NCBI RefSeq assembly: GCF_004214815.1
Contig: NZ_CP035926.1
Span: forward strand, 434,001-498,000
DNA: 64,000 bases
Reading direction: 5' to 3'
Source: Aliarcobacter thereius LMG 24486
Lineage (GTDB): Bacteria; Campylobacterota; Campylobacteria; Campylobacterales; Arcobacteraceae
Position numbers and translations under genes: made by a program. The notes beneath the pieces are model-generated. The model ran no database searches and had not been told where the DNA came from. It worked only from the letters and a program-made list of their open reading frames with translations. Numbering within the stretch: the first letter of the stretch is position 1; every line of letters begins with the position of its first letter. This document shows, piece by piece, positions 1 to 64,000 of the stretch.

Positions 1-808
1 ACTGACCTAAATATGTATCCATTCCACACATATCATTCATAATATCTTGAAAACTATGAGCGTGGGCATTGTAAAGATATACAAAAATTTCATCATCTTT
101 TTTTAGAAAATTCTTTTTACCAAAATCTGTATATGCTGTTGCACCTGCTGCTATTACTATTCCTTTAGCTTTATGTGCATTTTGTAAAAATTGACCCAAC
201 TCTTCTAGCGGACCACAATCCTCTTGACAATTTAAAATATCAATCATCCAATTTTTTAATTTTTCAAAAAAGTAGCTATATGATTTTACAGAGCTTGTTG
301 TCCCATAATCATATACAATTCCATCTCTTTTTATAAAAGAAGAGATATGATATTTACTTAAAATCCCTTTTTCTGTGAAGTTATCAATAGGAATTATATC
401 TTGAGATATTCCTTTTGTTTTCTCTCCCCAATTTTTTTTAGTACTAAGTTTACTTCCATCTTGAAATCTTAATGAACAATCATTAAAAGCACTAAAATAC
501 TTAGGAACAATATCAACAACTTTTTCATTTTCATATACAAAATCACAAATAAGTGCAACTTCAGCCTCAACTTGTAGTTTATCATCTTCTCTTCCATGAG
601 TTAAGACAATTTCGTCGCAAATAGGATAAGTTCCTAAAAAACTATCATGACCTTTTATATAAAAAGGAAACATACCTTTTGGAGCATTTTCTTCTTCTGT
701 TTTAATAAGTGCAAAACCGTCAGCTTCTCCAGCTTCTCCTAAATGGTTTGCAAAGTTTCCAGCAACTGCAAAACCTAAGTAATCTTTTAAATCTTCTAAT
801 AAATTCAT
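1..808 (-). CDS. FAH-like conserved hypothetical protein, 3' end beyond window (possibly DUF5718)
   Basis: The open frame starts at ATG 808 (reading MNLLEDLKDYLGFAVAGNFA) and runs off the left edge without a stop, so only the N-terminal ~269 residues are seen. The segments around GNFANHLGEAGEADGF, QVEAEVALICDF and SAFNDCSLR resemble the fumarylacetoacetate-hydrolase fold, in which acidic residues and an N-D-x-S/T-x-R motif build the metal site. From memory, proteins of this look in Arcobacter and Campylobacter are filed as DUF5718; I cannot confirm that here. No substrate can be inferred. It reads in the same direction as the fumarase gene upstream but is separated from it by a hairpin. The coding call is confident, the function is not. 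Confidence 0.75.
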   Translation of the reverse strand, partial: MNLLEDLKDYLGFAVAGNFANHLGEAGEADGFALIKTEEENAPKGMFPFYIKGHDSFLGTYPICDEIVLTHGREDDKLQVEAEVALICDFVYENEKVVDIVPKYFSAFNDCSLRFQDGSKLSTKKNWGEKTKGISQDIIPIDNFTEKGILSKYHISSFIKRDGIVYDYGTTSSVKSYSYFFEKLKNWMIDILNCQEDCGPLEELGQFLQNAHKAKGIVIAAGATAYTDFGKKNFLKKDDEIFVYLYNAHAHSFQDIMNDMCGMDTYLGQ

Positions 809-916
809 AAATATAATTCCTAACAAATAAAAGCAAAATAGTACCAAAAAATAGTATTGAGAATGTCAAAAAAGCAATATAATCTGACTTTTTAAGTTAA
901 ATTTAAGATAAAGTGA

Positions 917-943
917 TTACAAAGAGTAAAAAACTCTTTGTAA
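917..943. terminator. Hairpin after fumarase gene
   Basis: An 11-bp perfect inverted repeat (TTACAAAGAGT / ACTCTTTGTAA) with a 5-nt A loop lies just downstream of the fumarase stop. No clear U-run follows on the minus strand, so termination may be partial. Its position between two minus-strand genes fits a terminator or mRNA-end stabiliser. Confidence 0.55.
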
Positions 944-947
944 TAAA

Positions 948-2447
948 CTATTTATTTATAGTTCTCCATTTAGCAGGACCAGTTGTGTGAATAGAGTTAC
1001 CTTCTGTATCAACTGCAACAGTAACAGGCATATCTTTAACTTCAAATTCATAAATAGCTTCCATTCCCATCTCTTCAAATGCAAGAGTTTTTGCACCTTT
1101 GATTGATTGAGAAATTAAATATGCAGCTCCACCAGTTGCAATTAAATAGATAGATTTGTACTCTTTTATTAAATCGATTGTAGGTTGTTTTCTTTCACCT
1201 TTACCAATCATTCCCATAATCCCAATTTCCATCATATCTTTTGTAAATTTATCCATTCTTGTAGCTGTAGTTGGTCCAGCAGGTCCTACAACTTCACCTT
1301 TTACAGGATCAACAGGTCCTACATAGTAGATGAATTTATCTTTTAGCTCAACTCCATTTGGAAGAGGTTTTCCTGCATTTTTATACTCAACTATTTTTTT
1401 ATGAGCAGCATCACGTGCAGTTAAAATCTTTCCTGATAAAAGTAGAGTATCCCCTGATTTAAATTGAGAAAGATTCTCTTTTGTTAAATCTTCAATATTT
1501 ACTCTTTTAATAGTATCCATTGGAAGTTCAAGATCTGGCCAAATACTTAAATCTGGTTTTTCAAATTTTGCAGAACCATTTCCATCTAATTCAAAATGAA
1601 TATGTCTAGTTGCAGCACAGTTTGGAATCATAGCAACAGGTAGTGATGCAGCATGACAAGGATAATCTAAGATTTTAACATCTAAAACAGTTGTTAATCC
1701 ACCAAGACCTTGAGCACCAATTCCAAGTTTATTTATATCTTCGTAAAGTTTTAGCCTTAACTCTTCAAGAGGAGTTTGTGCCCCTCTAGCTTTTAATTCA
1801 TGAATATCAACATGACCCATTAAAGACTCTTTTGCTAAAAGCATAGATTTTTCTGGGTTTCCACCAATTCCTATACCTAAAATACCAGGAGGACACCAAC
1901 CAGCACCCATATCTTTTACATTTGCCATAACCCAATCATAAATACTATCACTTGGATTTAAAACAGCAAATTTTGATTTGTTTTCACTTCCTCCACCTTT
2001 TGCTGCAACAGTGATATCTAATTTATCAGAGTTATCAACACTTACATGAATAACAGCTGGAGTATTGTTTTTTGTATTTGTTCTTTTTCCAGCAGGATCA
2101 CTTACAACAGAAAATCTAAGAGTATTATCTGGATCAGTATAACCTTTTGCAACACCTTCATTTAGTAAATCTTCAAGATTTTTTGTAATATCAAGATTTG
2201 CTTTTAAACCAACTTTTACAAAAATATTTACACTACCTGTATCTTGGCAAAGAGGTCTATGTCCCATTGCACACATTTTTGAGTTTATTAAAATTTGACC
2301 TAAAGCATTTTTTGCAGAATCACTTTTTTCATTTTCATAAGCTTCTACCATACCTTTTACAAAGTCTTCTGGATGATAAAAAGAGATGAATTGACATGCA
2401 GATGCAACTGAATCTATAATATCTTGTTCTGTAATTTTTTTACTCAT
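948..2447 (-). CDS. fumA: Class I (iron-sulfur) fumarate hydratase, possibly also mesaconase
   Basis: This is a 499-residue fused class I fumarase carrying both the alpha-type and beta-type domains. It catalyses fumarate/malate interconversion in the cytosol using a [4Fe-4S] cluster. Visible hallmarks are CQDTGS, GWCPPGILGIGIGG and PNCAATRH, which contribute the three cluster cysteines, then the C-terminal LSGKILTARDAAHKK and VGPAGPTTATRMD motifs. I chose ATG 2447 because AAGGA lies at the right distance upstream; an in-frame ATG at 2495 has no such site and would add 16 unlikely residues. Class I fumarases are known to accept mesaconate in some bacteria (established for E. coli and Burkholderia enzymes). 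That matters here because the gene lies directly after a mesaconyl-CoA hydratase operon; the link is inference. Confidence 0.93.
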   Translation of the reverse strand: MSKKITEQDIIDSVASACQFISFYHPEDFVKGMVEAYENEKSDSAKNALGQILINSKMCAMGHRPLCQDTGSVNIFVKVGLKANLDITKNLEDLLNEGVAKGYTDPDNTLRFSVVSDPAGKRTNTKNNTPAVIHVSVDNSDKLDITVAAKGGGSENKSKFAVLNPSDSIYDWVMANVKDMGAGWCPPGILGIGIGGNPEKSMLLAKESLMGHVDIHELKARGAQTPLEELRLKLYEDINKLGIGAQGLGGLTTVLDVKILDYPCHAASLPVAMIPNCAATRHIHFELDGNGSAKFEKPDLSIWPDLELPMDTIKRVNIEDLTKENLSQFKSGDTLLLSGKILTARDAAHKKIVEYKNAGKPLPNGVELKDKFIYYVGPVDPVKGEVVGPAGPTTATRMDKFTKDMMEIGIMGMIGKGERKQPTIDLIKEYKSIYLIATGGAAYLISQSIKGAKTLAFEEMGMEAIYEFEVKDMPVTVAVDTEGNSIHTTGPAKWRTINK

Positions 2448-2480
2448 AAATTTTCCTTCTTTATTATTTGAAATCTCTAG

Positions 2481-2486
2481 ATTATA
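2481..2486 (-). promoter_or_regulatory. -10 element for fumarase
   Basis: A perfect TATAAT on the minus strand lies ~35 bp upstream of the chosen fumarase start, with no strong -35. With the terminator at 2571-2602 it suggests the fumarase has its own transcript. Confidence 0.5.
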
Positions 2487-2570
2487 GCAATGCACTTTAT
2501 AAAAATTGCTTTTATGAGACTAATTTTATCTTTAAATTTAATATATTGTTTAGTTTTGAAATATTTTATA

Positions 2571-2602
2571 AAAAAAGCTACCCTTGAAAAAGAGTAGCTT
2601 TA
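2571..2602 (-). terminator. Intrinsic terminator of the lyase/hydratase operon
   Basis: On the minus strand an AAAGCTAC...GTAGCTTT stem is followed by a run of T residues, immediately after the stop of the lyase gene at 2609. It marks the likely end of the operon that begins near 8400. Confidence 0.8.
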
Positions 2603-2608
2603 TAAGAA

Positions 2609-3592
2609 TTAAGCAAAAAACCTTTTTTCTGCTTCTGGAAGAAGTGCAACTCCTGAGAATTTTGCTCTTTGAACTAATTCCCAAAAATATCTATAAGTTG
2701 CTCTATCGTGTAGTTCTCCATCATATTGAATTGGTCCCCACTCAGCATCTTGAGCTTTAATTAAAATATTCTGAGCAGCTACAAGTTCTGTAAAGTCTGG
2801 TTTCATAGCATCAACAATAGCTTGTACTTGTGTTGGGTAAATTGACCACATTCTCATAAATCCAAATTCATTTCTTGCTCTTTCAGCATCTTTATATGTT
2901 TGATAAGGATTTTTAAGATCAAGAGTAACATTATGACAAGGTATTACATAGTTTTGAATAGCTGCTTGTGCAACTCTAGCTTTTGCAGCAGAAATCAATC
3001 TATGTTCAAATTGTCCAGGACTTCTCATATTAATTGCTGGAATCGCTCCTTGATAACCAGAAACAAAATCCATTAAACCAAAATCTAAAACTTGTAGCCA
3101 AGGAAGAGTTGCAATCTTTTCAACATCATTTAAAGCTCCATGAGTTTCAATTAATACATGAATTGGAATCTCTCTTTTAATTCCATTTTCTTTTGCTACT
3201 TTTTGAATATACTCTATTTGTGTTTTAGCATCTTCATAACAAGTTGATTTTGGTAGAGTAATATATGCAAGAGTTTCTCCAGCTCCTGCAACTAATATAT
3301 CAACATCTTGTCTCCAGTCTTTATGTGAATGGTCATGAATTCTTGTTCCAGCCATTTTAAATGGGTTAGCATCAGAATTTACAACTCTTACTATCATTTG
3401 TGCATGTTCAACTTCTTTACCAGTTTCTGCTCCATCTTCACAATCACAAGTGATATCAAAAACAGGACCTAGTTTTTTTTGCATTTCAAAACCTTTTAGG
3501 ATTAGCTTTTCGCTTCCTGCAAAGTGCTCACAAGTTGGGATAATTGGTAAAGATTTACCAGCTTCAAATAGTGCTTGATTTGGGTGTGTCAT
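2609..3592 (-). CDS. HpcH/HpaI-CitE family CoA-ester lyase (malyl-/beta-methylmalyl-CoA lyase-like)
   Basis: A 327-residue TIM-barrel lyase of the CitE/Mcl superfamily, which reversibly cleaves 3-hydroxyacyl-CoA esters such as malyl-CoA, beta-methylmalyl-CoA or citramalyl-CoA. The expected active-site set is present: DCEDG (about 50-54), an arginine in TRIHDH (84), K115, the metal-ligand glutamate in LIETHG (149) and the metal-ligand aspartate in GLMDF (175). The start MTHPNQALFE is 30 bp downstream of the hydratase gene's stop and follows it in one transcript. The partner Mch makes beta-methylmalyl-CoA or malyl-CoA the most plausible substrate (products propionyl-CoA or acetyl-CoA plus glyoxylate). 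The exact substrate cannot be read from sequence. Confidence 0.85.
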   Translation of the reverse strand: MTHPNQALFEAGKSLPIIPTCEHFAGSEKLILKGFEMQKKLGPVFDITCDCEDGAETGKEVEHAQMIVRVVNSDANPFKMAGTRIHDHSHKDWRQDVDILVAGAGETLAYITLPKSTCYEDAKTQIEYIQKVAKENGIKREIPIHVLIETHGALNDVEKIATLPWLQVLDFGLMDFVSGYQGAIPAINMRSPGQFEHRLISAAKARVAQAAIQNYVIPCHNVTLDLKNPYQTYKDAERARNEFGFMRMWSIYPTQVQAIVDAMKPDFTELVAAQNILIKAQDAEWGPIQYDGELHDRATYRYFWELVQRAKFSGVALLPEAEKRFFA

Positions 3593-3622
3593 CGTTTTTT
3601 CCTTTATTTTAAATTAAATTAT

Positions 3623-4714
3623 TTATTTTTTTGTTGATTTTTTTGGAATAATTACTGTGTAATCTAAATCCAAAACTACATTTGGAAGATATTTACCATC
3701 TTCACCTTTTGCATCTTCTATCTCATTTGAAGATATATTCTTTAGAGCAATAGTTCTTAATCTTAAAAGACCAATATCTTCTCTTTTATGATCTATTTTC
3801 TCTAAAATCTCAGTATAAGCATAAATTGTATCTCCTGCATAAGTAGGATTACTATGAGTTCCACTGTTTATGCTATAAATCCATTGAGCATTTTGTAAAC
3901 CATTATATGAAGCTGTTCTTGCCATTGAAATCACAACTCCACCATACATTAATCTTTGTTTCATTGGAGTGCTTTGCATCATATGGTCATTGAAATGTAC
4001 TTTTGCATTGTTTTGGTAAAGTTTTGTTGCTAAAGTATGGTCACTATCATCAACAGTTATTCCCTCAGGATGATTAAGTCTTTCTCCTAGCTCATAATCT
4101 TCAAAGAAATATTTTCCACCACTTGCATCTGTATCTACACAAGAAATTTTTGGAATATTAATTTCATCTAAAATTTTTGTTGCTTTTTCAAATGATGGAA
4201 CTTCATTTATATCACTTTTAATAGAGTGATTTTTTTTATGAACCATTACCCATCTTTTTAGATTTAAAACCTCTTCATTATTTTGATTCATTCCAATTGA
4301 ATGAACATAAACAACTCCACTTTTTCCATTTGAATTCTCTTTTAATCCAATAACAGATGAAGTCATAGAAACTGTATCTCCTATATAAACTGGATTAGGA
4401 AAAGATATCTCTGCATATCCTAAGTTTGCAATTGCATTTAAAGATATATCTTGAACAGATTTTCCAAATGTTAAGTGAAACATTAAAAGATCATCTAAAG
4501 GTCTTTTTTTATAACCAAACTCTTTTGCTACAATATCACTTGAGTGTAAAGAGAATCTAGAACCTGTAAAAGCAATGTATAAAGATACATCACCTTCACT
4601 AATTGTTCTTGGAAGTGGATGAACTATTTTTTGACCAATTTTAAAATCTTCAAAATAGTTCCCAAAATTAATTTTATTGCTTATTTTTGACAAGTAAAAC
4701 TCCTTATTTTCCAA
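3623..4714 (-). CDS. mch: Mesaconyl-CoA hydratase (beta-methylmalyl-CoA dehydratase), MaoC family
   Basis: A 363-residue protein with two MaoC-like hot-dog halves (about 15-165 and 195-355). From recall its N-terminal half closely matches Mch of Rhodobacter and Chloroflexus. Shared features are the FEDFKIGQ opening, PRTISEGDVSLY, GSRFSLHSS, PLDDLLMFHLTFGK, DISLNAIANLGYAE and GVVYVHSIGMNQ. Mch interconverts beta-methylmalyl-CoA and mesaconyl-C1-CoA in the ethylmalonyl-CoA pathway, the 3-hydroxypropionate bicycle and the methylaspartate cycle. The start overlaps the end of the upstream ligase-lyase gene by 11 bp, so the two are co-translated or tightly coupled. No other enzyme of a complete named cycle is in the window, so the pathway direction is open. 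Confidence 0.88.
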   Translation of the reverse strand: MENKEFYLSKISNKINFGNYFEDFKIGQKIVHPLPRTISEGDVSLYIAFTGSRFSLHSSDIVAKEFGYKKRPLDDLLMFHLTFGKSVQDISLNAIANLGYAEISFPNPVYIGDTVSMTSSVIGLKENSNGKSGVVYVHSIGMNQNNEEVLNLKRWVMVHKKNHSIKSDINEVPSFEKATKILDEINIPKISCVDTDASGGKYFFEDYELGERLNHPEGITVDDSDHTLATKLYQNNAKVHFNDHMMQSTPMKQRLMYGGVVISMARTASYNGLQNAQWIYSINSGTHSNPTYAGDTIYAYTEILEKIDHKREDIGLLRLRTIALKNISSNEIEDAKGEDGKYLPNVVLDLDYTVIIPKKSTKK

Positions 4715-7226
4715 ATAAATTTTGACCTAAAGCTTTATATGTTTCGTAAAGCTTTATCATTTTTCTAGCCCAAACAATTCTTGAAGAATCTACTAATCTA
4801 TTATTATGTAATATTACTTCTTTTCCTTGCTTTGTAGCTTCTTCATATTTTTCTATCATATCTTCATAATCTTCAACTTCACTCTGTTTTGGAGTAAAAA
4901 TATCATTGATATAATCAATTTGAATTGGATGAATTAAAGATTTCCCATCAAATCCTAAATTAAATGCATCTTTTGTTGAATCTTCACAAGCAAATTCATC
5001 TTGAACATCAAAGTGAGGTCCATCTATTACCATCTTATTGTACGCTTTTGAAGCAAGTGCAATTTGTGCTAAATATGTAACAATTGCTTTTGAACCTCTT
5101 TTTATATCTATTTGAAGTCTATTTGCAAGTTTATTTGAACCAACAACAACAACTTCAACTTTTGGACTTGCTGCACAAATCTCATGTATATTTAAAACAG
5201 ATAAAGGAGTTTCTATCATAATCATAAGAGTAAGATTTGGATTAACTTCTTCTATTAGTTTAGCTGCTTTTAAAACATCCTCTTTTGTATCAATTTTAGA
5301 AAACAGTAAAGCATCTATTTCAATCTCTTTTGCTAATTCTAAATCTCTTTTAAGATCTTCGCTTCCAAGATTATTTACTCTTATTACTCTTTCACTCTCT
5401 CCAAACAAAGGACCATCTTTTTTAAATGTTTCTCTAATAACTGTTCTTCCAGCTTCTCTTTGCTCTTCTAAAATAGCTTCAAGATCAAAAATAACTGTAT
5501 CTGCTAAAACAGTTCTTGCTTTTTCCATTTTATGTAAATCATATGGTGGTACTAAAAGCATTGATCTTCTTGCTTTATATTCAACAATTTCTTCACCTTT
5601 TTCTATTGCAAAATATTGTTCGTGAAGATCTTTTACAAGTTGTTTTCTAAGAACTTTTCCATTTTTTGTTCTAGGATAATCACTCATAGAAAATATCTCT
5701 TTAGGAGCTTTATATTTAGCTAAATTATTTTGAGAAAATTTTAAAATCTCTTGTTCTTTTTCTTTACTTAAAGTGCTATGACCAACAACAGCAATAGCAA
5801 CTAATGTTTTATCTTTTTCAATATCAAGTCCAAAAGCTACACAATCAGCAACATCTGGATGAGTTTTTACAACTCTTTCTATTTCGTGTGGACTTACTCT
5901 AAATCCAAATGTATTTATAATGTCATCTTTTCTTCCAATAAACCAAATATAACCATCTTTGTCTTTTCTAGCATAATCACCTGTGAAGAAATATCCATCA
6001 TGTCTTGCTTTGGCTGTCTCTTCTTCAAGTTGCCAATACTCTAAAAATAATCCTGGATCATCTTCTCCAATGCAAATCATCCCCTCTTCTTCAACTCCAA
6101 CTTCTTCTAAAGTTTCAGGATTTATAAGTTTTACAATATGTCCTGGTTGTGGGAAACCAGCACTTCCTGGTCTTATTGGATTGTTTTTTGAGTGAGAAAT
6201 ATAGTATGAACACTCACTCATTCCAATAGCTTCAAATATATCTTGTTTGAATCTATCTCTCCAAAGTCCAAGCATTTCATCACTTAAATGCTCTCCAGCA
6301 CTCATACAATATCTTAGGCTAGGGCAATTTTCAAGAGTAAAATCTGTTTTTTGAATAATTTGTCTATAAATTGTTGGAACTCCAATAAATATAGTACATT
6401 CATGTTTTTTTATTAAATTAATCCATGTTGAAGCATCATTAGCTCCTTCATATGCAATAACTGTATGACCATTGTAAAGTGGATCCATAAGTGCAGAACC
6501 TAAAACATAAGTCCAGTTGAATTTCCCTGAGTGCATTATTCTGTCATTCTCTTTGAAATCAAACCAAAAATCAGTTGCTGGTTTTCTTCCAACAAGAGAT
6601 CTGTGTGAGTGTAAAACACCTTTTGGATAACCTGTTGTTCCTGAAGTATAAACTAAATATGCAGGTTCTCCTGATTTTGAATTATAGTGATTTGCTGTTT
6701 TATCACTTTTATCAAATATCGAATTTAATGCAAAAACTTCAATATCTTTTGGTTTTTTGAAGTTCTCAACACTATCAACTCCAGCTATAATTATTGTTTT
6801 TAGATTATCAAGGTTTTCTAAATAAGGAACAAGATTTTCATACATTGAAGCAGATAAAACAATAGCTTTTGCTTGAGAATCTTCTGCAAGATATTTAACT
6901 TCGCTACCACTTAAAAGTGTTGAAGTAGGAACTGCAATCATTCCACCTTTCATAACACCAAAAAACGAAATAGGATAAGCTAAAGAGTTTTTTAAACAAA
7001 CTAAAACTCTATCTCTTGCTTTTAGTCCTATCTCTTGTGTGAAAAAGTTTGCAACTTGATCAGATTTTGTTGCTAAATCTTTATATGAAATTTTATCAGT
7101 TCCAAGTTTATCATCTTCAATAATCATAGCAATATTGTTCTCTTTTGGAGTTCCAACATGAAGTGATGTACAAGCAACACCTATATTTAAAAATTCTGGT
7201 ATATCTATTTTTACTGTTTGGCTCAT
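4704..7226 (-). CDS. Acyl-CoA synthetase fused to a degenerate CitE-like lyase domain
   Basis: The 840-residue protein has two parts. Residues ~1-545 form an AMP-forming acyl-CoA/acid-CoA ligase: the P-loop TSGTTGYPKG (194-203), a GMSE motif (about 335), GDYAR and KDGYIWFIGRKDDIIN (about 416-438), and a C-terminal GKVLRK carrying the catalytic lysine. Residues ~552-840 resemble a CitE/HpcH lyase starting RRSMLLVPP. In the lyase part R616, K644 and E672 are kept, but the usual DLED is DLEA (581-584) and the usual metal-ligand Asp of G-x-x-D-L is lysine (GSNKL, K699). The lyase domain is therefore probably inactive or altered, perhaps a CoA-binding or docking module. Likely acids for activation are mesaconate, citramalate, malate or a short-chain acid; this is inference from neighbours. 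Confidence 0.85.
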   Translation of the reverse strand: MSQTVKIDIPEFLNIGVACTSLHVGTPKENNIAMIIEDDKLGTDKISYKDLATKSDQVANFFTQEIGLKARDRVLVCLKNSLAYPISFFGVMKGGMIAVPTSTLLSGSEVKYLAEDSQAKAIVLSASMYENLVPYLENLDNLKTIIIAGVDSVENFKKPKDIEVFALNSIFDKSDKTANHYNSKSGEPAYLVYTSGTTGYPKGVLHSHRSLVGRKPATDFWFDFKENDRIMHSGKFNWTYVLGSALMDPLYNGHTVIAYEGANDASTWINLIKKHECTIFIGVPTIYRQIIQKTDFTLENCPSLRYCMSAGEHLSDEMLGLWRDRFKQDIFEAIGMSECSYYISHSKNNPIRPGSAGFPQPGHIVKLINPETLEEVGVEEEGMICIGEDDPGLFLEYWQLEEETAKARHDGYFFTGDYARKDKDGYIWFIGRKDDIINTFGFRVSPHEIERVVKTHPDVADCVAFGLDIEKDKTLVAIAVVGHSTLSKEKEQEILKFSQNNLAKYKAPKEIFSMSDYPRTKNGKVLRKQLVKDLHEQYFAIEKGEEIVEYKARRSMLLVPPYDLHKMEKARTVLADTVIFDLEAILEEQREAGRTVIRETFKKDGPLFGESERVIRVNNLGSEDLKRDLELAKEIEIDALLFSKIDTKEDVLKAAKLIEEVNPNLTLMIMIETPLSVLNIHEICAASPKVEVVVVGSNKLANRLQIDIKRGSKAIVTYLAQIALASKAYNKMVIDGPHFDVQDEFACEDSTKDAFNLGFDGKSLIHPIQIDYINDIFTPKQSEVEDYEDMIEKYEEATKQGKEVILHNNRLVDSSRIVWARKMIKLYETYKALGQNLFGK

Positions 7227-7241
7227 TTTATTCTCCTAAAA

Positions 7242-8375
7242 TTACAGTTGACCATAAGGCCAATTTTCTTTAAATGTATTTAATGGCATTTTATTTAAAA
7301 CACTAAGAGCAAAAAGCTCATCTTCTTTTGTAAGGCTTTTAAGTGCGTAAGCTCTTAAAATATTTTGTAATGACTTTCCAAACATTGGAGGATCTAACAT
7401 TTCTCCTTCATATCTAATTGCACCACTTAAAAGTGCATCTGCTTCAATAGCAGCTTTTAATATTGAAACATCTTTTGCAATCTCATTTGGACTAGGAGTA
7501 AATGCAACTTTACAGATGTTTATATGATTTGGAGTAATAACTTGCTTCCCTGTTAATCCCATTGCACTCTCTCTTAGTGCATGAGAATATACATATTTAC
7601 TTGCTTCATCTCCATGTAAATCTAGCCATCTTCTAATATCTTTTTTCTCTACACAATTACTTGGTAAAGAGTGAGGTGTAAGAAGAACTTCAACTCCTCC
7701 AATCACTCCTTTTCCTTTGATTCTTGCTTCTAAAGTTAGCATATCAAAGTAAGTTTCAAGCTCATCCATCCATCCTTTTGGAGTGATTTTATAAGCCATA
7801 GCTTTTGAAAAGTCATGAATTCCAAAAACAATATGTTTTACAGTTGCATATTCCATAAGTCTATCTGCAATCTTTAAAGATTTAGGGTGTTCTATAATTG
7901 GTTGAATTGTAAGATTACTTCCAATAGAAATTAACCATGAAGATAGATCTCTAATCTCTGCACTTCCATATACTTCACCTGCTTTTGCCAATACAATCAC
8001 ATCAACATATTGATGAATTTGTTTTAACATTTTTAAATCTTCTTCGTACTCTTCAGTTCTAAATTGATTTATTCTAATAGCTATTTGAAAATCTCTTTCT
8101 GGAAATTTTGGTAGCTCTTGTATTAAAAGTTCTCTACTTTGAGCTTTTTGTCTACAACCATCTTCTAAGTCAAATAAAACTGTATGAGCTCTTGTATTAT
8201 AAGCATGTTTTTGTAGTCTTAGTTTTGCTTGTTCCATACTTTCGTAAGATCCATCAAGGGGATTAAACTTTATTGGAGGATAATAGATTTGAATCCCTGG
8301 CCAATAACCACCAAGAACTGGAGTCAAATCATCTTTCGCTGTTAATTTAGATAAATCTATTGAAGAAGTCATCAT
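7242..8375 (-). CDS. HpcH/HpaI-CitE family CoA-ester lyase (second, longer paralog)
   Basis: First gene of the operon, 377 residues, a second CitE-superfamily lyase with an extended N-terminus. Active-site features are intact: FDLEDG (68-73), R101 in IRIN, K131, the metal-ligand E162 in PIIEHP and D188 in GIHDF, then the C-terminal GLTGKQVITPNHINI motif equivalent to G-x-x-G-K-x-x-I-H-P. It differs clearly from the 327-residue lyase at 2609, so the two probably act on different CoA esters, for example one on beta-methylmalyl-/malyl-CoA and one on citramalyl-CoA. The start is a double ATG preceded by an AAAGAAAGGTT stretch. It is 15 bp upstream of the ligase-lyase gene. Confidence 0.83.
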   Translation of the reverse strand: MMTSSIDLSKLTAKDDLTPVLGGYWPGIQIYYPPIKFNPLDGSYESMEQAKLRLQKHAYNTRAHTVLFDLEDGCRQKAQSRELLIQELPKFPERDFQIAIRINQFRTEEYEEDLKMLKQIHQYVDVIVLAKAGEVYGSAEIRDLSSWLISIGSNLTIQPIIEHPKSLKIADRLMEYATVKHIVFGIHDFSKAMAYKITPKGWMDELETYFDMLTLEARIKGKGVIGGVEVLLTPHSLPSNCVEKKDIRRWLDLHGDEASKYVYSHALRESAMGLTGKQVITPNHINICKVAFTPSPNEIAKDVSILKAAIEADALLSGAIRYEGEMLDPPMFGKSLQNILRAYALKSLTKEDELFALSVLNKMPLNTFKENWPYGQL

Positions 8376-8567
8376 ATTTTCAACCTTTCTTTGAATTTTC
8401 TTTTATTTTTTATGAAAATGATTATACATAAAAAACTTATGATGAAGTTATACCAATATTAAAATGAATTCAATTTATATCTTTTAATATACAAAATATT
8501 TTTAAGCTTATTATAATAATTGGGATTAATAAATTATAATAGATTTAGATAGTTTATTTGATTTTAT

Positions 8568-9200
8568 TTATTTCAAGAATTTCAAATTAGCAAAATAATC
8601 TTCTAAAAATGGTTTTGAGACTTTATCAAAGCTATCTTTATCTTTATAAAGATTTATAAAGAATTCAAACTCTATATCTTTATTTTTTAAAGCTTCAATT
8701 GAAAGTATGGTGTCATTTATAGAACCTAGTTTTGATGGAGTTATCAAAAAAGCTTTTGTATTAAACTCTTTAATTAAATCAATCATAAAAAAATCAATCT
8801 CTATTGGTACCATTAATCCACCAGCTCCCTCAATAATTAAAACATCACAAAAATCAAGTAGATAATCTTTTTGTTTTTTTAAAAAATCAATATCTATAAT
8901 AGTGTTCCCTTTTGCTACATAAGGAGAAGCAGGAAGAGTAAATTGATATGGAACAACATCTTTAATAGATAGCTTATTATAATTATTATTTAAACTACAA
9001 GCTAAACTAAATAATTTAGTTCCATCAAATGGTTGATTATCTATAACACCAGTTTCAATTGGTTTAAAATAACCAACTTTTAAACCCTCTTTTGCAAAAA
9101 AGTTTAATAGTTTTTCACAAGCATAAGTTTTTCCTACATCTGTATTTGTTGCAGTTACAAAAATAGCTTTTCCAATATACTGTTTTGAATTTATATTCAT
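8568..9200 (-). CDS. bioD: Dethiobiotin synthetase BioD
   Basis: A 210-residue P-loop ATPase. BioD closes the ureido ring of 7,8-diaminopelargonate with CO2 and ATP to give dethiobiotin, the penultimate biotin step in the cytosol. The P-loop TATNTDVGKT (about 16-25), the substrate/metal motif KPIETG and the VLIIEGAGGLMVPI segment are all typical. Length is slightly below the usual ~220. It stands alone, separated from the lyase operon by ~190 bp of AT-rich DNA, and faces away from clpS. Biotin is used by the biotin carboxylase subunit encoded at 59371. Confidence 0.93.
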   Translation of the reverse strand: MNINSKQYIGKAIFVTATNTDVGKTYACEKLLNFFAKEGLKVGYFKPIETGVIDNQPFDGTKLFSLACSLNNNYNKLSIKDVVPYQFTLPASPYVAKGNTIIDIDFLKKQKDYLLDFCDVLIIEGAGGLMVPIEIDFFMIDLIKEFNTKAFLITPSKLGSINDTILSIEALKNKDIEFEFFINLYKDKDSFDKVSKPFLEDYFANLKFLK

Positions 9201-9275
9201 AATAATCTCTTTTTTGTTATAATCTTTTTCGTTTTAATTTAAACGATAGTAACATAATTTTTATAAGGGTTTTAT

Positions 9276-9575
9276 GTGAGTAATGAGATAGAAATAGAGT
9301 TAAATGAAGATTTAGAAGTTGAAGAACCAAAAAAATATAGTGTTTTTTTATTAAATGATGATTATTCAACTATGGATTTTGTAATAGATGTTTTAACAAA
9401 AGTATTTAGAAAAAATATAAGTGAAGCAGAAGCTATTATGTTAAATGTACATAATAATGGTAAAGGACTTTGTGGAATATATAGTTTTGAAATTGCTTCA
9501 ACAAAAGTTGCACAGGTAAAAACACTTGCAAGAGAGCAAGGTTTTCCTTTAAAAGCTATAATGGAAGAAGAGTAA
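9276..9575 (+). CDS. clpS: ATP-dependent Clp protease adaptor ClpS
   Basis: A 99-residue adaptor that delivers N-degron substrates to ClpA-ClpP. Family motifs are visible: KKYSVFLLNDDYSTMDFVIDVL with the N-end-rule pocket residues, and the HNNGKGLCGIYSFEIA segment near ClpA contacts. The start is GTG 9276, preceded by ATAAGGG; the ATG two bases upstream is immediately followed by TGA and cannot be used. clpA starts two bases after the stop, giving the standard clpS-clpA pair. Confidence 0.95.
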   Translation: MSNEIEIELNEDLEVEEPKKYSVFLLNDDYSTMDFVIDVLTKVFRKNISEAEAIMLNVHNNGKGLCGIYSFEIASTKVAQVKTLAREQGFPLKAIMEEE

Positions 9576-9576
9576 A

Positions 9577-11793
9577 ATGATAAGCAAAGAGTTAAGAGAA
9601 GTATTCTCACTAGCAATTAACTTTGCCAAAAGAAATCAACATGAGTATTTAACACTAGAACATGTTTTTTTAATGCTTATAAATAGCAATACAATAAAAG
9701 ATATGTTTAATGATTTAGGAGTTGATAGTAAAGCTTTATTTGAAGATTTAAAAGAGTATATAACTTCAAATACTCCAAAACTTCCAGATGGAATAATTGA
9801 TGAACCAATAGAAACTGTTGCTTTATCATCAACTATTGAATATATGGTTGCGCATACTCAAGGAAGTGGAAAAACTCAAGCAAATGTTGAAGATATGTTT
9901 GTAGCCATATTAAAAGATGAGAAATCATATTCAACATATTTATTAAAAAAACTAGGAATTCAAAGAGTAGATATTTTAGAAGAGATATCTCATAAAGAGA
10001 TTGATGAACATAATGAAGATAGTAAAAAAGAAGAACAAAGTGAAAAAATATTAGAAGAAAACTCAAGTGAGTTAGTTGCTTTTGCAGAGAAATCACAAAT
10101 AGATCCAGTAATTGGAAGAGATAAAGAGATAGCAAGAGTAATTGAGATTTTGAGTAGAAGAAAGAAAAATAATCCACTTTTAGTAGGAGAACCAGGTGTT
10201 GGTAAAACAGCAATTGCTGAAGGATTAGCTCTAAAAATTGCTAAAAAGGAAGTTCCATCATTTTTAGAAGATGCAAAAATATTTTCACTTGATATGGCTT
10301 CAATGCTTGCAGGTACAAAATATAGAGGAGATTTCGAAAAAAAATTAAAATCTCTTTTAAAAGAGATAGCAAAAATACCAAATGCAATTTTATTTATAGA
10401 TGAAATACATACAATTGTAGGAGCAGGAAGTGTTGGAGGAAGTGCTATGGATGCTTCAAATATTTTAAAACCACTTTTAGCAAATGGAAAACTAAGATGC
10501 ATTGGAGCAACAACTTTTAGTGAATATAGAAATGATTTTGAAAAAGATAAAGCACTTAGTAGAAGATTTGCAAAAGTTGATATAAATGAGCCATCAATAG
10601 AGGATTCAATAATAATTCTTGAAGGTTTAAAATCAAAATATGAAGAGTTTCATAAAGTGAAATATTCAAAAGCTTCAATAATTAGTGCAGTAGAATTGAG
10701 TAAAAAGTATATAAATGATAGGTTTTTACCAGATTGTGCTATTGATGTAATCGATGAGGTTGGAGCATCTAAGAAAATATCTATGCAATCTACATTAAAA
10801 ACATCAAATGAATCAAATATTACAATTACACAAAAAGATGTAGAAGATACAATAGCAAAAATGGCTCATATTCCATCAAGAAGTGCAACTAAAAATGATT
10901 TAACTCTATTAAAGAGTTTAGAAAAAAATATGCAAAAAAGAGTTTTTGGACAAGATGAAGCTATTATTAAAATAATTCAAGCAATAAAAATAAATAAAGC
11001 AGGATTAGGAGTTGATAAAAAACCAATAGGAAGTTTTTTATTTACTGGACCAACAGGAGTTGGAAAAACGGAAGTAGCAAAAGAGTTATCACTTCAAATG
11101 GGAATACATTTTGAAAGATTTGATATGAGTGAATATATGGAAGCTCATGCTATTTCAAGACTTATTGGTGCTCCAGCTGGATATATAGGATATGAGAAAG
11201 GTGGACTTTTAACAGAAAGTATAAGAAAACATCCACATAGTGTACTTTTACTTGATGAAATAGAAAAAGCACATCCTGATTTGATGTCAATTTTACTTCA
11301 AGTTATGGATAATGCAGAATTAACAGATAATGCAGGGAATAAAGCTGATTTCCAAAATGTAATTCTAATAATGACTTCAAATCTTGGAGTTAGTGAAGCA
11401 AATGTTATGGGATTTGCAAAAAATGATAAATTAAATGAAAATAGAGCAATAAATAGATTTTTTGCTCCTGAGTTTAGAAACAGACTTGATAGTGTTATTA
11501 GTTTTGAAAGCTTAAGTATAGATGTTGTTTCTAAGATAGTAGGAAAATTTATTGAAGATTTAGAAAAACAACTTGAAAGTAAAAAGATTAAAATTGAGAT
11601 AAGTAAAAAAGCAAAAGATGAATTAGCAATATTAGGATATGACAAATCTATGGGAGCTAGACCTTTAAATAGAGTTATCTCTGAAAAAATAAAAAATATT
11701 TTAACAGATGAAATATTATTTGGTAAATTAAAAAAAGGTGGTCTTGTAAAAATTGATTTTAAAAATGAATTTTTATTTGATTATATAAGTTAA
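9577..11793 (+). CDS. clpA: ATP-dependent Clp protease ATP-binding subunit ClpA
   Basis: A 738-residue AAA+ unfoldase that feeds substrates to ClpP. It has an N-domain with Clp repeats (about 1-150), then two ATPase modules with Walker A GEPGVGKT (D1) and GPTGVGKT (D2) and Walker B motifs ILFIDEIHT and VLLLDEIEKAH. A likely ClpP-docking loop, VMGFAKND, corresponds to the IGL/IGF loop of ClpA/ClpX. Gene order clpS-clpA and the acidic linker between N-domain and D1 fit ClpA rather than ClpB or ClpC. The cytochrome gene follows after 12 bp. Confidence 0.96.
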   Translation: MISKELREVFSLAINFAKRNQHEYLTLEHVFLMLINSNTIKDMFNDLGVDSKALFEDLKEYITSNTPKLPDGIIDEPIETVALSSTIEYMVAHTQGSGKTQANVEDMFVAILKDEKSYSTYLLKKLGIQRVDILEEISHKEIDEHNEDSKKEEQSEKILEENSSELVAFAEKSQIDPVIGRDKEIARVIEILSRRKKNNPLLVGEPGVGKTAIAEGLALKIAKKEVPSFLEDAKIFSLDMASMLAGTKYRGDFEKKLKSLLKEIAKIPNAILFIDEIHTIVGAGSVGGSAMDASNILKPLLANGKLRCIGATTFSEYRNDFEKDKALSRRFAKVDINEPSIEDSIIILEGLKSKYEEFHKVKYSKASIISAVELSKKYINDRFLPDCAIDVIDEVGASKKISMQSTLKTSNESNITITQKDVEDTIAKMAHIPSRSATKNDLTLLKSLEKNMQKRVFGQDEAIIKIIQAIKINKAGLGVDKKPIGSFLFTGPTGVGKTEVAKELSLQMGIHFERFDMSEYMEAHAISRLIGAPAGYIGYEKGGLLTESIRKHPHSVLLLDEIEKAHPDLMSILLQVMDNAELTDNAGNKADFQNVILIMTSNLGVSEANVMGFAKNDKLNENRAINRFFAPEFRNRLDSVISFESLSIDVVSKIVGKFIEDLEKQLESKKIKIEISKKAKDELAILGYDKSMGARPLNRVISEKIKNILTDEILFGKLKKGGLVKIDFKNEFLFDYIS

Positions 11794-11805
11794 AGGAATA
11801 AATAT

Positions 11806-12228
11806 ATGAGAATTTTTTTATTAATAAGCCTAATAGTATTGTTTTCAGCTTGTTCAAGTGAAGATAAAAGTATAAAAAAAGAGAATATAAATTCTGATAA
11901 TATAGAAGAGATTAAAAATGAAGATGTATTTAAAGATGCAATAGTTAATTCTGATATGATTGAAGATGAGTTTATGGAAAAAGAGATAGATGCAAAAAAC
12001 TTATATAAAGCGTGTAGCTCTTGTCATGGAGAAAAAGGAGAGTTTTCTGCTCTTGGAGTATCAAAACCGATTATTGACTTTTCAAAAGAAGAATTGTTAT
12101 TCTCATTTTATGGATATATAGATGGAAGTTATGGAGGAGCATTTAAAAATATAATGAAACCTCATTTAGAAACAAAAAGCAAAGAAGAGTTAGAAATTTT
12201 AGCAGATTATATTGTTGATTTAAAATAA
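11806..12228 (+). CDS. c-type cytochrome lipoprotein (monoheme)
   Basis: A 140-residue exported protein. The N-terminus MRIFLLISLIVLFSAC is a lipoprotein signal ending in a lipobox, so the mature protein is probably anchored by Cys16 and faces the periplasm. After an acidic linker a single heme-binding C-x-x-C-H (CSSCH) is followed by GEKGEFSALGVSKPI, with a probable axial methionine in NIMKPHL. This is the layout of small class I cytochromes c used as electron carriers. The redox partner is unknown. It follows clpA by 12 bp and may be co-transcribed, but a functional link is not evident. Confidence 0.85.
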   Translation: MRIFLLISLIVLFSACSSEDKSIKKENINSDNIEEIKNEDVFKDAIVNSDMIEDEFMEKEIDAKNLYKACSSCHGEKGEFSALGVSKPIIDFSKEELLFSFYGYIDGSYGGAFKNIMKPHLETKSKEELEILADYIVDLK

Positions 12229-12348
12229 ATAAATAAAATTTACAAAAACCAATAGAGGAGAAGTCCTTATATTAAGGGCGATTAGAGGTGATTTTTATGT
12301 GTAGGGGGACGAATTTTCAAATTTAAGCTTCAATTAAGCGTTAAGCTC
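12229..12348. other. Gene-free stretch upstream of the rRNA promoter
   Basis: AT-rich DNA with no convincing open frame. A short hairpin (CCTTATATTAAGG) and the run GTAGGGGGACG are the only landmarks. The A/T tracts just upstream of 12349 could act as an UP element for the rRNA promoter. Confidence 0.4.
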
Positions 12349-12377
12349 TTGACAAAGGAGAATTTTCCTATTATAAT
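12349..12377 (+). promoter_or_regulatory. Consensus sigma-70 rRNA promoter
   Basis: TTGACA (12349-12354), exactly 17 bp, then TATAAT (12372-12377). A perfect -35/-10 pair is unusual in this AT-rich lineage, where -35 boxes are normally weak, and fits a strong rRNA promoter. A boxA-like GTTCTTTAAAA follows at 12410-12420, as expected for rRNA antitermination. Confidence 0.88.
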
Positions 12378-12442
12378 TCCCGTCCAATTTGACCAGAGCG
12401 GTTAAATAAGTTCTTTAAAATCTGATAGGTTTTTTTAGAGAG

Positions 12443-12466
12443 TAATCTTTATAAACCGAATATATA
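12443..12466 (+). other. Pre-16S processing stem, 5' arm
   Basis: These 24 bases pair with 14180-14203 beyond the 16S 3' end, with only two G-U positions in the core TTTATAAACCGAA. The long-range stem would be the RNase III substrate that frees pre-16S rRNA. Confidence 0.75.
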
Positions 12467-12612
12467 ATTGTTAAAAAAATAAAAATTTGTACAAGTTAGT
12501 ATTTATAGAGATATAAATATGATAGAAACTTGTCTATAAACTTTTGAGTGATAATTTTGTAATTAAGTAATTAAAAACAAAAAAGTCAGATTCAGACATC
12601 AATAAATAAAAA

Positions 12613-14130
<1,518 letters not shown>

Positions 14131-14179
14131 CAAAGAAAAACTATTAATATTTGCTTATTAATAGATAAACAATTAACAA

Positions 14180-14203
14180 TATATGTTCGGTTTATAAAGG
14201 TTA
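14180..14203 (+). other. Pre-16S processing stem, 3' arm
   Basis: Complementary to 12443-12466 on the other side of 16S. It lies between the 16S 3' end and tRNA-Ile. Confidence 0.75.
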
Positions 14204-14228
14204 TTTAGAGAAACACATGTAGGTGAAG

Positions 14229-14305
14229 GGGCCTATAGCTCAGCTGGCTAGAGCGCTCGACTGATAATCGTGAGGTCTCAGGTTCAAGTCCTGATAGGCC
14301 CACCA
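14229..14305 (+). tRNA. tRNA-Ile (GAT)
   Basis: A 77-nt cloverleaf with acceptor GGGCCTA/TAGGCCC, anticodon GAT in the loop CTGATAA, T-loop TTCAAGT and an encoded CCA. It sits in the 16S-23S spacer, the usual place for tRNA-Ile. Confidence 0.97.
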
Positions 14306-14319
14306 TTAAATAATCTTTT

Positions 14320-14395
14320 GGGGAATTAGCTCAGCTGGGAGAGCGCCTGCTTTGCACGCAGGAGGTCAGCGGTTCGATCCCGCTATTCTCCACCA
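14320..14395 (+). tRNA. tRNA-Ala (TGC)
   Basis: A 76-nt cloverleaf with acceptor GGGGAAT/ATTCTCC, anticodon TGC in TTTGCAC, T-loop TTCGATC and encoded CCA. It is the second spacer tRNA, 14 bases after tRNA-Ile. Confidence 0.97.
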
Positions 14396-14594
14396 TATAT
14401 GTGAAAAAGAGATTAGATATAAGTTTTTAAGAGAGATTAAGAATTTATATCTGGTTTCATAACTAGAGTGATATTTAAAAATATAATGTTAAAGTCTTTA
14501 AAATTTTTTCGTAAATTTAAATAGAGATATTTGAGTTTAAAAATAAATTTCATATCAATAATGATATAACACAACTAGATTATTAGATGTATGT

Positions 14595-14618
14595 TTAATA
14601 AGATAGTAGCCAAAGAAT
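14595..14618 (+). other. Pre-23S processing stem, 5' arm (partner 17583-17608)
   Basis: TTAATAAGATAGTA followed by CCAAAGAAT pairs with ATTCTTTGG and TACTATCTTATTAA downstream of 23S, a long stem with a small internal mismatch. It is the presumed RNase III site for 23S maturation. The rest of the 14396-14662 spacer is AT-rich with no gene. Confidence 0.75.
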
Positions 14619-14662
14619 ATTATCAAATTATAAATATATATTAAGTATATATATTTATAGGC

Positions 14663-17575
<2,913 letters not shown>

Positions 17576-17724
17576 TTTATGAATTCTTTGGTTTTACTAT
17601 CTTATTAAGTGTATACTTAGTAGTTTGTTTTAGACAATATTATATGAAGAAGACTTTAGCATTAGATTTAACTCAATCTGATTTGAGTATTAAGAGTTTG
17701 ATATAAGCTTTTACTACTCAAATT

Positions 17725-17842
17725 TGTTGGTGGTTAAAGAGAAGTGGAAATACCCAGACCCCATTCCGAACCTGGTAGTCAAGCACTTCATCGCCGATAA
17801 TACTGCAGGGTCCCCCTGTGGAAACGTAGGTCACTGCCAACT
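17725..17842 (+). rRNA. rrf: 5S ribosomal RNA
   Basis: The terminal stem GTTGGTG/TGCCAAC encloses ~118 nt containing CCCATTCCGAACCTGG and CGCCGATAATACTG, standard 5S loop B/C and E sequences. It ends ~25 bp before the operon terminator. Confidence 0.95.
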
Positions 17843-17867
17843 CTTGAGTATTTATTTTATATTTTAC

Positions 17868-17920
17868 AAAAGCTTAGCTTTCTTTATATGTCTTTTTATA
17901 AAGCAAGCTAAGCTTTTTTT
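17868..17920 (+). terminator. rRNA operon terminator
   Basis: A long stem (AAAGCTTAGCTT ... AAGCTAAGCTTT, extended by TTTATA/TATAAA) is followed directly by a T-run. Confidence 0.9.
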
Positions 17921-18026
17921 ATACCCATACCCCAACAACTTCCCCTAATCTCTTAATAATTAAAAAATTAAGATTTGTAGTAAATCATAATAAATATTAA
18001 ATCTATTATTTAACGATTATTTATGT

Positions 18027-18032
18027 TATAAT
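18027..18032 (+). promoter_or_regulatory. -10 element of the comEA-like gene
   Basis: TATAAT lies 28 bp upstream of ATG 18060, with GGAGAA as ribosome binding site between. No consensus -35 is seen. Confidence 0.55.
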
Positions 18033-18059
18033 TTTTTACATTCATACAAAGGAGAAATT

Positions 18060-18305
18060 ATGAGAAAAATTGTTGTACTTATTATGTTGTTTGGTGCTTT
18101 GTTTTTAGGAGCTATTGATCTACAAACTGCTTCTAAATCAGAACTAATGTCTATTAAAGGTATTGGTGATAAAAAAGCTGATTCTATTATTGAATATAGA
18201 AAATCTAATACTATCTCTAAACCTGATGATCTTAGAAATATTAAAGGCTTCGGTGACTCTATTATTAACAATATTAAAAATTATACAGAAAATAATAATA
18301 ATTAG
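18060..18305 (+). CDS. ComEA-like helix-hairpin-helix DNA-binding protein
   Basis: An 81-residue protein with a signal peptide (MRKIVVLIMLFGALFLGA) followed by one HhH2 unit: IDLQTASKSELMSIKGIGDKKADSIIEYR and a second hairpin around LRNIKGFGDSI. ComEA-type proteins bind incoming double-stranded DNA in the periplasm during natural transformation; short versions with a single HhH domain are common in Campylobacterota. A strong AAAGGAG precedes the ATG. It stands alone, directly after the rRNA operon. Confidence 0.85.
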   Translation: MRKIVVLIMLFGALFLGAIDLQTASKSELMSIKGIGDKKADSIIEYRKSNTISKPDDLRNIKGFGDSIINNIKNYTENNNN

Positions 18306-18308
18306 AAT

Positions 18309-18331
18309 AAGAAAGAGATTATCTCTTTCTT
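18309..18331. terminator. Bidirectional terminator
   Basis: AAGAAAGAGA-TTA-TCTCTTTCTT is a perfect 10-bp stem between the convergent comEA-like and cyclophilin genes. Confidence 0.75.
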
Positions 18332-18335
18332 AAAG

Positions 18336-18848
18336 TTATAAATTTTCTAAAATCTCCACAGAAATTATTTTGTCACCTTGATTTATTGAATCTAGTGTTT
18401 GAAAACTTTTTGTATCATCTTTAGTGATTTCACCAAAAACTGTATGATTTCTATCTAAATGAGGGCAAGGAACAAAACATATAAAAAATTGGCTTCCACC
18501 TGTATCTCTACCTGCATGTGCCATTGAAAGGCTTCCTTTATTATGAATTTGTTTTTCTGCATTAACTTCACAAGCTATTGACCAATCAGGACCACCTGTA
18601 CCAGTTCCATTTGGGCAACCACCTTGAGCCATAAAACCTGGAATTACTCTATGAAAATTTAAACCATTATAAAAACCATCATTTACTAAGCTTACGAAAT
18701 TTGAAACTGTATTTGGAGTTTCTTGATTAAATAAATTTAAGATTATTTCACCTTTAGAAGTTGTAAATTTTGCGTAGTTGAATTTTGAAAGTTCTTCTTT
18801 TGTAAAATTATATTCTTTTAATTCTTGCCCATATCTATTTTTGCTCAT
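18336..18848 (-). CDS. Peptidyl-prolyl cis-trans isomerase, cyclophilin type
   Basis: A 170-residue cyclophilin that speeds proline isomerisation during protein folding. Core motifs include FHRVIPGFMAQGG (catalytic Arg in FHR), GTGTGGPDWSIACE, GSLSMAH and GSQFFICF. No signal peptide is seen, so it is probably cytosolic (PpiB-like). The start is supported by AAGGATTG upstream. It follows ftsI by 12 bp, so the two are likely one transcript. Confidence 0.93.
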   Translation of the reverse strand: MSKNRYGQELKEYNFTKEELSKFNYAKFTTSKGEIILNLFNQETPNTVSNFVSLVNDGFYNGLNFHRVIPGFMAQGGCPNGTGTGGPDWSIACEVNAEKQIHNKGSLSMAHAGRDTGGSQFFICFVPCPHLDRNHTVFGEITKDDTKSFQTLDSINQGDKIISVEILENL

Positions 18849-18860
18849 ATCAATCCTTTG

Positions 18861-20726
18861 TTATTTTTGTGAAATTATATCTTTTTTAGGTGTTAAGTAG
18901 TTTAATTTGACTAAATTTAAAACAGCTTCTTTAAAGATTGGCACAGCAGTTCTTGCAGCATAGTAGCTTGAAGTATTAACTTGAGGTTTAATAACAGTTA
19001 CGCCAATAGTATATGAATTTCCTTTATGATCATTTGCAAAACCTATAAAAGAAGATATATATTCGTTTAAGTAACCAGAAGAACCACCAGCAATTTTACC
19101 TGTTCCAGTTTTTCCACCAACTTCAATTCCTTCAACTTTTGCACCTCTTCCTGTACCTTGTTCTACAGTTTTTATCAAAATATTTTTCATAAATAGTGCA
19201 GTATCTTTTGAAATTATTTGTATTTTATCATCATTCTCAAATGGATTTAAATTTTTATTTCTATTTATAATTTTATTAACAATTTTTGGAGTTGTAATAT
19301 ATCCATCATTATTAAAAACTGTAAATGCTTTAATTAGTTGCATAAAAGTAGAAGTCATACCATGTCCATATGCAACAGTTGCTTTAAAAACATTATCAAT
19401 ATTTTCTTTTTCTCCAGCTTGAAATCTTCTTAATTCAGGAAGTTCTCCAGTTTTTTCAAAAGGTAAATCAATGCCAGTTTTTTTTGTAAATCCAAAATTT
19501 ATCATTCCATTATAAAAGTCTATTGCAGGAATCTTTTGTGCAATTTGCAAAGTTGCAATATTAGAAGAATAGATTATTGTATCTTCAAGTGAAATAGTAT
19601 CAAAATTTTTTAGTGAGTCACTAATTGTATATCTTCCAATACGATATTTTCCTTTTTTATTTTCAATATTAGAAGTTGGAAAAATATCATCTTTTTTTAC
19701 TCTATTTTTATCAATAGCCAATGAAATAGATATAGGTTTTATAACAGAACCTGGTTCAAATTGATATTCAATAGCGTTTACATTTAAATAATTAATTTCA
19801 TCTTGTTTTATATTATCAGGATCAAATCTATTTGAAGAAGCCAAAGTTATTACTTTTCCTGATTTATTTTCAACTATTGCAAGAAGTATCTCTTCACTTT
19901 TTGTTCTTTCTTTATGTTTATCTAAACTTGCTTCATTGTTTTTTTGTAATTTTAATGGAATATTTAGCTGTAAACTGTCACCATCAATTGCTCTTATTGT
20001 TTTTGAATCCTTATCAAAATATAAATAACCAGAAACATCTCTAAAACCTTCTAATATACCGTTCTTCATATTACTCAAAGTAGAATCATAAAATCTTTCT
20101 AAACCTTTTACACCAAATACTTTAGTTCTTCCATCTTCTCCTTCAGATTTTTTTAAATATCCTAAAATTGGACTTAAGGAATCATCATAAAGAAAATCTC
20201 TTTTTTCTCCACTTTCAATAATATCAAGTCTAATAAGATTTGAACTATCATTTTTTAAAGGAATGAATACTTTTAATGAATTTAATTTAATATCAAGTTC
20301 TTTTAAGTTTTTTGCAGTTTTAGAATCTATATTGTAAGATAAAACTAAGCTAGATTTTTTATTTTTTGTAGATTCAATTTTTTCTCTTATCTCTTTGTAG
20401 TCTAAACCACTATAAATAGAAAAAAGGCTAACAAAAAGGTCTAATTTTTCGAAATCAAGATATCTAGTATCAATTATCGCTTTATAAAGTTTTTTACTTG
20501 TAACAAGATTAAATCCATCTTGACTAATAATATTTCCTCTAACAGCTAATTCGCTTCTACTAGATTCAATCTTTGGAGTTTTTCTATAATTATTCATAGT
20601 TGAATAAGTAGAAAAGCTAACAACTAATATAAAAAATATAATAGCCAATATAAGAAAACTGAATTTTCTTGATCTACTTTTTTGTTCATCTAATTTATTA
20701 TCTATTGAGTCGTTATTTGAAGTCAT
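18861..20726 (-). CDS. ftsI: Penicillin-binding protein, division transpeptidase FtsI (PBP3)
   Basis: A 621-residue class B PBP that cross-links septal peptidoglycan. It has a short cytoplasmic N-terminus, one membrane helix (FSFLILAIIFFILVVSF), a PBP-dimer domain beginning SELAVRGNIIS, and a transpeptidase domain with S-x-x-K (GSVIK, the catalytic serine), S-x-N (YSSN) and K-T-G (GGKTGTGK). FtsI rather than PBP2/MrdA is favoured by its head-to-head position with ftsW. The ATG has little leader between it and the shared divergent promoter. Confidence 0.9.
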   Translation of the reverse strand: MTSNNDSIDNKLDEQKSRSRKFSFLILAIIFFILVVSFSTYSTMNNYRKTPKIESSRSELAVRGNIISQDGFNLVTSKKLYKAIIDTRYLDFEKLDLFVSLFSIYSGLDYKEIREKIESTKNKKSSLVLSYNIDSKTAKNLKELDIKLNSLKVFIPLKNDSSNLIRLDIIESGEKRDFLYDDSLSPILGYLKKSEGEDGRTKVFGVKGLERFYDSTLSNMKNGILEGFRDVSGYLYFDKDSKTIRAIDGDSLQLNIPLKLQKNNEASLDKHKERTKSEEILLAIVENKSGKVITLASSNRFDPDNIKQDEINYLNVNAIEYQFEPGSVIKPISISLAIDKNRVKKDDIFPTSNIENKKGKYRIGRYTISDSLKNFDTISLEDTIIYSSNIATLQIAQKIPAIDFYNGMINFGFTKKTGIDLPFEKTGELPELRRFQAGEKENIDNVFKATVAYGHGMTSTFMQLIKAFTVFNNDGYITTPKIVNKIINRNKNLNPFENDDKIQIISKDTALFMKNILIKTVEQGTGRGAKVEGIEVGGKTGTGKIAGGSSGYLNEYISSFIGFANDHKGNSYTIGVTVIKPQVNTSSYYAARTAVPIFKEAVLNLVKLNYLTPKKDIISQK

Positions 20727-20739
20727 TTTTATCCATAAT

Positions 20740-20749
20740 ATTATATAAT
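20740..20749. promoter_or_regulatory. Palindromic bidirectional -10 between ftsI and ftsW
   Basis: ATTATATAAT reads TATAAT on both strands, in a gap of only 28 bp between two divergent division genes. Start points 7-8 bp downstream would give almost leaderless mRNAs on both sides, and neither gene has an obvious Shine-Dalgarno sequence. Confidence 0.5.
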
Positions 20750-20754
20750 AGAGT

Positions 20755-21996
20755 ATGAATTTTATCCAAAATTATATTAAAAGCCCAATTTACAAATTAT
20801 TTGATAATAAAGAATTAAGCGAAGCTGATCATATTTTATTTATATTAGTTAGTTTACTTATTACTATTGGTGTAATATTTTCATATTCTTTATCTGTTTA
20901 TACAGTTGAAATTTTCTCTTATAATCAGTTTCATTTTATATTAAGACAAGGACTTGTAGCATTTTTATCAATAAGTATAATATGGATATTTACAAAACTT
21001 AATCCATATTATGTAATAAGTAAAGTTGGAATGAGCCTTTTTGCTATTGGATTTTTATTGATGTTTATAATGCCATTTTTACCATCTTCATTTGTAACTG
21101 CATCAGGTGGAGCAAATAGATGGATAAGACTTCCTGGTTTTTCTTTATCTCCTGTTGAATTTTTCAAAGTAGGATTTGTATATTTTTTATCTTGGTCATT
21201 TTATAGAAAAATAATACATAGACCAAAAGTAAATCTATTTGGTGAATTTAAAATGTTATTTCCATATTTTGGGGTATTTGTATTAGTTGTAATATTTGTA
21301 GCTTTTTTCCAAAAAGATTTAGGACAAGTTTTTTTATTGGCAGTTGTAATGATAGTTTTAACAGTATTTGCGAATAGAACAATTAAAATATTATTAACTT
21401 TGTGTGCTTTATGTATATTTGGGCTTATTGCTTTAATAATTGTTGCTCCTCATAGGATAAATAGATTTCACTCTTGGTGGTCAATGTCACAAGATACTTT
21501 TTTGGCTTTTCTTCCATCAGATTGGCAAAAGATATTTAGAGTAGAAAATCTTCCTGAACCATATCAAGTTTCTCAATCTTTAAATGCAATTCACAATGGT
21601 GGTTTTTTTGGTAAAGGAGTTGGGTTTGGAGAGATAAAAATGGGATTTTTATCAGAAGTTCATACAGATTTTGTCTTAGCTGGAATAACTGAAGAGATTG
21701 GTTGGATTGGTTTTATCTTTATTATAATACTTTTTTTCTCAATTATTTGGAGAATTTTTAAAATAGCAAAACTTGTTGAAAATAAGATTTTTTATCTATT
21801 TTGTACAAGTATTGCTTTAATGATAATATTATCATTTTTTATAAACTCTTTTGGAATTTCAGGTTTAATACCAATTAAAGGAATGGCAGTTCCAATGGTT
21901 TCTTATGGTGGTTCATCTTTACTTGCAAATGCTTTTGCAATAGGAATGGTACTTTGTATTAGTAGAACAGTAAAAAGTGAAAAAGGAGTTTCTTGA
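20755..21996 (+). CDS. ftsW: Septal peptidoglycan polymerase FtsW (SEDS family)
   Basis: A 413-residue multipass membrane protein with about ten hydrophobic segments. SEDS features include GGANRWIRLPGFSLSPVEFFKV, the FQKDLGQVFLLAVV stretch with the catalytic-region Asp, and the C-terminal KGMAVPMVSYGGSSLLANAFAIGMVL. FtsW polymerises lipid II at the septum with FtsI, whose gene is divergent, and hands over to MurG metabolism next door. FtsW rather than RodA is inferred from this context. Its stop overlaps the murG start by 4 bp. Confidence 0.92.
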   Translation: MNFIQNYIKSPIYKLFDNKELSEADHILFILVSLLITIGVIFSYSLSVYTVEIFSYNQFHFILRQGLVAFLSISIIWIFTKLNPYYVISKVGMSLFAIGFLLMFIMPFLPSSFVTASGGANRWIRLPGFSLSPVEFFKVGFVYFLSWSFYRKIIHRPKVNLFGEFKMLFPYFGVFVLVVIFVAFFQKDLGQVFLLAVVMIVLTVFANRTIKILLTLCALCIFGLIALIIVAPHRINRFHSWWSMSQDTFLAFLPSDWQKIFRVENLPEPYQVSQSLNAIHNGGFFGKGVGFGEIKMGFLSEVHTDFVLAGITEEIGWIGFIFIIILFFSIIWRIFKIAKLVENKIFYLFCTSIALMIILSFFINSFGISGLIPIKGMAVPMVSYGGSSLLANAFAIGMVLCISRTVKSEKGVS

Positions 21997-23018
21997 AAAA
22001 AGTTGTAGCAATAACGGGTGGTGGAACAGGTGGACATCTAAAAATAGCAGATGTTTTTATAGATGAATTTATAAAAAGAGGTTTTGAAGTAGTTTATATT
22101 GGTTCAACTTCTGGACAAGATAAATCTTGGTTTGAAAATGATAGTAGGATAAAAGAGAGCATTTTTTTAGAAACAAGTGGAGTTGTAAATAAAAGTGGAT
22201 TAAATAAAGTAAAGTCTTTGTTTAATATGTTTAAAAAATCTCTTTTTTCTTTAAAATTTTTATATAAATATAATATAAATATTGTTGTGAGTGTTGGTGG
22301 ATTTTCTGCTGCTCCTGCATCTTTTGCTGCTATTTTGAAAAGAGATTGTAAGTTTTTTATTCATGAACAAAACTCTGTTATTGGGACTTTAAATAAAAAA
22401 ACAATGAAATTTGCAAGTGCTTTTTATTCATCTTTTCATGATAATTCACCAATAAAAGATTACCCAGTAAAAAATGAGTTTTTTGAAAAGTCAAGGATAA
22501 GAAAAGAGATTAAAACTATTGCTTTTTTTGGTGGTTCGCAGGGTGCAAGTATTATAAATAAGTTTGCAATAGAACTTGCACCTAAATTAGATGAATTAGG
22601 AATTAAAATAATTCATCAAACAGGAAAAAATGATTTTGAACGAATACAAAAAGAGTATAAGAAATTAAATATAGAAGTTGATGTTTTTGATTTTACAAAA
22701 GATATAGTAAAAAAAATGAATGAAGCTGATTTTTGTGTAAGCAGGGCTGGAGCTTCAACCCTTTTTGAACTTTGTGCAAATAATCTTCCAGCATTTTTTA
22801 TACCATTTAAACTTGCTGCAAAAAATCATCAGTATTTTAATGCAAAATCAATTTTAGATAAAGAATTATGTTTTTTGCAAACGGAAGATGAATTAAATAA
22901 AGATGATTTTTTTGAAATTTTAAAAAATATAAACCTAGAAAAAATGAGTCTAGGTTTAAAAAATAGTATAAAAGCTAATGCTATTGAGAAAATTGTTGAT
23001 GATATTTTGAAATATTAG
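21993..23018 (+). CDS. murG: UDP-GlcNAc:undecaprenyl-PP-MurNAc-pentapeptide GlcNAc transferase MurG
   Basis: A 341-residue GT28 glycosyltransferase making lipid II on the inner face of the membrane. The N-terminal GGGTGGHL donor/acceptor motif, SVGGFSAAPA, HEQNSVIG, FFGGSQGAS and CVSRAGASTLFEL (donor UDP-GlcNAc site) are all present. Translation starts at TTG inside the ftsW stop (TTGA overlap), preceded by AAAAAGGAG, which indicates translational coupling. Confidence 0.95.
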   Translation: MKKVVAITGGGTGGHLKIADVFIDEFIKRGFEVVYIGSTSGQDKSWFENDSRIKESIFLETSGVVNKSGLNKVKSLFNMFKKSLFSLKFLYKYNINIVVSVGGFSAAPASFAAILKRDCKFFIHEQNSVIGTLNKKTMKFASAFYSSFHDNSPIKDYPVKNEFFEKSRIRKEIKTIAFFGGSQGASIINKFAIELAPKLDELGIKIIHQTGKNDFERIQKEYKKLNIEVDVFDFTKDIVKKMNEADFCVSRAGASTLFELCANNLPAFFIPFKLAAKNHQYFNAKSILDKELCFLQTEDELNKDDFFEILKNINLEKMSLGLKNSIKANAIEKIVDDILKY

Positions 23019-23106
23019 AATTTACCTAGTTGGTGGTAAAATATTAGCCCTATACTGGTAAATATTTGCTATTTTCTAGTTCATTTATTAGTTCGCAAGA
23101 ATATAT

Positions 23107-23568
23107 TTATTTCGTAAACTTCAAAGTCAAATCTTTGTAGTTTTTTAAAGTATTTTCTAAGTTTTCCAAAAAAATATCTGGAGCATATACCAACAAATCA
23201 TTTATAGTATGGAATCTATCTTTTGCAATATTGATTTTTTGATTTTGTTCTGGACATATTTTTGATTTTAACAACTCTTTTTCTTCATTTGAAATATCTT
23301 TTAATATATGTTTTAAAACTATTTTTCTAGCACGACTACTATCATCAAATAAAAATTGCTCAGGTATCTCTAAAACTTCTGCTATGTAAGGGATTAGTTC
23401 TATTCTAATACTTACTCTTCCATTTAAATAAGCATAAATTGATTTTTCAGATGGAATTTCTAAAGTATTATTTAATTTTGGTTCTAAATTTCTTAGTTTT
23501 AGAGCAAATTCTTTTTTTGATAGATTTTTCTCTTTTAATAATAAATTTATTCTTTCGTGCATTTCCAT
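23107..23568 (-). CDS. XRE-family HTH transcriptional regulator
   Basis: A 153-residue protein with an N-terminal helix-turn-helix (INLLLKEKNLSKKEFALKL ... EKSIYAYLNGRVSIRIELIPYIAEVLEI) of the Cro/C1 type and a charged C-terminal helical region of unknown role. It is convergent with murG and divergent from the small peptide/Wzz pair. The shared upstream DNA carries paired repeats that could be its operator. Its targets are unknown. Confidence 0.8.
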   Translation of the reverse strand: MEMHERINLLLKEKNLSKKEFALKLRNLEPKLNNTLEIPSEKSIYAYLNGRVSIRIELIPYIAEVLEIPEQFLFDDSSRARKIVLKHILKDISNEEKELLKSKICPEQNQKINIAKDRFHTINDLLVYAPDIFLENLENTLKNYKDLTLKFTK

Positions 23569-23614
23569 TTTTTACCTTTTGAGAAGAATATTAACAGTCA
23601 ATTTTCTATCAAAA

Positions 23615-23656
23615 CAAGAAAATTCCATAAATAATGGATAATAAAGCAAGAAAATT
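23615..23656. promoter_or_regulatory. Paired direct repeats and small palindrome, candidate operator
   Basis: CAAGAAAATT occurs at 23615-23624 and again at 23647-23656, 32 bp apart (three helical turns). Between them is CCAT-AAATA-ATGG (23625-23637). The site lies between the divergent XRE gene and the small peptide/Wzz genes. No binding evidence exists. Confidence 0.4.
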
Positions 23657-23727
23657 ATAATATTTCAAGAATTTAAACAATAAATTATAAATTTATTCTA
23701 ATTTTTAAAGAAAATAGGGGAAATTAT

Positions 23728-23823
23728 ATGCACAAAAAACAAAAACTTTATTTTTATGCTTCGGTTGTAACATTTACAATTTTTGCATCAGCTTTATATA
23801 TTTTAATTATGGTGGCAAAATAG
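23728..23823 (+). CDS. 31-aa single-pass membrane peptide
   Basis: A short open frame (MHKKQKLYFYASVVTFTIFA ... MVAK) preceded by AGGGGAAATT at a good distance. It has a basic N-terminus and one hydrophobic helix of ~20 residues. The TAG stop is immediately followed by the ATG of the Wzz-like gene with no gap, which argues for co-translation. It could be a small partner of the Wzz protein or only an upstream peptide controlling its translation. I recognise no family. Confidence 0.55.
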   Translation: MHKKQKLYFYASVVTFTIFASALYILIMVAK

Positions 23824-24927
23824 ATGCAAGAGAATAGATATATACAAGAAGATGAGATAGATTTAAGAGAGTTATTTAAAATTATTTGGGACAAAAAAAA
23901 TTTTATAATTTTATTTACTTTGGTAGTTACAATTCTAGCTGGAATTTATGCTTACAGCAAAACTCCAATTTATGAAGCAAAATCTATAGTTAGAATAGGT
24001 TATATAGGAGAACAAATTGTTGAACCTAGTAATATTATTGAACAAAAATTAAAAATTATTTTTAATGTTGATAACCCACAAGATAGTGAAGAAGCAATAG
24101 TTACTAAAATTGCTGTAGTAAAAAATGTTCAAAATTTTATTGAAATTTCAACCGAATCATTTTCAAATGAACAAGCTATTAATAAAAATAAAGAAGTTAT
24201 TGAATTTCTTCAAAAAGAATATAAACATAAAATTGATGAATTTATATTAAAAACAAATATTAATATAAAAAATATCGAAGACAAAATAAAATATGCTTTA
24301 GATGTAGAAAAAATTGATCTTCAAAAAAATATAAATAAAATTAAAGAGCAAAAATTAGTAAGAGTTGAAAAAGAGATAGATTTATTAAAAAATGTCGAGC
24401 TTAAAGCAATTAATAAAAAATTAGAATTCAATCAGCAAAAATTAAAAGAGTATCAGAATGATGCCAATAGAATATCAAAACAAATATCAAACGATAATAC
24501 GCAAAATATGCTTATGTCTATACAGTTATTAAATACACAAAATCTAATATTGAATATTCAAAATACAATTGAGAATTTGATAAAAGAAAGAGAAAATTTA
24601 ACAAATTTAAAATTGAAAGATTTAGAGAAAAATAAAGAAAATATATTAAATGATGAAATAAAAAATGCTGAAATAGAATTAAATATAAATTTTGAAAAAA
24701 AACTAGAAGATTTAAATAATAGTTTAGTTTTAGAAAAATTGAAACTTACAAATGATAGAGTGAAAAATAGTAATATTATTGGAGAGATAATCACAAACGA
24801 TTTTCCAGTAAAACCTAAGAAAAAACTAATAGTTGCAGTTGCTTTTGTAACAGGATTTATTATTTCAATATTTTTGGTGTTTTTATTTAATTTTATTAAA
24901 CAATATAGAAATGAAGCAACTTATTAA
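23824..24927 (+). CDS. Wzz/PCP-type polysaccharide chain-length determinant
   Basis: A 367-residue inner-membrane protein. The N-terminal IDLRELFKIIWDKKNFIILFTLVVTILAGIYAY combines the Wzz cytoplasmic motif with the first membrane helix. The long middle is a charged coiled-coil (about 110-320) facing the periplasm. The C-terminus has the PCP motif FPVKPKKKLI before the second helix. Such proteins set O-antigen or capsule chain length with a Wzy polymerase. No polymerase or flippase gene is nearby, so the gene looks orphaned, consistent with gene loss at the junction just downstream. Confidence 0.8.
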   Translation: MQENRYIQEDEIDLRELFKIIWDKKNFIILFTLVVTILAGIYAYSKTPIYEAKSIVRIGYIGEQIVEPSNIIEQKLKIIFNVDNPQDSEEAIVTKIAVVKNVQNFIEISTESFSNEQAINKNKEVIEFLQKEYKHKIDEFILKTNINIKNIEDKIKYALDVEKIDLQKNINKIKEQKLVRVEKEIDLLKNVELKAINKKLEFNQQKLKEYQNDANRISKQISNDNTQNMLMSIQLLNTQNLILNIQNTIENLIKERENLTNLKLKDLEKNKENILNDEIKNAEIELNINFEKKLEDLNNSLVLEKLKLTNDRVKNSNIIGEIITNDFPVKPKKKLIVAVAFVTGFIISIFLVFLFNFIKQYRNEATY

Positions 24928-24984
24928 ATGTTAGTTTATTAATATTTATTATAAAAACCTAAGTTATCGTAACAATGGTTTTAT

Positions 24985-25066
24985 AATAAATAAATTTTTT
25001 AAAACAACAAAAGTATCAAAACTCCAAAAACAATTCTATAAATACTAAAAGCTACAGAGAAAATTA
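24985..25066 (-). pseudogene. Relic of a uppP 3' end
   Basis: On the minus strand this stretch encodes IFSVAFSIYRIVFGVLILLLF followed by TAA, matching the last residues of the intact UppP at 32985 (FVAFGIYRIIFGILILVLF). DNA identity to 32970-33050 is high, and the ~20 bases after the stop (24980-25000) also match 32964-32985. The differences are mostly conservative, so this is the tail of a diverged uppP allele, not a decayed copy of the present gene. It marks a recombination junction. The two copies form an imperfect direct repeat ~7.98 kb apart. Confidence 0.8.
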
Positions 25067-25074
25067 TAATTAGC

Positions 25075-25977
25075 AGTATAAACAAAAATATTAGTTCAGA
25101 GTTTAAGACCATTTTAGAATATTTTGATAAATTAACTACCGAACAATTTATAAATAAATTAAATTTTAGTGAAAAAATTGTAGTTGTAGATGTTGGAGCA
25201 AATCCTATATCAGTACCTCCATATAATATCTTAAATAAAATGGGATTATGTAAAATTGTAGGATTTGAGCCACAGCCACAAGCATATGAAAATTAAAAAG
25301 ATAGAAACCCCGAAAAAGAGGTATATTTCCCATATGCTATTGGAAAAACAGGTACAACAAATTTAAACATTTACAAGGAGAGTGATTTTACATCAACTTA
25401 TAAAATTGATGAAAATACTATTAAATTTATAAATAATCCAAGATGGTATGATGGAACTAGATTAACAGAAACTATCTCTATGGAATGTTTAGCCTTAGAT
25501 AGAATACCTAATTTACCAAAATTCGATTTATTAAAAATTGATATACAATGTGGAGAATTGAATGTTTTTAAAAATGTAAAACAAGTATTAAAACCAGCTA
25601 TTTGTGTAATACCAGAAGTTGGATTTTTTCCTCTTTATGAGAATGCACCAGACTTTGCAGATGTACATAATGAGCTTATTAATCAAGGATTTTTATTTCA
25701 TAAGTTTATGTTTCAAAAACAAGTACATTTACACGGTTCTTTATCTAGTAATAGAAAAATAAATGGTATTAAAAATCAACTAATAGATGGCGATGCAGTT
25801 TATATAAGAGATCCAAGAAAATTAACTCAATATGATACAGATATGCTAAAGAAATTTTTACTTCTTGCTCACTTTGTGTTTGATAGTAAAGATTTAGCTA
25901 TTTTGATATTAGATGAATTGGTTAAAAGAGATGTTGTTTCAAATGGAATTTTAAAGGGATATTTGGATTTGGTTTGA
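25075..25977 (+). pseudogene. FkbM-family methyltransferase, 5'-truncated and with an in-frame stop
   Basis: One frame from ~25075 to 25977 reads through a SAM-binding start (IVVVDVGANPISVPP), FEPQPQAYEN and KFDLLKIDIQCGELNVFK, the FkbM methyltransferase pattern. It has two defects. There is no start codon, because the 5' end is cut at the uppP relic, and TAA at 25294-25296 interrupts the frame. The open part from ATG 25480 lacks the SAM motif I region and cannot be active alone. FkbM enzymes often decorate surface glycans, so this fits an eroded polysaccharide locus next to the Wzz gene. Confidence 0.8.
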
Positions 25978-26050
25978 AAAGTTATAAGTGATATCATTCA
26001 ATTATAATTTAGATAAAATAATTATATCTTAATGAAAGGAGGTAAAAATA

Positions 26051-26203
26051 ATGGCATTATCAGATAGTCAAAAGAAAATGTACTTGGATAAAATTACTCA
26101 AGCACGAAAAAAGATAATTGATATCCAAACAAGAGCACAAAGAGAAATTGCTAATGAAGAGAAGAAAATTATTGAAGCAGAAAAAGTGTTAAGTAGAGGA
26201 TAA
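26051..26203 (+). CDS. 50-aa charged coiled-coil protein
   Basis: Reads MALSDSQKKMYLDKITQARK and continues as an uninterrupted amphipathic, highly charged helix ending EKVLSRG. An exceptionally good ribosome site (AAAGGAGGT) stands 7-8 bases before the ATG, stronger than that of most genes in this window, which supports a real and well-expressed gene. No family recognised. It lies alone inside the putative island between the broken methyltransferase and a tRNA-like element. Confidence 0.65.
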   Translation: MALSDSQKKMYLDKITQARKKIIDIQTRAQREIANEEKKIIEAEKVLSRG

Positions 26204-26277
26204 TTATTTAAAATAAAGTTTTTGTCAAAGATTAATTAACTTTGGCAAAAACAAATATCTTAAAATAAATAAAATTT

Positions 26278-26388
26278 TGGTGTGGGTGAGAAGAATTGAA
26301 CTTCTCTGTGTGTCGTTACTGGAAAAAATTAGCAAGATTTATACTATCGAAGTAGTTATTCAACGTGGATTGGAAACCATTCCCCCAC
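26278..26388 (-). ncRNA. tRNA-like element, possibly a degenerate type II tRNA
   Basis: On the minus strand the 3' end looks like a tRNA: T-stem AGAAG/CTTCT closing T-loop TTCAATT, acceptor strand CACCCAC, discriminator A and encoded CCA. The 5' end offers GTGGGGG (one mismatch to the acceptor). A 7-nt loop on a 5-bp stem (TTGAA/TTCGA) sits where an anticodon arm would be, and a variable-arm-like stem (TTGCT/AGTAA) follows. There is no U33 in the loop and no GG in the D-loop. At 111 nt it is long for a tRNA. A tRNA relic at an island insertion site or an unrelated structured RNA are both possible. Confidence 0.35.
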
Positions 26389-26422
26389 ACAACACACCCC
26401 ATTGAAACTCTAATAATGTCAT
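26360..26422 (-). CDS. Possible 20-aa peptide overlapping the tRNA-like element
   Basis: ATG 26422 is preceded by AAGGAGT at correct spacing and opens a frame reading MTLLEFQWGVLCGGMVSNPR before TGA. The ribosome site is convincing, but the frame is very short and overlaps the tRNA-like sequence. It could be a leader peptide or chance. Confidence 0.25.
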   Translation of the reverse strand: MTLLEFQWGVLCGGMVSNPR

Positions 26423-26537
26423 AATTACTCCTTGTACTTTAATATTTATAGAAATTGATAAATCAATTTTTATGTTTAGACAAATTATAAAATTACAAAA
26501 AAGAGCTACTTCAGTATAAATACAAGCCAATATATCC

Positions 26538-26576
26538 CATATAAATAAAATAAAATTATAATATTTTATTTATATG
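26538..26576. repeat. Inverted repeat, 14-bp perfect arms
   Basis: CATATAAATAAAAT and its complement are separated by 11 bases, upstream of dgt. It may terminate transcription or bind a regulator. The rest of 26204-26667 outside this repeat and the tRNA-like element shows no gene. Confidence 0.6.
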
Positions 26577-26667
26577 AGAATAAAATATAACTTTACCACA
26601 ATATATCATAATATATTTATAAAAAATTTGTATAATCTAACATAAATTTAATTTACAAGGAAACAAA

Positions 26668-28002
26668 ATGCAAAAACAACTTTTATCTACTAAAAGATAT
26701 AAAATAAAAGATGGAACTGTGCAAATAGAAGAAGATAACTTAGAAAATGAGTATAGAACACCCTATCATAGAGATTATGATAGAGTTATATTTTCAAACT
26801 CTTTTAGAAGACTTTCTAAAAAAACTCAAGTACATCCACTGGCAAAAAATGACCATATTCATAATAGATTAACTCATAGTTTAGAGGTTGCAAGTGTAGG
26901 AAGAAGTTTGGGATTAAAAGCTGGTGAGATATTAAAAAATAAATTTGATAAAGATATAAATCCCTATGATGTTGCTTACATAGTTCAGACTGCTTGTTTA
27001 GCACACGATATAGGAAATCCACCCTTTGGGCATGCTGGTGAAGAAGTTATAAAAGAGTGGTTTAAAAAAGATGAAAATCAAAAATATTTAATCAATTTGA
27101 GTGAACAAGAAAAGAAAGATTTTATATCTTTTGATGGAAATGCTCAAAGCATTAGAATAGTTTCTAAAATAGAACACAATTTTGAAGTTGGAATGAGTTT
27201 AACATTTTCAACTATTGCTACTATGATAAAATATCCTTGGAGTTCATGTGATGGTAAAAACAATAAAGATAAGTTTAGTTTTTTTCAAAGTGAAAAAAGC
27301 AATATTATTAATATTTTTGAACAGTTTAATTTAATACAAGATGATATTATATTAAGACACCCTTTTTCTTATCTTATGGAAGCGGCTGATGATATATGTT
27401 ATGGGCTTCTTGATATTCAAGATGCTGTTGAATTGAAAATATTAAGACTTGAAGAATTAGAAAAGATATTTATAGATTTAACTTCTAAACTTTTTTGGGA
27501 AGAAGTTTTAAATGATAAAAATTTAACTGAAATACAAAAGCTTTCAAAATTAATAGCTAAAGGAATAAATAATTTAGCAAATCATACTTCGAATATTTTT
27601 GAAAAGAATTATGAAAGATTACTAAAAGAAAATGTGAAAGATTTAATATTTTTATTTACAGATGAAAATTTAAAATCAGGATTAAAACTTGCTAAAGAGC
27701 TTTCATCTAAAAAAGTATTTAATGAAACAAGAAAAATAGAATTAGAACTTGGAGCTTATAATATATTGGGTGTTTTATTAGATAATATGATAAAAGCTAC
27801 TTATGAATTACATGAAAAAAAAGATATAAAACAGATGAATTTTAAAAATAGAAGAATTTTACAACTTATGGGAGAAGAGAATTCACCAAAAACAGAACAA
27901 AGTTTATACAATAAATATCAAAGAGTTATTGATTATATTGTTGGAATGACAGATAACCATGCAACGTATTTAGCTCATCAATTTAGTGGAATGGGATATT
28001 AA
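26668..28002 (+). CDS. dgt: Deoxyguanosinetriphosphate triphosphohydrolase-like HD protein
   Basis: A 444-residue HD-superfamily dNTPase that splits dGTP (or other dNTPs) to deoxynucleoside and triphosphate. Key motifs are [29 protein letters not shown], the metal-site histidines in [11 protein letters not shown], and [13 protein letters not shown] with the HD pair. The later [20 protein letters not shown] with its Asp is also typical. ATG 26668 follows ACAAGGAAAC. dGTPases are housekeeping in many bacteria but also serve as anti-phage dNTP-depletion factors. Its place among defence-type genes makes the second role plausible, not shown. Confidence 0.9.
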
Positions 28003-28046
28003 ACTATCTTTTATATAATAAAATCATTTCAACACAAGGAAGTTTT

Positions 28047-28771
28047 ATGCTTGATTTTAGAAAATTCAAAGTAGAGATTTATACAAATAAAGAAACTCCT
28101 ATCACGGACAATACAAATCTAACTTACATAAAAGATGAAACAAGAGATGATTTATTTGTAAAAATTTATTACGATAAAATAGAAATAGGACGAGGTATTA
28201 TTTTAGATTTTTATAAAGAATTTGAAAATATAGAAGAAAATGGAAATATTGCAACAAAGATAAAAACTTTTTCTTCAAATGGTAAAACCCATGAAAGTTT
28301 TACAAACTATGGACAAAAGATTTATAAACTCAAATATCTTAAAAGCCTCCAATAGAAGAAGAGGAAAGAAAAAAGTATATTGAAATTTTTGCAAATGAGA
28401 TGAATGCTTATGTTGAAGTAATAGCGAAAAAATACAAAGATATAAAACTATCTTATATTTCATCTAGTTCACTTGTTCCAGATGAGATAGTAGAAAAGAT
28501 AAAAGATTTATCATCTTTGGAAGTAGAAAATATTATTATAAAAAATAGTGGACAAGATAGTAAAAGTATAACTACTTTTAAAGATGGAGTAGAAAATTCT
28601 ATTTTAAAATATACATTAAATGAAAGTTTGTTATCATTGAGTCATCAATATATAGTTATAGATGATGTTATGGGAAATGGTAGCTCTATTGCTACAATAT
28701 TAAAGAAATTATATGATAAAACAAATAAATTAAATTTCTTTTTAATAGTTGCAAAGGATGTAAAAAGATGA
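28047..28771 (+). pseudogene. Phosphoribosyltransferase-domain gene broken by a frameshift
   Basis: Two frames that belong together: 28047-28355 (MLDFRKFKVEIYTN ... LKYLKSLQ) and a continuation in the -1 frame (PPIEEEERKKYIEIFANEMN ... to 28771). They join at CTTAAAAGCC near 28340; one extra A in the A-run would restore LKYLKKPPIEEEE. The second part has the PRPP-loop pattern YIVIDDVMGNGSS of type I phosphoribosyltransferases. The A-run is short, so a fixed mutation or a base-calling error is more likely than phase variation. The 3' end overlaps the next gene by 4 bp, so the pair was an operon. Confidence 0.75.
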
Positions 28772-29499
28772 GTAGTGTTTTCATAAGTGGTTCAAGTTCT
28801 ATAAAAGATTTACCAAACGATGTTATAAAAAGTTTGAAAAATATTATAGATAAAGGGTTTGAAATCTTTGTTGGAGATGCAAAAGGAGTTGATACTTTGA
28901 TTCAACAATACTTTTATAAAAGAAACTATACAAATATAAATATTTGCACTATTTATGAAACTCCTAGATATTTAGCTTCCAATAAATTTAAAATCATACA
29001 AGTAGATTATGATAAAAATCTTTTTGGAGAAAGAGAAAAGCAGACCTATAAAGATGAGTTTATGACTTTGAATAGTAATTATTCTTTTGTGATTTGGGAT
29101 GGAAAAAGCAAAGGGAGTTTTGAGAATATTAAAAGAGCAATAACAAATAATAAAAAATTAAAAGTTTTTTATACTTTAGAAAATAGGTTTTTAGAAAAAG
29201 AGTTGTTGAATATAGAAAATATTACAAATATTTATAAACAAAATACAGGCTACACACAAACAGAGATTTATAATAAAATAAAAGAGTCAAAAATATATAC
29301 AAATATAAATAAAGCAAATGAGATTAAAAAATGGTTAATTGATAATGATATTTTAAAAATCTACAATGACAAACTATCTATAAATCAAAAATATAAAAAC
29401 TATTTTATAGTAGAAAATTATAGAGGAAATGAAAATATAAAATACAAAGCAAATATTTTAGAACTTTTTAAAAACAATTCTCTTTTTGGTAGTTTTTAA
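28768..29499 (+). CDS. SLOG-domain (DprA/LOG-like) protein
   Basis: A 243-residue protein. The N-terminal part (SSVFISGSSSIKDLP ... KGFEIFVGDAKGVDTLIQQYF ... YSFVIWDGKSKGSFENIKRA) is a Rossmann-like SLOG fold with G-S-x-S, GDAKGVD and GKSKGS segments that bind nucleotides or nucleotide-derived ligands. The C-terminal ~90 residues look like a small winged-helix or helical domain. From known work, SLOG proteins often act as ligand sensors or nucleotide-processing parts of conflict systems, and pairing with phosphoribosyltransferases is a recurring theme. The partner gene just upstream is frameshifted. The ATG lies in a 4-bp ATGA overlap. Confidence 0.7.
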   Translation: MSSVFISGSSSIKDLPNDVIKSLKNIIDKGFEIFVGDAKGVDTLIQQYFYKRNYTNINICTIYETPRYLASNKFKIIQVDYDKNLFGEREKQTYKDEFMTLNSNYSFVIWDGKSKGSFENIKRAITNNKKLKVFYTLENRFLEKELLNIENITNIYKQNTGYTQTEIYNKIKESKIYTNINKANEIKKWLIDNDILKIYNDKLSINQKYKNYFIVENYRGNENIKYKANILELFKNNSLFGSF

Positions 29500-29597
29500 A
29501 ATAATAAAATTTATTTGGATAAAAGTAATACAGATAACTCAAAATTTATATTTTTTTAGATAAAATTCAATAATTTTAGACTTAAAAAGGGTAAAAA

Positions 29598-29936
29598 TTG
29601 AAAAATATTAATGAAGTATTGGTAAATATGGATAAGCAAATGTTAGCAGATATAAAAAGTTCTTATTTATCTATTTTCAAAATAAAACAAGATAGCAAAT
29701 CTTTTTTGGATTTAGTAGAGCAAAATGAGCTTTTAAAAGAGGCGGCATATATAGTTAATCCAAATTTCAATGATGCAAAAGGTAGCGTATTTTTAAAAAA
29801 AGATGGACTTTTGCTGTTGGAAGCTGATTTTTTTGCAAATTCTCTTGTAAATGAACCTTTAGATTTTGAATATTCAATCAAAGAATACACTTACAATCAC
29901 CCTTTTTCAAAAACTTTCAATGAGTTTGCTTTTTGA
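29598..29936 (+). CDS. Small uncharacterised partner of a caspase-fold peptidase
   Basis: A 112-residue acidic protein starting at TTG 29598 behind AAAAAGGG. I recognise no family. Predicted content is mixed helix (first ~50 residues) and strands (KGSVFLKKDGLLLLEADFFA), with no signal peptide or membrane helix. Its TGA stop overlaps the TTG start of the caspase-fold gene by 4 bp (TTGA), so the two are translationally coupled and probably act together, for example as substrate, inhibitor or sensor of the peptidase. That role is inference from gene order only. Confidence 0.6.
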   Translation: MKNINEVLVNMDKQMLADIKSSYLSIFKIKQDSKSFLDLVEQNELLKEAAYIVNPNFNDAKGSVFLKKDGLLLLEADFFANSLVNEPLDFEYSIKEYTYNHPFSKTFNEFAF

Positions 29937-30853
29937 ATGAAATAAGAGAAAAGCGAACAAATTTTTTTAACAATAATACTCACTATGTATTGTTTTCAGG
30001 TACACCTAAAAATGGGAATGGACCAATAAGACATCTAAATGACTTATTTATAATTTTATATTTAATCAACAAAAATTCTATTCCAAGAGAGAATGTATTT
30101 TTATCTATTGATACACAAATACTCGAAGATTTAGATGAGGTTACTAGCAATAAGAAATTTAAATATTTTGAAAGTGCTAACAAAACTTTTAAAGAAGTAA
30201 TAAAAGAGTGGATTCCAAAAGAAAATATAATAGATATATTTGATTTTGAAGAAAACTATAAAAGAGATGATAAAGATTTGGTCTTTATCGCAAGTGGACA
30301 TGGTTCTATAAGTGGTTTAGAAATTGGAGACAGCCAAAGGAAAGCTCTATCTTCTGACTATTTTGAAAATATTTCAAGCAATAAAAATAAAACAATTTTA
30401 ATAATGTCACAATGCCAAGCTGCAGCTTTTCATCATCTTGATACAAGAAAGAATATTTGTGTTATGGGTGCTTCTGATTATCAAAGTTCTGTTAGTTTAA
30501 ATTTAAAAAGTATGTTAGATTGTACAATTTTAAAGCATAGAGAGTTTATAGATGGATTTACATTTAAAGAAAATATACCTATTAACCCTTTTATATTTTC
30601 ACTTTTTTATGTACTTTCTCAAAAAGAAACTCTTATAAATAGTGAAAAAAAGCATTTTATTAATATCTTCAAATATACAGCGGCTAGTACATTGGATTAT
30701 TTATCAAAATCTGGTAAACGAGAAATATATATTTCTAAAAAAGATTTAGAAAAAGTAGAAAATGAAGTAATAGTGCTTTCTTTTAAGGAGAGGATACTAA
30801 TTCAACAACCTTTTTTATTAAATAAAATAATGGCTGCAAATATTTATGTATGA
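29933..30853 (+). CDS. Clan CD (caspase/C13-like) cysteine peptidase
   Basis: A 306-residue protein. A hydrophobic strand leads to GHG (DLVFIASGHGSISG, H123), and ~38 residues later a second strand leads to a catalytic-type cysteine (TILIMSQCQAAAF, C161). Next comes ICVMGASDYQSS, a typical post-Cys segment. This is the His-Gly-spacer and Ala/Gln-Cys layout of clan CD (caspase, legumain, CHAT). The N-terminal YVLFSGTPKNGNGPIRHLNDL and the helical C-terminal third (from ~200) match nothing I know. It starts at TTG inside the stop of the small upstream gene. No signal peptide is seen, so it is probably cytosolic. Substrate and trigger are unknown. Confidence 0.7.
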   Translation: MNEIREKRTNFFNNNTHYVLFSGTPKNGNGPIRHLNDLFIILYLINKNSIPRENVFLSIDTQILEDLDEVTSNKKFKYFESANKTFKEVIKEWIPKENIIDIFDFEENYKRDDKDLVFIASGHGSISGLEIGDSQRKALSSDYFENISSNKNKTILIMSQCQAAAFHHLDTRKNICVMGASDYQSSVSLNLKSMLDCTILKHREFIDGFTFKENIPINPFIFSLFYVLSQKETLINSEKKHFINIFKYTAASTLDYLSKSGKREIYISKKDLEKVENEVIVLSFKERILIQQPFLLNKIMAANIYV

Positions 30854-30900
30854 ACTAGTTTAAAAATCTCTTTTTGATTATTTTTAAAATAATAAATCAT

Positions 30901-30925
30901 ATATTTGTAAAAAAATTACAAATAT
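30901..30925. repeat. Perfect 10-bp inverted repeat upstream of rloA
   Basis: ATATTTGTAA-AAAAA-TTACAAATAT, ~15 bp ahead of a -10-like TACAAT (30940-30945). It could be an operator for the RloA/RloB genes or the end of the peptidase transcript. Confidence 0.6.
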
Positions 30926-30971
30926 AAAGTTTATTTTGCTACAATTCTAAAATTTAATTAGGATTTATAAT

Positions 30972-32249
30972 ATGTTTTTACAATTTACAGTGAATAATTT
31001 TTTATCTATCAAAGAAAAAGCAACTTTTAGTATGCTAGATAATTCAAAAGAAGATAAAAACTCTTTTTCTATTAGAGATTACAACCTACTTAGAACATCT
31101 GTGATATATGGTGCAAATGCAAGTGGAAAAACAAATATTTTAAAAGCCATGAGTTTTATGAGAACTTTAGTTTTAAATAAATATAAGATTATCCAATCTA
31201 CAGATATATTGCCATACTCACCTTTTAGACTTAACACTAGCACAAAAGAGTCTTCTAGTAGTTTTGAGATGGTTTTTTTTATAGATGAAAAAAAATATAG
31301 ATATGGTTTTGAACTAGATAGCACAACAATATATAGTGAGTGGTTATTTGAAGATGAAAAAGGCAAAGAAGCAAAACTTTTTTATAGAGATATAGATGAA
31401 GAAGATTATGTAAACAATCAAAAATTCAAAGAGGGTTATAGCTTTTTTGATAAATCAAACAAAAAAATAAATATTGCACAAAATCAGCTTTTTTTGTGGG
31501 TTTGTGATAGATTAGCAAATTCAACTATATCAAAATCTATTTTAAAATGGTTTTCAAATTTTAATATGCTAGACGGTACAGATAGCAACGGCTATATGAA
31601 CTTTACACTTAGAAAAATGGAAGATGAAGAGTTCAAAAAAGAGATAGTAAATCTAGTAAAAACAGCAGATATAGGGATAGAAAATATCGATTTACAAGAA
31701 GATGACATTCATTTTGACGATGTTTCAAAAGTACAATTACCAGAATTTATAAAAGAAGAGATACTAAAAAATGGTGGTGTAAAATCTATTAGTATAAATA
31801 CTTCTCATAAAGTTTTTGATGATGAAAACAATTTTATTACACATGAGACTTTTGAATTAGAAAAAGATGAATCATTTGGTACAAAAAAATTTTTTAAAAT
31901 CTCTGCCCCTGTAATAGATACTTTAAAAAATGGAAAAATACTTTTAATAGATGAGTTAGATAGTAGTTTACATCCAATTTTAACAAAGCATTTAATCAAA
32001 CTTTTTAATGATGAAAAAATAAATAAAAACAACGCTCAACTAATATTTACAACTCACGATACAAATCTTTTAAAACCAACTATATTTAAAAGAGAGCAAA
32101 TTTGGTTTACACAAAAAGATAAATATGGTTCTACAAATTTATATTCTATGCTAGAAATTAAAGGGGTAAGAGCAAGTGATGATTTTGAAAAGCACTACAT
32201 CCAAGGTAAATATGGAGCAGTTCCATATATTGGGGAATTTGAGTTTTAA
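30972..32249 (+). CDS. AAA15/RloA-type ATPase
   Basis: A 425-residue ABC/SMC-like ATPase. The N-terminal FTVNNFLSIKEKATFSM is followed by the Walker A YGANASGKTN (about 47-56). A long insertion precedes the Walker B KILLIDELDSSLHP with catalytic Glu, then the switch histidine in IFTTHDTNLL and a C-terminal AVPYIGEF. This is the RloA layout (restriction-linked ORF of Campylobacter, AAA15). Its partner RloB starts right after the stop with no gap, so the pair is an operon. From recall, AbiL-type abortive infection uses the same pair of families; the anti-phage role here is inferred. Confidence 0.82.
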   Translation: MFLQFTVNNFLSIKEKATFSMLDNSKEDKNSFSIRDYNLLRTSVIYGANASGKTNILKAMSFMRTLVLNKYKIIQSTDILPYSPFRLNTSTKESSSSFEMVFFIDEKKYRYGFELDSTTIYSEWLFEDEKGKEAKLFYRDIDEEDYVNNQKFKEGYSFFDKSNKKINIAQNQLFLWVCDRLANSTISKSILKWFSNFNMLDGTDSNGYMNFTLRKMEDEEFKKEIVNLVKTADIGIENIDLQEDDIHFDDVSKVQLPEFIKEEILKNGGVKSISINTSHKVFDDENNFITHETFELEKDESFGTKKFFKISAPVIDTLKNGKILLIDELDSSLHPILTKHLIKLFNDEKINKNNAQLIFTTHDTNLLKPTIFKREQIWFTQKDKYGSTNLYSMLEIKGVRASDDFEKHYIQGKYGAVPYIGEFEF

Positions 32250-32972
32250 ATGGCTAGAAAAAAACTATATACAAATAATAAAGAAAAATCTAAAGATGAT
32301 TTTAAAAGAAAAAAGCAAATCAAAGAGCAAGTAAAAAGTGTATTAATAGCTTGTGAAGATAAAATATCTTCTCCAAACTATTTTAAAATGATTATTAAAA
32401 AATTAATAGAAGATAAAAAAATTACTCAAGACTCTTTGGTAATAGCAAAGCATGAACATGTAAATCCTAAGGGTGTTTTACAAGATTTATTAAATCATAA
32501 AAAAGATGATAAAACTTACAAAGATTTTGAACATAGATGGATTGTAATTGATAGAGATATTGCTAGAGTAAATGGAGGAGGACATCCAAAAGATGATTTT
32601 TTGACAGCTCTAAGTGAGGCAAAAAGCAAAAGAGTTGAAGTTGCATATTCAAATGATTGTTTTGAGATTTGGTATTTGTTACATTTTGTTTATAGAGATA
32701 CGGCTATAAGCAGAGATGATGTTATAAAAGAAGTTATCAAAAAACTCAAAGATAAAAACTTTGCAACTTTTTCAAAACTAAATAAAGAAAATATAAAAAC
32801 AGAAGCCATGACAGAACTTATTTTTAATGAACTTTTAGAATTACAAAAAACAGCTATAAAAAATGCAAAAAAACTACTTAAAAATTATGCAGATTTACAC
32901 AATCCAGAACTTGACAATCCCTCAACTAGAGTATTTGAACTAGTAGAAATTTTGAGTAACAAAATTTTATAA
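32250..32972 (+). CDS. RloB-family protein (TOPRIM-like nuclease candidate)
   Basis: A 240-residue basic protein immediately after the RloA-type ATPase. RloB hallmarks are visible: a VLIACEDKISSPNYF segment (the family's C-E-G-x-x-T-E-x-x-Y-F with E kept), a WIVIDRD acidic motif, and VAYSNDCFEIWYLLHF near residue 135-150. The glutamate and DxD-type residues suggest a TOPRIM-like metal site. It probably works with RloA, coupling ATP hydrolysis to nucleic-acid cleavage; this is inferred from the family and from OLD/Gabija analogies. The last codons lie in the shared repeat that bounds the island. Confidence 0.78.
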   Translation: MARKKLYTNNKEKSKDDFKRKKQIKEQVKSVLIACEDKISSPNYFKMIIKKLIEDKKITQDSLVIAKHEHVNPKGVLQDLLNHKKDDKTYKDFEHRWIVIDRDIARVNGGGHPKDDFLTALSEAKSKRVEVAYSNDCFEIWYLLHFVYRDTAISRDDVIKEVIKKLKDKNFATFSKLNKENIKTEAMTELIFNELLELQKTAIKNAKKLLKNYADLHNPELDNPSTRVFELVEILSNKIL

Positions 32973-33050
32973 TAAATAAATTTTTCAAAACAAAACTAGT
33001 ATCAAAATCCCAAAAATAATTCTATAAATACCAAAAGCTACAAAAGTAAA
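32964..33050. repeat. Right copy of the island-bounding repeat (3' end of intact uppP)
   Basis: Imperfect direct repeat of 24980-25066. TTTTATAATAAATAAATTTTT is identical in both, followed by uppP C-terminal coding sequence at clearly lower but high identity. See the relic entry. Confidence 0.8.
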
Positions 33051-33752
33051 TTTTTCTAAAAATTTTAGGAATAGTTTAATTACAATAAAAGCAACTAAAA
33101 AAGATACTATAAAACCAATTATTAAAGGAAGTAAGTTTCCAGTTTGAAGTATCTCTTCGTAATGCTTTAGCACATCATAAAAAGTTGTAGCACACATAAC
33201 AGGAACAGCAAGTAAAAATGAAAATTCAGCACTTGCTTTTCTGTTTAATCCTACAATCATAGCTCCAATAATACTAGCTCCTGCTCTACTTGTTCCTGGA
33301 ATTAAAGCAAAAATTTGTGCAAAACCAATCCACATTGCTTGTTTTAAAGATACATCTTCTACATCATTTATATGACTCTTTTTCTCATCATAAAATTTTT
33401 CAACTATTAAAAATATAATACCACCAATTATAAACATCCAAGCTACAATTTGAATTGAAAATAGGGCTTTTATTTGATTAGAAAATATAAAACCAACAAT
33501 ACCAATAGGAATAAAAGCTAAAAAGATTTTTGTCCATAAATTAATATGTTTAAAAGTAAATTTAGAAGGATAAACAAATACTAAAGCCATAATCGCTGCA
33601 AATTGAATAATAATTTCAAATGCTTTATTTGCATTATTTTGTTCTAAACCTAGAACTTCACTTAAAAATATTAAGTGACCTGTTGAAGATACGGGGATAA
33701 ATTCTGTAATACCTTCAATTATTCCCAAAAATATGGCATCGAATATTGTCAT
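32985..33752 (-). CDS. uppP: Undecaprenyl-diphosphatase UppP (BacA)
   Basis: A 255-residue inner-membrane enzyme with about eight hydrophobic segments. It dephosphorylates undecaprenyl pyrophosphate to recycle the lipid carrier for peptidoglycan and surface glycans. The two conserved signatures are present: GIIEGITEFIPVSSTGHLIF near the N-terminus and LIPGTSRAGASIIGAMIVGL in the second half. Its ATG overlaps the mqnA stop by 1 bp. Its 3' end is duplicated in diverged form at 24985, and it forms the right edge of the putative island. Confidence 0.95.
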   Translation of the reverse strand: MTIFDAIFLGIIEGITEFIPVSSTGHLIFLSEVLGLEQNNANKAFEIIIQFAAIMALVFVYPSKFTFKHINLWTKIFLAFIPIGIVGFIFSNQIKALFSIQIVAWMFIIGGIIFLIVEKFYDEKKSHINDVEDVSLKQAMWIGFAQIFALIPGTSRAGASIIGAMIVGLNRKASAEFSFLLAVPVMCATTFYDVLKHYEEILQTGNLLPLIIGFIVSFLVAFIVIKLFLKFLEKFTFVAFGIYRIIFGILILVLF

Positions 33753-34426
33753 TAGATTCTCTTTTCTGTAGTTAATTTTAAAAAGAGTTTTAATGCTCTT
33801 TTTTCTTTGTAAGTAATATCATAATCTATTCTTTGAAGATAGTTTAAAATATCATTTTTTGCAATTCCACTTCTTTGTGAATATATTTCTAAAATATATT
33901 GAGGAATTTTTACTCTTCTTTTATCAAAGTTTTTTGTAATATTTTTTAATCTTTTCTCATATTTGTTATAGCATAAAGTTGCAAATACAAAAGGAAGATT
34001 AAATTTGTTTTGCCAAGCTTTTGCTAAATCTATTATCTCTTCAGGATTTTCTTTTTTCTTATTTGCTAAGTGAAATTTCAGAGCTTTATCACCAATAATT
34101 ACTTCTCCTTCAAGACCCAAAACTTTTGCGAGAGCATTTGATGTTTTTGATTGAAAATCATCTTTTGCTTTTCTATTTGGTAAAATAAAAACAGAATCAA
34201 CATAATCTCTAGCAATTATTCCAAAATCTAAAAAATTTTCATTTCTTGAACCAATTGAAGAGATAAAAGCACTATGAACTTTTCTTTTTTTGAAATTATT
34301 TGTGATTATAGATGGATATGATTTTTTATACTCAATACTAGCTCTTAATTGATTTGATTTTATATTTTTTTTTATATAAATATGAAAGGGAAGTAAGTTA
34401 ATAAAATCTATCTTTGAAAAAATCAT
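33752..34426 (-). CDS. mqnA: Chorismate dehydratase MqnA (futalosine menaquinone pathway)
   Basis: A 224-residue periplasmic-binding-protein-like enzyme that dehydrates chorismate to 3-enolpyruvylbenzoate, the first step of the futalosine route to menaquinone used by Campylobacterota. Recognised from the opening FSKIDFINLLPFHIYI, SAFISSIGS, VIIGDKALKF, LAKAWQNKFNLPFVFA and the C-terminal IDYDITYKEKRALKLF. It is shorter than the ~270 typical of Streptomyces MqnA, as Campylobacter versions are. MqnA versus MqnD is judged by the overall pattern. It is co-transcribed with uppP. Confidence 0.8.
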   Translation of the reverse strand: MIFSKIDFINLLPFHIYIKKNIKSNQLRASIEYKKSYPSIITNNFKKRKVHSAFISSIGSRNENFLDFGIIARDYVDSVFILPNRKAKDDFQSKTSNALAKVLGLEGEVIIGDKALKFHLANKKKENPEEIIDLAKAWQNKFNLPFVFATLCYNKYEKRLKNITKNFDKRRVKIPQYILEIYSQRSGIAKNDILNYLQRIDYDITYKEKRALKLFLKLTTEKRI

Positions 34427-34496
34427 AAAAAATGCCTTTAATTTCTTTAAACTAAAGTAGATATAATAGTATAAAATTAATAAGAGAGGGTTAAAT

Positions 34497-34718
34497 ATGG
34501 TAAAAGTTGAATTTTTAGGTCCTATTAATAAAGATGATATGAATATTGAAATAAGAAATTTAAAAGAACTTAGTGATATTTTAAAAAAAGATGATGAAAT
34601 ATTGTCTTGGCTCGAAACATGTGCTGTTGCTGTAAATGATACTCTTGTATCAAATAGAGATTTTGAATTAAAAAGTGGAGATAAAATAAGTTTATTACCA
34701 CCAGTTTGTGGAGGATAA
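34497..34718 (+). CDS. moaD: Molybdopterin synthase sulfur carrier subunit MoaD
   Basis: A 73-residue ubiquitin-fold protein ending in PPVCGG. The C-terminal Gly-Gly is thiocarboxylated and delivers sulfur to precursor Z on MoaE. LKSGDKISLLPPVCGG is the family tail. ATG 34497 follows AGAGAGGGTT. moaE starts 4 bp after the stop. Confidence 0.93.
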   Translation: MVKVEFLGPINKDDMNIEIRNLKELSDILKKDDEILSWLETCAVAVNDTLVSNRDFELKSGDKISLLPPVCGG

Positions 34719-34721
34719 ATT

Positions 34722-35171
34722 TTGTTTAGTGAAGATTTACAACTGCATAAAAATGATTTAGAAATAGAAAAAATACATAATGCTTGGTATGAAAAATATA
34801 AGAATTTAAATTATGGAGCATTTATTACTTTTGTAGGAATAATAAGAGATGAAGGTGGGATAAGTGGACTTTCATTTGATGTTTATGAACCAATTTTAAG
34901 AAAATGGTTTACTTCTTGGCAAGAAAAAGCAAAGCAAAAAGGAGCAATAGTTTTTATGGCTCATAGTGTTGGAGATGTTTTAAATCATAAAAGCTCATAT
35001 ATAGCAGGAGTTTGTAGTCCACAAAGAAGAGTTGCTTTAGAGTTAATAGATGAATATGTTGAAGATTTTAAGAAAAATGCTCCAATTTGGAAGTATGATT
35101 TATTAAATAACGATAGAATTTATGCAAAAGATAGAAGCCAGAAAATCGATGGTGCAGGTATTTTAGCATGA
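34722..35171 (+). CDS. moaE: Molybdopterin synthase catalytic subunit MoaE
   Basis: A 149-residue MoaE that makes molybdopterin with MoaD for Mo/W enzymes such as nitrate reductase or formate dehydrogenase. Typical segments are NYGAFITFVGIIRDE, LSFDVYEPI, VFMAHSVGDVL and the C-terminal APIWKYDLLNNDR with the catalytic Lys region. The start is TTG 34722, whose ribosome site GGAGGA overlaps the moaD stop. It ends in a 4-bp overlap with the PHP gene. Confidence 0.92.
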   Translation: MFSEDLQLHKNDLEIEKIHNAWYEKYKNLNYGAFITFVGIIRDEGGISGLSFDVYEPILRKWFTSWQEKAKQKGAIVFMAHSVGDVLNHKSSYIAGVCSPQRRVALELIDEYVEDFKKNAPIWKYDLLNNDRIYAKDRSQKIDGAGILA

Positions 35172-35980
35172 ATAATAAAATAAAAAAACAAAGAGTAGAT
35201 CTTCACAATCACACAGTTTTGTGTAATCATGCTGAAGGAACTGTTGAAGAGTATATAAAAAGAGCAATAGAACTTGGAATTACTGAATATGGCTTTGCTT
35301 GTCACGCTCCTATGAATTATGATCCAAAATATAGAATGAAATTAGAAGAGAGAGCTTTATATGAATCTTGGGTAAATGAAGTAAAAGAGAAATATAAAAA
35401 AGATATAAAAGTTCTTTTGGCCTATGAAGTTGATTATTTAAAAGGTTTTATGCTTGATGAAATTATAAATGCAAAAGTTGATTATTTAATAGGTTCAGTG
35501 CATTTCTTACAAAATAAGAATGATATGTGGGGCTTTGATAATCCTGAGTTTATAGGTGTTTATAAGTCAAAAGATATAGATTCTATTTGGACAGAATATT
35601 TTGATGCAATTAAAGAGATGGCAAAAACTCAATATTTTGATATTGTTGGGCATTTAGATTTGATAAAAGTATTTAAATATTTACCAAAGAAAGATGTAAG
35701 ATTAATAGCAAAAGATGCATTAAAAGAGATAAAAAAATCAAATATGGTTTTAGAAATAAATCCAGCAGGACTTAGAAAACCAGTTGAAGAAGCTTATCCT
35801 TCAATACCACTTTTAGAAGAGGCATTCTCTTTGGGAATTGATATAACTTTTGGTTCAGATGCTCATAAGGTTGAACATATAGGTTTTGGGTATGAAGATG
35901 TTACAAAACTTGCAAAAAGTATAGGATATACTAAATGTGTAAGTTTTGAGAAAAAAGATAGAAGATTAATTGAATTTTAG
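35168..35980 (+). CDS. PHP-family phosphatase (HisJ-like histidinol-phosphatase)
   Basis: A 270-residue PHP metallophosphoesterase. Metal-binding motifs are RVDLHNHTVLCNHAEG near the N-terminus, FACHAPMNY, the GSVHF motif, IVGHLDLIK and the C-terminal GSDAHKVEHIG. HisJ-type enzymes remove phosphate from histidinol-phosphate in histidine synthesis; trinucleotide or other phosphatase roles cannot be excluded. The ATG sits in an ATGA overlap with moaE, though the products seem unrelated. Confidence 0.85.
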   Translation: MNNKIKKQRVDLHNHTVLCNHAEGTVEEYIKRAIELGITEYGFACHAPMNYDPKYRMKLEERALYESWVNEVKEKYKKDIKVLLAYEVDYLKGFMLDEIINAKVDYLIGSVHFLQNKNDMWGFDNPEFIGVYKSKDIDSIWTEYFDAIKEMAKTQYFDIVGHLDLIKVFKYLPKKDVRLIAKDALKEIKKSNMVLEINPAGLRKPVEEAYPSIPLLEEAFSLGIDITFGSDAHKVEHIGFGYEDVTKLAKSIGYTKCVSFEKKDRRLIEF

Positions 35981-36014
35981 ATAAAATCTTAGCTTAAAAT
36001 TTTTGGAGTGTTTT

Positions 36015-37442
36015 ATGGCAAAATTTGTAAATAATGTAGAAGAGTTTTTTAGTTTTTGTAGTGAAAATGAAGTTAAATTTGTTGACTTTAGATTTACAGA
36101 TTTAAAAGGTACTTGGCACCATGTAACATATAATTTCAAAGTAATAAATAATGATTTATTAGAAAATGGAATGCCTTTTGATGGAGCTTCTATTGAAGCT
36201 TGGCAACCAATTCATAAATCAGATATGATTTTAAAACCAGATGTTGAAACAGCATTTTTGGATCCATTTACTGCTGATAGCACAGTTATTGTTATTTGTG
36301 ATGTTTATGATATTTATGAAAATCAAATGTATGAAAAATGTCCAAGATCTATTGCTAAAAGAGCTGTAAAAGCTCTTGAAGAATCAAATGTTGGAGATGT
36401 AGCATATTTTGGACCAGAAAATGAGTTTTTCATTTTTGAAGATGTAAAAATAAAAGATACAGTAAATGAATCACACTATAAAGTTGATAGTGAAGATGGT
36501 GAATGGAATGATGATAGAAGTTATGAAGGTGGAAATATTGGGCATAGAAGTAGACTAAAAGGTGGATATTTTCCAGTAGCTCCAATTGATAATGGTGTTG
36601 ATTTAAGAGCTGAAATGATGCAAATTTTAGAACAAGTTGGACTAGAAGTTGTATTAGGTCATCACGAAGTAGCACAAGGACAACACGAAATAGGTATTGT
36701 TTATGGTGATTTAATAGAAGCTAGTGATAATGTTCAAAAACTTAAATATGTTGTAAAAATGGTTGCACATTTAAATGGAAAATCAGCAACATTTATGCCA
36801 AAACCACTTTATGGAGACAATGGAAGTGGAATGCATGTACATCAATCTATTTGGAAAAATGGTAAAAACCTTTTCTATAAAGAGGGAGAATACGGTAAAT
36901 TAAGTGATATGGCAAGATGGTATATTGGTGGAGTATTTAAACACGCACGAGCTGTTGCAGCGTTTACAAATCCATCTACAAATTCGTATAAAAGATTGAT
37001 TCCAGGATTTGAAGCACCATCAATTTTAACTTACTCTTCTCAAAATAGAAGTGCATCTTGTAGAATTCCTTATGGAGCTGGTGAAAAATCAACAAGAGTT
37101 GAGATGAGATTCCCTGATTCAACTGCTTGTCCATATTTAGCGTTTGCTGCTATGCTTATGGCTGGACTTGATGGAATAAAAAATAGATATGAACCAATAG
37201 GACCTATGGATGATGATTTATTTGAATTGACTTTAGATGAGATAAGAGAAAGAGATATTCCTCAAATGCCACATACTTTAAGAGGTTCATTAGAAGCTTT
37301 AATTAGAGATAATGAATTTTTAAGACCAGCATTTACTAAAAAAATGATAGATACATATCAAAACTTTAAATTTGAAACACAAGTTTGGCCTTATGAAGCT
37401 AGACCTACACCTTTTGAATTTAAAACAATGTATTCTTGCTAA
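36015..37442 (+). CDS. glnA: Glutamine synthetase, type I
   Basis: A 475-residue GSI that makes glutamine from glutamate, ammonia and ATP. Seen are [44 protein letters not shown], the [17 protein letters not shown] loop and NRSASCRIP. The start is ATG 36015 ([11 protein letters not shown]) with TTGGAG upstream; an in-frame TTG at 36003 is less likely. The tyrosine that GlnE adenylylates in enteric GS (N-L-Y-D-L) is phenylalanine here (DLFEL, about residue 403). Activity control by adenylylation is therefore not expected, as reported for Helicobacter. A strong terminator follows. Confidence 0.96.
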
Positions 37443-37472
37443 TTTTAAAAGGTAGTTTTCTACCTTTTAAAA
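37443..37472. terminator. Bidirectional terminator after glnA
   Basis: TTTTAAAAGGTAG-TTTT-CTACCTTTTAAAA is a perfect 13-bp stem with A and T flanks, serving glnA and the convergent gene at 37474. Confidence 0.9.
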
Positions 37473-37473
37473 A

Positions 37474-38700
37474 CTAACTCTTTTTAATATATTTACTAGC
37501 TTTATAAAATGCAAATAAAACAAGAGATATTAAAAATATTGTAATCTCAACTTTTGAAATAACATCAATATTTATTTTTGTTTTTGATTCAAATTCTACT
37601 TCCATAAATTCTACAATATCGATTCCCATAGAAAAAATAGTAAATAGAGTTAAAAATAGAAGAATATATTGAATTACTTTACTAGCATCTGATTTCTCTT
37701 TATTTTCAATTACTTCATGAATTTCTAAGAAATTCTCCTCAGATTTCTCAAATATATCTTTTTGTACTTCAAAATCTTCAATCTCTCTTTGAATAGATGT
37801 AAAGCTATTTATATTTTCACTATAATTTAGCTCTTCAAGCCTAGATTTTTGTAAAAAATATCTATTTACTCTATGCATTTCAAATAATTTTATAGACTCA
37901 ATGATAGTTGGAGATTCAATATCAATATGGAAGAGTTGATTTGTATATATTTGAGTTGATTTTTTATAAATTACACTCTCTTTTAGAGTTAAGGAGTCTA
38001 AATCTAATAAAGAAGATATATGTTCTTTATCCAAAATATGGCTATACCAAAGAACTGAAGAGTTATAAATAGTTGCTTCATAATTACTATTTTCAAAAGC
38101 AACAATAGTTGATTTTGAGTTAATATTTTCATTTGAGTAGAAATCTTTGATATTTTGACAAGAGTTTGTATCTGATAAAAAACAATGCACTCTAAATGAG
38201 AAAGAGTTTTTATTTAGCTCTTTTATATTTATATCTTTATTTTTTTCTCTATCTAATAAAGTTGCATACATATAATTAGAAGAAAAGCTAAGAAGTTTTT
38301 GTGCTTCTAAATCAATATTTATTTTATGAACAAGTTCAAAAAATCTATTTAGATAAATTATTGTGAATTTATCTAATAATTCATCAAAAGATATGATTTT
38401 TAACTCATCTATTTTGAAATATATCTCAAGTGATGTAATACCATCTGAATGAACTTTTAAAGATAAACTATCTATATATTTATCTAGTTCAAAATCTTGA
38501 TTAAATATATTTTTGAAGTTTTTAATCTCAAATTTTAAATAACTATTAGATTTTAGAAAGAATCTAGTAAACCAGTAGTTTTCTAATGAAATAGTAGAAA
38601 AACTATTACTCTTTAAAGAGTTTAATTCCTCTACTGATTTTAGATTTGTTAAATCTAATTTAGCACAAGTATAGAAGACTAAGTTCTCTACAATATACAT
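37474..38700 (-). CDS. Hypothetical membrane protein with two C-terminal helices
   Basis: A 408-residue protein of no family I recognise. The first ~340 residues are soluble and acidic with a predicted helical stretch near SIQREIEDFEVQKDIFEKSEENFLE. The last 65 residues contain two hydrophobic helices (IQYILLFLTLFTIFSMGI and VEITIFLISLVLFAFY) separated by a short loop. A large soluble domain followed by two helices resembles CorA-type topology, but the G-M-N motif is absent. The start has AGGGGTT upstream. It follows the metallo-beta-lactamase-fold gene by 20 bp on the same strand. Confidence 0.65.
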   Translation of the reverse strand: MYIVENLVFYTCAKLDLTNLKSVEELNSLKSNSFSTISLENYWFTRFFLKSNSYLKFEIKNFKNIFNQDFELDKYIDSLSLKVHSDGITSLEIYFKIDELKIISFDELLDKFTIIYLNRFFELVHKINIDLEAQKLLSFSSNYMYATLLDREKNKDINIKELNKNSFSFRVHCFLSDTNSCQNIKDFYSNENINSKSTIVAFENSNYEATIYNSSVLWYSHILDKEHISSLLDLDSLTLKESVIYKKSTQIYTNQLFHIDIESPTIIESIKLFEMHRVNRYFLQKSRLEELNYSENINSFTSIQREIEDFEVQKDIFEKSEENFLEIHEVIENKEKSDASKVIQYILLFLTLFTIFSMGIDIVEFMEVEFESKTKINIDVISKVEITIFLISLVLFAFYKASKYIKKS

Positions 38701-38720
38701 TTTTAACCCCTAAAATTATA

Positions 38721-39629
38721 TTATTCGTAAAACTCTAATTCAGTAAATCCATCAAAAACATTTCTGCTATTTAACTCATCAAACATATCAATATTTTTAA
38801 ATTCATCCATAGTTACAATATTTGTAATCTCATCAGCTTCAATACCATCTTCAATTGCTTGTAAAATATCTTTTTTTAGTTTATTAAAATAATTTTCTGT
38901 ATGTTTTATAGCATTTTTATCAACAATAGTTCCATGACCAGCTACAAGAGTTTGCCAAGGATAAGTAGATAATAAATCAAGAACTTTGAGTGTTCCAATT
39001 ATTGAGCCATCACGATTTGAAGTGATTCTTTCGTTCATTACAATATCACCTGTAAACATTGTTTTGCTATTTTCTAAATATACCATTAAATCATTGTTTG
39101 TATGAGCTTTATATGGAATATGTAAAATTTTGAAAACTTTATTATCAATTTCTAAAGTCAAATCTTTTTCAACAATAATATCAGCTTTTATAATTTTTGT
39201 ATTTTCTAGTTCTTTCTTATCTAAAATCTTAAAAATTCTTGGTTTTGAAGAACTAGTATAGTTTGTATTTATAGATTTTGGAGCATAGATTTTAGAGTTA
39301 AAATTATCTTTATAAAAACTGTTACCAAGCCAATGATCATCGTGTTCATGAGTAATTATAATATTACTTACAGGTAACTCTTCGATTTTTTTCATAGCAT
39401 TATATGCTTGAGAAGCAAAATTATAACTAGTTCCACTATCTATTAAAACATATGATTTATCTGTTTTAACATAACATGAATTTGCCATAAAACCACCATT
39501 TTCTTTTGATGGAACTTCAGTTTTTCCAAAAAAGCACCAAACATCAGATGAAACTTTGATTGGTTTTAAATTGTAATCAAAAGCAAAAAGAAAACCAGAT
39601 AATAAAAATATAGAAACAACTATTCTCAT
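38721..39629 (-). CDS. Exported metallo-beta-lactamase-fold hydrolase
   Basis: A 302-residue MBL-fold protein with a signal peptide (MRIVVSIFLLSGFLFAF), so periplasmic. The zinc motif H-x-H-x-D-H is seen in THEHDDHWLG. Further ligands are the His in YKAHTNNDL, the Asp in MFTGDIVM and the late VAGHGTIVD. The pattern N-S-C-Y-V near the N-terminus and G-H-G suggest a glyoxalase II/quinoprotein-associated hydrolase subgroup rather than a true beta-lactamase. Substrate unknown. Confidence 0.82.
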   Translation of the reverse strand: MRIVVSIFLLSGFLFAFDYNLKPIKVSSDVWCFFGKTEVPSKENGGFMANSCYVKTDKSYVLIDSGTSYNFASQAYNAMKKIEELPVSNIIITHEHDDHWLGNSFYKDNFNSKIYAPKSINTNYTSSSKPRIFKILDKKELENTKIIKADIIVEKDLTLEIDNKVFKILHIPYKAHTNNDLMVYLENSKTMFTGDIVMNERITSNRDGSIIGTLKVLDLLSTYPWQTLVAGHGTIVDKNAIKHTENYFNKLKKDILQAIEDGIEADEITNIVTMDEFKNIDMFDELNSRNVFDGFTELEFYE

Positions 39630-39716
39630 ATTTAAAAATTCTCCTTAATTTTATAATCAAAAATTATATTGTAATATCTCTTTTAAATAAGTAATAAAAA
39701 TGATAAAAGGTAAATT

Positions 39717-40676
39717 ATGGATAAGAAAAAAGAGATGGTATTTAATTTAAATAATTTTTTATTGGCATTTGCTGATTTTTTTGATAGTAAAAAAAGAGCA
39801 TATATATCTTTAAATATTGCAATTGAATTAAATTATGATGATAGAAAACTAGCTGATATTACAGCCCTAGCATTGGCTTATGATTTAGGACTTGAAGCTT
39901 TGGAAAATTTTTCTTTTTTAGATAAAAATATTTTAAAAGATAAAGATGTTTTAGAAATAGTAGATTTCTCAAATAAGTTAGTATTAAATAATGAGTTTAA
40001 TAAAAATAGCATAAATAATAAAAAAGTGATTTTAGAATTTATAGATAAAAGTTCATGTAATGAAGATATAAAAGATGTATTAATAGAGTTGATATCTAAG
40101 GTTTCATTTCATTTAGATTTAGAAAACTCAAATGAAATAGTACTTTTCATATATTCAAAATTAAATGATTTTACAATAGTTTTAAAATTTGAAGATATCT
40201 TAAAAATGAGTATGAAATTCAACTCTTTTGTAGAAAAAGATTCAAAAATTGTAGAAAAAGCAGAACTTTTAGCAAACTATTTTGAGTTTGAACATAAAGA
40301 TAAAGAGCTTTTTAAAATTGCTTCAAGCTTACAAAATATTGGAAAACTTGCACTTTGTAATGATAAAAATAAGAATAATTTTAATATATATCCTTACTAT
40401 ACAAAAATAGCACTAAGCCAAATAATGCAGTTTGATGATATTGTAAAGCTTTGTAAAAATGTTGAAGAAAGATTGGATGGGAGTGGATTATTCAATCTTG
40501 AAGCAAAGGATTTGAGTTTTAAAGATAGGTTATTAATCTCTTTAGTTTTTTATAATAATCTTTTAAAAGAGGATTTAAATCATGAAGAAATAATAAGTAA
40601 TATGAAAAAAGAAGCTAAACTTGGGAAAATCGATGAAAGTATTGTGGATATATTTGATAAATTATTTATAAATTAA
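39717..40676 (+). CDS. Degenerate HD-GYP-like signalling protein
   Basis: A 319-residue cytosolic protein whose second half keeps the helical pattern of HD-GYP c-di-GMP phosphodiesterases (FKIASSLQNIGKLAL ... NVEERLDGSGLFNLEAKDLSFKDRLLISLVFYNNLL). The residues that define activity are missing. The HD pair is replaced (ALAYDLG where LLHDIG is expected), and the H-H-E and G-Y-P motifs are V-E-E and G-L-F. It may bind a partner or c-di-GMP without cleaving it. ATG 39717 follows AAAAGGTAAATT. Confidence 0.65.
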   Translation: MDKKKEMVFNLNNFLLAFADFFDSKKRAYISLNIAIELNYDDRKLADITALALAYDLGLEALENFSFLDKNILKDKDVLEIVDFSNKLVLNNEFNKNSINNKKVILEFIDKSSCNEDIKDVLIELISKVSFHLDLENSNEIVLFIYSKLNDFTIVLKFEDILKMSMKFNSFVEKDSKIVEKAELLANYFEFEHKDKELFKIASSLQNIGKLALCNDKNKNNFNIYPYYTKIALSQIMQFDDIVKLCKNVEERLDGSGLFNLEAKDLSFKDRLLISLVFYNNLLKEDLNHEEIISNMKKEAKLGKIDESIVDIFDKLFIN

Positions 40677-40684
40677 GTAAACAG

Positions 40685-40712
40685 ATATTCTCAAGCAAAA
40701 GCTTGAGAATAT
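40685..40712. terminator. Bidirectional terminator
   Basis: ATATTCTCAAGC-AAAA-GCTTGAGAATAT, a perfect 12-bp stem between the convergent HD-GYP-like and rhodanese genes. Confidence 0.85.
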
Positions 40713-40718
40713 ATTATA

Positions 40719-41384
40719 TTAAGGTCTAATAGTTGTAAGTCCTAAACTAAGCCAAGACTGCATTCCACCTCTATACCATTTCATTTTCTCTTGGGGATAA
40801 CCAATAGCCATAAGCTCTTTCATAGCTTCAGGAGATTGTCCACACCAAGTAGCATTACAAAACATTAGAAGGGTTTTTGCATTAGAAAAATCATATTTTC
40901 CATTTTTTTCAATAACTCCAAAAATTTCTAAAGCTTCTTTAAACTCATCTGGATATTGAGATTTTTTTGTATAAACATAAGGTACATTTACAGCACTTGG
41001 AATCGTTTCATGGTAAAACCAGTTTTCTGTTCTGCTATCTATTAGAAGTAAATTTTTATCTCTTTTAGCTTTTAAAATAAACTCTAAAACTTCAAGTTCT
41101 CCATATGTTTCAATATTTGGAGCTGCTTTCATAGGTGCAATTTTTCCAAAATATGTGACATAGGCTCTTTTACATTTCTCATTTACATTGTTACTTGCTT
41201 GATGCTCTCCACCAAAAACTTCTCTTGGATCAAAAGCAATATTTTCACACTCTTTTGGTTTGTTTTCTCTTTTTATAGTTACTTTCTTACCATTTTCTAA
41301 AGTAACTTCAACACCAGTAGTTTGTAAATCATTTGCGAATAATGTAGCACTTGCAAATAAAATACCAATAAAAAATTTAAACAT
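40719..41384 (-). CDS. Periplasmic rhodanese-domain protein
   Basis: A 221-residue exported protein with signal peptide MFKFFIGILFASATLFA. The C-terminal half is a rhodanese domain: LLLIDSRTENWFYHETIPSAVNVP, the active-site loop FCNATWCGQSPEA with its catalytic Cys, and WYRGGMQSWLSLGL. The N-terminal ~90 residues are specific to this group. Rhodaneses transfer sulfane sulfur; in the periplasm of Campylobacterota, related proteins occur near sulfur or redox metabolism. The acceptor is unknown. Confidence 0.83.
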   Translation of the reverse strand: MFKFFIGILFASATLFANDLQTTGVEVTLENGKKVTIKRENKPKECENIAFDPREVFGGEHQASNNVNEKCKRAYVTYFGKIAPMKAAPNIETYGELEVLEFILKAKRDKNLLLIDSRTENWFYHETIPSAVNVPYVYTKKSQYPDEFKEALEIFGVIEKNGKYDFSNAKTLLMFCNATWCGQSPEAMKELMAIGYPQEKMKWYRGGMQSWLSLGLTTIRP

Positions 41385-41509
41385 TTTACTCTCCTTTAAG
41401 TTAGAATATTAAATTTTATCCAAAAGAGTTTTAAAAGCAAACAAAATTAATCATTAAGAGATATTTGGATAAAATCTAAGCTATTTTAGTAACATAATTA
41501 GGAATTTGA

Positions 41510-44125
41510 ATGAGCGATAAATATGAACCGTCAAAGGTAGAAGATAGTTTTTATAAGATTTGGGAAGAAAGAGGATATTTTGAAATAGATGGAAATAAAT
41601 CTATACAAAAAGATGGTAAAAACTTCTCTATTATGATGCCACCTCCAAATGTAACAGGAAGCTTACATATAGGACATGCATTAACTTTTACTTTACAAGA
41701 TATTATAACTAGATATAAAAGAATGGATGGATTTAAAACTCTTTGGCAACCAGGAACTGACCATGCTGGAATTGCAACTCAAAATATTGTTGAAAAACAA
41801 CTATTAGCAGAGGGTACAACAAAAGAGAAAATAGGAAGAGAAAAATTTTTAGAAAGAGCTTGGATTCAGAAAAAGAGTTCAAGTGGAAATATTGTTCATC
41901 AAATGAGAAAATTAGGAGTAAGTCCAGCTTGGAGTAGAGAGCGATTTACTATGGATGAAGGACTTAAAGAAGCTGTAAAAGAAGCTTTTATAAAACTTTA
42001 TAATGATGGTTTAATTACTCAAAATAACTATATGGTAAATTGGTGTACACATGATGGTGCATTAAGTGATATAGAAGTTGAACATGAAGAGATAAATGGT
42101 AATTTTTATCATATGAATTATAATTTTGCAGATGGAAGTGGATTTGTAACTCTTGCTACAACAAGACCTGAAACATATTTTGGAGATAGTGCTGTTATGG
42201 TTCATCCTGATGATGAGAGATATAAATCAATAATAGGAAAAGAGTTAGTTTTACCACTAATTAATAGAAAAATAAAAATAATTGCTGATTCTCATGTTGA
42301 TATGGAGTTTGGAACAGGTATTGTAAAAGTAACTCCTGCTCATGATACAAATGATTATGAAGTAGGACTTAGACACAATTTAGAGTTTATAAAATGTTTT
42401 GATGAAAAAGGTATTTTAAACAATGAATGTGGAGAATTTGCTGGGCTTGAAAGATTAGAAGCTAGAGCAATTATCGTAAAAAAACTTCAAGAAGATGGGA
42501 TTATAACTAAAATTGAAGAGCATAAACATCAAGTAGGGCACTGTTACAGATGTAAAAACATTGTTGAACCATTTATATCTAAACAGTGGTTTTTGTCTGA
42601 AAAAGTAGCAAAAAAATCGATTGAAAAAACTAAAGCACATAATAATTTTCATCCAGCACACTGGATAAATTCATATACAGCTTGGATGGATGAGTTAAGA
42701 CCTTGGTGTATTTCAAGACAACTTTGGTGGGGACATAGAATTCCTGTATTTACTTGTAACTCTTGTAATCATGAATGGGCAGATAAAAACGATGTTCCAG
42801 AAGCTTGTCCAAAATGTAATAATAAGAATTATGTACAAGACCCTGATGTATTAGATACATGGTTCTCTTCTGCACTTTGGGCTTTTTCACCACTTGGATG
42901 GGGAAATAATGAGAAATCATCAGAACTATATAATTTCAAAGAAGATATGAAAAACTTCTATCCAAACTCTTTGTTAATTACAGGTTTTGATATTATGTTT
43001 TTCTGGGTTGCTAGAATGATGATGATGGGAGAGTATCTATTAGGAGAACTACCATTTAAAGATATTTATATGCATGCACTAGTACGAGATGAAACAGGTG
43101 CAAAAATGTCTAAATCAAAAGGAAATGTAATTGATCCACTTGATATGGTTGAAGAACATAGTGCTGATATTATAAGATTTACTTTAGCATATTTAGCTGT
43201 TCAAGGAAGAGATATAAAGCTAGGTGCAAAAAATTTAGAACAATTTAGAAACTTTACAAATAAGCTTTATAATGCTTCAAACTTTTTAACTTTAAATGTG
43301 GATACTTTCCCTGATTTAAAAGATATAAATATTGAAACTCCTCTTGGATTATATATGCAAAGCAAATTAAGCAAAGCAGTTGAAGAGGTTAGAACTACTC
43401 TTGAAAGCTATAAATTTAATGAAGCTGCAAGTACTCTTTATAGATTTGTTTGGATGGAGTTTTGTGATTGGGGAATTGAATACTCAAAAGCTAGTAAAGA
43501 TAGTATTGTAGAACTTGGAGCAATTTTTAAAGAGACTTTAAAAATGGTAAGTCCATTTATGCCATTTATTAGTGATTATTTATATCATAAATTAAGTGGA
43601 ACAACTCTTGAAAATGGTGATTCACTAATGATTATGAATTTCCCAAAAGATATAAAAAAAGATGAAAAAATTGAAGAGATGTTTGCAATAATTGAAGAAG
43701 CTATTATTTCTATAAGAAGAGCAAAAGTTATTATAGATATGGGAAATTCAAAAATTTCAAAAGCATATATAAAACTTGATAAACTAATAGATACAAATAT
43801 AGCAAAACCATTTATTGAAAAACTTGCAAAAGTTGAAGATATTGAGTTTGTAGATAAAAAAGTTGAAAATAGTATAACTGATGTTTCAAATCATTTAGAG
43901 GTTTATTTACCAACAAAAGAGATTGATATGAAACCAATTATTGATAAGCTAGAGAAACAAAAAGAGAAAGCACAAAAAGAGTTTGATAAATTAAACGGAA
44001 TGCTTTCAAATGAAAGATTTGTAGCAAATGCTCCAGCAAATGTAATAGAAGAGAATAAAAAAGCTCTTGATGAGGTAAAAACAAGGTTAGAAAAAATAGA
44101 AGCTGAATTAAAAAGTTTGAGTTAA
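41510..44125 (+). CDS. valS: Valyl-tRNA synthetase
   Basis: An 871-residue class I aminoacyl-tRNA synthetase that charges tRNA-Val. HIGH motif in PPNVTGSLHIGHALT, an editing (CP1) domain with TTRPETYFGDSAV, zinc-type cysteines (HCYRCKN, CNSCNHEW, CPKCNNKN), KMSKS in GAKMSKSKGNVIDPLD, and a C-terminal coiled-coil (DKLEKQKEKAQKEFDKL) typical of ValRS. ATG 41510 has AGGAATT upstream. Full length. Confidence 0.97.
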   Translation: MSDKYEPSKVEDSFYKIWEERGYFEIDGNKSIQKDGKNFSIMMPPPNVTGSLHIGHALTFTLQDIITRYKRMDGFKTLWQPGTDHAGIATQNIVEKQLLAEGTTKEKIGREKFLERAWIQKKSSSGNIVHQMRKLGVSPAWSRERFTMDEGLKEAVKEAFIKLYNDGLITQNNYMVNWCTHDGALSDIEVEHEEINGNFYHMNYNFADGSGFVTLATTRPETYFGDSAVMVHPDDERYKSIIGKELVLPLINRKIKIIADSHVDMEFGTGIVKVTPAHDTNDYEVGLRHNLEFIKCFDEKGILNNECGEFAGLERLEARAIIVKKLQEDGIITKIEEHKHQVGHCYRCKNIVEPFISKQWFLSEKVAKKSIEKTKAHNNFHPAHWINSYTAWMDELRPWCISRQLWWGHRIPVFTCNSCNHEWADKNDVPEACPKCNNKNYVQDPDVLDTWFSSALWAFSPLGWGNNEKSSELYNFKEDMKNFYPNSLLITGFDIMFFWVARMMMMGEYLLGELPFKDIYMHALVRDETGAKMSKSKGNVIDPLDMVEEHSADIIRFTLAYLAVQGRDIKLGAKNLEQFRNFTNKLYNASNFLTLNVDTFPDLKDINIETPLGLYMQSKLSKAVEEVRTTLESYKFNEAASTLYRFVWMEFCDWGIEYSKASKDSIVELGAIFKETLKMVSPFMPFISDYLYHKLSGTTLENGDSLMIMNFPKDIKKDEKIEEMFAIIEEAIISIRRAKVIIDMGNSKISKAYIKLDKLIDTNIAKPFIEKLAKVEDIEFVDKKVENSITDVSNHLEVYLPTKEIDMKPIIDKLEKQKEKAQKEFDKLNGMLSNERFVANAPANVIEENKKALDEVKTRLEKIEAELKSLS

Positions 44126-44138
44126 ACTCAAGCTTTTT
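44110..44138 (+). terminator. valS terminator
   Basis: AAAAAGTTTGAG / CTCAAGCTTTTT, a 12-bp stem with one G-U pair and a 5-nt loop. It overlaps the valS stop codon and ends in a T-run. Confidence 0.8.
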
Positions 44139-44209
44139 AATACCAAAGAGAATTTTTTTAAGTTCAAAGAAGAGCGTGAAAATTTATACTATTTTCCACA
44201 AAGATTTAT

Positions 44210-45532
44210 CTATTTTAAAATTGCCTTTATCTCATCTTCACTTATTTTTTCTTCACTAAATTTTATTACAGCAATATTTTCTGTATTATTTATATACCAC
44301 TCTTCTATATTTGAATTTTCACTTAATTTATTTAAATTATTTGATTTATATTCATCTAAATTAAGATAAATATTTTTAGTTTTAGAAGGATTTTTCATAA
44401 TAGCAATTAATAAAATCCATAAAACACAGATTGAAGCTATAATTGTTGTGAAGTTTTCTAGCTCATAAGCACTTAGTTTATCTAAAAATATTCCTCCAAA
44501 AATACCACCAAAAAATGTACCTAAATATCCAAAAGAGTTAAATACTCCTAAAACACTACCTCTTTGATGAACTTTTGCAAATTTTGAAGTAAGTGATTGC
44601 ATGATTGGTTCGTGCATATTAAATCCAATAAAAAATATTACAACACCAATAGAAAAAACTAAAGCACTAGAACTAAAACCAATAATTAAATAAGAGATTA
44701 TAAAAAATAGAATTCCAATAACTAAAACTTCTCTATATTTTCCTTTCTTTTCAGCTAGTATTGCAGCAGGACCCATTGCAAGAAGTCCTAAAATCATTGA
44801 AGGAATATAAACTTGCCATAAATCTTTTATATCCCAATTATATGTTTTTGTAAGAATAATAGGAATAACTAAAAATGCAAAAGTCATCAAAGCTTTTTGC
44901 AAAAAATTTGTAATGTGCATTCTGTTTATATTTGAATTTCCTAAAATATCTTTTAATTTTAGTTTTTCATTGTATGTATGAGTAATAACAGGTGGATTAG
45001 GAACTTTTTTTACTAAAATATAAATTGCTACTAAAGATAGAACCATTGTTATATAAAATAAAATTGGAACACCAGCATATCCACCAATAATTGGACCAAA
45101 CATCATAGCAAGTGCAAAAGATATTCCAATAAAACCACCCATTATAGCCATGGCTTTTGATCTTTGCTCTTCTTTTACAATATCACTAATCATAGCTGTA
45201 ACAACTGCACCAATAGCACCAGCTCCTTGTAAAAGTCTTCCTAGCATTAAAGTAAAAATATCACTAGCAATTGCACAAATAAATGAACCAATAGCAAAAA
45301 GCAGAAGACCAGTTATTATTGTTCCTTTTCTTCCAAGTTTATCACTCATAATTCCAAATGGAGTTTGAAAAATAACTTGTGTCAAAGCATAACCACCAAC
45401 AACAATTCCAACTAAAGTTGCATTTGCTCCTTCTAAGCTAAGTGCATAAACGGAAATAACAGGTAAAACTATAAAAAGCCCAAAGAATCTTAGAGCTACT
45501 ATAAAACTTAAAGGTAAAACTGATTTAAACAT
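44210..45532 (-). CDS. Major facilitator superfamily transporter
   Basis: A 440-residue membrane protein with 12 predicted helices in the first ~390 residues. The MFS loop 2-3 signature appears as GIMSDKLGRKGTIITG, and motif C-like glycine-rich helix five (GFIGISFALAMMFGPIIGGYAG) points to the drug:H+ antiporter (DHA1) side. The last ~50 residues form a hydrophilic tail (LNKLSENSNIEEWYINNTEN) unusual for the family. Substrate not predictable. Convergent with valS. Confidence 0.85.
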   Translation of the reverse strand: MFKSVLPLSFIVALRFFGLFIVLPVISVYALSLEGANATLVGIVVGGYALTQVIFQTPFGIMSDKLGRKGTIITGLLLFAIGSFICAIASDIFTLMLGRLLQGAGAIGAVVTAMISDIVKEEQRSKAMAIMGGFIGISFALAMMFGPIIGGYAGVPILFYITMVLSLVAIYILVKKVPNPPVITHTYNEKLKLKDILGNSNINRMHITNFLQKALMTFAFLVIPIILTKTYNWDIKDLWQVYIPSMILGLLAMGPAAILAEKKGKYREVLVIGILFFIISYLIIGFSSSALVFSIGVVIFFIGFNMHEPIMQSLTSKFAKVHQRGSVLGVFNSFGYLGTFFGGIFGGIFLDKLSAYELENFTTIIASICVLWILLIAIMKNPSKTKNIYLNLDEYKSNNLNKLSENSNIEEWYINNTENIAVIKFSEEKISEDEIKAILK

Positions 45533-45613
45533 ACATAATCCTAAATATATTATAATTAAAGATTGATTATATAGTAAGCTTTCTTTAAAAGAGAAAAAGA
45601 CAAAGGATTTTTA

Positions 45614-46213
45614 TTGAGAATAATATTAGCAAGTGCAAATAAAGGGAAGATTGAAGAGTTTAAAAAACTTTTACCAAATTATGAAGTTATAGCATATAGT
45701 GACATTTTAGGAAAATTTGATATTCCTGAAACAGGAACAACTTTTAAAGAAAATGCAATTATAAAAGCAAGTGAGATAAATAGAAGACTAAAAGAACAAA
45801 ATGAAAAACATTTTATAGTGATTTCTGATGATTCAGGAATATCTTTACCTATATTAAATAATGCTCCAGGAGTTTATAGTGCAAGATATTCAGGAATTAA
45901 TGCAAGTGATAAAAGTAATAATGAAAAACTAATAAGTGAATTAAATAGATTAAATCTTGAAAAAACAGAAGCTTTTTATACAGCTTGTATAACTATAATA
46001 TACAAAGATTTTGTATATACAGTTCATGGATTTATGTATGGAATGGCAATTAATCAAGAAAAAGGAACAAATGGCTTTGGATATGATCCACTTTTTATTC
46101 CAAAAGATTTTACAAAAACTTTAGGTGAGTTAGATTTTGAAATAAAACAAGAGTTTTCTCATAGAAACAAAGCTTTAAAATTGGCTATGAAAGTTTTAGA
46201 AGTTATATTATAG
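45614..46213 (+). CDS. rdgB: XTP/dITP diphosphatase (RdgB/HAM1)
   Basis: A 199-residue house-cleaning enzyme that hydrolyses XTP and (d)ITP to monophosphates. Typical motifs are LASANKGKIEEFKKLL, ETGTTFKENAIIKA, ISDDSGISL (catalytic Asp), PGVYSARYSG, GFGYDPLFIP and SHRNKAL. The start is TTG 45614 with AAAGGATTTT upstream. Its 3' end overlaps that of the convergent pseudopilin gene by 6 bp. Confidence 0.95.
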   Translation: MRIILASANKGKIEEFKKLLPNYEVIAYSDILGKFDIPETGTTFKENAIIKASEINRRLKEQNEKHFIVISDDSGISLPILNNAPGVYSARYSGINASDKSNNEKLISELNRLNLEKTEAFYTACITIIYKDFVYTVHGFMYGMAINQEKGTNGFGYDPLFIPKDFTKTLGELDFEIKQEFSHRNKALKLAMKVLEVIL

Positions 46214-46546
46214 TTTTAATAATTTGGAGATTTTTACTCCAAATTCTTCATTTTTTACAGATAAAAAATACTCTTTTTCATCTTTTTTTGATATCTTTAA
46301 AATAAAATTATCTGGCATAAATTCAAGACTTATGAAATTTAATAACTCATTTTCATTTAAGCGCAAAAGATATTGTTCAAGAAAATATATATGTGCTTTT
46401 GCTTGAATAAAATATAATTTTTCACTATAAACCCTACTATTTAGAGCATTTTTTTCTAAGCTTTGTTTTGCAATAAAAGAGAATAGAAGAACAAAAAATA
46501 GAGTTGAAAGTAAAATATATGCTTTTTTCATTTTTTTATAAACCAT
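46208..46546 (-). CDS. Minor-pseudopilin-like protein lacking Glu5
   Basis: A 112-residue protein with a short basic leader and one hydrophobic helix (KKAYILLSTLFFVLLFSFIA), then a soluble domain. It resembles a type II secretion/type IV pilus minor pseudopilin, but position 5 of the presumed mature helix is Ser instead of Glu. That exception is tolerated in GspK-like tip subunits. It overlaps the next pseudopilin-like gene by 19 bp, the last of three in a row. Confidence 0.6.
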   Translation of the reverse strand: MVYKKMKKAYILLSTLFFVLLFSFIAKQSLEKNALNSRVYSEKLYFIQAKAHIYFLEQYLLRLNENELLNFISLEFMPDNFILKISKKDEKEYFLSVKNEEFGVKISKLLKL

Positions 46547-46869
46547 ATAATCTCTTTTGAATTCTCTTTTTGTAAAGATACTTTATAGAAATTAGAACTT
46601 TTTTCTATATTGAAGTATAAAAGCCCTAAATAAAGTGGCTCATTTTGAAAATATAAATTTTTATTTCTAAAGCTTAAATCATCAAAATTATTTATATTTT
46701 TTTCTAAAAAAACTCTAAGTGAGTTTAAACTTAAATTCTCTAAAGATAGCTCTTGATTTAATCTATTTTGTAAAACAGTATCTTTGTATAAAAAGCTTAC
46801 TAAAGTAAAAATAATAGCTGAAAGTATAGTTGCAATGATTAATTCAAATAAAACAAAACTACTTTTCAT
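46528..46869 (-). CDS. Prepilin-like minor pseudopilin
   Basis: A 113-residue protein with the class III prepilin signal MKSS|FVLFELIIATILSAIIF: basic leader, helix beginning F and Glu at +5. Position -1 is Ser rather than the usual Gly. The soluble part has the small beta-rich look of GspI/GspJ-type subunits. It overlaps both neighbours (11 and 19 bp). Confidence 0.68.
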   Translation of the reverse strand: MKSSFVLFELIIATILSAIIFTLVSFLYKDTVLQNRLNQELSLENLSLNSLRVFLEKNINNFDDLSFRNKNLYFQNEPLYLGLLYFNIEKSSNFYKVSLQKENSKEIIWFIKK

Positions 46870-47173
46870 AATAAACCAATTTTATGTTTTCATCTTTATA
46901 ACTGTATTTAAAAAGAGTTATAGTTGTTTTTTCATCATTAATTAAAACTTCATAACTTGATGATGATTTATAAAAATTTCTTAAATCATTCTTTTCTATA
47001 CTATTTTCGAGTTCTAATAGATTTATAAAGTTTGAATTTGTTCTTGAAAATAGAAAATTACTATTTGCAAAAGAGATGAATATAAAACTTAAAATCAAAA
47101 TAGAGATTAAAATCTCTATTAAGATAAAACTACTTTTCAGCAATTTTTTTAGATTTCTTAAATGAGCCTTCAA
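46859..47173 (-). CDS. Prepilin-like minor pseudopilin
   Basis: A 104-residue protein with a prepilin-type helix KSS|FILIEILISILILSFIFISF, Glu at +5. The listed start lies inside the proC coding end. A TTG at 47143 would give a shorter leader (LLKSSF) and a smaller overlap, and may be the true start. It is the first of three pseudopilin-like genes directly after proC. Confidence 0.68.
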   Translation of the reverse strand: MKAHLRNLKKLLKSSFILIEILISILILSFIFISFANSNFLFSRTNSNFINLLELENSIEKNDLRNFYKSSSSYEVLINDEKTTITLFKYSYKDENIKLVYYEK

Positions 47174-47894
47174 TAGCTTTTATGAAAGCATCTCTTACAT
47201 TTCCTTCTTCAAGTTTTGCATATCCTGCAGCTGTTGTTCCAGCTGGACTCATAACAGAATCTTTTATGATTGCAGGATGAGAGTGTTTTAGAAGTGAAGC
47301 TGAACTTGAAAAAAGACCTTGTACCATAAGATGAGCTAAGTTTCTTTCTAAACCAACTTTAACAGCACCATCAGCAATAGCTTCAGCAACCAAAGCTAAA
47401 AATGCAGGTCCAGAACCACAAACAGCACTTGCAATATCAAGATGAGTTTCACTATTTACCCAAACAGCTTCACCAATAGTTTTAAAAATATCAGTTGTTA
47501 TATCTTTTAATGCAATATCTCCTGTAAGTGCAGTCATAGAGTTTTGAACACTTGCTGCAACATTTGGCATAGATCTTACATAGTTTTTTGCTTTTATTAA
47601 TTTTCTTAAATAATCTAATTTTGTTCCAGCTAAAATAGATATCAAACTATTTGCTTCTCCATTTAATCTTACAGATACACTCTCTAAAGCATAAGGTTTT
47701 ACACACATAATGATGTTTTTACCACTTATATCTTCTTTATCTTCTAACTCTTTTATCTCAATCTTTGGTATCTTTTGTTTTATTAGTTTTAGTTTTTCAT
47801 ACTCTCTTCCAATCATCTCTACTTCATATTTCTTTACTAAACCAATAGCAAGAGATTGTGCCATTATTCCATTTCCAATTAGTGTTAATTTCAT
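47130..47894 (-). CDS. proC: Pyrroline-5-carboxylate reductase
   Basis: A 254-residue NAD(P)H enzyme for the last step of proline synthesis. Rossmann start LTLIGNGIMAQSLAIGL, the VRSMPNVAA motif, SGSGPAFLALVAEA equivalent (CGSGPAFLALVAEAI) and the C-terminal SPAGTTAAGYAKLEEG are all present. Slightly short at the C-terminus compared with ~270. Its end overlaps the pseudopilin gene. Confidence 0.95.
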   Translation of the reverse strand: MKLTLIGNGIMAQSLAIGLVKKYEVEMIGREYEKLKLIKQKIPKIEIKELEDKEDISGKNIIMCVKPYALESVSVRLNGEANSLISILAGTKLDYLRKLIKAKNYVRSMPNVAASVQNSMTALTGDIALKDITTDIFKTIGEAVWVNSETHLDIASAVCGSGPAFLALVAEAIADGAVKVGLERNLAHLMVQGLFSSSASLLKHSHPAIIKDSVMSPAGTTAAGYAKLEEGNVRDAFIKAIEGSFKKSKKIAEK

Positions 47895-48063
47895 AGTTTT
47901 GCCTTCTAAAAGTTTTTTTAATTATAACGAAAATAGTATATAAAACTAAAAAAGAGCTTCCATTTTATACAACAAAAGATAAGTGATACAAAATGAAACT
48001 AATACTCTATATATATTTTAATCCAAGTTTGGATAATATATTTACTTTAAAAATAAGGATTTA

Positions 48064-48717
48064 TTGATGATAAGAGCAAATAATATAAAAAATATATTAA
48101 CTATTTTTATACTAATATTTATTTTAAATGCTTGTTCTTCTAAAACAGAAGAGTATAACAAACCAGCACTTTACTGGTACAACAAAATATTAAAACATAT
48201 TTCAATGGCAGAACTTGAAGAAGCGGATGATACTTTTATATCACTTGAAAGCGAACATAGAAATTCACCTTTAATTCCATCAGCTATTCTAATTTTAGTA
48301 GAAGCACATATGCAAAATGAAGAGTATGTTTTGGCAAACTTTTATTTAGATGAATATTTAAAAAGATTTGCACTAAGTAAAGATGTTGATTATATAAGAT
48401 ATTTAAAAATAAAATCAAATTTTAAAGGTTTTAAAAGACAAAATAGAGATCAAGTCTTAATTGATGATACTTTAGTTCAAATTGATGATTTTGAAAAAAG
48501 ATATTCAAATTCAAAATATATGCCTTTGGTACAAACAATTAAAACAAGATTAATGATTTCAAAATCACTTATGGATAAAGATATATCAGAACTTTATAAA
48601 AGAAGAGATAAACCAAAAGCACAAGAGTATTATTTAGAAAAATCTAAAGAGTCTTGGGAATATACAGATGAGGTAGAAAAACCGTATGTTCCAATAATTA
48701 GAAGAGTATTTGAATAA
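48064..48717 (+). CDS. bamD: Outer membrane assembly lipoprotein BamD
   Basis: A 217-residue TPR lipoprotein of the BAM complex. Lipoprotein signal with lipobox in LIFILNACSS, then TPR-like helices (PALYWYNKILKHISMAELEEADDTF ... HRNSPLIPSAILILVEAHMQNEEYVLANFYLDEYLKRF). Campylobacterota BamD are of this short form. ATG 48064 with AAGGATTT upstream. lon follows after 31 bp. Confidence 0.88.
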   Translation: MMIRANNIKNILTIFILIFILNACSSKTEEYNKPALYWYNKILKHISMAELEEADDTFISLESEHRNSPLIPSAILILVEAHMQNEEYVLANFYLDEYLKRFALSKDVDYIRYLKIKSNFKGFKRQNRDQVLIDDTLVQIDDFEKRYSNSKYMPLVQTIKTRLMISKSLMDKDISELYKRRDKPKAQEYYLEKSKESWEYTDEVEKPYVPIIRRVFE

Positions 48718-48748
48718 AAAATAATAGAATTTAAGGAGATATGAGAAT

Positions 48749-51163
48749 ATGTTATCAAATTATGATAATTTTCCACAAACTATACCATTTATAGTAGAAG
48801 ATGAGGTTTTTTTATACCCATTTATGATTACACCACTATTTTTGACAAATGACGAAAATATAAAAGCTGTTGAAAATGCAATAGAGTTTAATAGACTTAT
48901 TATGGTTACAGTTTCAAAACCTACAAAAGAGCAAAAAAGAGAAGAAGACTCTTTTTATGATATTGGAGTTGTAGGAAATGTGATGAGAAAAGTATCACTT
49001 CCAGATGGTAAAGTAAAAGTATTATTTCAAGGTGTTGCAAAAGCAAAGATTATTGATTTTGTTCCAAGTAATAATCTTTTTGCTACTGTTGAATTGGTAC
49101 AAGATTCTTATGAAAGTGAATTAGAATTAAAATCATTAAGTAATATTTTACTTGATAATGTAAAAAAACTCTCAAGATTAAATAATAAATTTCCAGCTGA
49201 TTTAATAAAAGCAATAGAAGAGAATGAAGATGCTTCAAGAGTTGCTGATTTAATATCTTCTGTTTTAAAATTAAAAAAAGATGAAGCTTATAAAATATAT
49301 TCTCAAACTAGCATAGAACAAAGATTGATTGATATAATTGAATATGTTAAAAATGAGATAGAATCTTATAAAATACAAAAAGAGATTACACAAAAAGTAA
49401 ATTCAAAAATAGAGAAAACTCATAAAGATTATTTCTTAAAAGAGCAGATAAAAGCTATTCAAAAAGAGCTTGGAGCTGATAGTCAAAAAGAAGAAGAGTT
49501 AAAATCATTTAAAAAGATTTTAAAAACAAAAAGAGTTTTTATGGGAAAAGAAGCATATAAAGAGACAAAAAAACAGCTTGATAAATTAAGTAGAATGAAT
49601 CAAGATTCTCCAGATGCTTCACTTTTACAAACCTATGTAGAGATGGTTTTAGATATTCCATTTGGAGAGTATTCAAACTCTAAAATATCTATTGCAAGTG
49701 TTGAAAAACAACTAAATAAAGATCACTTTTCACTAGAAAAAGCAAAAGAGAGAATCACAGAGTATTTTGCAGTTAAGCAACTTTTAGAGCAAAGAAAACT
49801 TGAAGATATGCAATCAAAAGGTACAGTTCTTTGTTTTGTAGGACCTCCAGGTGTTGGTAAAACTTCTTTAGCAAACTCTATTTCAAAAGCTCTTGATAGA
49901 CCACTTGTAAGAGTTGCTTTAGGTGGAATGGAAGATGTAAATGAGTTAAGAGGACATAGAAGAACTTATGTAGGAGCAATGCCTGGAAGATTAATCAAAG
50001 GTTTAATTGATGCAAAAAAGATGAATCCAGTTGTTGTTTTAGATGAAATTGATAAATTAGGAGCAAATCATAGAGGAGATCCATCTGCTGTGATGCTTGA
50101 GATTTTAGATCCAGAGCAAAATCATGAATTTAGAGATTTATATCTTAATTTTCCAGTTGATTTATCACAAGTTATATTTGTATCAACAGCAAATGATATA
50201 AGAAGAATTCCAGCTCCTTTAAGAGATAGAATGGAGTTTATAGAGATTAATTCATATACTCCAAATGAAAAATATCATATTGCTAAAGATTATTTAATAC
50301 CTCAAGAGCTTGAAAAACACGGACTTAAAAAAGATGAGGTGAGCTTAAGTAAAGCAACTATTGAACTTATAATTTCAAAATATACAAGAGAAGCAGGAGT
50401 TAGAAATCTAAGAAGAGTTTTCTCAAAAATATTTAGAAAAGTTGTTAAGAAATTACTTCAAGATGAAACTTTAGAAAAAGTTACTATTGGAACAAAAGAT
50501 TTAAAAGAGTATTTAGATAATCCAATATTTGAAATAGAATTAGCAGATAAAGTTGATATGGTTGGAGTTTCAAATGGACTTGCATGGACAGCTGTTGGTG
50601 GAGATATTTTAAAAATAGAGGCTATTAAATTAAAAGGAAAAGGTGGGCTAAAAGTAACTGGAAACTTAGGTGAAGTTATGAAAGAGTCTTCAACAATCTC
50701 TTACTCTGTTGTTAAACATTTAATAGATAATAATATTTTAAAAATAGATGAAAAATTAATTCCAAAAACTTTTAAAGAGGAAGAAGAAAATACAAAATTA
50801 GAGATTAGTGAAATTTATAAAAGATATGATATTCATCTACATATTCCTGAAGGTGCAACTCCAAAAGATGGACCAAGTGCAGGTATTACTATGGCACTTG
50901 CAATTGCTTCAATTTTATCAAATAGAAAAATAAAAGCAGATGTAGCAATGACAGGAGAGCTTACATTAAGTGGAAAAGTTCTTCCTATTGGTGGATTAAA
51001 AGAGAAATTAATAGCAGCATATAAAGCAAAAATCAAAAAAGTATTAATTCCTAAAAAGAATTTTGAAAGAGATTTAGATGAACTTCCTGAAGAGGTAAAA
51101 AATGCTATTGAAATAAAAGTTGTAAATACAATTGAAGATGTATTAAAAGAGGCATTGGTTTAA
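48749..51163 (+). CDS. lon: ATP-dependent protease Lon
   Basis: An 804-residue AAA+ serine protease degrading misfolded and regulatory proteins. N-domain (about 1-200), coiled-coil, Walker A GPPGVGKTS, Walker B PVVVLDEIDKL, and the protease domain with the Ser-Lys dyad in PKDGPSAGITMA and GGLKEKLIAAYKAKIKKVLIP. ATG 48749 follows AAGGAGATATGAGA. Full length. Confidence 0.97.
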   Translation: MLSNYDNFPQTIPFIVEDEVFLYPFMITPLFLTNDENIKAVENAIEFNRLIMVTVSKPTKEQKREEDSFYDIGVVGNVMRKVSLPDGKVKVLFQGVAKAKIIDFVPSNNLFATVELVQDSYESELELKSLSNILLDNVKKLSRLNNKFPADLIKAIEENEDASRVADLISSVLKLKKDEAYKIYSQTSIEQRLIDIIEYVKNEIESYKIQKEITQKVNSKIEKTHKDYFLKEQIKAIQKELGADSQKEEELKSFKKILKTKRVFMGKEAYKETKKQLDKLSRMNQDSPDASLLQTYVEMVLDIPFGEYSNSKISIASVEKQLNKDHFSLEKAKERITEYFAVKQLLEQRKLEDMQSKGTVLCFVGPPGVGKTSLANSISKALDRPLVRVALGGMEDVNELRGHRRTYVGAMPGRLIKGLIDAKKMNPVVVLDEIDKLGANHRGDPSAVMLEILDPEQNHEFRDLYLNFPVDLSQVIFVSTANDIRRIPAPLRDRMEFIEINSYTPNEKYHIAKDYLIPQELEKHGLKKDEVSLSKATIELIISKYTREAGVRNLRRVFSKIFRKVVKKLLQDETLEKVTIGTKDLKEYLDNPIFEIELADKVDMVGVSNGLAWTAVGGDILKIEAIKLKGKGGLKVTGNLGEVMKESSTISYSVVKHLIDNNILKIDEKLIPKTFKEEEENTKLEISEIYKRYDIHLHIPEGATPKDGPSAGITMALAIASILSNRKIKADVAMTGELTLSGKVLPIGGLKEKLIAAYKAKIKKVLIPKKNFERDLDELPEEVKNAIEIKVVNTIEDVLKEALV

Positions 51164-51164
51164 A

Positions 51165-51722
51165 ATGACTTTTTCAAAAAGTAAAAATGAGTTCACAGCA
51201 ACAAATATTTTAATAGCAATTACAATTTTTGCTTATATTATTCAGATAAATATTAAAGATGGAAACTTACTAATGGGTTTAAATATCTATTTTTTACTTG
51301 GTGAGTTTTACTGGCAACCATTGACAAGTGTATTTTCTCATGGTGGATTAGCTCATCTTGGGATGAATATGTTTGTTTTATGGCAATTTGGAAATATGAT
51401 AGAGAGATTTATAGGTGTAAAAAGTTTTATACTATTATATTTTATAACTGGAATTTTGACTTCACTTTTCTCATTTTTATATATATACTATTTTGATTTT
51501 AGTGTAAATCTCGTAGGAGCAAGTGGTGCTATTTGTGCTATTTTAGGCTTTTATGCATATTTTGTAAAAGAAGAAAGAAGTGCTATTGTTACTTGGATTT
51601 TACTAATCTCTGTTGCTCCACTTTTAATAGGGCTTCCAATAGCTTGGTATGCTCACTTTATAGGACTTATTGTAGGATTTATATATGCAATAGTTTTTAA
51701 ATCTTTTCTTCCAAAAAGATAA
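51165..51722 (+). CDS. Rhomboid-family intramembrane serine protease
   Basis: A 185-residue, six-helix membrane protease. It shows SHGGLAHLGMNMFVLWQFG (loop 1 and helix 2 His/Asn), the catalytic serine in VGASGAICAILGFYA (GxSG) and the catalytic histidine in YAHFIGLIVGFIYA. Starts two bases after lon stops, suggesting co-transcription within the bamD-lon-rhomboid-rnhB run. Substrates unknown. Confidence 0.9.
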   Translation: MTFSKSKNEFTATNILIAITIFAYIIQINIKDGNLLMGLNIYFLLGEFYWQPLTSVFSHGGLAHLGMNMFVLWQFGNMIERFIGVKSFILLYFITGILTSLFSFLYIYYFDFSVNLVGASGAICAILGFYAYFVKEERSAIVTWILLISVAPLLIGLPIAWYAHFIGLIVGFIYAIVFKSFLPKR

Positions 51723-51724
51723 GT

Positions 51725-52312
51725 ATGCAAAACTTAGGATTATGTGGTATTGATGAAGCAGGGCGAGGACCACTTGCTGGTCCTTTGGTAGTTGCTGGAA
51801 CTATTCTTTTAGAAGAAATACTTGGATTAAATGATTCAAAAGTATTAAGTGAAAAGAAAAGAGAAGCTCTGTTTGAAGAGATAAAGAATAAATCAAAATA
51901 TCATATAGTTTTTAAAAGTGCAAAGCAAATAGATGAGTTTGGAATTTCATATTGTCTAAAAAGTTCAATAGAAGAGATAATAGAAAAATTAAAAGGTTTT
52001 ACAAACTCTTTTTTGATGGATGGAAATACAAATTTTGGAATACAAAATCTTCAAAAAGAGATAAAAGCAGATGCAAAATATCCAAGTGTTAGTGCAGCTT
52101 CAATTTTAGCAAAAGTTAGTCGTGATAGATTTATGAATGAAATTTCAAGTAGCTATCCAAACTATAATTTTGCTAAACACAAAGGATATGGTACAAAAGC
52201 TCATATTGAAGCTATAAAGAAGTTTGGTAGAAGTGATATCCATAGAATTAGTTTTAAGCTAAAAGCTTTAGGTGAAGTAGATTTTGGCACTCAAAATCTA
52301 CTTAAATTCTAA
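51725..52312 (+). CDS. rnhB: Ribonuclease HII
   Basis: A 195-residue enzyme that nicks RNA in RNA-DNA hybrids. Motifs GIDEAGRGPLAGPLVVAG (catalytic Asp/Glu), LNDSKVLSEKKRE, FLMDGN, KADAKYPSVSAASILAKVSRDRFM and HKGYGTKAHIEAI are complete. Starts 2 bp after the rhomboid stop, convergent with the ABC operon. Confidence 0.96.
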   Translation: MQNLGLCGIDEAGRGPLAGPLVVAGTILLEEILGLNDSKVLSEKKREALFEEIKNKSKYHIVFKSAKQIDEFGISYCLKSSIEEIIEKLKGFTNSFLMDGNTNFGIQNLQKEIKADAKYPSVSAASILAKVSRDRFMNEISSSYPNYNFAKHKGYGTKAHIEAIKKFGRSDIHRISFKLKALGEVDFGTQNLLKF

Positions 52313-52313
52313 A

Positions 52314-53525
52314 CTACTCATATCTTAAAGCTTCAATAGGATTTAATCTTGCAGCTTTTCTTGCAGGAAAATATCCAAAAACAACTCCAATCAAAGTTGA
52401 AAAAATAAAAGATATTAAAATTATTTGAGTGTTTATAATATAAGGTAATTCAAATATTTGTACAACTCCATAACCAACTCCAAGTCCAAGTAAAATTCCA
52501 ATAATTCCACCCCAAGTTGATAAAACAATAGCTTCAACCAAAAATTGCATTAAAACTTCATTCTGCATAGCTCCAATGGCAAGTCTTATTCCAATCTCTC
52601 TTGTTCTTTCAGTTACAGAAACAAGCATAATATTCATAATTCCAATCCCACCAACAAGTAAAGAAATTGCTGCGATTGAACCCAAAAGATATGTAAGCAT
52701 CTTTGTAGTACTTGTCATGGAATCAAGAATATCTTTCATATCACGAATATAAAAGTTGTCAGCTTCGCCAATTTTTACGGCTCTTCTATCTTGCATTAAA
52801 GAAGTTATTTCTGTTTTAGCATCATCAATATATTGTTTCTCTTTAACTGAAACAACTATATTTGAAACATCTAAATTTCCTTGAATTTTTCTTTGAAACA
52901 TTTTTAAAGGAGTTACAACTATCTCATCTTGATCTCTTCCAAAACTACTAGCCCCTTTTGATTCTAAAACACCAATAACACTACAAGGAAAATTTTTAAG
53001 TCTAATTGTTGCACCAACTGGATTATCATTTCCAAAAAGATTTTTTACAATAGTTGTTCCTATTAGGCAAACACTTTTACCACTAATTAACTCTGATTCT
53101 TCAAAAACTCTTCCTGAACTTACATTCCAATCTTTTATTATAAAATAATCATTTGTAGTTCCAACAACAGAAGATGAATTACTTTTATTTCCAAAAACCA
53201 CATTTACCATAGAAGAGTTTTCAGCAGTAACTCCTTTTAAGTTTGCAACACTATTTTTTATTGCATCAATATCTTCATTCTTAAAAGGTTTTGAACTATT
53301 ATCATCTCTTAGTGGACCTCTTCTTTCTTGTCCAACTCTAATATTTAAAATATTACTTCCAAGTTTTTCTATATTTGCTGTTACATTTGCTGTTGTTCCA
53401 TCTCCAATCATAACCATAGCAATAACAGAAGCAACACCGATTACTATTCCTAAAATTGTAAGAATAGATCTTAAAATATTTCTTCTAATCTCTTTGATTG
53501 CTATTATAAATGTATTTAAAAACAT
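52314..53525 (-). CDS. ABC transporter permease, MacB type
   Basis: A 403-residue MacB/FtsX-type permease with one N-terminal and three C-terminal helices flanking a periplasmic domain (about 45-270). Visible are NILRSILTILGIVIGVASVIAMVMIGDGT and RTREIGIRLAIGAMQNEVLMQFLVEAIVLS, then GYFPARKAARLNPIEALRYE at the end. Unlike E. coli MacB the ATPase is a separate protein, encoded with 1-bp overlap just upstream. Confidence 0.9.
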   Translation of the reverse strand: MFLNTFIIAIKEIRRNILRSILTILGIVIGVASVIAMVMIGDGTTANVTANIEKLGSNILNIRVGQERRGPLRDDNSSKPFKNEDIDAIKNSVANLKGVTAENSSMVNVVFGNKSNSSSVVGTTNDYFIIKDWNVSSGRVFEESELISGKSVCLIGTTIVKNLFGNDNPVGATIRLKNFPCSVIGVLESKGASSFGRDQDEIVVTPLKMFQRKIQGNLDVSNIVVSVKEKQYIDDAKTEITSLMQDRRAVKIGEADNFYIRDMKDILDSMTSTTKMLTYLLGSIAAISLLVGGIGIMNIMLVSVTERTREIGIRLAIGAMQNEVLMQFLVEAIVLSTWGGIIGILLGLGVGYGVVQIFELPYIINTQIILISFIFSTLIGVVFGYFPARKAARLNPIEALRYE

Positions 53526-54226
53526 TATTTAAATCCTTTTTTCAAAGAGTCTTCAATATTTCCATCTCTAAAATATATAACTCTTGAAGCATATGCAGCC
53601 ATTTCTTCTTCGTGAGTTACCATTACAATAGTAATTCCAAGCTCTTCATTTAAAGATTTTAGAAGTTGCATTACTTCAACACTTTTTATACTATCAAGAT
53701 TTCCAGTTGGTTCATCTGCTAAAAGTAGTAAAGGATTTGTAACAATAGCTCTTGCAATAGCAACTCTTTGTTGCTGTCCACCACTAAGTTCAGCTGGTGT
53801 ATTTTTTTTAACACTTTCAAGACCAACTTTTTTTAAAGCTTCAATCGATAGTTCAAATCTCTCTTCTTTTGGAACTTTTCTATAAATTAAAGGCAATTCA
53901 ACATTCTCTAAAGCACTAGTTCTTCCTAAAAGATTAAATCCTTGAAATACAAAACCAATATAATTTCTTCTTAAAATAGCCATTTGATTTAAATTTAAGT
54001 TTTCAACATTTACTCCATCAAATAGATACTCTCCACTACTTGGTTTATCCAAACAACCAATTATATTCATAGAAGTGGATTTTCCACTTCCACTTGCACC
54101 CATAATAGCTACAAATTCACCTTTATAGATTTTTAGATCAACACCATTTAAAGCAAAAGTTTGGTTTGCACCTTTTCCATAACTTTTTTTGATATTTCTA
54201 AATTCTAATAAAACTTTATTTTGCAT
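53525..54226 (-). CDS. ABC transporter ATPase, MacB/LolD type
   Basis: A 233-residue ATPase with Walker A GASGSGKST, Q-loop GFVFQGFNLL, signature LSGGQQQRVAIARA, Walker B LLLADEPTGNLDS and the H-loop MVTHEEEMA. It drives the MacB-type permease next door. It overlaps the adaptor gene by 11 bp. Confidence 0.93.
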   Translation of the reverse strand: MQNKVLLEFRNIKKSYGKGANQTFALNGVDLKIYKGEFVAIMGASGSGKSTSMNIIGCLDKPSSGEYLFDGVNVENLNLNQMAILRRNYIGFVFQGFNLLGRTSALENVELPLIYRKVPKEERFELSIEALKKVGLESVKKNTPAELSGGQQQRVAIARAIVTNPLLLLADEPTGNLDSIKSVEVMQLLKSLNEELGITIVMVTHEEEMAAYASRVIYFRDGNIEDSLKKGFK

Positions 54227-55466
54227 TTTTGCTCTTCATTGAAGTAATTATTTCATCATCTTGTTTTAAACTTTTTGAAGATACAGCTGTTTGTTGAGTA
54301 TTACTTGAAATTATTTTTACTTTTATCTCTTTTGGCTCATTGTTTTCTAAAATATATAAGCTCATCATTCCATCATTTGATTTTGAAGATTCACTTTTTG
54401 AACTTGGTCTAAATCTTGATGGAGAACCAAGATTAGGTGCTTTTTTATCCACTTGAACAATAGGTTTAAATCTAAATGCACTATTTGGAACTAAAAGTTG
54501 GTTTTCAAGATTTTTTGTAACAATTTTTGCATTTGCAGTCATTCCAGGTTTTAAAAGTAAATCATCATTTGTAACACTTACAACAGTTTCATAAGTTACA
54601 ACTCCATTTGTTGTAATAGGATTCAATCTTACTTGTTTAATCTTTCCTTTGAACTCTTTATTTGCATAAGCATCAACTGTAAATAATACATCTAAACCAT
54701 CTTTTATATCAGCAACATCGGCTTCATCGATATTTACTATTAAATCCATATTTGATAAATCTTTAGCAAGAGTAAAAAGTTTTGGTGCTGACATTGTTGC
54801 TGCTAAAGTTTGACCAACTTCAACTTCTCTATTTAAAACAATTCCATTTATACTTGATTTTACACTAGCTTTATCCAAATTCTGAAGATTGTTTTTTAAA
54901 TCAGATTCAGATTGTAAAACTTTTGCTTTTGAAGCTTTTACAGAAGCAAGTGCTACTTCATAAGCAAATAGAGTATCATCATACTCATTTTGAGATGGAA
55001 ATTTTCCACCTGAACTTTCAAACATCTTTTTTGTTCTATCAAAAATTAGTTTTTTATTTTTAAGATTTACTTCACTTTCATTTAGATTTGCTTTTGAAAT
55101 AGCCAAACTAGCTTTTGAGCTTTCAACACTTGCTTCAAGTTTTGTAGTATCAATTTTTGCCAAAACTTGACCAATTGTTACTTCATCATTATAATCTACA
55201 AAAATCTCTTTTATTGTTCCAGAAACTTCAATTCCAATCTCAACACTATTTGTAGGACTTAAGTTTCCACTTGCACTAACAATCACTTTTAAATCCCCAA
55301 TTTGTGCTTTTTGAGTATTATATTTTGGTTTTAAATCTTCATTTTGTGGTAAAAAAATATAAACCATCAAAGCAATAAAAATAATAACAATAGATAAAAT
55401 CCAATATTTATAAGATTTTTTACCACCTTTGTAGCTATTCAAATCTTTTAGTAAACTATTATTCAT
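54216..55466 (-). CDS. MacA-type periplasmic adaptor (HlyD/RND family)
   Basis: A 416-residue membrane-fusion protein with an N-terminal membrane anchor (YWILSIVIIFIALMVYIFLP), lipoyl halves (SGNLSPTNSVEIGIEVSGTIKEIFVDYNDEVTIGQVLAKID and SSINGIVLNREVEVGQTL) around a coiled-coil hairpin, then beta-barrel and membrane-proximal domains. It would bridge the ABC transporter and the TolC-like channel. The Ser/Lys-rich insert near SRFRPSSKSESSKSND is unusual. Confidence 0.9.
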   Translation of the reverse strand: MNNSLLKDLNSYKGGKKSYKYWILSIVIIFIALMVYIFLPQNEDLKPKYNTQKAQIGDLKVIVSASGNLSPTNSVEIGIEVSGTIKEIFVDYNDEVTIGQVLAKIDTTKLEASVESSKASLAISKANLNESEVNLKNKKLIFDRTKKMFESSGGKFPSQNEYDDTLFAYEVALASVKASKAKVLQSESDLKNNLQNLDKASVKSSINGIVLNREVEVGQTLAATMSAPKLFTLAKDLSNMDLIVNIDEADVADIKDGLDVLFTVDAYANKEFKGKIKQVRLNPITTNGVVTYETVVSVTNDDLLLKPGMTANAKIVTKNLENQLLVPNSAFRFKPIVQVDKKAPNLGSPSRFRPSSKSESSKSNDGMMSLYILENNEPKEIKVKIISSNTQQTAVSSKSLKQDDEIITSMKSKNAK

Positions 55467-55470
55467 CTTT

Positions 55471-56682
55471 TTAACCTTTTGTCATGAAGTAAATTTTTGC
55501 GTAATATTGCATAACATTTATATTGTTTATCAAAATATCAAAGCTATTTATAGCTTTTTGATTCTCTAAAATTTCTAAATCATATTTTGAAGTCATTCCA
55601 GCACTACTTGAGATACTATTTGCTTCTATTAAATCATCATAAAGCAAGATATTATCTTTTAAAATCTCATTTTGTTTGAAAAATGTATCAATTTTTGTAA
55701 AATATTGATCATATTCAAAAGCTTTTTCATTTTTCAAATCAGCCAAATAAAATCTCTGTTTCATAGATTCAATTTTTGATTCTTGTACATTTTTGCTTTT
55801 TGAGTAATCAAATAAAGGAATAGATAGATTCAAACTCGCACTTGATTGTGCATCGTTTCTACTATTGTCTTTCATCAAAGGATTGAATTTTTCATCACTA
55901 TTTGAGTATGTAGCTTTTGCATTTAAGCTAAGCTTCATAAGATTTTCTCCTCTTTGTTTTTTATAATCACTATCAAGCATCTTAACTTTTGCCTCTTCTT
56001 GAAGTAATTCAAAGTTTGAATCCAAAAACTCCTCTTTTTTTGTCTCTTTAAAATCCAAGATTTCTATCTCTTCATATTTAAGTTCTGTATATTTAGCTAA
56101 TTCTTGCTCTTTCTCTTTTATACTATTTTCTAAACTTATTCTTTCATTTAAAGCTGTATTCTTACTCATTATTGCATTATTTAAATCAATAATATCACTT
56201 TTTCCAACATCATATTCAAGCTTTTTCATCTCAAGTTCTATGTTTTTATTAACTATTTTATATCCATTTTGTTTGTGTTCAAGCTTTAATTTTTTTATAT
56301 CAAGCAAAGTGCTATAAATTGAGAAGATTAATTGCTGATTCTGATTTTGCCAAGATAAAGTCTCATAATCATATTTACTATTTGCGTAATCCATTTTAAA
56401 AATAATTGCACCTGATTCAAATAAAGTTTGGTTAATTCCAATACTTGCACGTTTTGTATAGTTTCTATTTTTATTTTCATCAAAATAGTGATCTATACCT
56501 AAACTAGAGCTAAGCTCAATATTTGAAATAAAACTATATTTCAAACTTTTATATCTAGCTTCAATAGATTCTAAATCAAGATTTCTATACTCTTTTTTAT
56601 CTTTTAAAAGTAGATCCATATTTTCTTTAGGATTCGCACTTAAAATATCTATAAATAGTATGAAAAACAGTATTCTTTTCAA
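55471..56682 (-). CDS. TolC-family outer membrane channel
   Basis: A 403-residue exported protein (signal MKRILFFILFIDILSA) dominated by long helices with coiled-coil repeats and a central TFSNSDEKFNPL-like strand region, the TolC/OprM pattern. Shorter than the usual ~450. First gene of the four-gene efflux operon; the adaptor gene starts 4 bp after its stop. Divergent from exbB. Confidence 0.82.
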   Translation of the reverse strand: MKRILFFILFIDILSANPKENMDLLLKDKKEYRNLDLESIEARYKSLKYSFISNIELSSSLGIDHYFDENKNRNYTKRASIGINQTLFESGAIIFKMDYANSKYDYETLSWQNQNQQLIFSIYSTLLDIKKLKLEHKQNGYKIVNKNIELEMKKLEYDVGKSDIIDLNNAIMSKNTALNERISLENSIKEKEQELAKYTELKYEEIEILDFKETKKEEFLDSNFELLQEEAKVKMLDSDYKKQRGENLMKLSLNAKATYSNSDEKFNPLMKDNSRNDAQSSASLNLSIPLFDYSKSKNVQESKIESMKQRFYLADLKNEKAFEYDQYFTKIDTFFKQNEILKDNILLYDDLIEANSISSSAGMTSKYDLEILENQKAINSFDILINNINVMQYYAKIYFMTKG

Positions 56683-56772
56683 AGAAAATCCTTATTTATC
56701 AAATTTGAAAGCAATTATATGTAATAATTTTTAATGCTACTTTAACAAAATTTTAATTTTATATTAATATTA

Positions 56773-56787
56773 AGATAACTATTATCA
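56773..56787. promoter_or_regulatory. Fur-box-like site upstream of exbB-exbD-tonB
   Basis: AGATAACTATTATCA matches the 7-1-7 Fur motif TGATAAT-N-ATTATCA at 12 of 14 positions, and further AATATTGAT follows. A -10-like TATAAT lies at 56797-56802. The site could also affect the divergent TolC-type operon, whose start is ~90 bp away. Confidence 0.65.
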
Positions 56788-56832
56788 ATATTGATATATA
56801 ATTTCAAATATTTTTAAAAAAAGGGTATTTTT

Positions 56833-57264
56833 ATGAATGATATTGAGACACTAAAACATCTTGTAGATTATGGAGTTATAGCACTTTTAGTACTTATGAA
56901 CTTTGTTGCTCTATTTTTCTTTATAGAAAGAATAATTTTTTATAGAAAAGTTGAAATAAAATCATACAAAACAAAAAGAGCTTTAGAAGTTGCACTTACA
57001 AAACATCTAAACATAATTGGAACAATCGCATCAAATGCACCTTATATTGGACTTTTAGGTACAGTTTTGGCAATTATGCTTACATTTATGAATATGGGAA
57101 ATGCAAACGATATTGATGCTGGTAAAATAATGGAGAGTTTGGCTCTTGCACTTAAAGTAACTGCAGTTGGGCTTGTTGTTGCGATTTTATCTATGGTTTT
57201 TTATAATATCCTAAGTAGATCAGCAGAAGTTTTGGAAAGCGAATATGAAGTTACAGAAGTTTGA
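56833..57264 (+). CDS. exbB: ExbB/TolQ-family proton channel subunit
   Basis: A 143-residue inner-membrane protein with three helices, the compact ExbB form of Campylobacterota. The conserved IASNAPYIGLLGTVLAIMLTF and LALALKVTAVGLVVAILSMVFYN segments hold the channel-lining residues. With ExbD it uses the proton gradient to energise TonB. ATG 56833 follows AAAAAGGGT. Confidence 0.92.
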   Translation: MNDIETLKHLVDYGVIALLVLMNFVALFFFIERIIFYRKVEIKSYKTKRALEVALTKHLNIIGTIASNAPYIGLLGTVLAIMLTFMNMGNANDIDAGKIMESLALALKVTAVGLVVAILSMVFYNILSRSAEVLESEYEVTEV

Positions 57265-57622
57265 TTCAATAAATGTAATACCTTTTATTGATGTATTACT
57301 TGTACTTTTAGCAATTGTTTTACTTACATCAACATTTATTACAAAAGGGCTTATCCCAGTAGCTTTACCAGATAGTAAAAATGCTAGTAAGCTAAAAAGT
57401 GATAAAGAGATAGTAATAGTAATAGATAATTCAGGTAAATTCTATTTAGATGATATAGATATGGCAATAGAAAATATAGAGTTTGAACTTTTAGGAAAAC
57501 CAAAAGAGACGCCAATTCATCTAAATACAGATAAAGATACAAAATTTGAAAATTTTGTAAATATATTAGATATGTTAAAGAAAAATGAATTCAACAATGT
57601 ATCGATTGTGACTAAGAAGTAA
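57245..57622 (+). CDS. exbD: ExbD/TolR-family protein
   Basis: A 125-residue protein with one N-terminal helix preceded by FDSINVIPFIDVLLVLLAIVLL, which includes the essential membrane Asp. The periplasmic domain ends in VNILDMLKKNEFNNVSIVTKK. Overlaps exbB by 20 bp and precedes tonB by 3 bp. Confidence 0.93.
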   Translation: MKLQKFDSINVIPFIDVLLVLLAIVLLTSTFITKGLIPVALPDSKNASKLKSDKEIVIVIDNSGKFYLDDIDMAIENIEFELLGKPKETPIHLNTDKDTKFENFVNILDMLKKNEFNNVSIVTKK

Positions 57623-57625
57623 ATT

Positions 57626-58291
57626 ATGAAAAACAATAGATATCTAAAATCTTTTCTTATAAGCTTTAGCATCTATTTTGTAATAGCTGCACCTTTGGTT
57701 ATATCTTTAGCAAATACAACAAAAACTGTTGATATGAAAAAAGATGTACATACAGTTACAAAAATATCATTAAGTAGTGTAGAAGTTCAGAAAAAACCAG
57801 TAGAAGAAGAAGTTGTAGAAGAAGAGATTATAGAAAAAGTTATTGAAAAACCTGCACAAAAAGTTGTGAAAAAAGAGGTAAAAAAACCTAAAAAAGAGAA
57901 ACCAAAGAAAAAACCAGAGAAAAAAGTAGTTCAAAAAGAAGAAGTAATTAAAGATCAAGTAATTACTCAAGATACTGTAAATCAGGTAAAAGCAGCTGAA
58001 ATGGAAGATCTTTATTTAGGTAAAATAAAACATATTATAGAAAAAAATAAAAAATACCCAAGAGTTGCAAAAAGATTAAAACATGAAGGAAAAGTTACAA
58101 TATCTTTTGATATCTTAGCAGATGGAAAAATTGTAAATATAAGAATTATTGAAAATTCAAAATACAAAACTCTTGATAAAGCAACGATGGAATTACTAGA
58201 AAATATAGCTTTCTTTGATGCAATTCCAAAAGAGCTTAATAAAACAGTTTGGAACAATATCCAAGTACCTGTAAACTACGAAATGCATTAA
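57626..58291 (+). CDS. tonB: TonB energy-transducing protein
   Basis: A 221-residue protein with an N-terminal membrane anchor (FLISFSIYFVIAAPLVISLA), a Glu/Lys/Pro-rich spacer (about 50-105) that spans the periplasm, and a C-terminal TonB domain (YPRVAKRLKHEGKVTISFDILADGKIVNIRIIENS ... IQVPVNYEM). Third gene of the exbB-exbD-tonB operon, followed by a strong terminator. Probably induced by iron limitation through the upstream Fur-like site. Confidence 0.93.
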   Translation: MKNNRYLKSFLISFSIYFVIAAPLVISLANTTKTVDMKKDVHTVTKISLSSVEVQKKPVEEEVVEEEIIEKVIEKPAQKVVKKEVKKPKKEKPKKKPEKKVVQKEEVIKDQVITQDTVNQVKAAEMEDLYLGKIKHIIEKNKKYPRVAKRLKHEGKVTISFDILADGKIVNIRIIENSKYKTLDKATMELLENIAFFDAIPKELNKTVWNNIQVPVNYEMH

Positions 58292-58295
58292 AAAA

Positions 58296-58327
58296 TTAGC
58301 AAAGTTCTTTTAAAGAACTTTTGCTAA
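58296..58327. terminator. Bidirectional terminator after tonB
   Basis: TTAGCAAAGTTCTTT / AAAGAACTTTTGCTAA, a 15-bp stem with one bulged base, between convergent tonB and the AEC transporter gene. Confidence 0.85.
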
Positions 58328-58331
58328 AGAT

Positions 58332-59255
58332 TTAAACTCCATAAAGCCACATTACAAAAGGGATATAAACAACTCCTATTAAAATAGAGATAAACAAAGT
58401 TATACTCATCATCTCAGGTTTTACTTTTAAAACTGTTGCCACAATTACAGTATTTCCAGCAAGAGGAACTATTGAAAATAGAAACATAAGTAAATAATAT
58501 CCTTCATTTAAAAACATAAAGTAGTTTTTATCTAAAAATATAAATAGTAAAACACTACTTGGCCAAATAACAAATTTAATAAACATAGAATAAGATATAA
58601 AAGACCAATCAAAGGCATTGTTTCCTTTTAATTTTTCTAATCCCATTCCTACAATCATAACTCCTAAAATCGAGTAAGCACCTTTTAAATATGATTCATA
58701 AGAAAGAAAAATATCAGGGATACTTGCTCCAAAAATATTTAAAACTAAAGCTAGTAAAAAAGCATGTAAAACGGGAAGTCTTAAAACTTTTTTTAAACTC
58801 TCTTTAGCACTGAAATTCCCTTTTGCTGTAATATAATACCCAACAGAATTTTGATACAAAATAGAAGCTAATATTGAAAATATAAAAACATCGACCAAAT
58901 CATTTGGTAAAAATATAATAGCTAAAGGAATACCAATATTTCCAGTATTTCCAGTACTTGCACTAAAAGCAAGTAAATTTGCTCTATTATCTTTAAATAC
59001 TTTTGTAAAGATATATAGAAGAACAAAACTCAAAATTGTGCTAAAAATAAAGAAAAACATAGGAATAAATGCAACTTCTAAACTAAGCTTTACATTAAGT
59101 GTTGCATTAAAAACAATTAATGGAGATAAAATATATAAAAGTATTTTAGCAATACTCTCTTTATCACATTTTAAAAAATATGTAGAAAAAAATCCAAGAA
59201 CAATACTAAAATACATAGGAATAATTTTTATAAAAAGAGTTAGAAAAAGTGACAC
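58332..59255 (-). CDS. AEC-family (auxin efflux carrier-like) transporter
   Basis: A 307-residue membrane protein with about ten helices in two inverted halves. Typical are FSASTGNTGNIGIPLAI and, in the second half, LGVMIVGMGLEKLK and VPLAGNTVIVATVLK. Bacterial AEC members export or import organic acids such as malate or malonate. The substrate is unknown. Confidence 0.85.
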   Translation of the reverse strand: MSLFLTLFIKIIPMYFSIVLGFFSTYFLKCDKESIAKILLYILSPLIVFNATLNVKLSLEVAFIPMFFFIFSTILSFVLLYIFTKVFKDNRANLLAFSASTGNTGNIGIPLAIIFLPNDLVDVFIFSILASILYQNSVGYYITAKGNFSAKESLKKVLRLPVLHAFLLALVLNIFGASIPDIFLSYESYLKGAYSILGVMIVGMGLEKLKGNNAFDWSFISYSMFIKFVIWPSSVLLFIFLDKNYFMFLNEGYYLLMFLFSIVPLAGNTVIVATVLKVKPEMMSITLFISILIGVVYIPFVMWLYGV

Positions 59256-59315
59256 TATAAACCTTTAATTAAAATAATAAAGATGAATTATATCTATAAG
59301 CAAATAAAATTATCA

Positions 59316-59345
59316 CAAAAAAAGGCTAAAGTAAACTCTAGCCTT
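59316..59345 (-). terminator. Terminator of the biotin carboxylase gene
   Basis: AAGGCTA / TAGCCTT stem followed by a T-run when read on the minus strand, 25 bp after the stop. Confidence 0.75.
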
Positions 59346-59370
59346 AAAATATTTTTAATTAAATAAGTTT

Positions 59371-60822
59371 TTAATGTCTAATCGAAATATTTTTACTCTT
59401 AATAGTATCAATAAGCTTTCTAAGATTTTCAACTTTCTCTTCTTCTTCTTTTATATTATCTTCACTATTTAGTGTAAATACATCCATTTTTGTATCAAGA
59501 TAGTTTGTAGTAAATCTTCCAGCTTTGAAATCTTCATCTCTTACAATCTCTCTATGAAGTGGAATATTTGTAGGGAAACCTTCAATATAGAACTCATCTA
59601 AAGCTCTTTTTGCTTTTTTTACACAACCTTCCCAATCAATTGCCCAAACAATAAGCTTTCCAAACATTGAGTCATAGTTTGCAGGAATTTTATATCCTGT
59701 ATAAATACTTGTATCAAGTCTTACTCCTGGACCTCCTGGAGTTAAATATTTTTCAACAGTTCCAACAGATGGTAAAAAACCTTTTAGTGGATTTTCAGCA
59801 TTTATTCTAAATTCAATACTATAACCTCTAAAATTAATCTCCTCTTGAAGGAATATCATCTTATCCCCTTCAGCTATTTGAATCATTCTTTGAATAATAT
59901 CAATCCCAGTTATTGTTTCAGTTACAGGGTGTTCAACTTGAACTCTTGTATTCATCTCAATAAAATAGATATTATCTTCAGGATCTAGTAAAAACTCAAC
60001 AGTTCCTACACTTTCATAACCTAGTTTAAACATAGCTTTTGTCGCAATTCTATATAACTCTCTTCTTGCATCATCATTTAATAGTGGCGATGGTGCAATT
60101 TCAATAACTTTTTGGTGTCTTCTTTGAATAGAACAATCTCTTTCTCCAAGGTGTAAAACATTTCCATATTTATCTGCAATAATCTGTATCTCAATATGTC
60201 TTGGGTTTTCTACATATTTTTCTATAAATGTTTCACCTCTACCAAAATATTTTTTTGATTCATTTGTAGCAGCTTCAAATAGTTCTTTAAAATCTTCCTC
60301 TTTTTTTACAATTCTCATTCCTCTTCCACCACCACCAAAAGCAGCTTTTATAATAACAGGAAATCCAATCTCTTTTGCAATTTTTGCAGCTTCTTTAGGA
60401 TCTTCAATTGGTTCATCAGTTCCTTCAAGTACAGGTACCCCAACTTTTTTCATAGCAACTTTTGAAGCCATTTTATCTCCAAAAAGCTCAATATGTTCAG
60501 CTTTTGGACCAATAAATATAATTCCATTCTCTTCACAAGCTCTTGCAAAATCCGCATTCTCACTTAAAAATCCATATCCAGGGTGAATAGCATCACACTC
60601 AGCTTTTTTTGCAATAGATATAATTCTGTCATAATCAAGATAAGCTTGAACCACATCTCCAAGTATTGGATAGCACTCATCAGCTTTTTTTACCCAAATT
60701 CCTTCTATATCAACTTCTGAAAATATAGCAACACTTTTTATCTCTAACTCTTTACAAGCTCTTATAACTCTTAGTGCAATCTCTCCTCTATTTGCAATAA
60801 GTACCTTATTTATCTTTTTCAT
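59371..60822 (-). CDS. Biotin carboxylase subunit (pyruvate carboxylase A- or AccC-type)
   Basis: A 483-residue ATP-grasp biotin carboxylase. Motifs: KVLIANRGEIALRVIRAC, the DAIHPGYGFLSENADFA loop, KAAFGGGGRGMR (ATP), EIQIIADKYGNVLHLGERDCSIQRRHQKVIE and FIEMNTRVQVEHPVTE. It is ~35 residues longer than typical AccC, with an acidic C-terminal tail (LNSEDNIKEEEEKVENLR), and resembles the separate PycA subunit of pyruvate carboxylases. No biotin-carrier gene is adjacent. I chose ATG 60822 because GAGG lies 8 bases upstream; a GTG at 60831 would sit on top of it. Confidence 0.88.
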   Translation of the reverse strand: MKKINKVLIANRGEIALRVIRACKELEIKSVAIFSEVDIEGIWVKKADECYPILGDVVQAYLDYDRIISIAKKAECDAIHPGYGFLSENADFARACEENGIIFIGPKAEHIELFGDKMASKVAMKKVGVPVLEGTDEPIEDPKEAAKIAKEIGFPVIIKAAFGGGGRGMRIVKKEEDFKELFEAATNESKKYFGRGETFIEKYVENPRHIEIQIIADKYGNVLHLGERDCSIQRRHQKVIEIAPSPLLNDDARRELYRIATKAMFKLGYESVGTVEFLLDPEDNIYFIEMNTRVQVEHPVTETITGIDIIQRMIQIAEGDKMIFLQEEINFRGYSIEFRINAENPLKGFLPSVGTVEKYLTPGGPGVRLDTSIYTGYKIPANYDSMFGKLIVWAIDWEGCVKKAKRALDEFYIEGFPTNIPLHREIVRDEDFKAGRFTTNYLDTKMDVFTLNSEDNIKEEEEKVENLRKLIDTIKSKNISIRH

Positions 60823-61088
60823 AATACTCACCTCATTAAAATATTTGAATATGATTTTAGTTTTATTTATTTATTTTTTCTTCTTAATTATTGCAAAGAA
60901 AATTGTCTAATATTGCTAAAATATCTATGCTATAACTTTAGCAAAGCTTAATCAGAACAAAAATAACAGTATAATTACAAACTTTTAAGAAAACTTTAAA
61001 ATTAACTCATATACAATGACCGCACGGTAAACAAAAAGTTAATAGTTTTTGTAAATCGACTTTAATTTCGAAATTCTAGGAGAAAACG

Positions 61089-62300
61089 ATGAAAAAAATT
61101 ACAAAATTAAGTTTAGTAGCAGCTGTTGCAGTTGCAGGTCTTACAAGTGCAAGCGCGAAACCACTTGAAGAAGCTATCAAAAATGTAGATGTATCAGGAT
61201 CTGTTGTATATAGATATGATAACTTCGATGATTCAAAAGCTTCAAGAACAGATAATAACAACTATAAAATTGGAGTAAACTTATCTTCAAAAGTAAATGA
61301 TTATGTTAAATTTAATGCAAGAACAATTGTAGGATCAAAAGATCATGGTGGATTTGCAGCTTTAAGTGCAAAAGATGGGGGAGCTGATGGACAAGCTGAT
61401 GTTTCTGTATCAAATGCATACTTTGGATTAAATGTTATTCCTAATACAACAGTTAATATTGGTAAACAAGGTTTAGCTACTCCATATACAAAAGCTCTTG
61501 ATATTAATGGAAATGAGCAAACAGGTACAGGTATTTTAGCTATCTCATCTCTTGGAATGTTTACTGTTGGAGCTGGTTACTTTAATAACTCTAACTTAAA
61601 TAAATCAACTGAGATTAACGGAACTATGGGATTTAAAACTACTACTGTAAATAATGGAATAGTTGACGGTGGAAAAGATATTGGTGTTGTTACTGCTCAA
61701 GCTGATTTTGATGTAGTTAAAGTTGAATTATGGGGATTAAATATTGCTAATACTCTTGCTACATATACAGTTGCTGTAAATGGTAACTATAATTTAGCAG
61801 AAGATGCAAAAGTTGGTTTTGATGCAAGATATGTAAATTTAAATCAATCAAATGTAGAAGATGATAGTTCACTTATTAAACTAGCTGTTGATGGTAAATT
61901 TGGAATTGTTAATGCAAAATTAGGATATGCTCAAACAGATAAAAAAGGTGGATTAACTTCACTTGACCAAGATGGACAAAATACAACTCTTGGATGGGGA
62001 ATTTCTATAAACGGTTTAGCAAAAGCTACACACATTCAAGCAGCAGTTGGATTAGACATTTTAGATAACTTAAACTTTACTGTAAATTATGGAACATTAG
62101 AGTCTAAAGCAGATGGTCTAGCTTATAGTTATACTAATAATGGAAAATTAAAAATGGAAGAAGTTTATGGACAATTAACATATAAAATGTCTAAAAACTT
62201 AACTACATATGTAAGATATGGTACTCTTGAGCAAAAACAAGGTGGTACAAAAGAAATGGATCAAAATAGAGGAAGATTACAAGTTGCATATACATTCTAA
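61089..62300 (+). CDS. Major outer membrane porin
   Basis: A 403-residue beta-barrel with signal peptide (MKKITKLSLVAAVAVAGLTSASA). The mature part begins KPLEEAIKNVDVSGSVVYRYD and is made of alternating strands ending in a C-terminal VAYTF aromatic signature for BAM insertion. It resembles Arcobacter/Campylobacter major porins (MOMP type), including the KVNDYVKFNARTIVG and NTTVNIGKQGLATPYT segments. CTAGGAGAAAACG before the ATG is a strong ribosome site, and codon use is clean, consistent with high expression. It ends at a textbook terminator. Confidence 0.9.
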   Translation: MKKITKLSLVAAVAVAGLTSASAKPLEEAIKNVDVSGSVVYRYDNFDDSKASRTDNNNYKIGVNLSSKVNDYVKFNARTIVGSKDHGGFAALSAKDGGADGQADVSVSNAYFGLNVIPNTTVNIGKQGLATPYTKALDINGNEQTGTGILAISSLGMFTVGAGYFNNSNLNKSTEINGTMGFKTTTVNNGIVDGGKDIGVVTAQADFDVVKVELWGLNIANTLATYTVAVNGNYNLAEDAKVGFDARYVNLNQSNVEDDSSLIKLAVDGKFGIVNAKLGYAQTDKKGGLTSLDQDGQNTTLGWGISINGLAKATHIQAAVGLDILDNLNFTVNYGTLESKADGLAYSYTNNGKLKMEEVYGQLTYKMSKNLTTYVRYGTLEQKQGGTKEMDQNRGRLQVAYTF

Positions 62301-62329
62301 TTTTTTTAGAGTATAAAACTTTTTCTTAC

Positions 62330-62360
62330 AAAGCTTGGGCTTCGGCTCAAGCTTTTTTTT
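62330..62360 (+). terminator. Porin gene terminator
   Basis: AAAGCTTGGGC-TTCG-GCTCAAGCTTT with a stable UUCG tetraloop, then a long T-run. Confidence 0.95.
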
Positions 62361-62418
62361 TGCCTTTTTACTTATAAATTTGATATAATCTTCTCTAAAA
62401 TATTTATAAAGGAATAAA

Positions 62419-62619
62419 ATGCTTATAACTATAGAGAATGCAGATAAAAAACTTTTAGATGTTATTAAAAGTATTATAAAACTTACACCAAATGCTAATT
62501 TAAAAATTGAAAAAGAACCAACAAATGAACTACTAGAAGCTATAGAAGAGCTTAAAAATGGAAAAGTTGAAAGTTTTAAAGATTTCCAAACTTATAAAAA
62601 AGCTATGGAAGATAAATAG
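62419..62619 (+). CDS. Probable antitoxin of a YafQ-type toxin-antitoxin pair
   Basis: A 66-residue acidic protein with an N-terminal LITIENADKKLLDVIKSIIKL segment and a C-terminal charged helix (LKNGKVESFKDFQTYKKAM), the usual toxin-wrapping tail. Its stop overlaps the toxin's GTG by one base (TAGTG). It is not clearly DinJ/RelB by sequence; the call rests on size, charge and the toxin next door. Confidence 0.75.
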   Translation: MLITIENADKKLLDVIKSIIKLTPNANLKIEKEPTNELLEAIEELKNGKVESFKDFQTYKKAMEDK

Positions 62620-62891
62620 TGTTTGAAATAGTAACAACTCTAAAATTCAAGAAACAAAGAAAAAGATTAAAACAAGATGATAAAGATTTAGTTGATAATA
62701 TAGTTTTTATGTTGGCAAATAATCAAATTTTAGATAAAAAACATAAAGACCATCAACTAAAAGGTAATTTAAAGGAGTTTAGAGAGTGTCATGTAAAACC
62801 TGATTTACTTTTAATATACAAAAAAGAGAATAGTATTTTAGTTTTTACTTGTGTAGCAGTTGGTTCTCATAGCAATTTATTTAAAAAATAA
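62619..62891 (+). CDS. YafQ-family mRNA interferase toxin
   Basis: A 90-residue RelE/ParE-superfamily ribosome-dependent endoribonuclease. YafQ catalytic residues are visible in DHQLKGN, ECHVKPDLLLIY (His and Asp) and VGSHSNLF (late His). Translation starts at GTG within the antitoxin stop, giving coupled synthesis. The module is probably autoregulated by the complex. Confidence 0.87.
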   Translation: MFEIVTTLKFKKQRKRLKQDDKDLVDNIVFMLANNQILDKKHKDHQLKGNLKEFRECHVKPDLLLIYKKENSILVFTCVAVGSHSNLFKK

Positions 62892-62916
62892 AAGTACATA
62901 AAAAATCAACTTTATG

Positions 62917-62945
62917 TTGATATAAAATTTATACTTTGATATAAT
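62917..62945 (+). promoter_or_regulatory. Promoter of a candidate small RNA
   Basis: TTGATA (62917-62922), 17 bp, TATAAT (62940-62945). It is unusually complete for this AT-rich genome and sits in a gap with no gene directly behind it. Confidence 0.6.
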
Positions 62946-62951
62946 TATTCC

Positions 62952-63037
62952 AATTTGAACTTAGCATTTTATATTCTTGTAGGAGTGACTACCTACTAGA
63001 TAAAAGCTGAAGGGATAGGGGTTTCCCTATCCCTTTT
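62952..63037 (+). ncRNA. Candidate small RNA with its own promoter and terminator
   Basis: About 85 nt from the predicted start after 62945 to an intrinsic terminator AGGGATAGGG-GTTT-CCCTATCCCT plus T-run (63011-63037). Inside is a second hairpin GTAGG-AGTGACTA-CCTAC (62980-62997). No open reading frame fits. No RNA family recognised. Confidence 0.55.
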
Positions 63038-63115
63038 TAATTACAAAATGTAATATTTCTTCCTCTTGCTATCTTTTTTTGATAAAATCTAGAATTAAAT
63101 TTTCAAGGAAACAGA

Positions 63116-63373
63116 ATGCAAAATTTATCAAATTTAGTGGTTTACAATGATGGGGAACTAGAACTAAAAGTTTCGGTTGATAGCGAAACAATTTGGCTAA
63201 CACAATTACAAATGTCTCAGTTATTTGATACAAGCACAGATAATGTAGGCTTGCACTTAAAGAATATATATTTAGAAAAAGAGTTAAATGAGAATTTAAC
63301 TACCGAGTTTTTCTCGGTAGTTCGAAAAGAAGGAAATAGATTAGTAAAAAGTGCTTTGCCTTTTCAAAGATGA
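63116..63373 (+). pseudogene. RhuM/virulence-protein N-terminal fragment
   Basis: An 85-residue frame opening MQNLSNLVVYNDGELELKVS and continuing ETIWLTQLQMSQLFDTSTDNVGLHLKNIYLEKELNE ... SVVRKEGNRLVKSALPFQR. The first ~80 residues match the DNA-binding N-terminus of RhuM-type proteins, which normally run to more than 250 residues. The conserved part stops abruptly after EGNRLV and nothing homologous follows before clpB. It has a good start context (AAGGAAACAG). It is probably a remnant and unlikely to be functional. Confidence 0.65.
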
Positions 63374-63429
63374 GTTTGGATTCTTTAAATTTAAATCATA
63401 AAATAAATTAAATATTAATAAAATAATAC

Positions 63430-63458
63430 TTGACAAACTTTGACTAAAGTTGTATTAT
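63430..63458 (+). promoter_or_regulatory. clpB promoter
   Basis: TTGACA (63430-63435), 17 bp, TATTAT (63453-63458), directly upstream of the CIRCE operator. Confidence 0.7.
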
Positions 63459-63462
63459 TTCT

Positions 63463-63489
63463 TTAGCAGTTAAATACAAGGAGTGCTAA
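63463..63489 (+). promoter_or_regulatory. CIRCE operator (HrcA site) at clpB start
   Basis: TTAGCAGTT-N9-GAGTGCTAA. The right arm is a perfect CIRCE half, the left matches 7 of 9, and the spacer is exactly 9. The right arm contains the GGAG ribosome site and abuts the ATG, so HrcA binding would block expression of clpB in the absence of stress. Confidence 0.85.
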
Positions 63490-64000
63490 ATGAATAGTAA
63501 TATATTTGAACAAATGACAAATCAATTAAGAGAAGCAATAGACTCAAGTCTAAATCTAGCTTTACACAATAAAAACCAAGAAGTAGAGATATCTCATCTT
63601 ATTTGGGCATTACTTACAAATACAAATTCTGTATTAAATCAACTTTTAAATAAGATGAATATAAACAAAAAAGCAATAGAACTAGAAGCAAAATCAAAAA
63701 CAGAAAAACTAGCAAGTGTAAGTAGTGTTACAAAAGATAGTATAAAAATATCAAGAAACCTATATGAAAGTTTTCAAAAAGCAGCTGGTATGATGAGCAG
63801 CTTAGGAGATAGTTATATAGCTATTGATTCATGGCTTATAGCAAACTTTGATAATCAAACTTTTAAAGATATTTTAGGAAAATATATAGATTTAAAAGAG
63901 GCAAAAAAAGAGCTTGAAGCAATGCGAGCTGGAAAAACAATAGATAATCAAAGTGCAGATGATAATCTAGAAGCTTTGAGTAAATATGGAATAGATTTAA
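63490..64000 (+). CDS. clpB: Chaperone ClpB, N-terminal part (gene continues beyond window)
   Basis: The first 170 residues are open to the right edge: MNSNIFEQMTNQLREAIDSS, then Clp N-domain repeats (HKNQEVEISHLIWALLTNTNSVLNQLL ... YIAIDSWLIANF). They end in DNLEALSKYGIDL, which leads into the first AAA module. The E-x-S-H-L-I-W-A-L-L repeat and the linker LEALSKYGIDL identify ClpB rather than ClpA/ClpC. ClpB disaggregates proteins with DnaK. AAGGAGTGCTAA gives the ribosome site within a CIRCE element. Confidence 0.93.
   Translation, partial: MNSNIFEQMTNQLREAIDSSLNLALHNKNQEVEISHLIWALLTNTNSVLNQLLNKMNINKKAIELEAKSKTEKLASVSSVTKDSIKISRNLYESFQKAAGMMSSLGDSYIAIDSWLIANFDNQTFKDILGKYIDLKEAKKELEAMRAGKTIDNQSADDNLEALSKYGIDL

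Follow-up and report, generated by a model that had tools for sequence, protein, structure and literature searches.

A 1388-bp unit in an Aliarcobacter thereius defence block encodes a predicted C13-like cysteine peptidase coupled to a small protein

We report here a pair of overlapping genes within a defence block of Aliarcobacter thereius LMG 24486. In the stretch of DNA analysed (the window, 64,000 nucleotides, in a genome that forms one contig of 1,915,080 bp around it), a gene for a small protein of 112 aa (29598-29936, forward strand) is followed by a gene for a protein of 306 aa (29933-30853, forward strand). The two are present or absent together between this organism and a sister species, and the larger protein has the predicted features of a caspase-fold protease. 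We read the pair as an exchangeable cassette of the toxin-antitoxin or abortive-infection type, in which a C13-like protease is accompanied by a small partner that is most likely its inhibitor, and we give this reading a probability of about 45%.

Predicted fold and catalytic dyad of the larger protein

Structure prediction and sequence comparison make it very probable that the 306-aa protein belongs to the cysteine peptidases of clan CD, with predicted catalytic activity, and the best reading is a cytosolic, highly diverged, C13-like (legumain-like) peptidase. A full-length AlphaFold model computed without an alignment had a pLDDT of 39, and legumain topped its list of structural matches (Z 7.8 and 7.0). 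Residues 12-216 alone, also without an alignment, gave a better model, although one of low confidence (pLDDT 53, pTM 0.57). For this core model, C13 entries, namely, plant and human legumains, butelase, peptide ligases, and GPI transamidases, occupied ranks 1-15 (Z 8.4-7.3), with the first unrelated protein at Z 7.2 and metacaspase 4 at Z 6.7; because such Z values are close to the background of the method, the argument for C13 rests on one family being consistently on top rather than on the height of Z. A Foldseek search with the same model (pLDDT 53) gave no match at an E-value of 0.001 or better. In the VIA-align lists other clan CD families were not prominent, which carries no weight against those families.

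In both models, adjacent strands end at GHG (H123) and SQC (C161), that is, in the order of His followed by Cys that defines the clan CD dyad. A bacterial C13 protein (G094, L074), encoded in another family of the same order, aligned locally with the peptidase at a score of 86, compared with 45.4 ± 8.0 for shuffled sequences, 0 of 500 of which scored as high. This alignment places GHG on DHG and SQC on DTC, so that the catalytic residues align unforced, and a single BLASTP comparison of the two proteins gave an E-value of 8e-4. When the peptidase, this C13 protein, and a plant legumain were aligned with MAFFT, the His and the Cys were invariant and R33-H34-x-x-D37 fell on the R-H-x-x-D of legumain; the legumain query matches solved legumains (jack bean, 6xt5) nearly letter for letter. 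Arg44 and His45 in helix 1 of legumain contribute to the pocket for Asn/Asp (PMC4357240). Residues R33-H34 are possible S1 residues by this comparison, and the predicted peptidase probably cleaves after Asn or Asp.

The predicted dyad thus exceeds a coincidence of motifs. The original prediction had proposed a caspase-type fold with H123 (in GHG) and C161 (in SQCQAAAF) as the catalytic residues; its catalytic call was right, the fold is tentatively supported by the low-confidence models, and the call can be narrowed to the C13 branch. On its proviso that H123 and C161 be conserved in homologues, no close homologue was found, and both residues fall on those of remote C13 proteins. By contrast, its statement that the N-terminal part matches nothing was wrong, as this part is a piece of the predicted C13-like fold and includes the R-H-x-x-D motif of legumain.

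Curated family models do not recognize the protein. Searches of Pfam, NCBIfam, PADLOC, PHROG, and PDB sequences with the peptidase returned no match of value. The C13 model PF01650 did not match it at E ≤ 1 and matched nothing in the genome at E ≤ 10, and the C14 model PF00656 left it unmatched, its sole match in the genome being another gene. Since the profiles of both families miss it, we call the peptidase C13-like rather than a member of C13. No real homologue was found in 150 relatives, 397 genomes of the phylum, genome contigs, viral contigs, plasmids, and phages, in pattern scans that may miss diverged ones; matches at E-values of 1e-4 to 1 in the 397 genomes, which included stop-containing frames and TssC-like proteins, were dismissed as chance. 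By sequence searches the peptidase is so far confined to this genome. Elsewhere in the same genome there is a second caspase-type (C14) protease (L073; G000:C1:1178305-1178988), apparently fused to WD40-like repeats.

Translation coupling and the family of the small protein

Both open reading frames were borne out, with the small gene first and a shared segment of 4 bp as predicted: codon statistics preferred the annotated frame for both genes at levels similar to those of neighbouring genes, and in 300 shuffles of the 306-aa gene the longest open run was 102 codons. Both genes start at TTG. Upstream of this codon, the small gene has AAAAAGGG, and its homologue in another species of the genus (G030) has AAAAAGG. 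For the peptidase, the sole usable start is the TTG within the stop overlap, the next in-frame Met being residue 158; neither a ribosome-binding site of its own nor an ATG upstream of codon 158 was seen, which makes translation by reinitiation after the small gene probable. Predicted promoters across the region did not exceed chance level.

Relative to the small gene, the peptidase is encoded in the -1 frame, and at the stop codon of the small gene a slip from TTT to TTT would be possible. It is thus conceivable that a single gene was split by a frameshift, or that programmed -1 slippage at GCT TTT TGA generates a fusion protein of about 420 aa. We regard this as very improbable, because the G030 homologue likewise terminates at a stop codon of its own once 112 residues are complete and remote relatives are of similar size (about 115-123 aa), which argues for 112 aa as the native length; on the same grounds, a split by frameshift is rejected.

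The G030 homologue is 73-75% identical to the small protein. Substitutions between the two genes (dN 0.15, dS saturated; 26, 8, and 47 differences at codon positions 1-3) indicate purifying selection on the 112-aa frame. The homologue stands alone without a peptidase and is followed by a Schlafen/AlbA-type gene. A remote and unnamed family, with members of the size given above, is present in one genus, itself from a different family of the order (profile comparison with the small protein, probability 93%, E 3.2e-7). When this family was used for the reciprocal search, it picked up the small protein in this genome (E 1.3e-5), and across 120 relatives the only further match was the G030 copy. 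At the two loci inspected (L082 1396-1767; L085 1477-1824), the gene is flanked by a PpiD-like gene and bioA, overlapping bioA by 4 bp in one of them, and no peptidase is present. Frames of about 500 aa in three further genomes (G100, G111, and G126) that matched the small protein are threonine synthase and were rejected as chance matches.

The family of the small protein thus exists independently of the peptidase, as the loci in G030 and in the remote genus indicate. The proposal that the two proteins form a module travelling as a pair is not supported, given that the close homologue is solitary and the remote family lacks the peptidase at the loci inspected. The profile search suggested for finding paired homologues elsewhere has so far given unpaired homologues of the small gene, and for the peptidase no detectable relative. 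Profile searches agree with the original view that the 112-aa protein has no recognizable domain: they gave no enzymatic, sensor, or pore domain and no match to a nuclease model.

A 1388-bp unit between direct repeats

The gene pair is located in a region (23019-32984) that is an insertion between murG and uppP. Among 14 genomes of the same genus, the ends of these two genes are at most about 31 bp apart in 11 and separated by different insertions in two; in the remaining one, the stretch taken did not yield murG. In the sister species (G009), the murG/uppP site is without an insertion and the block corresponding to 26273-32967, with dGTPase, PRTase-like, SLOG-like, and AbiL genes, is found elsewhere in the chromosome at 95-98% nucleotide identity to the window, yet without the gene pair.

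The neighbours of the pair, which lie outside it on the forward strand, are a SLOG-like gene named by motif only (slog, 28768-29499) and the genes for AbiLi (AAA_21) and AbiLii (RloB; together 30972-32972). The gap between slog and abiLi is 1472 bp in the window and 84 bp in the sister species, and the difference, 1388 bp, is the same as the distance between the copies of a direct repeat that flanks the pair. The left copy of this repeat (29476-29508) overlaps the 3' end of slog, the right copy lies at 30864-30896, and the sister species has a single copy. The window therefore contains a unit of 1388 bp (29509-30896), comprising the two genes, no others, and one repeat copy, that the corresponding block of the sister species lacks. 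The repeat is imperfect, with a 26-base core that occurs without mismatch at these two sites only in the whole genome; a dispersed att-like repeat was considered and rejected for this reason. The single copy in the sister species resembles the left copy in the coding end of slog and the right copy beyond it, and both insertion with duplication and excision by recombination would fit this sequence.

This comparison and the spacing of the repeat are new and are the strongest new evidence, and they make the pair worth testing. An overlapping pair that is gained or lost as a unit, as found here, is characteristic of two-gene toxin-antitoxin systems, and given a sister species with a near-identical cluster that lacks the insert, the pair has the appearance of a defence or toxin-antitoxin cassette that can be exchanged. 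Of the proposed two-gene module in a defence island, the 4-bp overlap and the 1388-bp unit uphold the unit and its context; its conservation as a module is not supported, the family of the partner being independent and the peptidase so far known only from here. Alternatively, the genes could be chance neighbours, with a peptidase that works alone and a small gene that serves another purpose. Homologues of the small gene without a peptidase, in G030 and another genus, suit this explanation, which we consider unlikely in view of the 4-bp overlap, the lack of an independent start signal for the peptidase, and the gain or loss of both genes as one unit.

In two other species, a HipB-HipS-HipT set (G013, L063 13359-14916; G005, L108 722-2279) stands at the murG/uppP site, immediately preceded by a fragment of the 3' end of slog. 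At least two unrelated small cassettes, the gene pair and HipBST, have therefore made use of the slot after the slog 3' end.

Several further features of the block were observed. The larger defence block is itself flanked by a second direct repeat of 98 bp (86%; window 24969-25065 and 32956-33052), consisting of the 3' ends of rloB and uppP, in a pattern that resembles the arrangement of slog 3' end sequence on either side of the pair. A perfect inverted repeat, ATATTTGTAA/TTACAAATAT (window 30901-30925), is found upstream of abiLi and is common to the sister species; it is a possible operator or terminator. The PRTase-like gene is one ORF of 241 aa in the sister species (L109 4456-5181) and two ORFs in the window (28047-28355 and 28400-28771); by comparison to the intact copy, it is probably frameshifted in this genome. 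Conversely, rloB (AbiLii) is interrupted in the sister species (L109 1827-2365) and intact in the window. The PRTase-like and SLOG-like genes recur as a pair (window 28400-29499; L112 1270-2741) in other Campylobacterota, and SLOG-like relatives are also found on plasmids of other phyla, with the peptidase absent in the regions inspected.

Proposed function and comparison with known systems

A toxin-antitoxin or abortive-infection function of the cassette is favoured by its gain or loss as a unit, by coupled translation with the small gene first, by its defence neighbours (dGTPase and AbiL), and by HipBST in the same slot. In the mechanism that we propose, the small partner, translationally coupled to the protease, would most likely keep it inactive. 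Upon infection or stress, the partner would be lost or modified and the protease freed, and its cleavage of cell or phage proteins would then stop growth. That the protease is active, which residues it prefers, that the partner inhibits it, what triggers it, and that it acts in phage defence are what we infer here. The small gene being first and surviving alone in G030 fits an antitoxin, which can survive alone, and not a toxin, which cannot. As the family occurs in another genus without the peptidase, protease inhibition would not be its general role.

The main rival to inhibition assigns the small protein the role of an activator, sensor, adaptor, or cleavage target, which either switches the protease on at infection or is a pro-effector cut by it. 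There is a precedent in the caspase-nuclease (Canu) systems, in which the caspase CanA forms a complex with CanB, the two co-purify, and the nuclease CanC is activated by CanA (PMC12799240); moreover, the coupled gene order suits any partner role. However, no enzymatic, sensor, or pore domain can be recognized in the small protein, and a solitary homologue in G030 would be odd for a dedicated activator or substrate. We consider this alternative possible and less probable than a cassette with an inhibitor. Similarly tentative is the fuller proposal of a compact immune or addiction module, in which a cytosolic legumain-type protease would be held by a dedicated small protein recruited from a protease-free family, on a cassette of 1.4 kb moved between direct repeats.

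The natural presence and absence of the pair in a near-identical block of sister species provides a clean basis for testing function, and the recurring boundary at the slog 3' end is a slot for finding further small defence cassettes. HipBST resembles the pair in being a small co-directional multi-gene cassette that follows slog 3' end sequence, in G005 and G013 at the murG/uppP site, but it consists of a kinase toxin and an HTH antitoxin without sequence similarity to the pair. With C13 proteins (legumain, butelase, and GPI transamidase; PF01650) the peptidase shares the predicted fold, the order of the His-Gly/Cys dyad, and R-H-x-x-D at the start of helix 1; in contrast to them, it escapes the Pfam model, shows neither a signal peptide nor a legumain-type C-terminal domain, and is set in bacterial defence. 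Like the pair, Canu (CanABC) occurs in defence islands and encodes a small partner together with a caspase-fold protease, whereas the pair consists of two genes instead of three, with no nuclease gene or Ig-like domain recognized and hence no caspase-linked pro-nuclease. Type IV Thoeris, Craspase (TPR-CHAT), and gasdermin-linked proteases likewise employ a caspase-fold protease as immune effector, but no TIR, gRAMP, TPR, or gasdermin gene adjoins the pair. To our knowledge, known bacterial caspase-fold defence proteases are large or reliant on gasdermin, CRISPR, TIR, or nuclease partners. If our reading is true, few such switches would be smaller than this two-gene unit with its legumain-like protease, which would also introduce the C13 branch of the clan into bacterial conflict.
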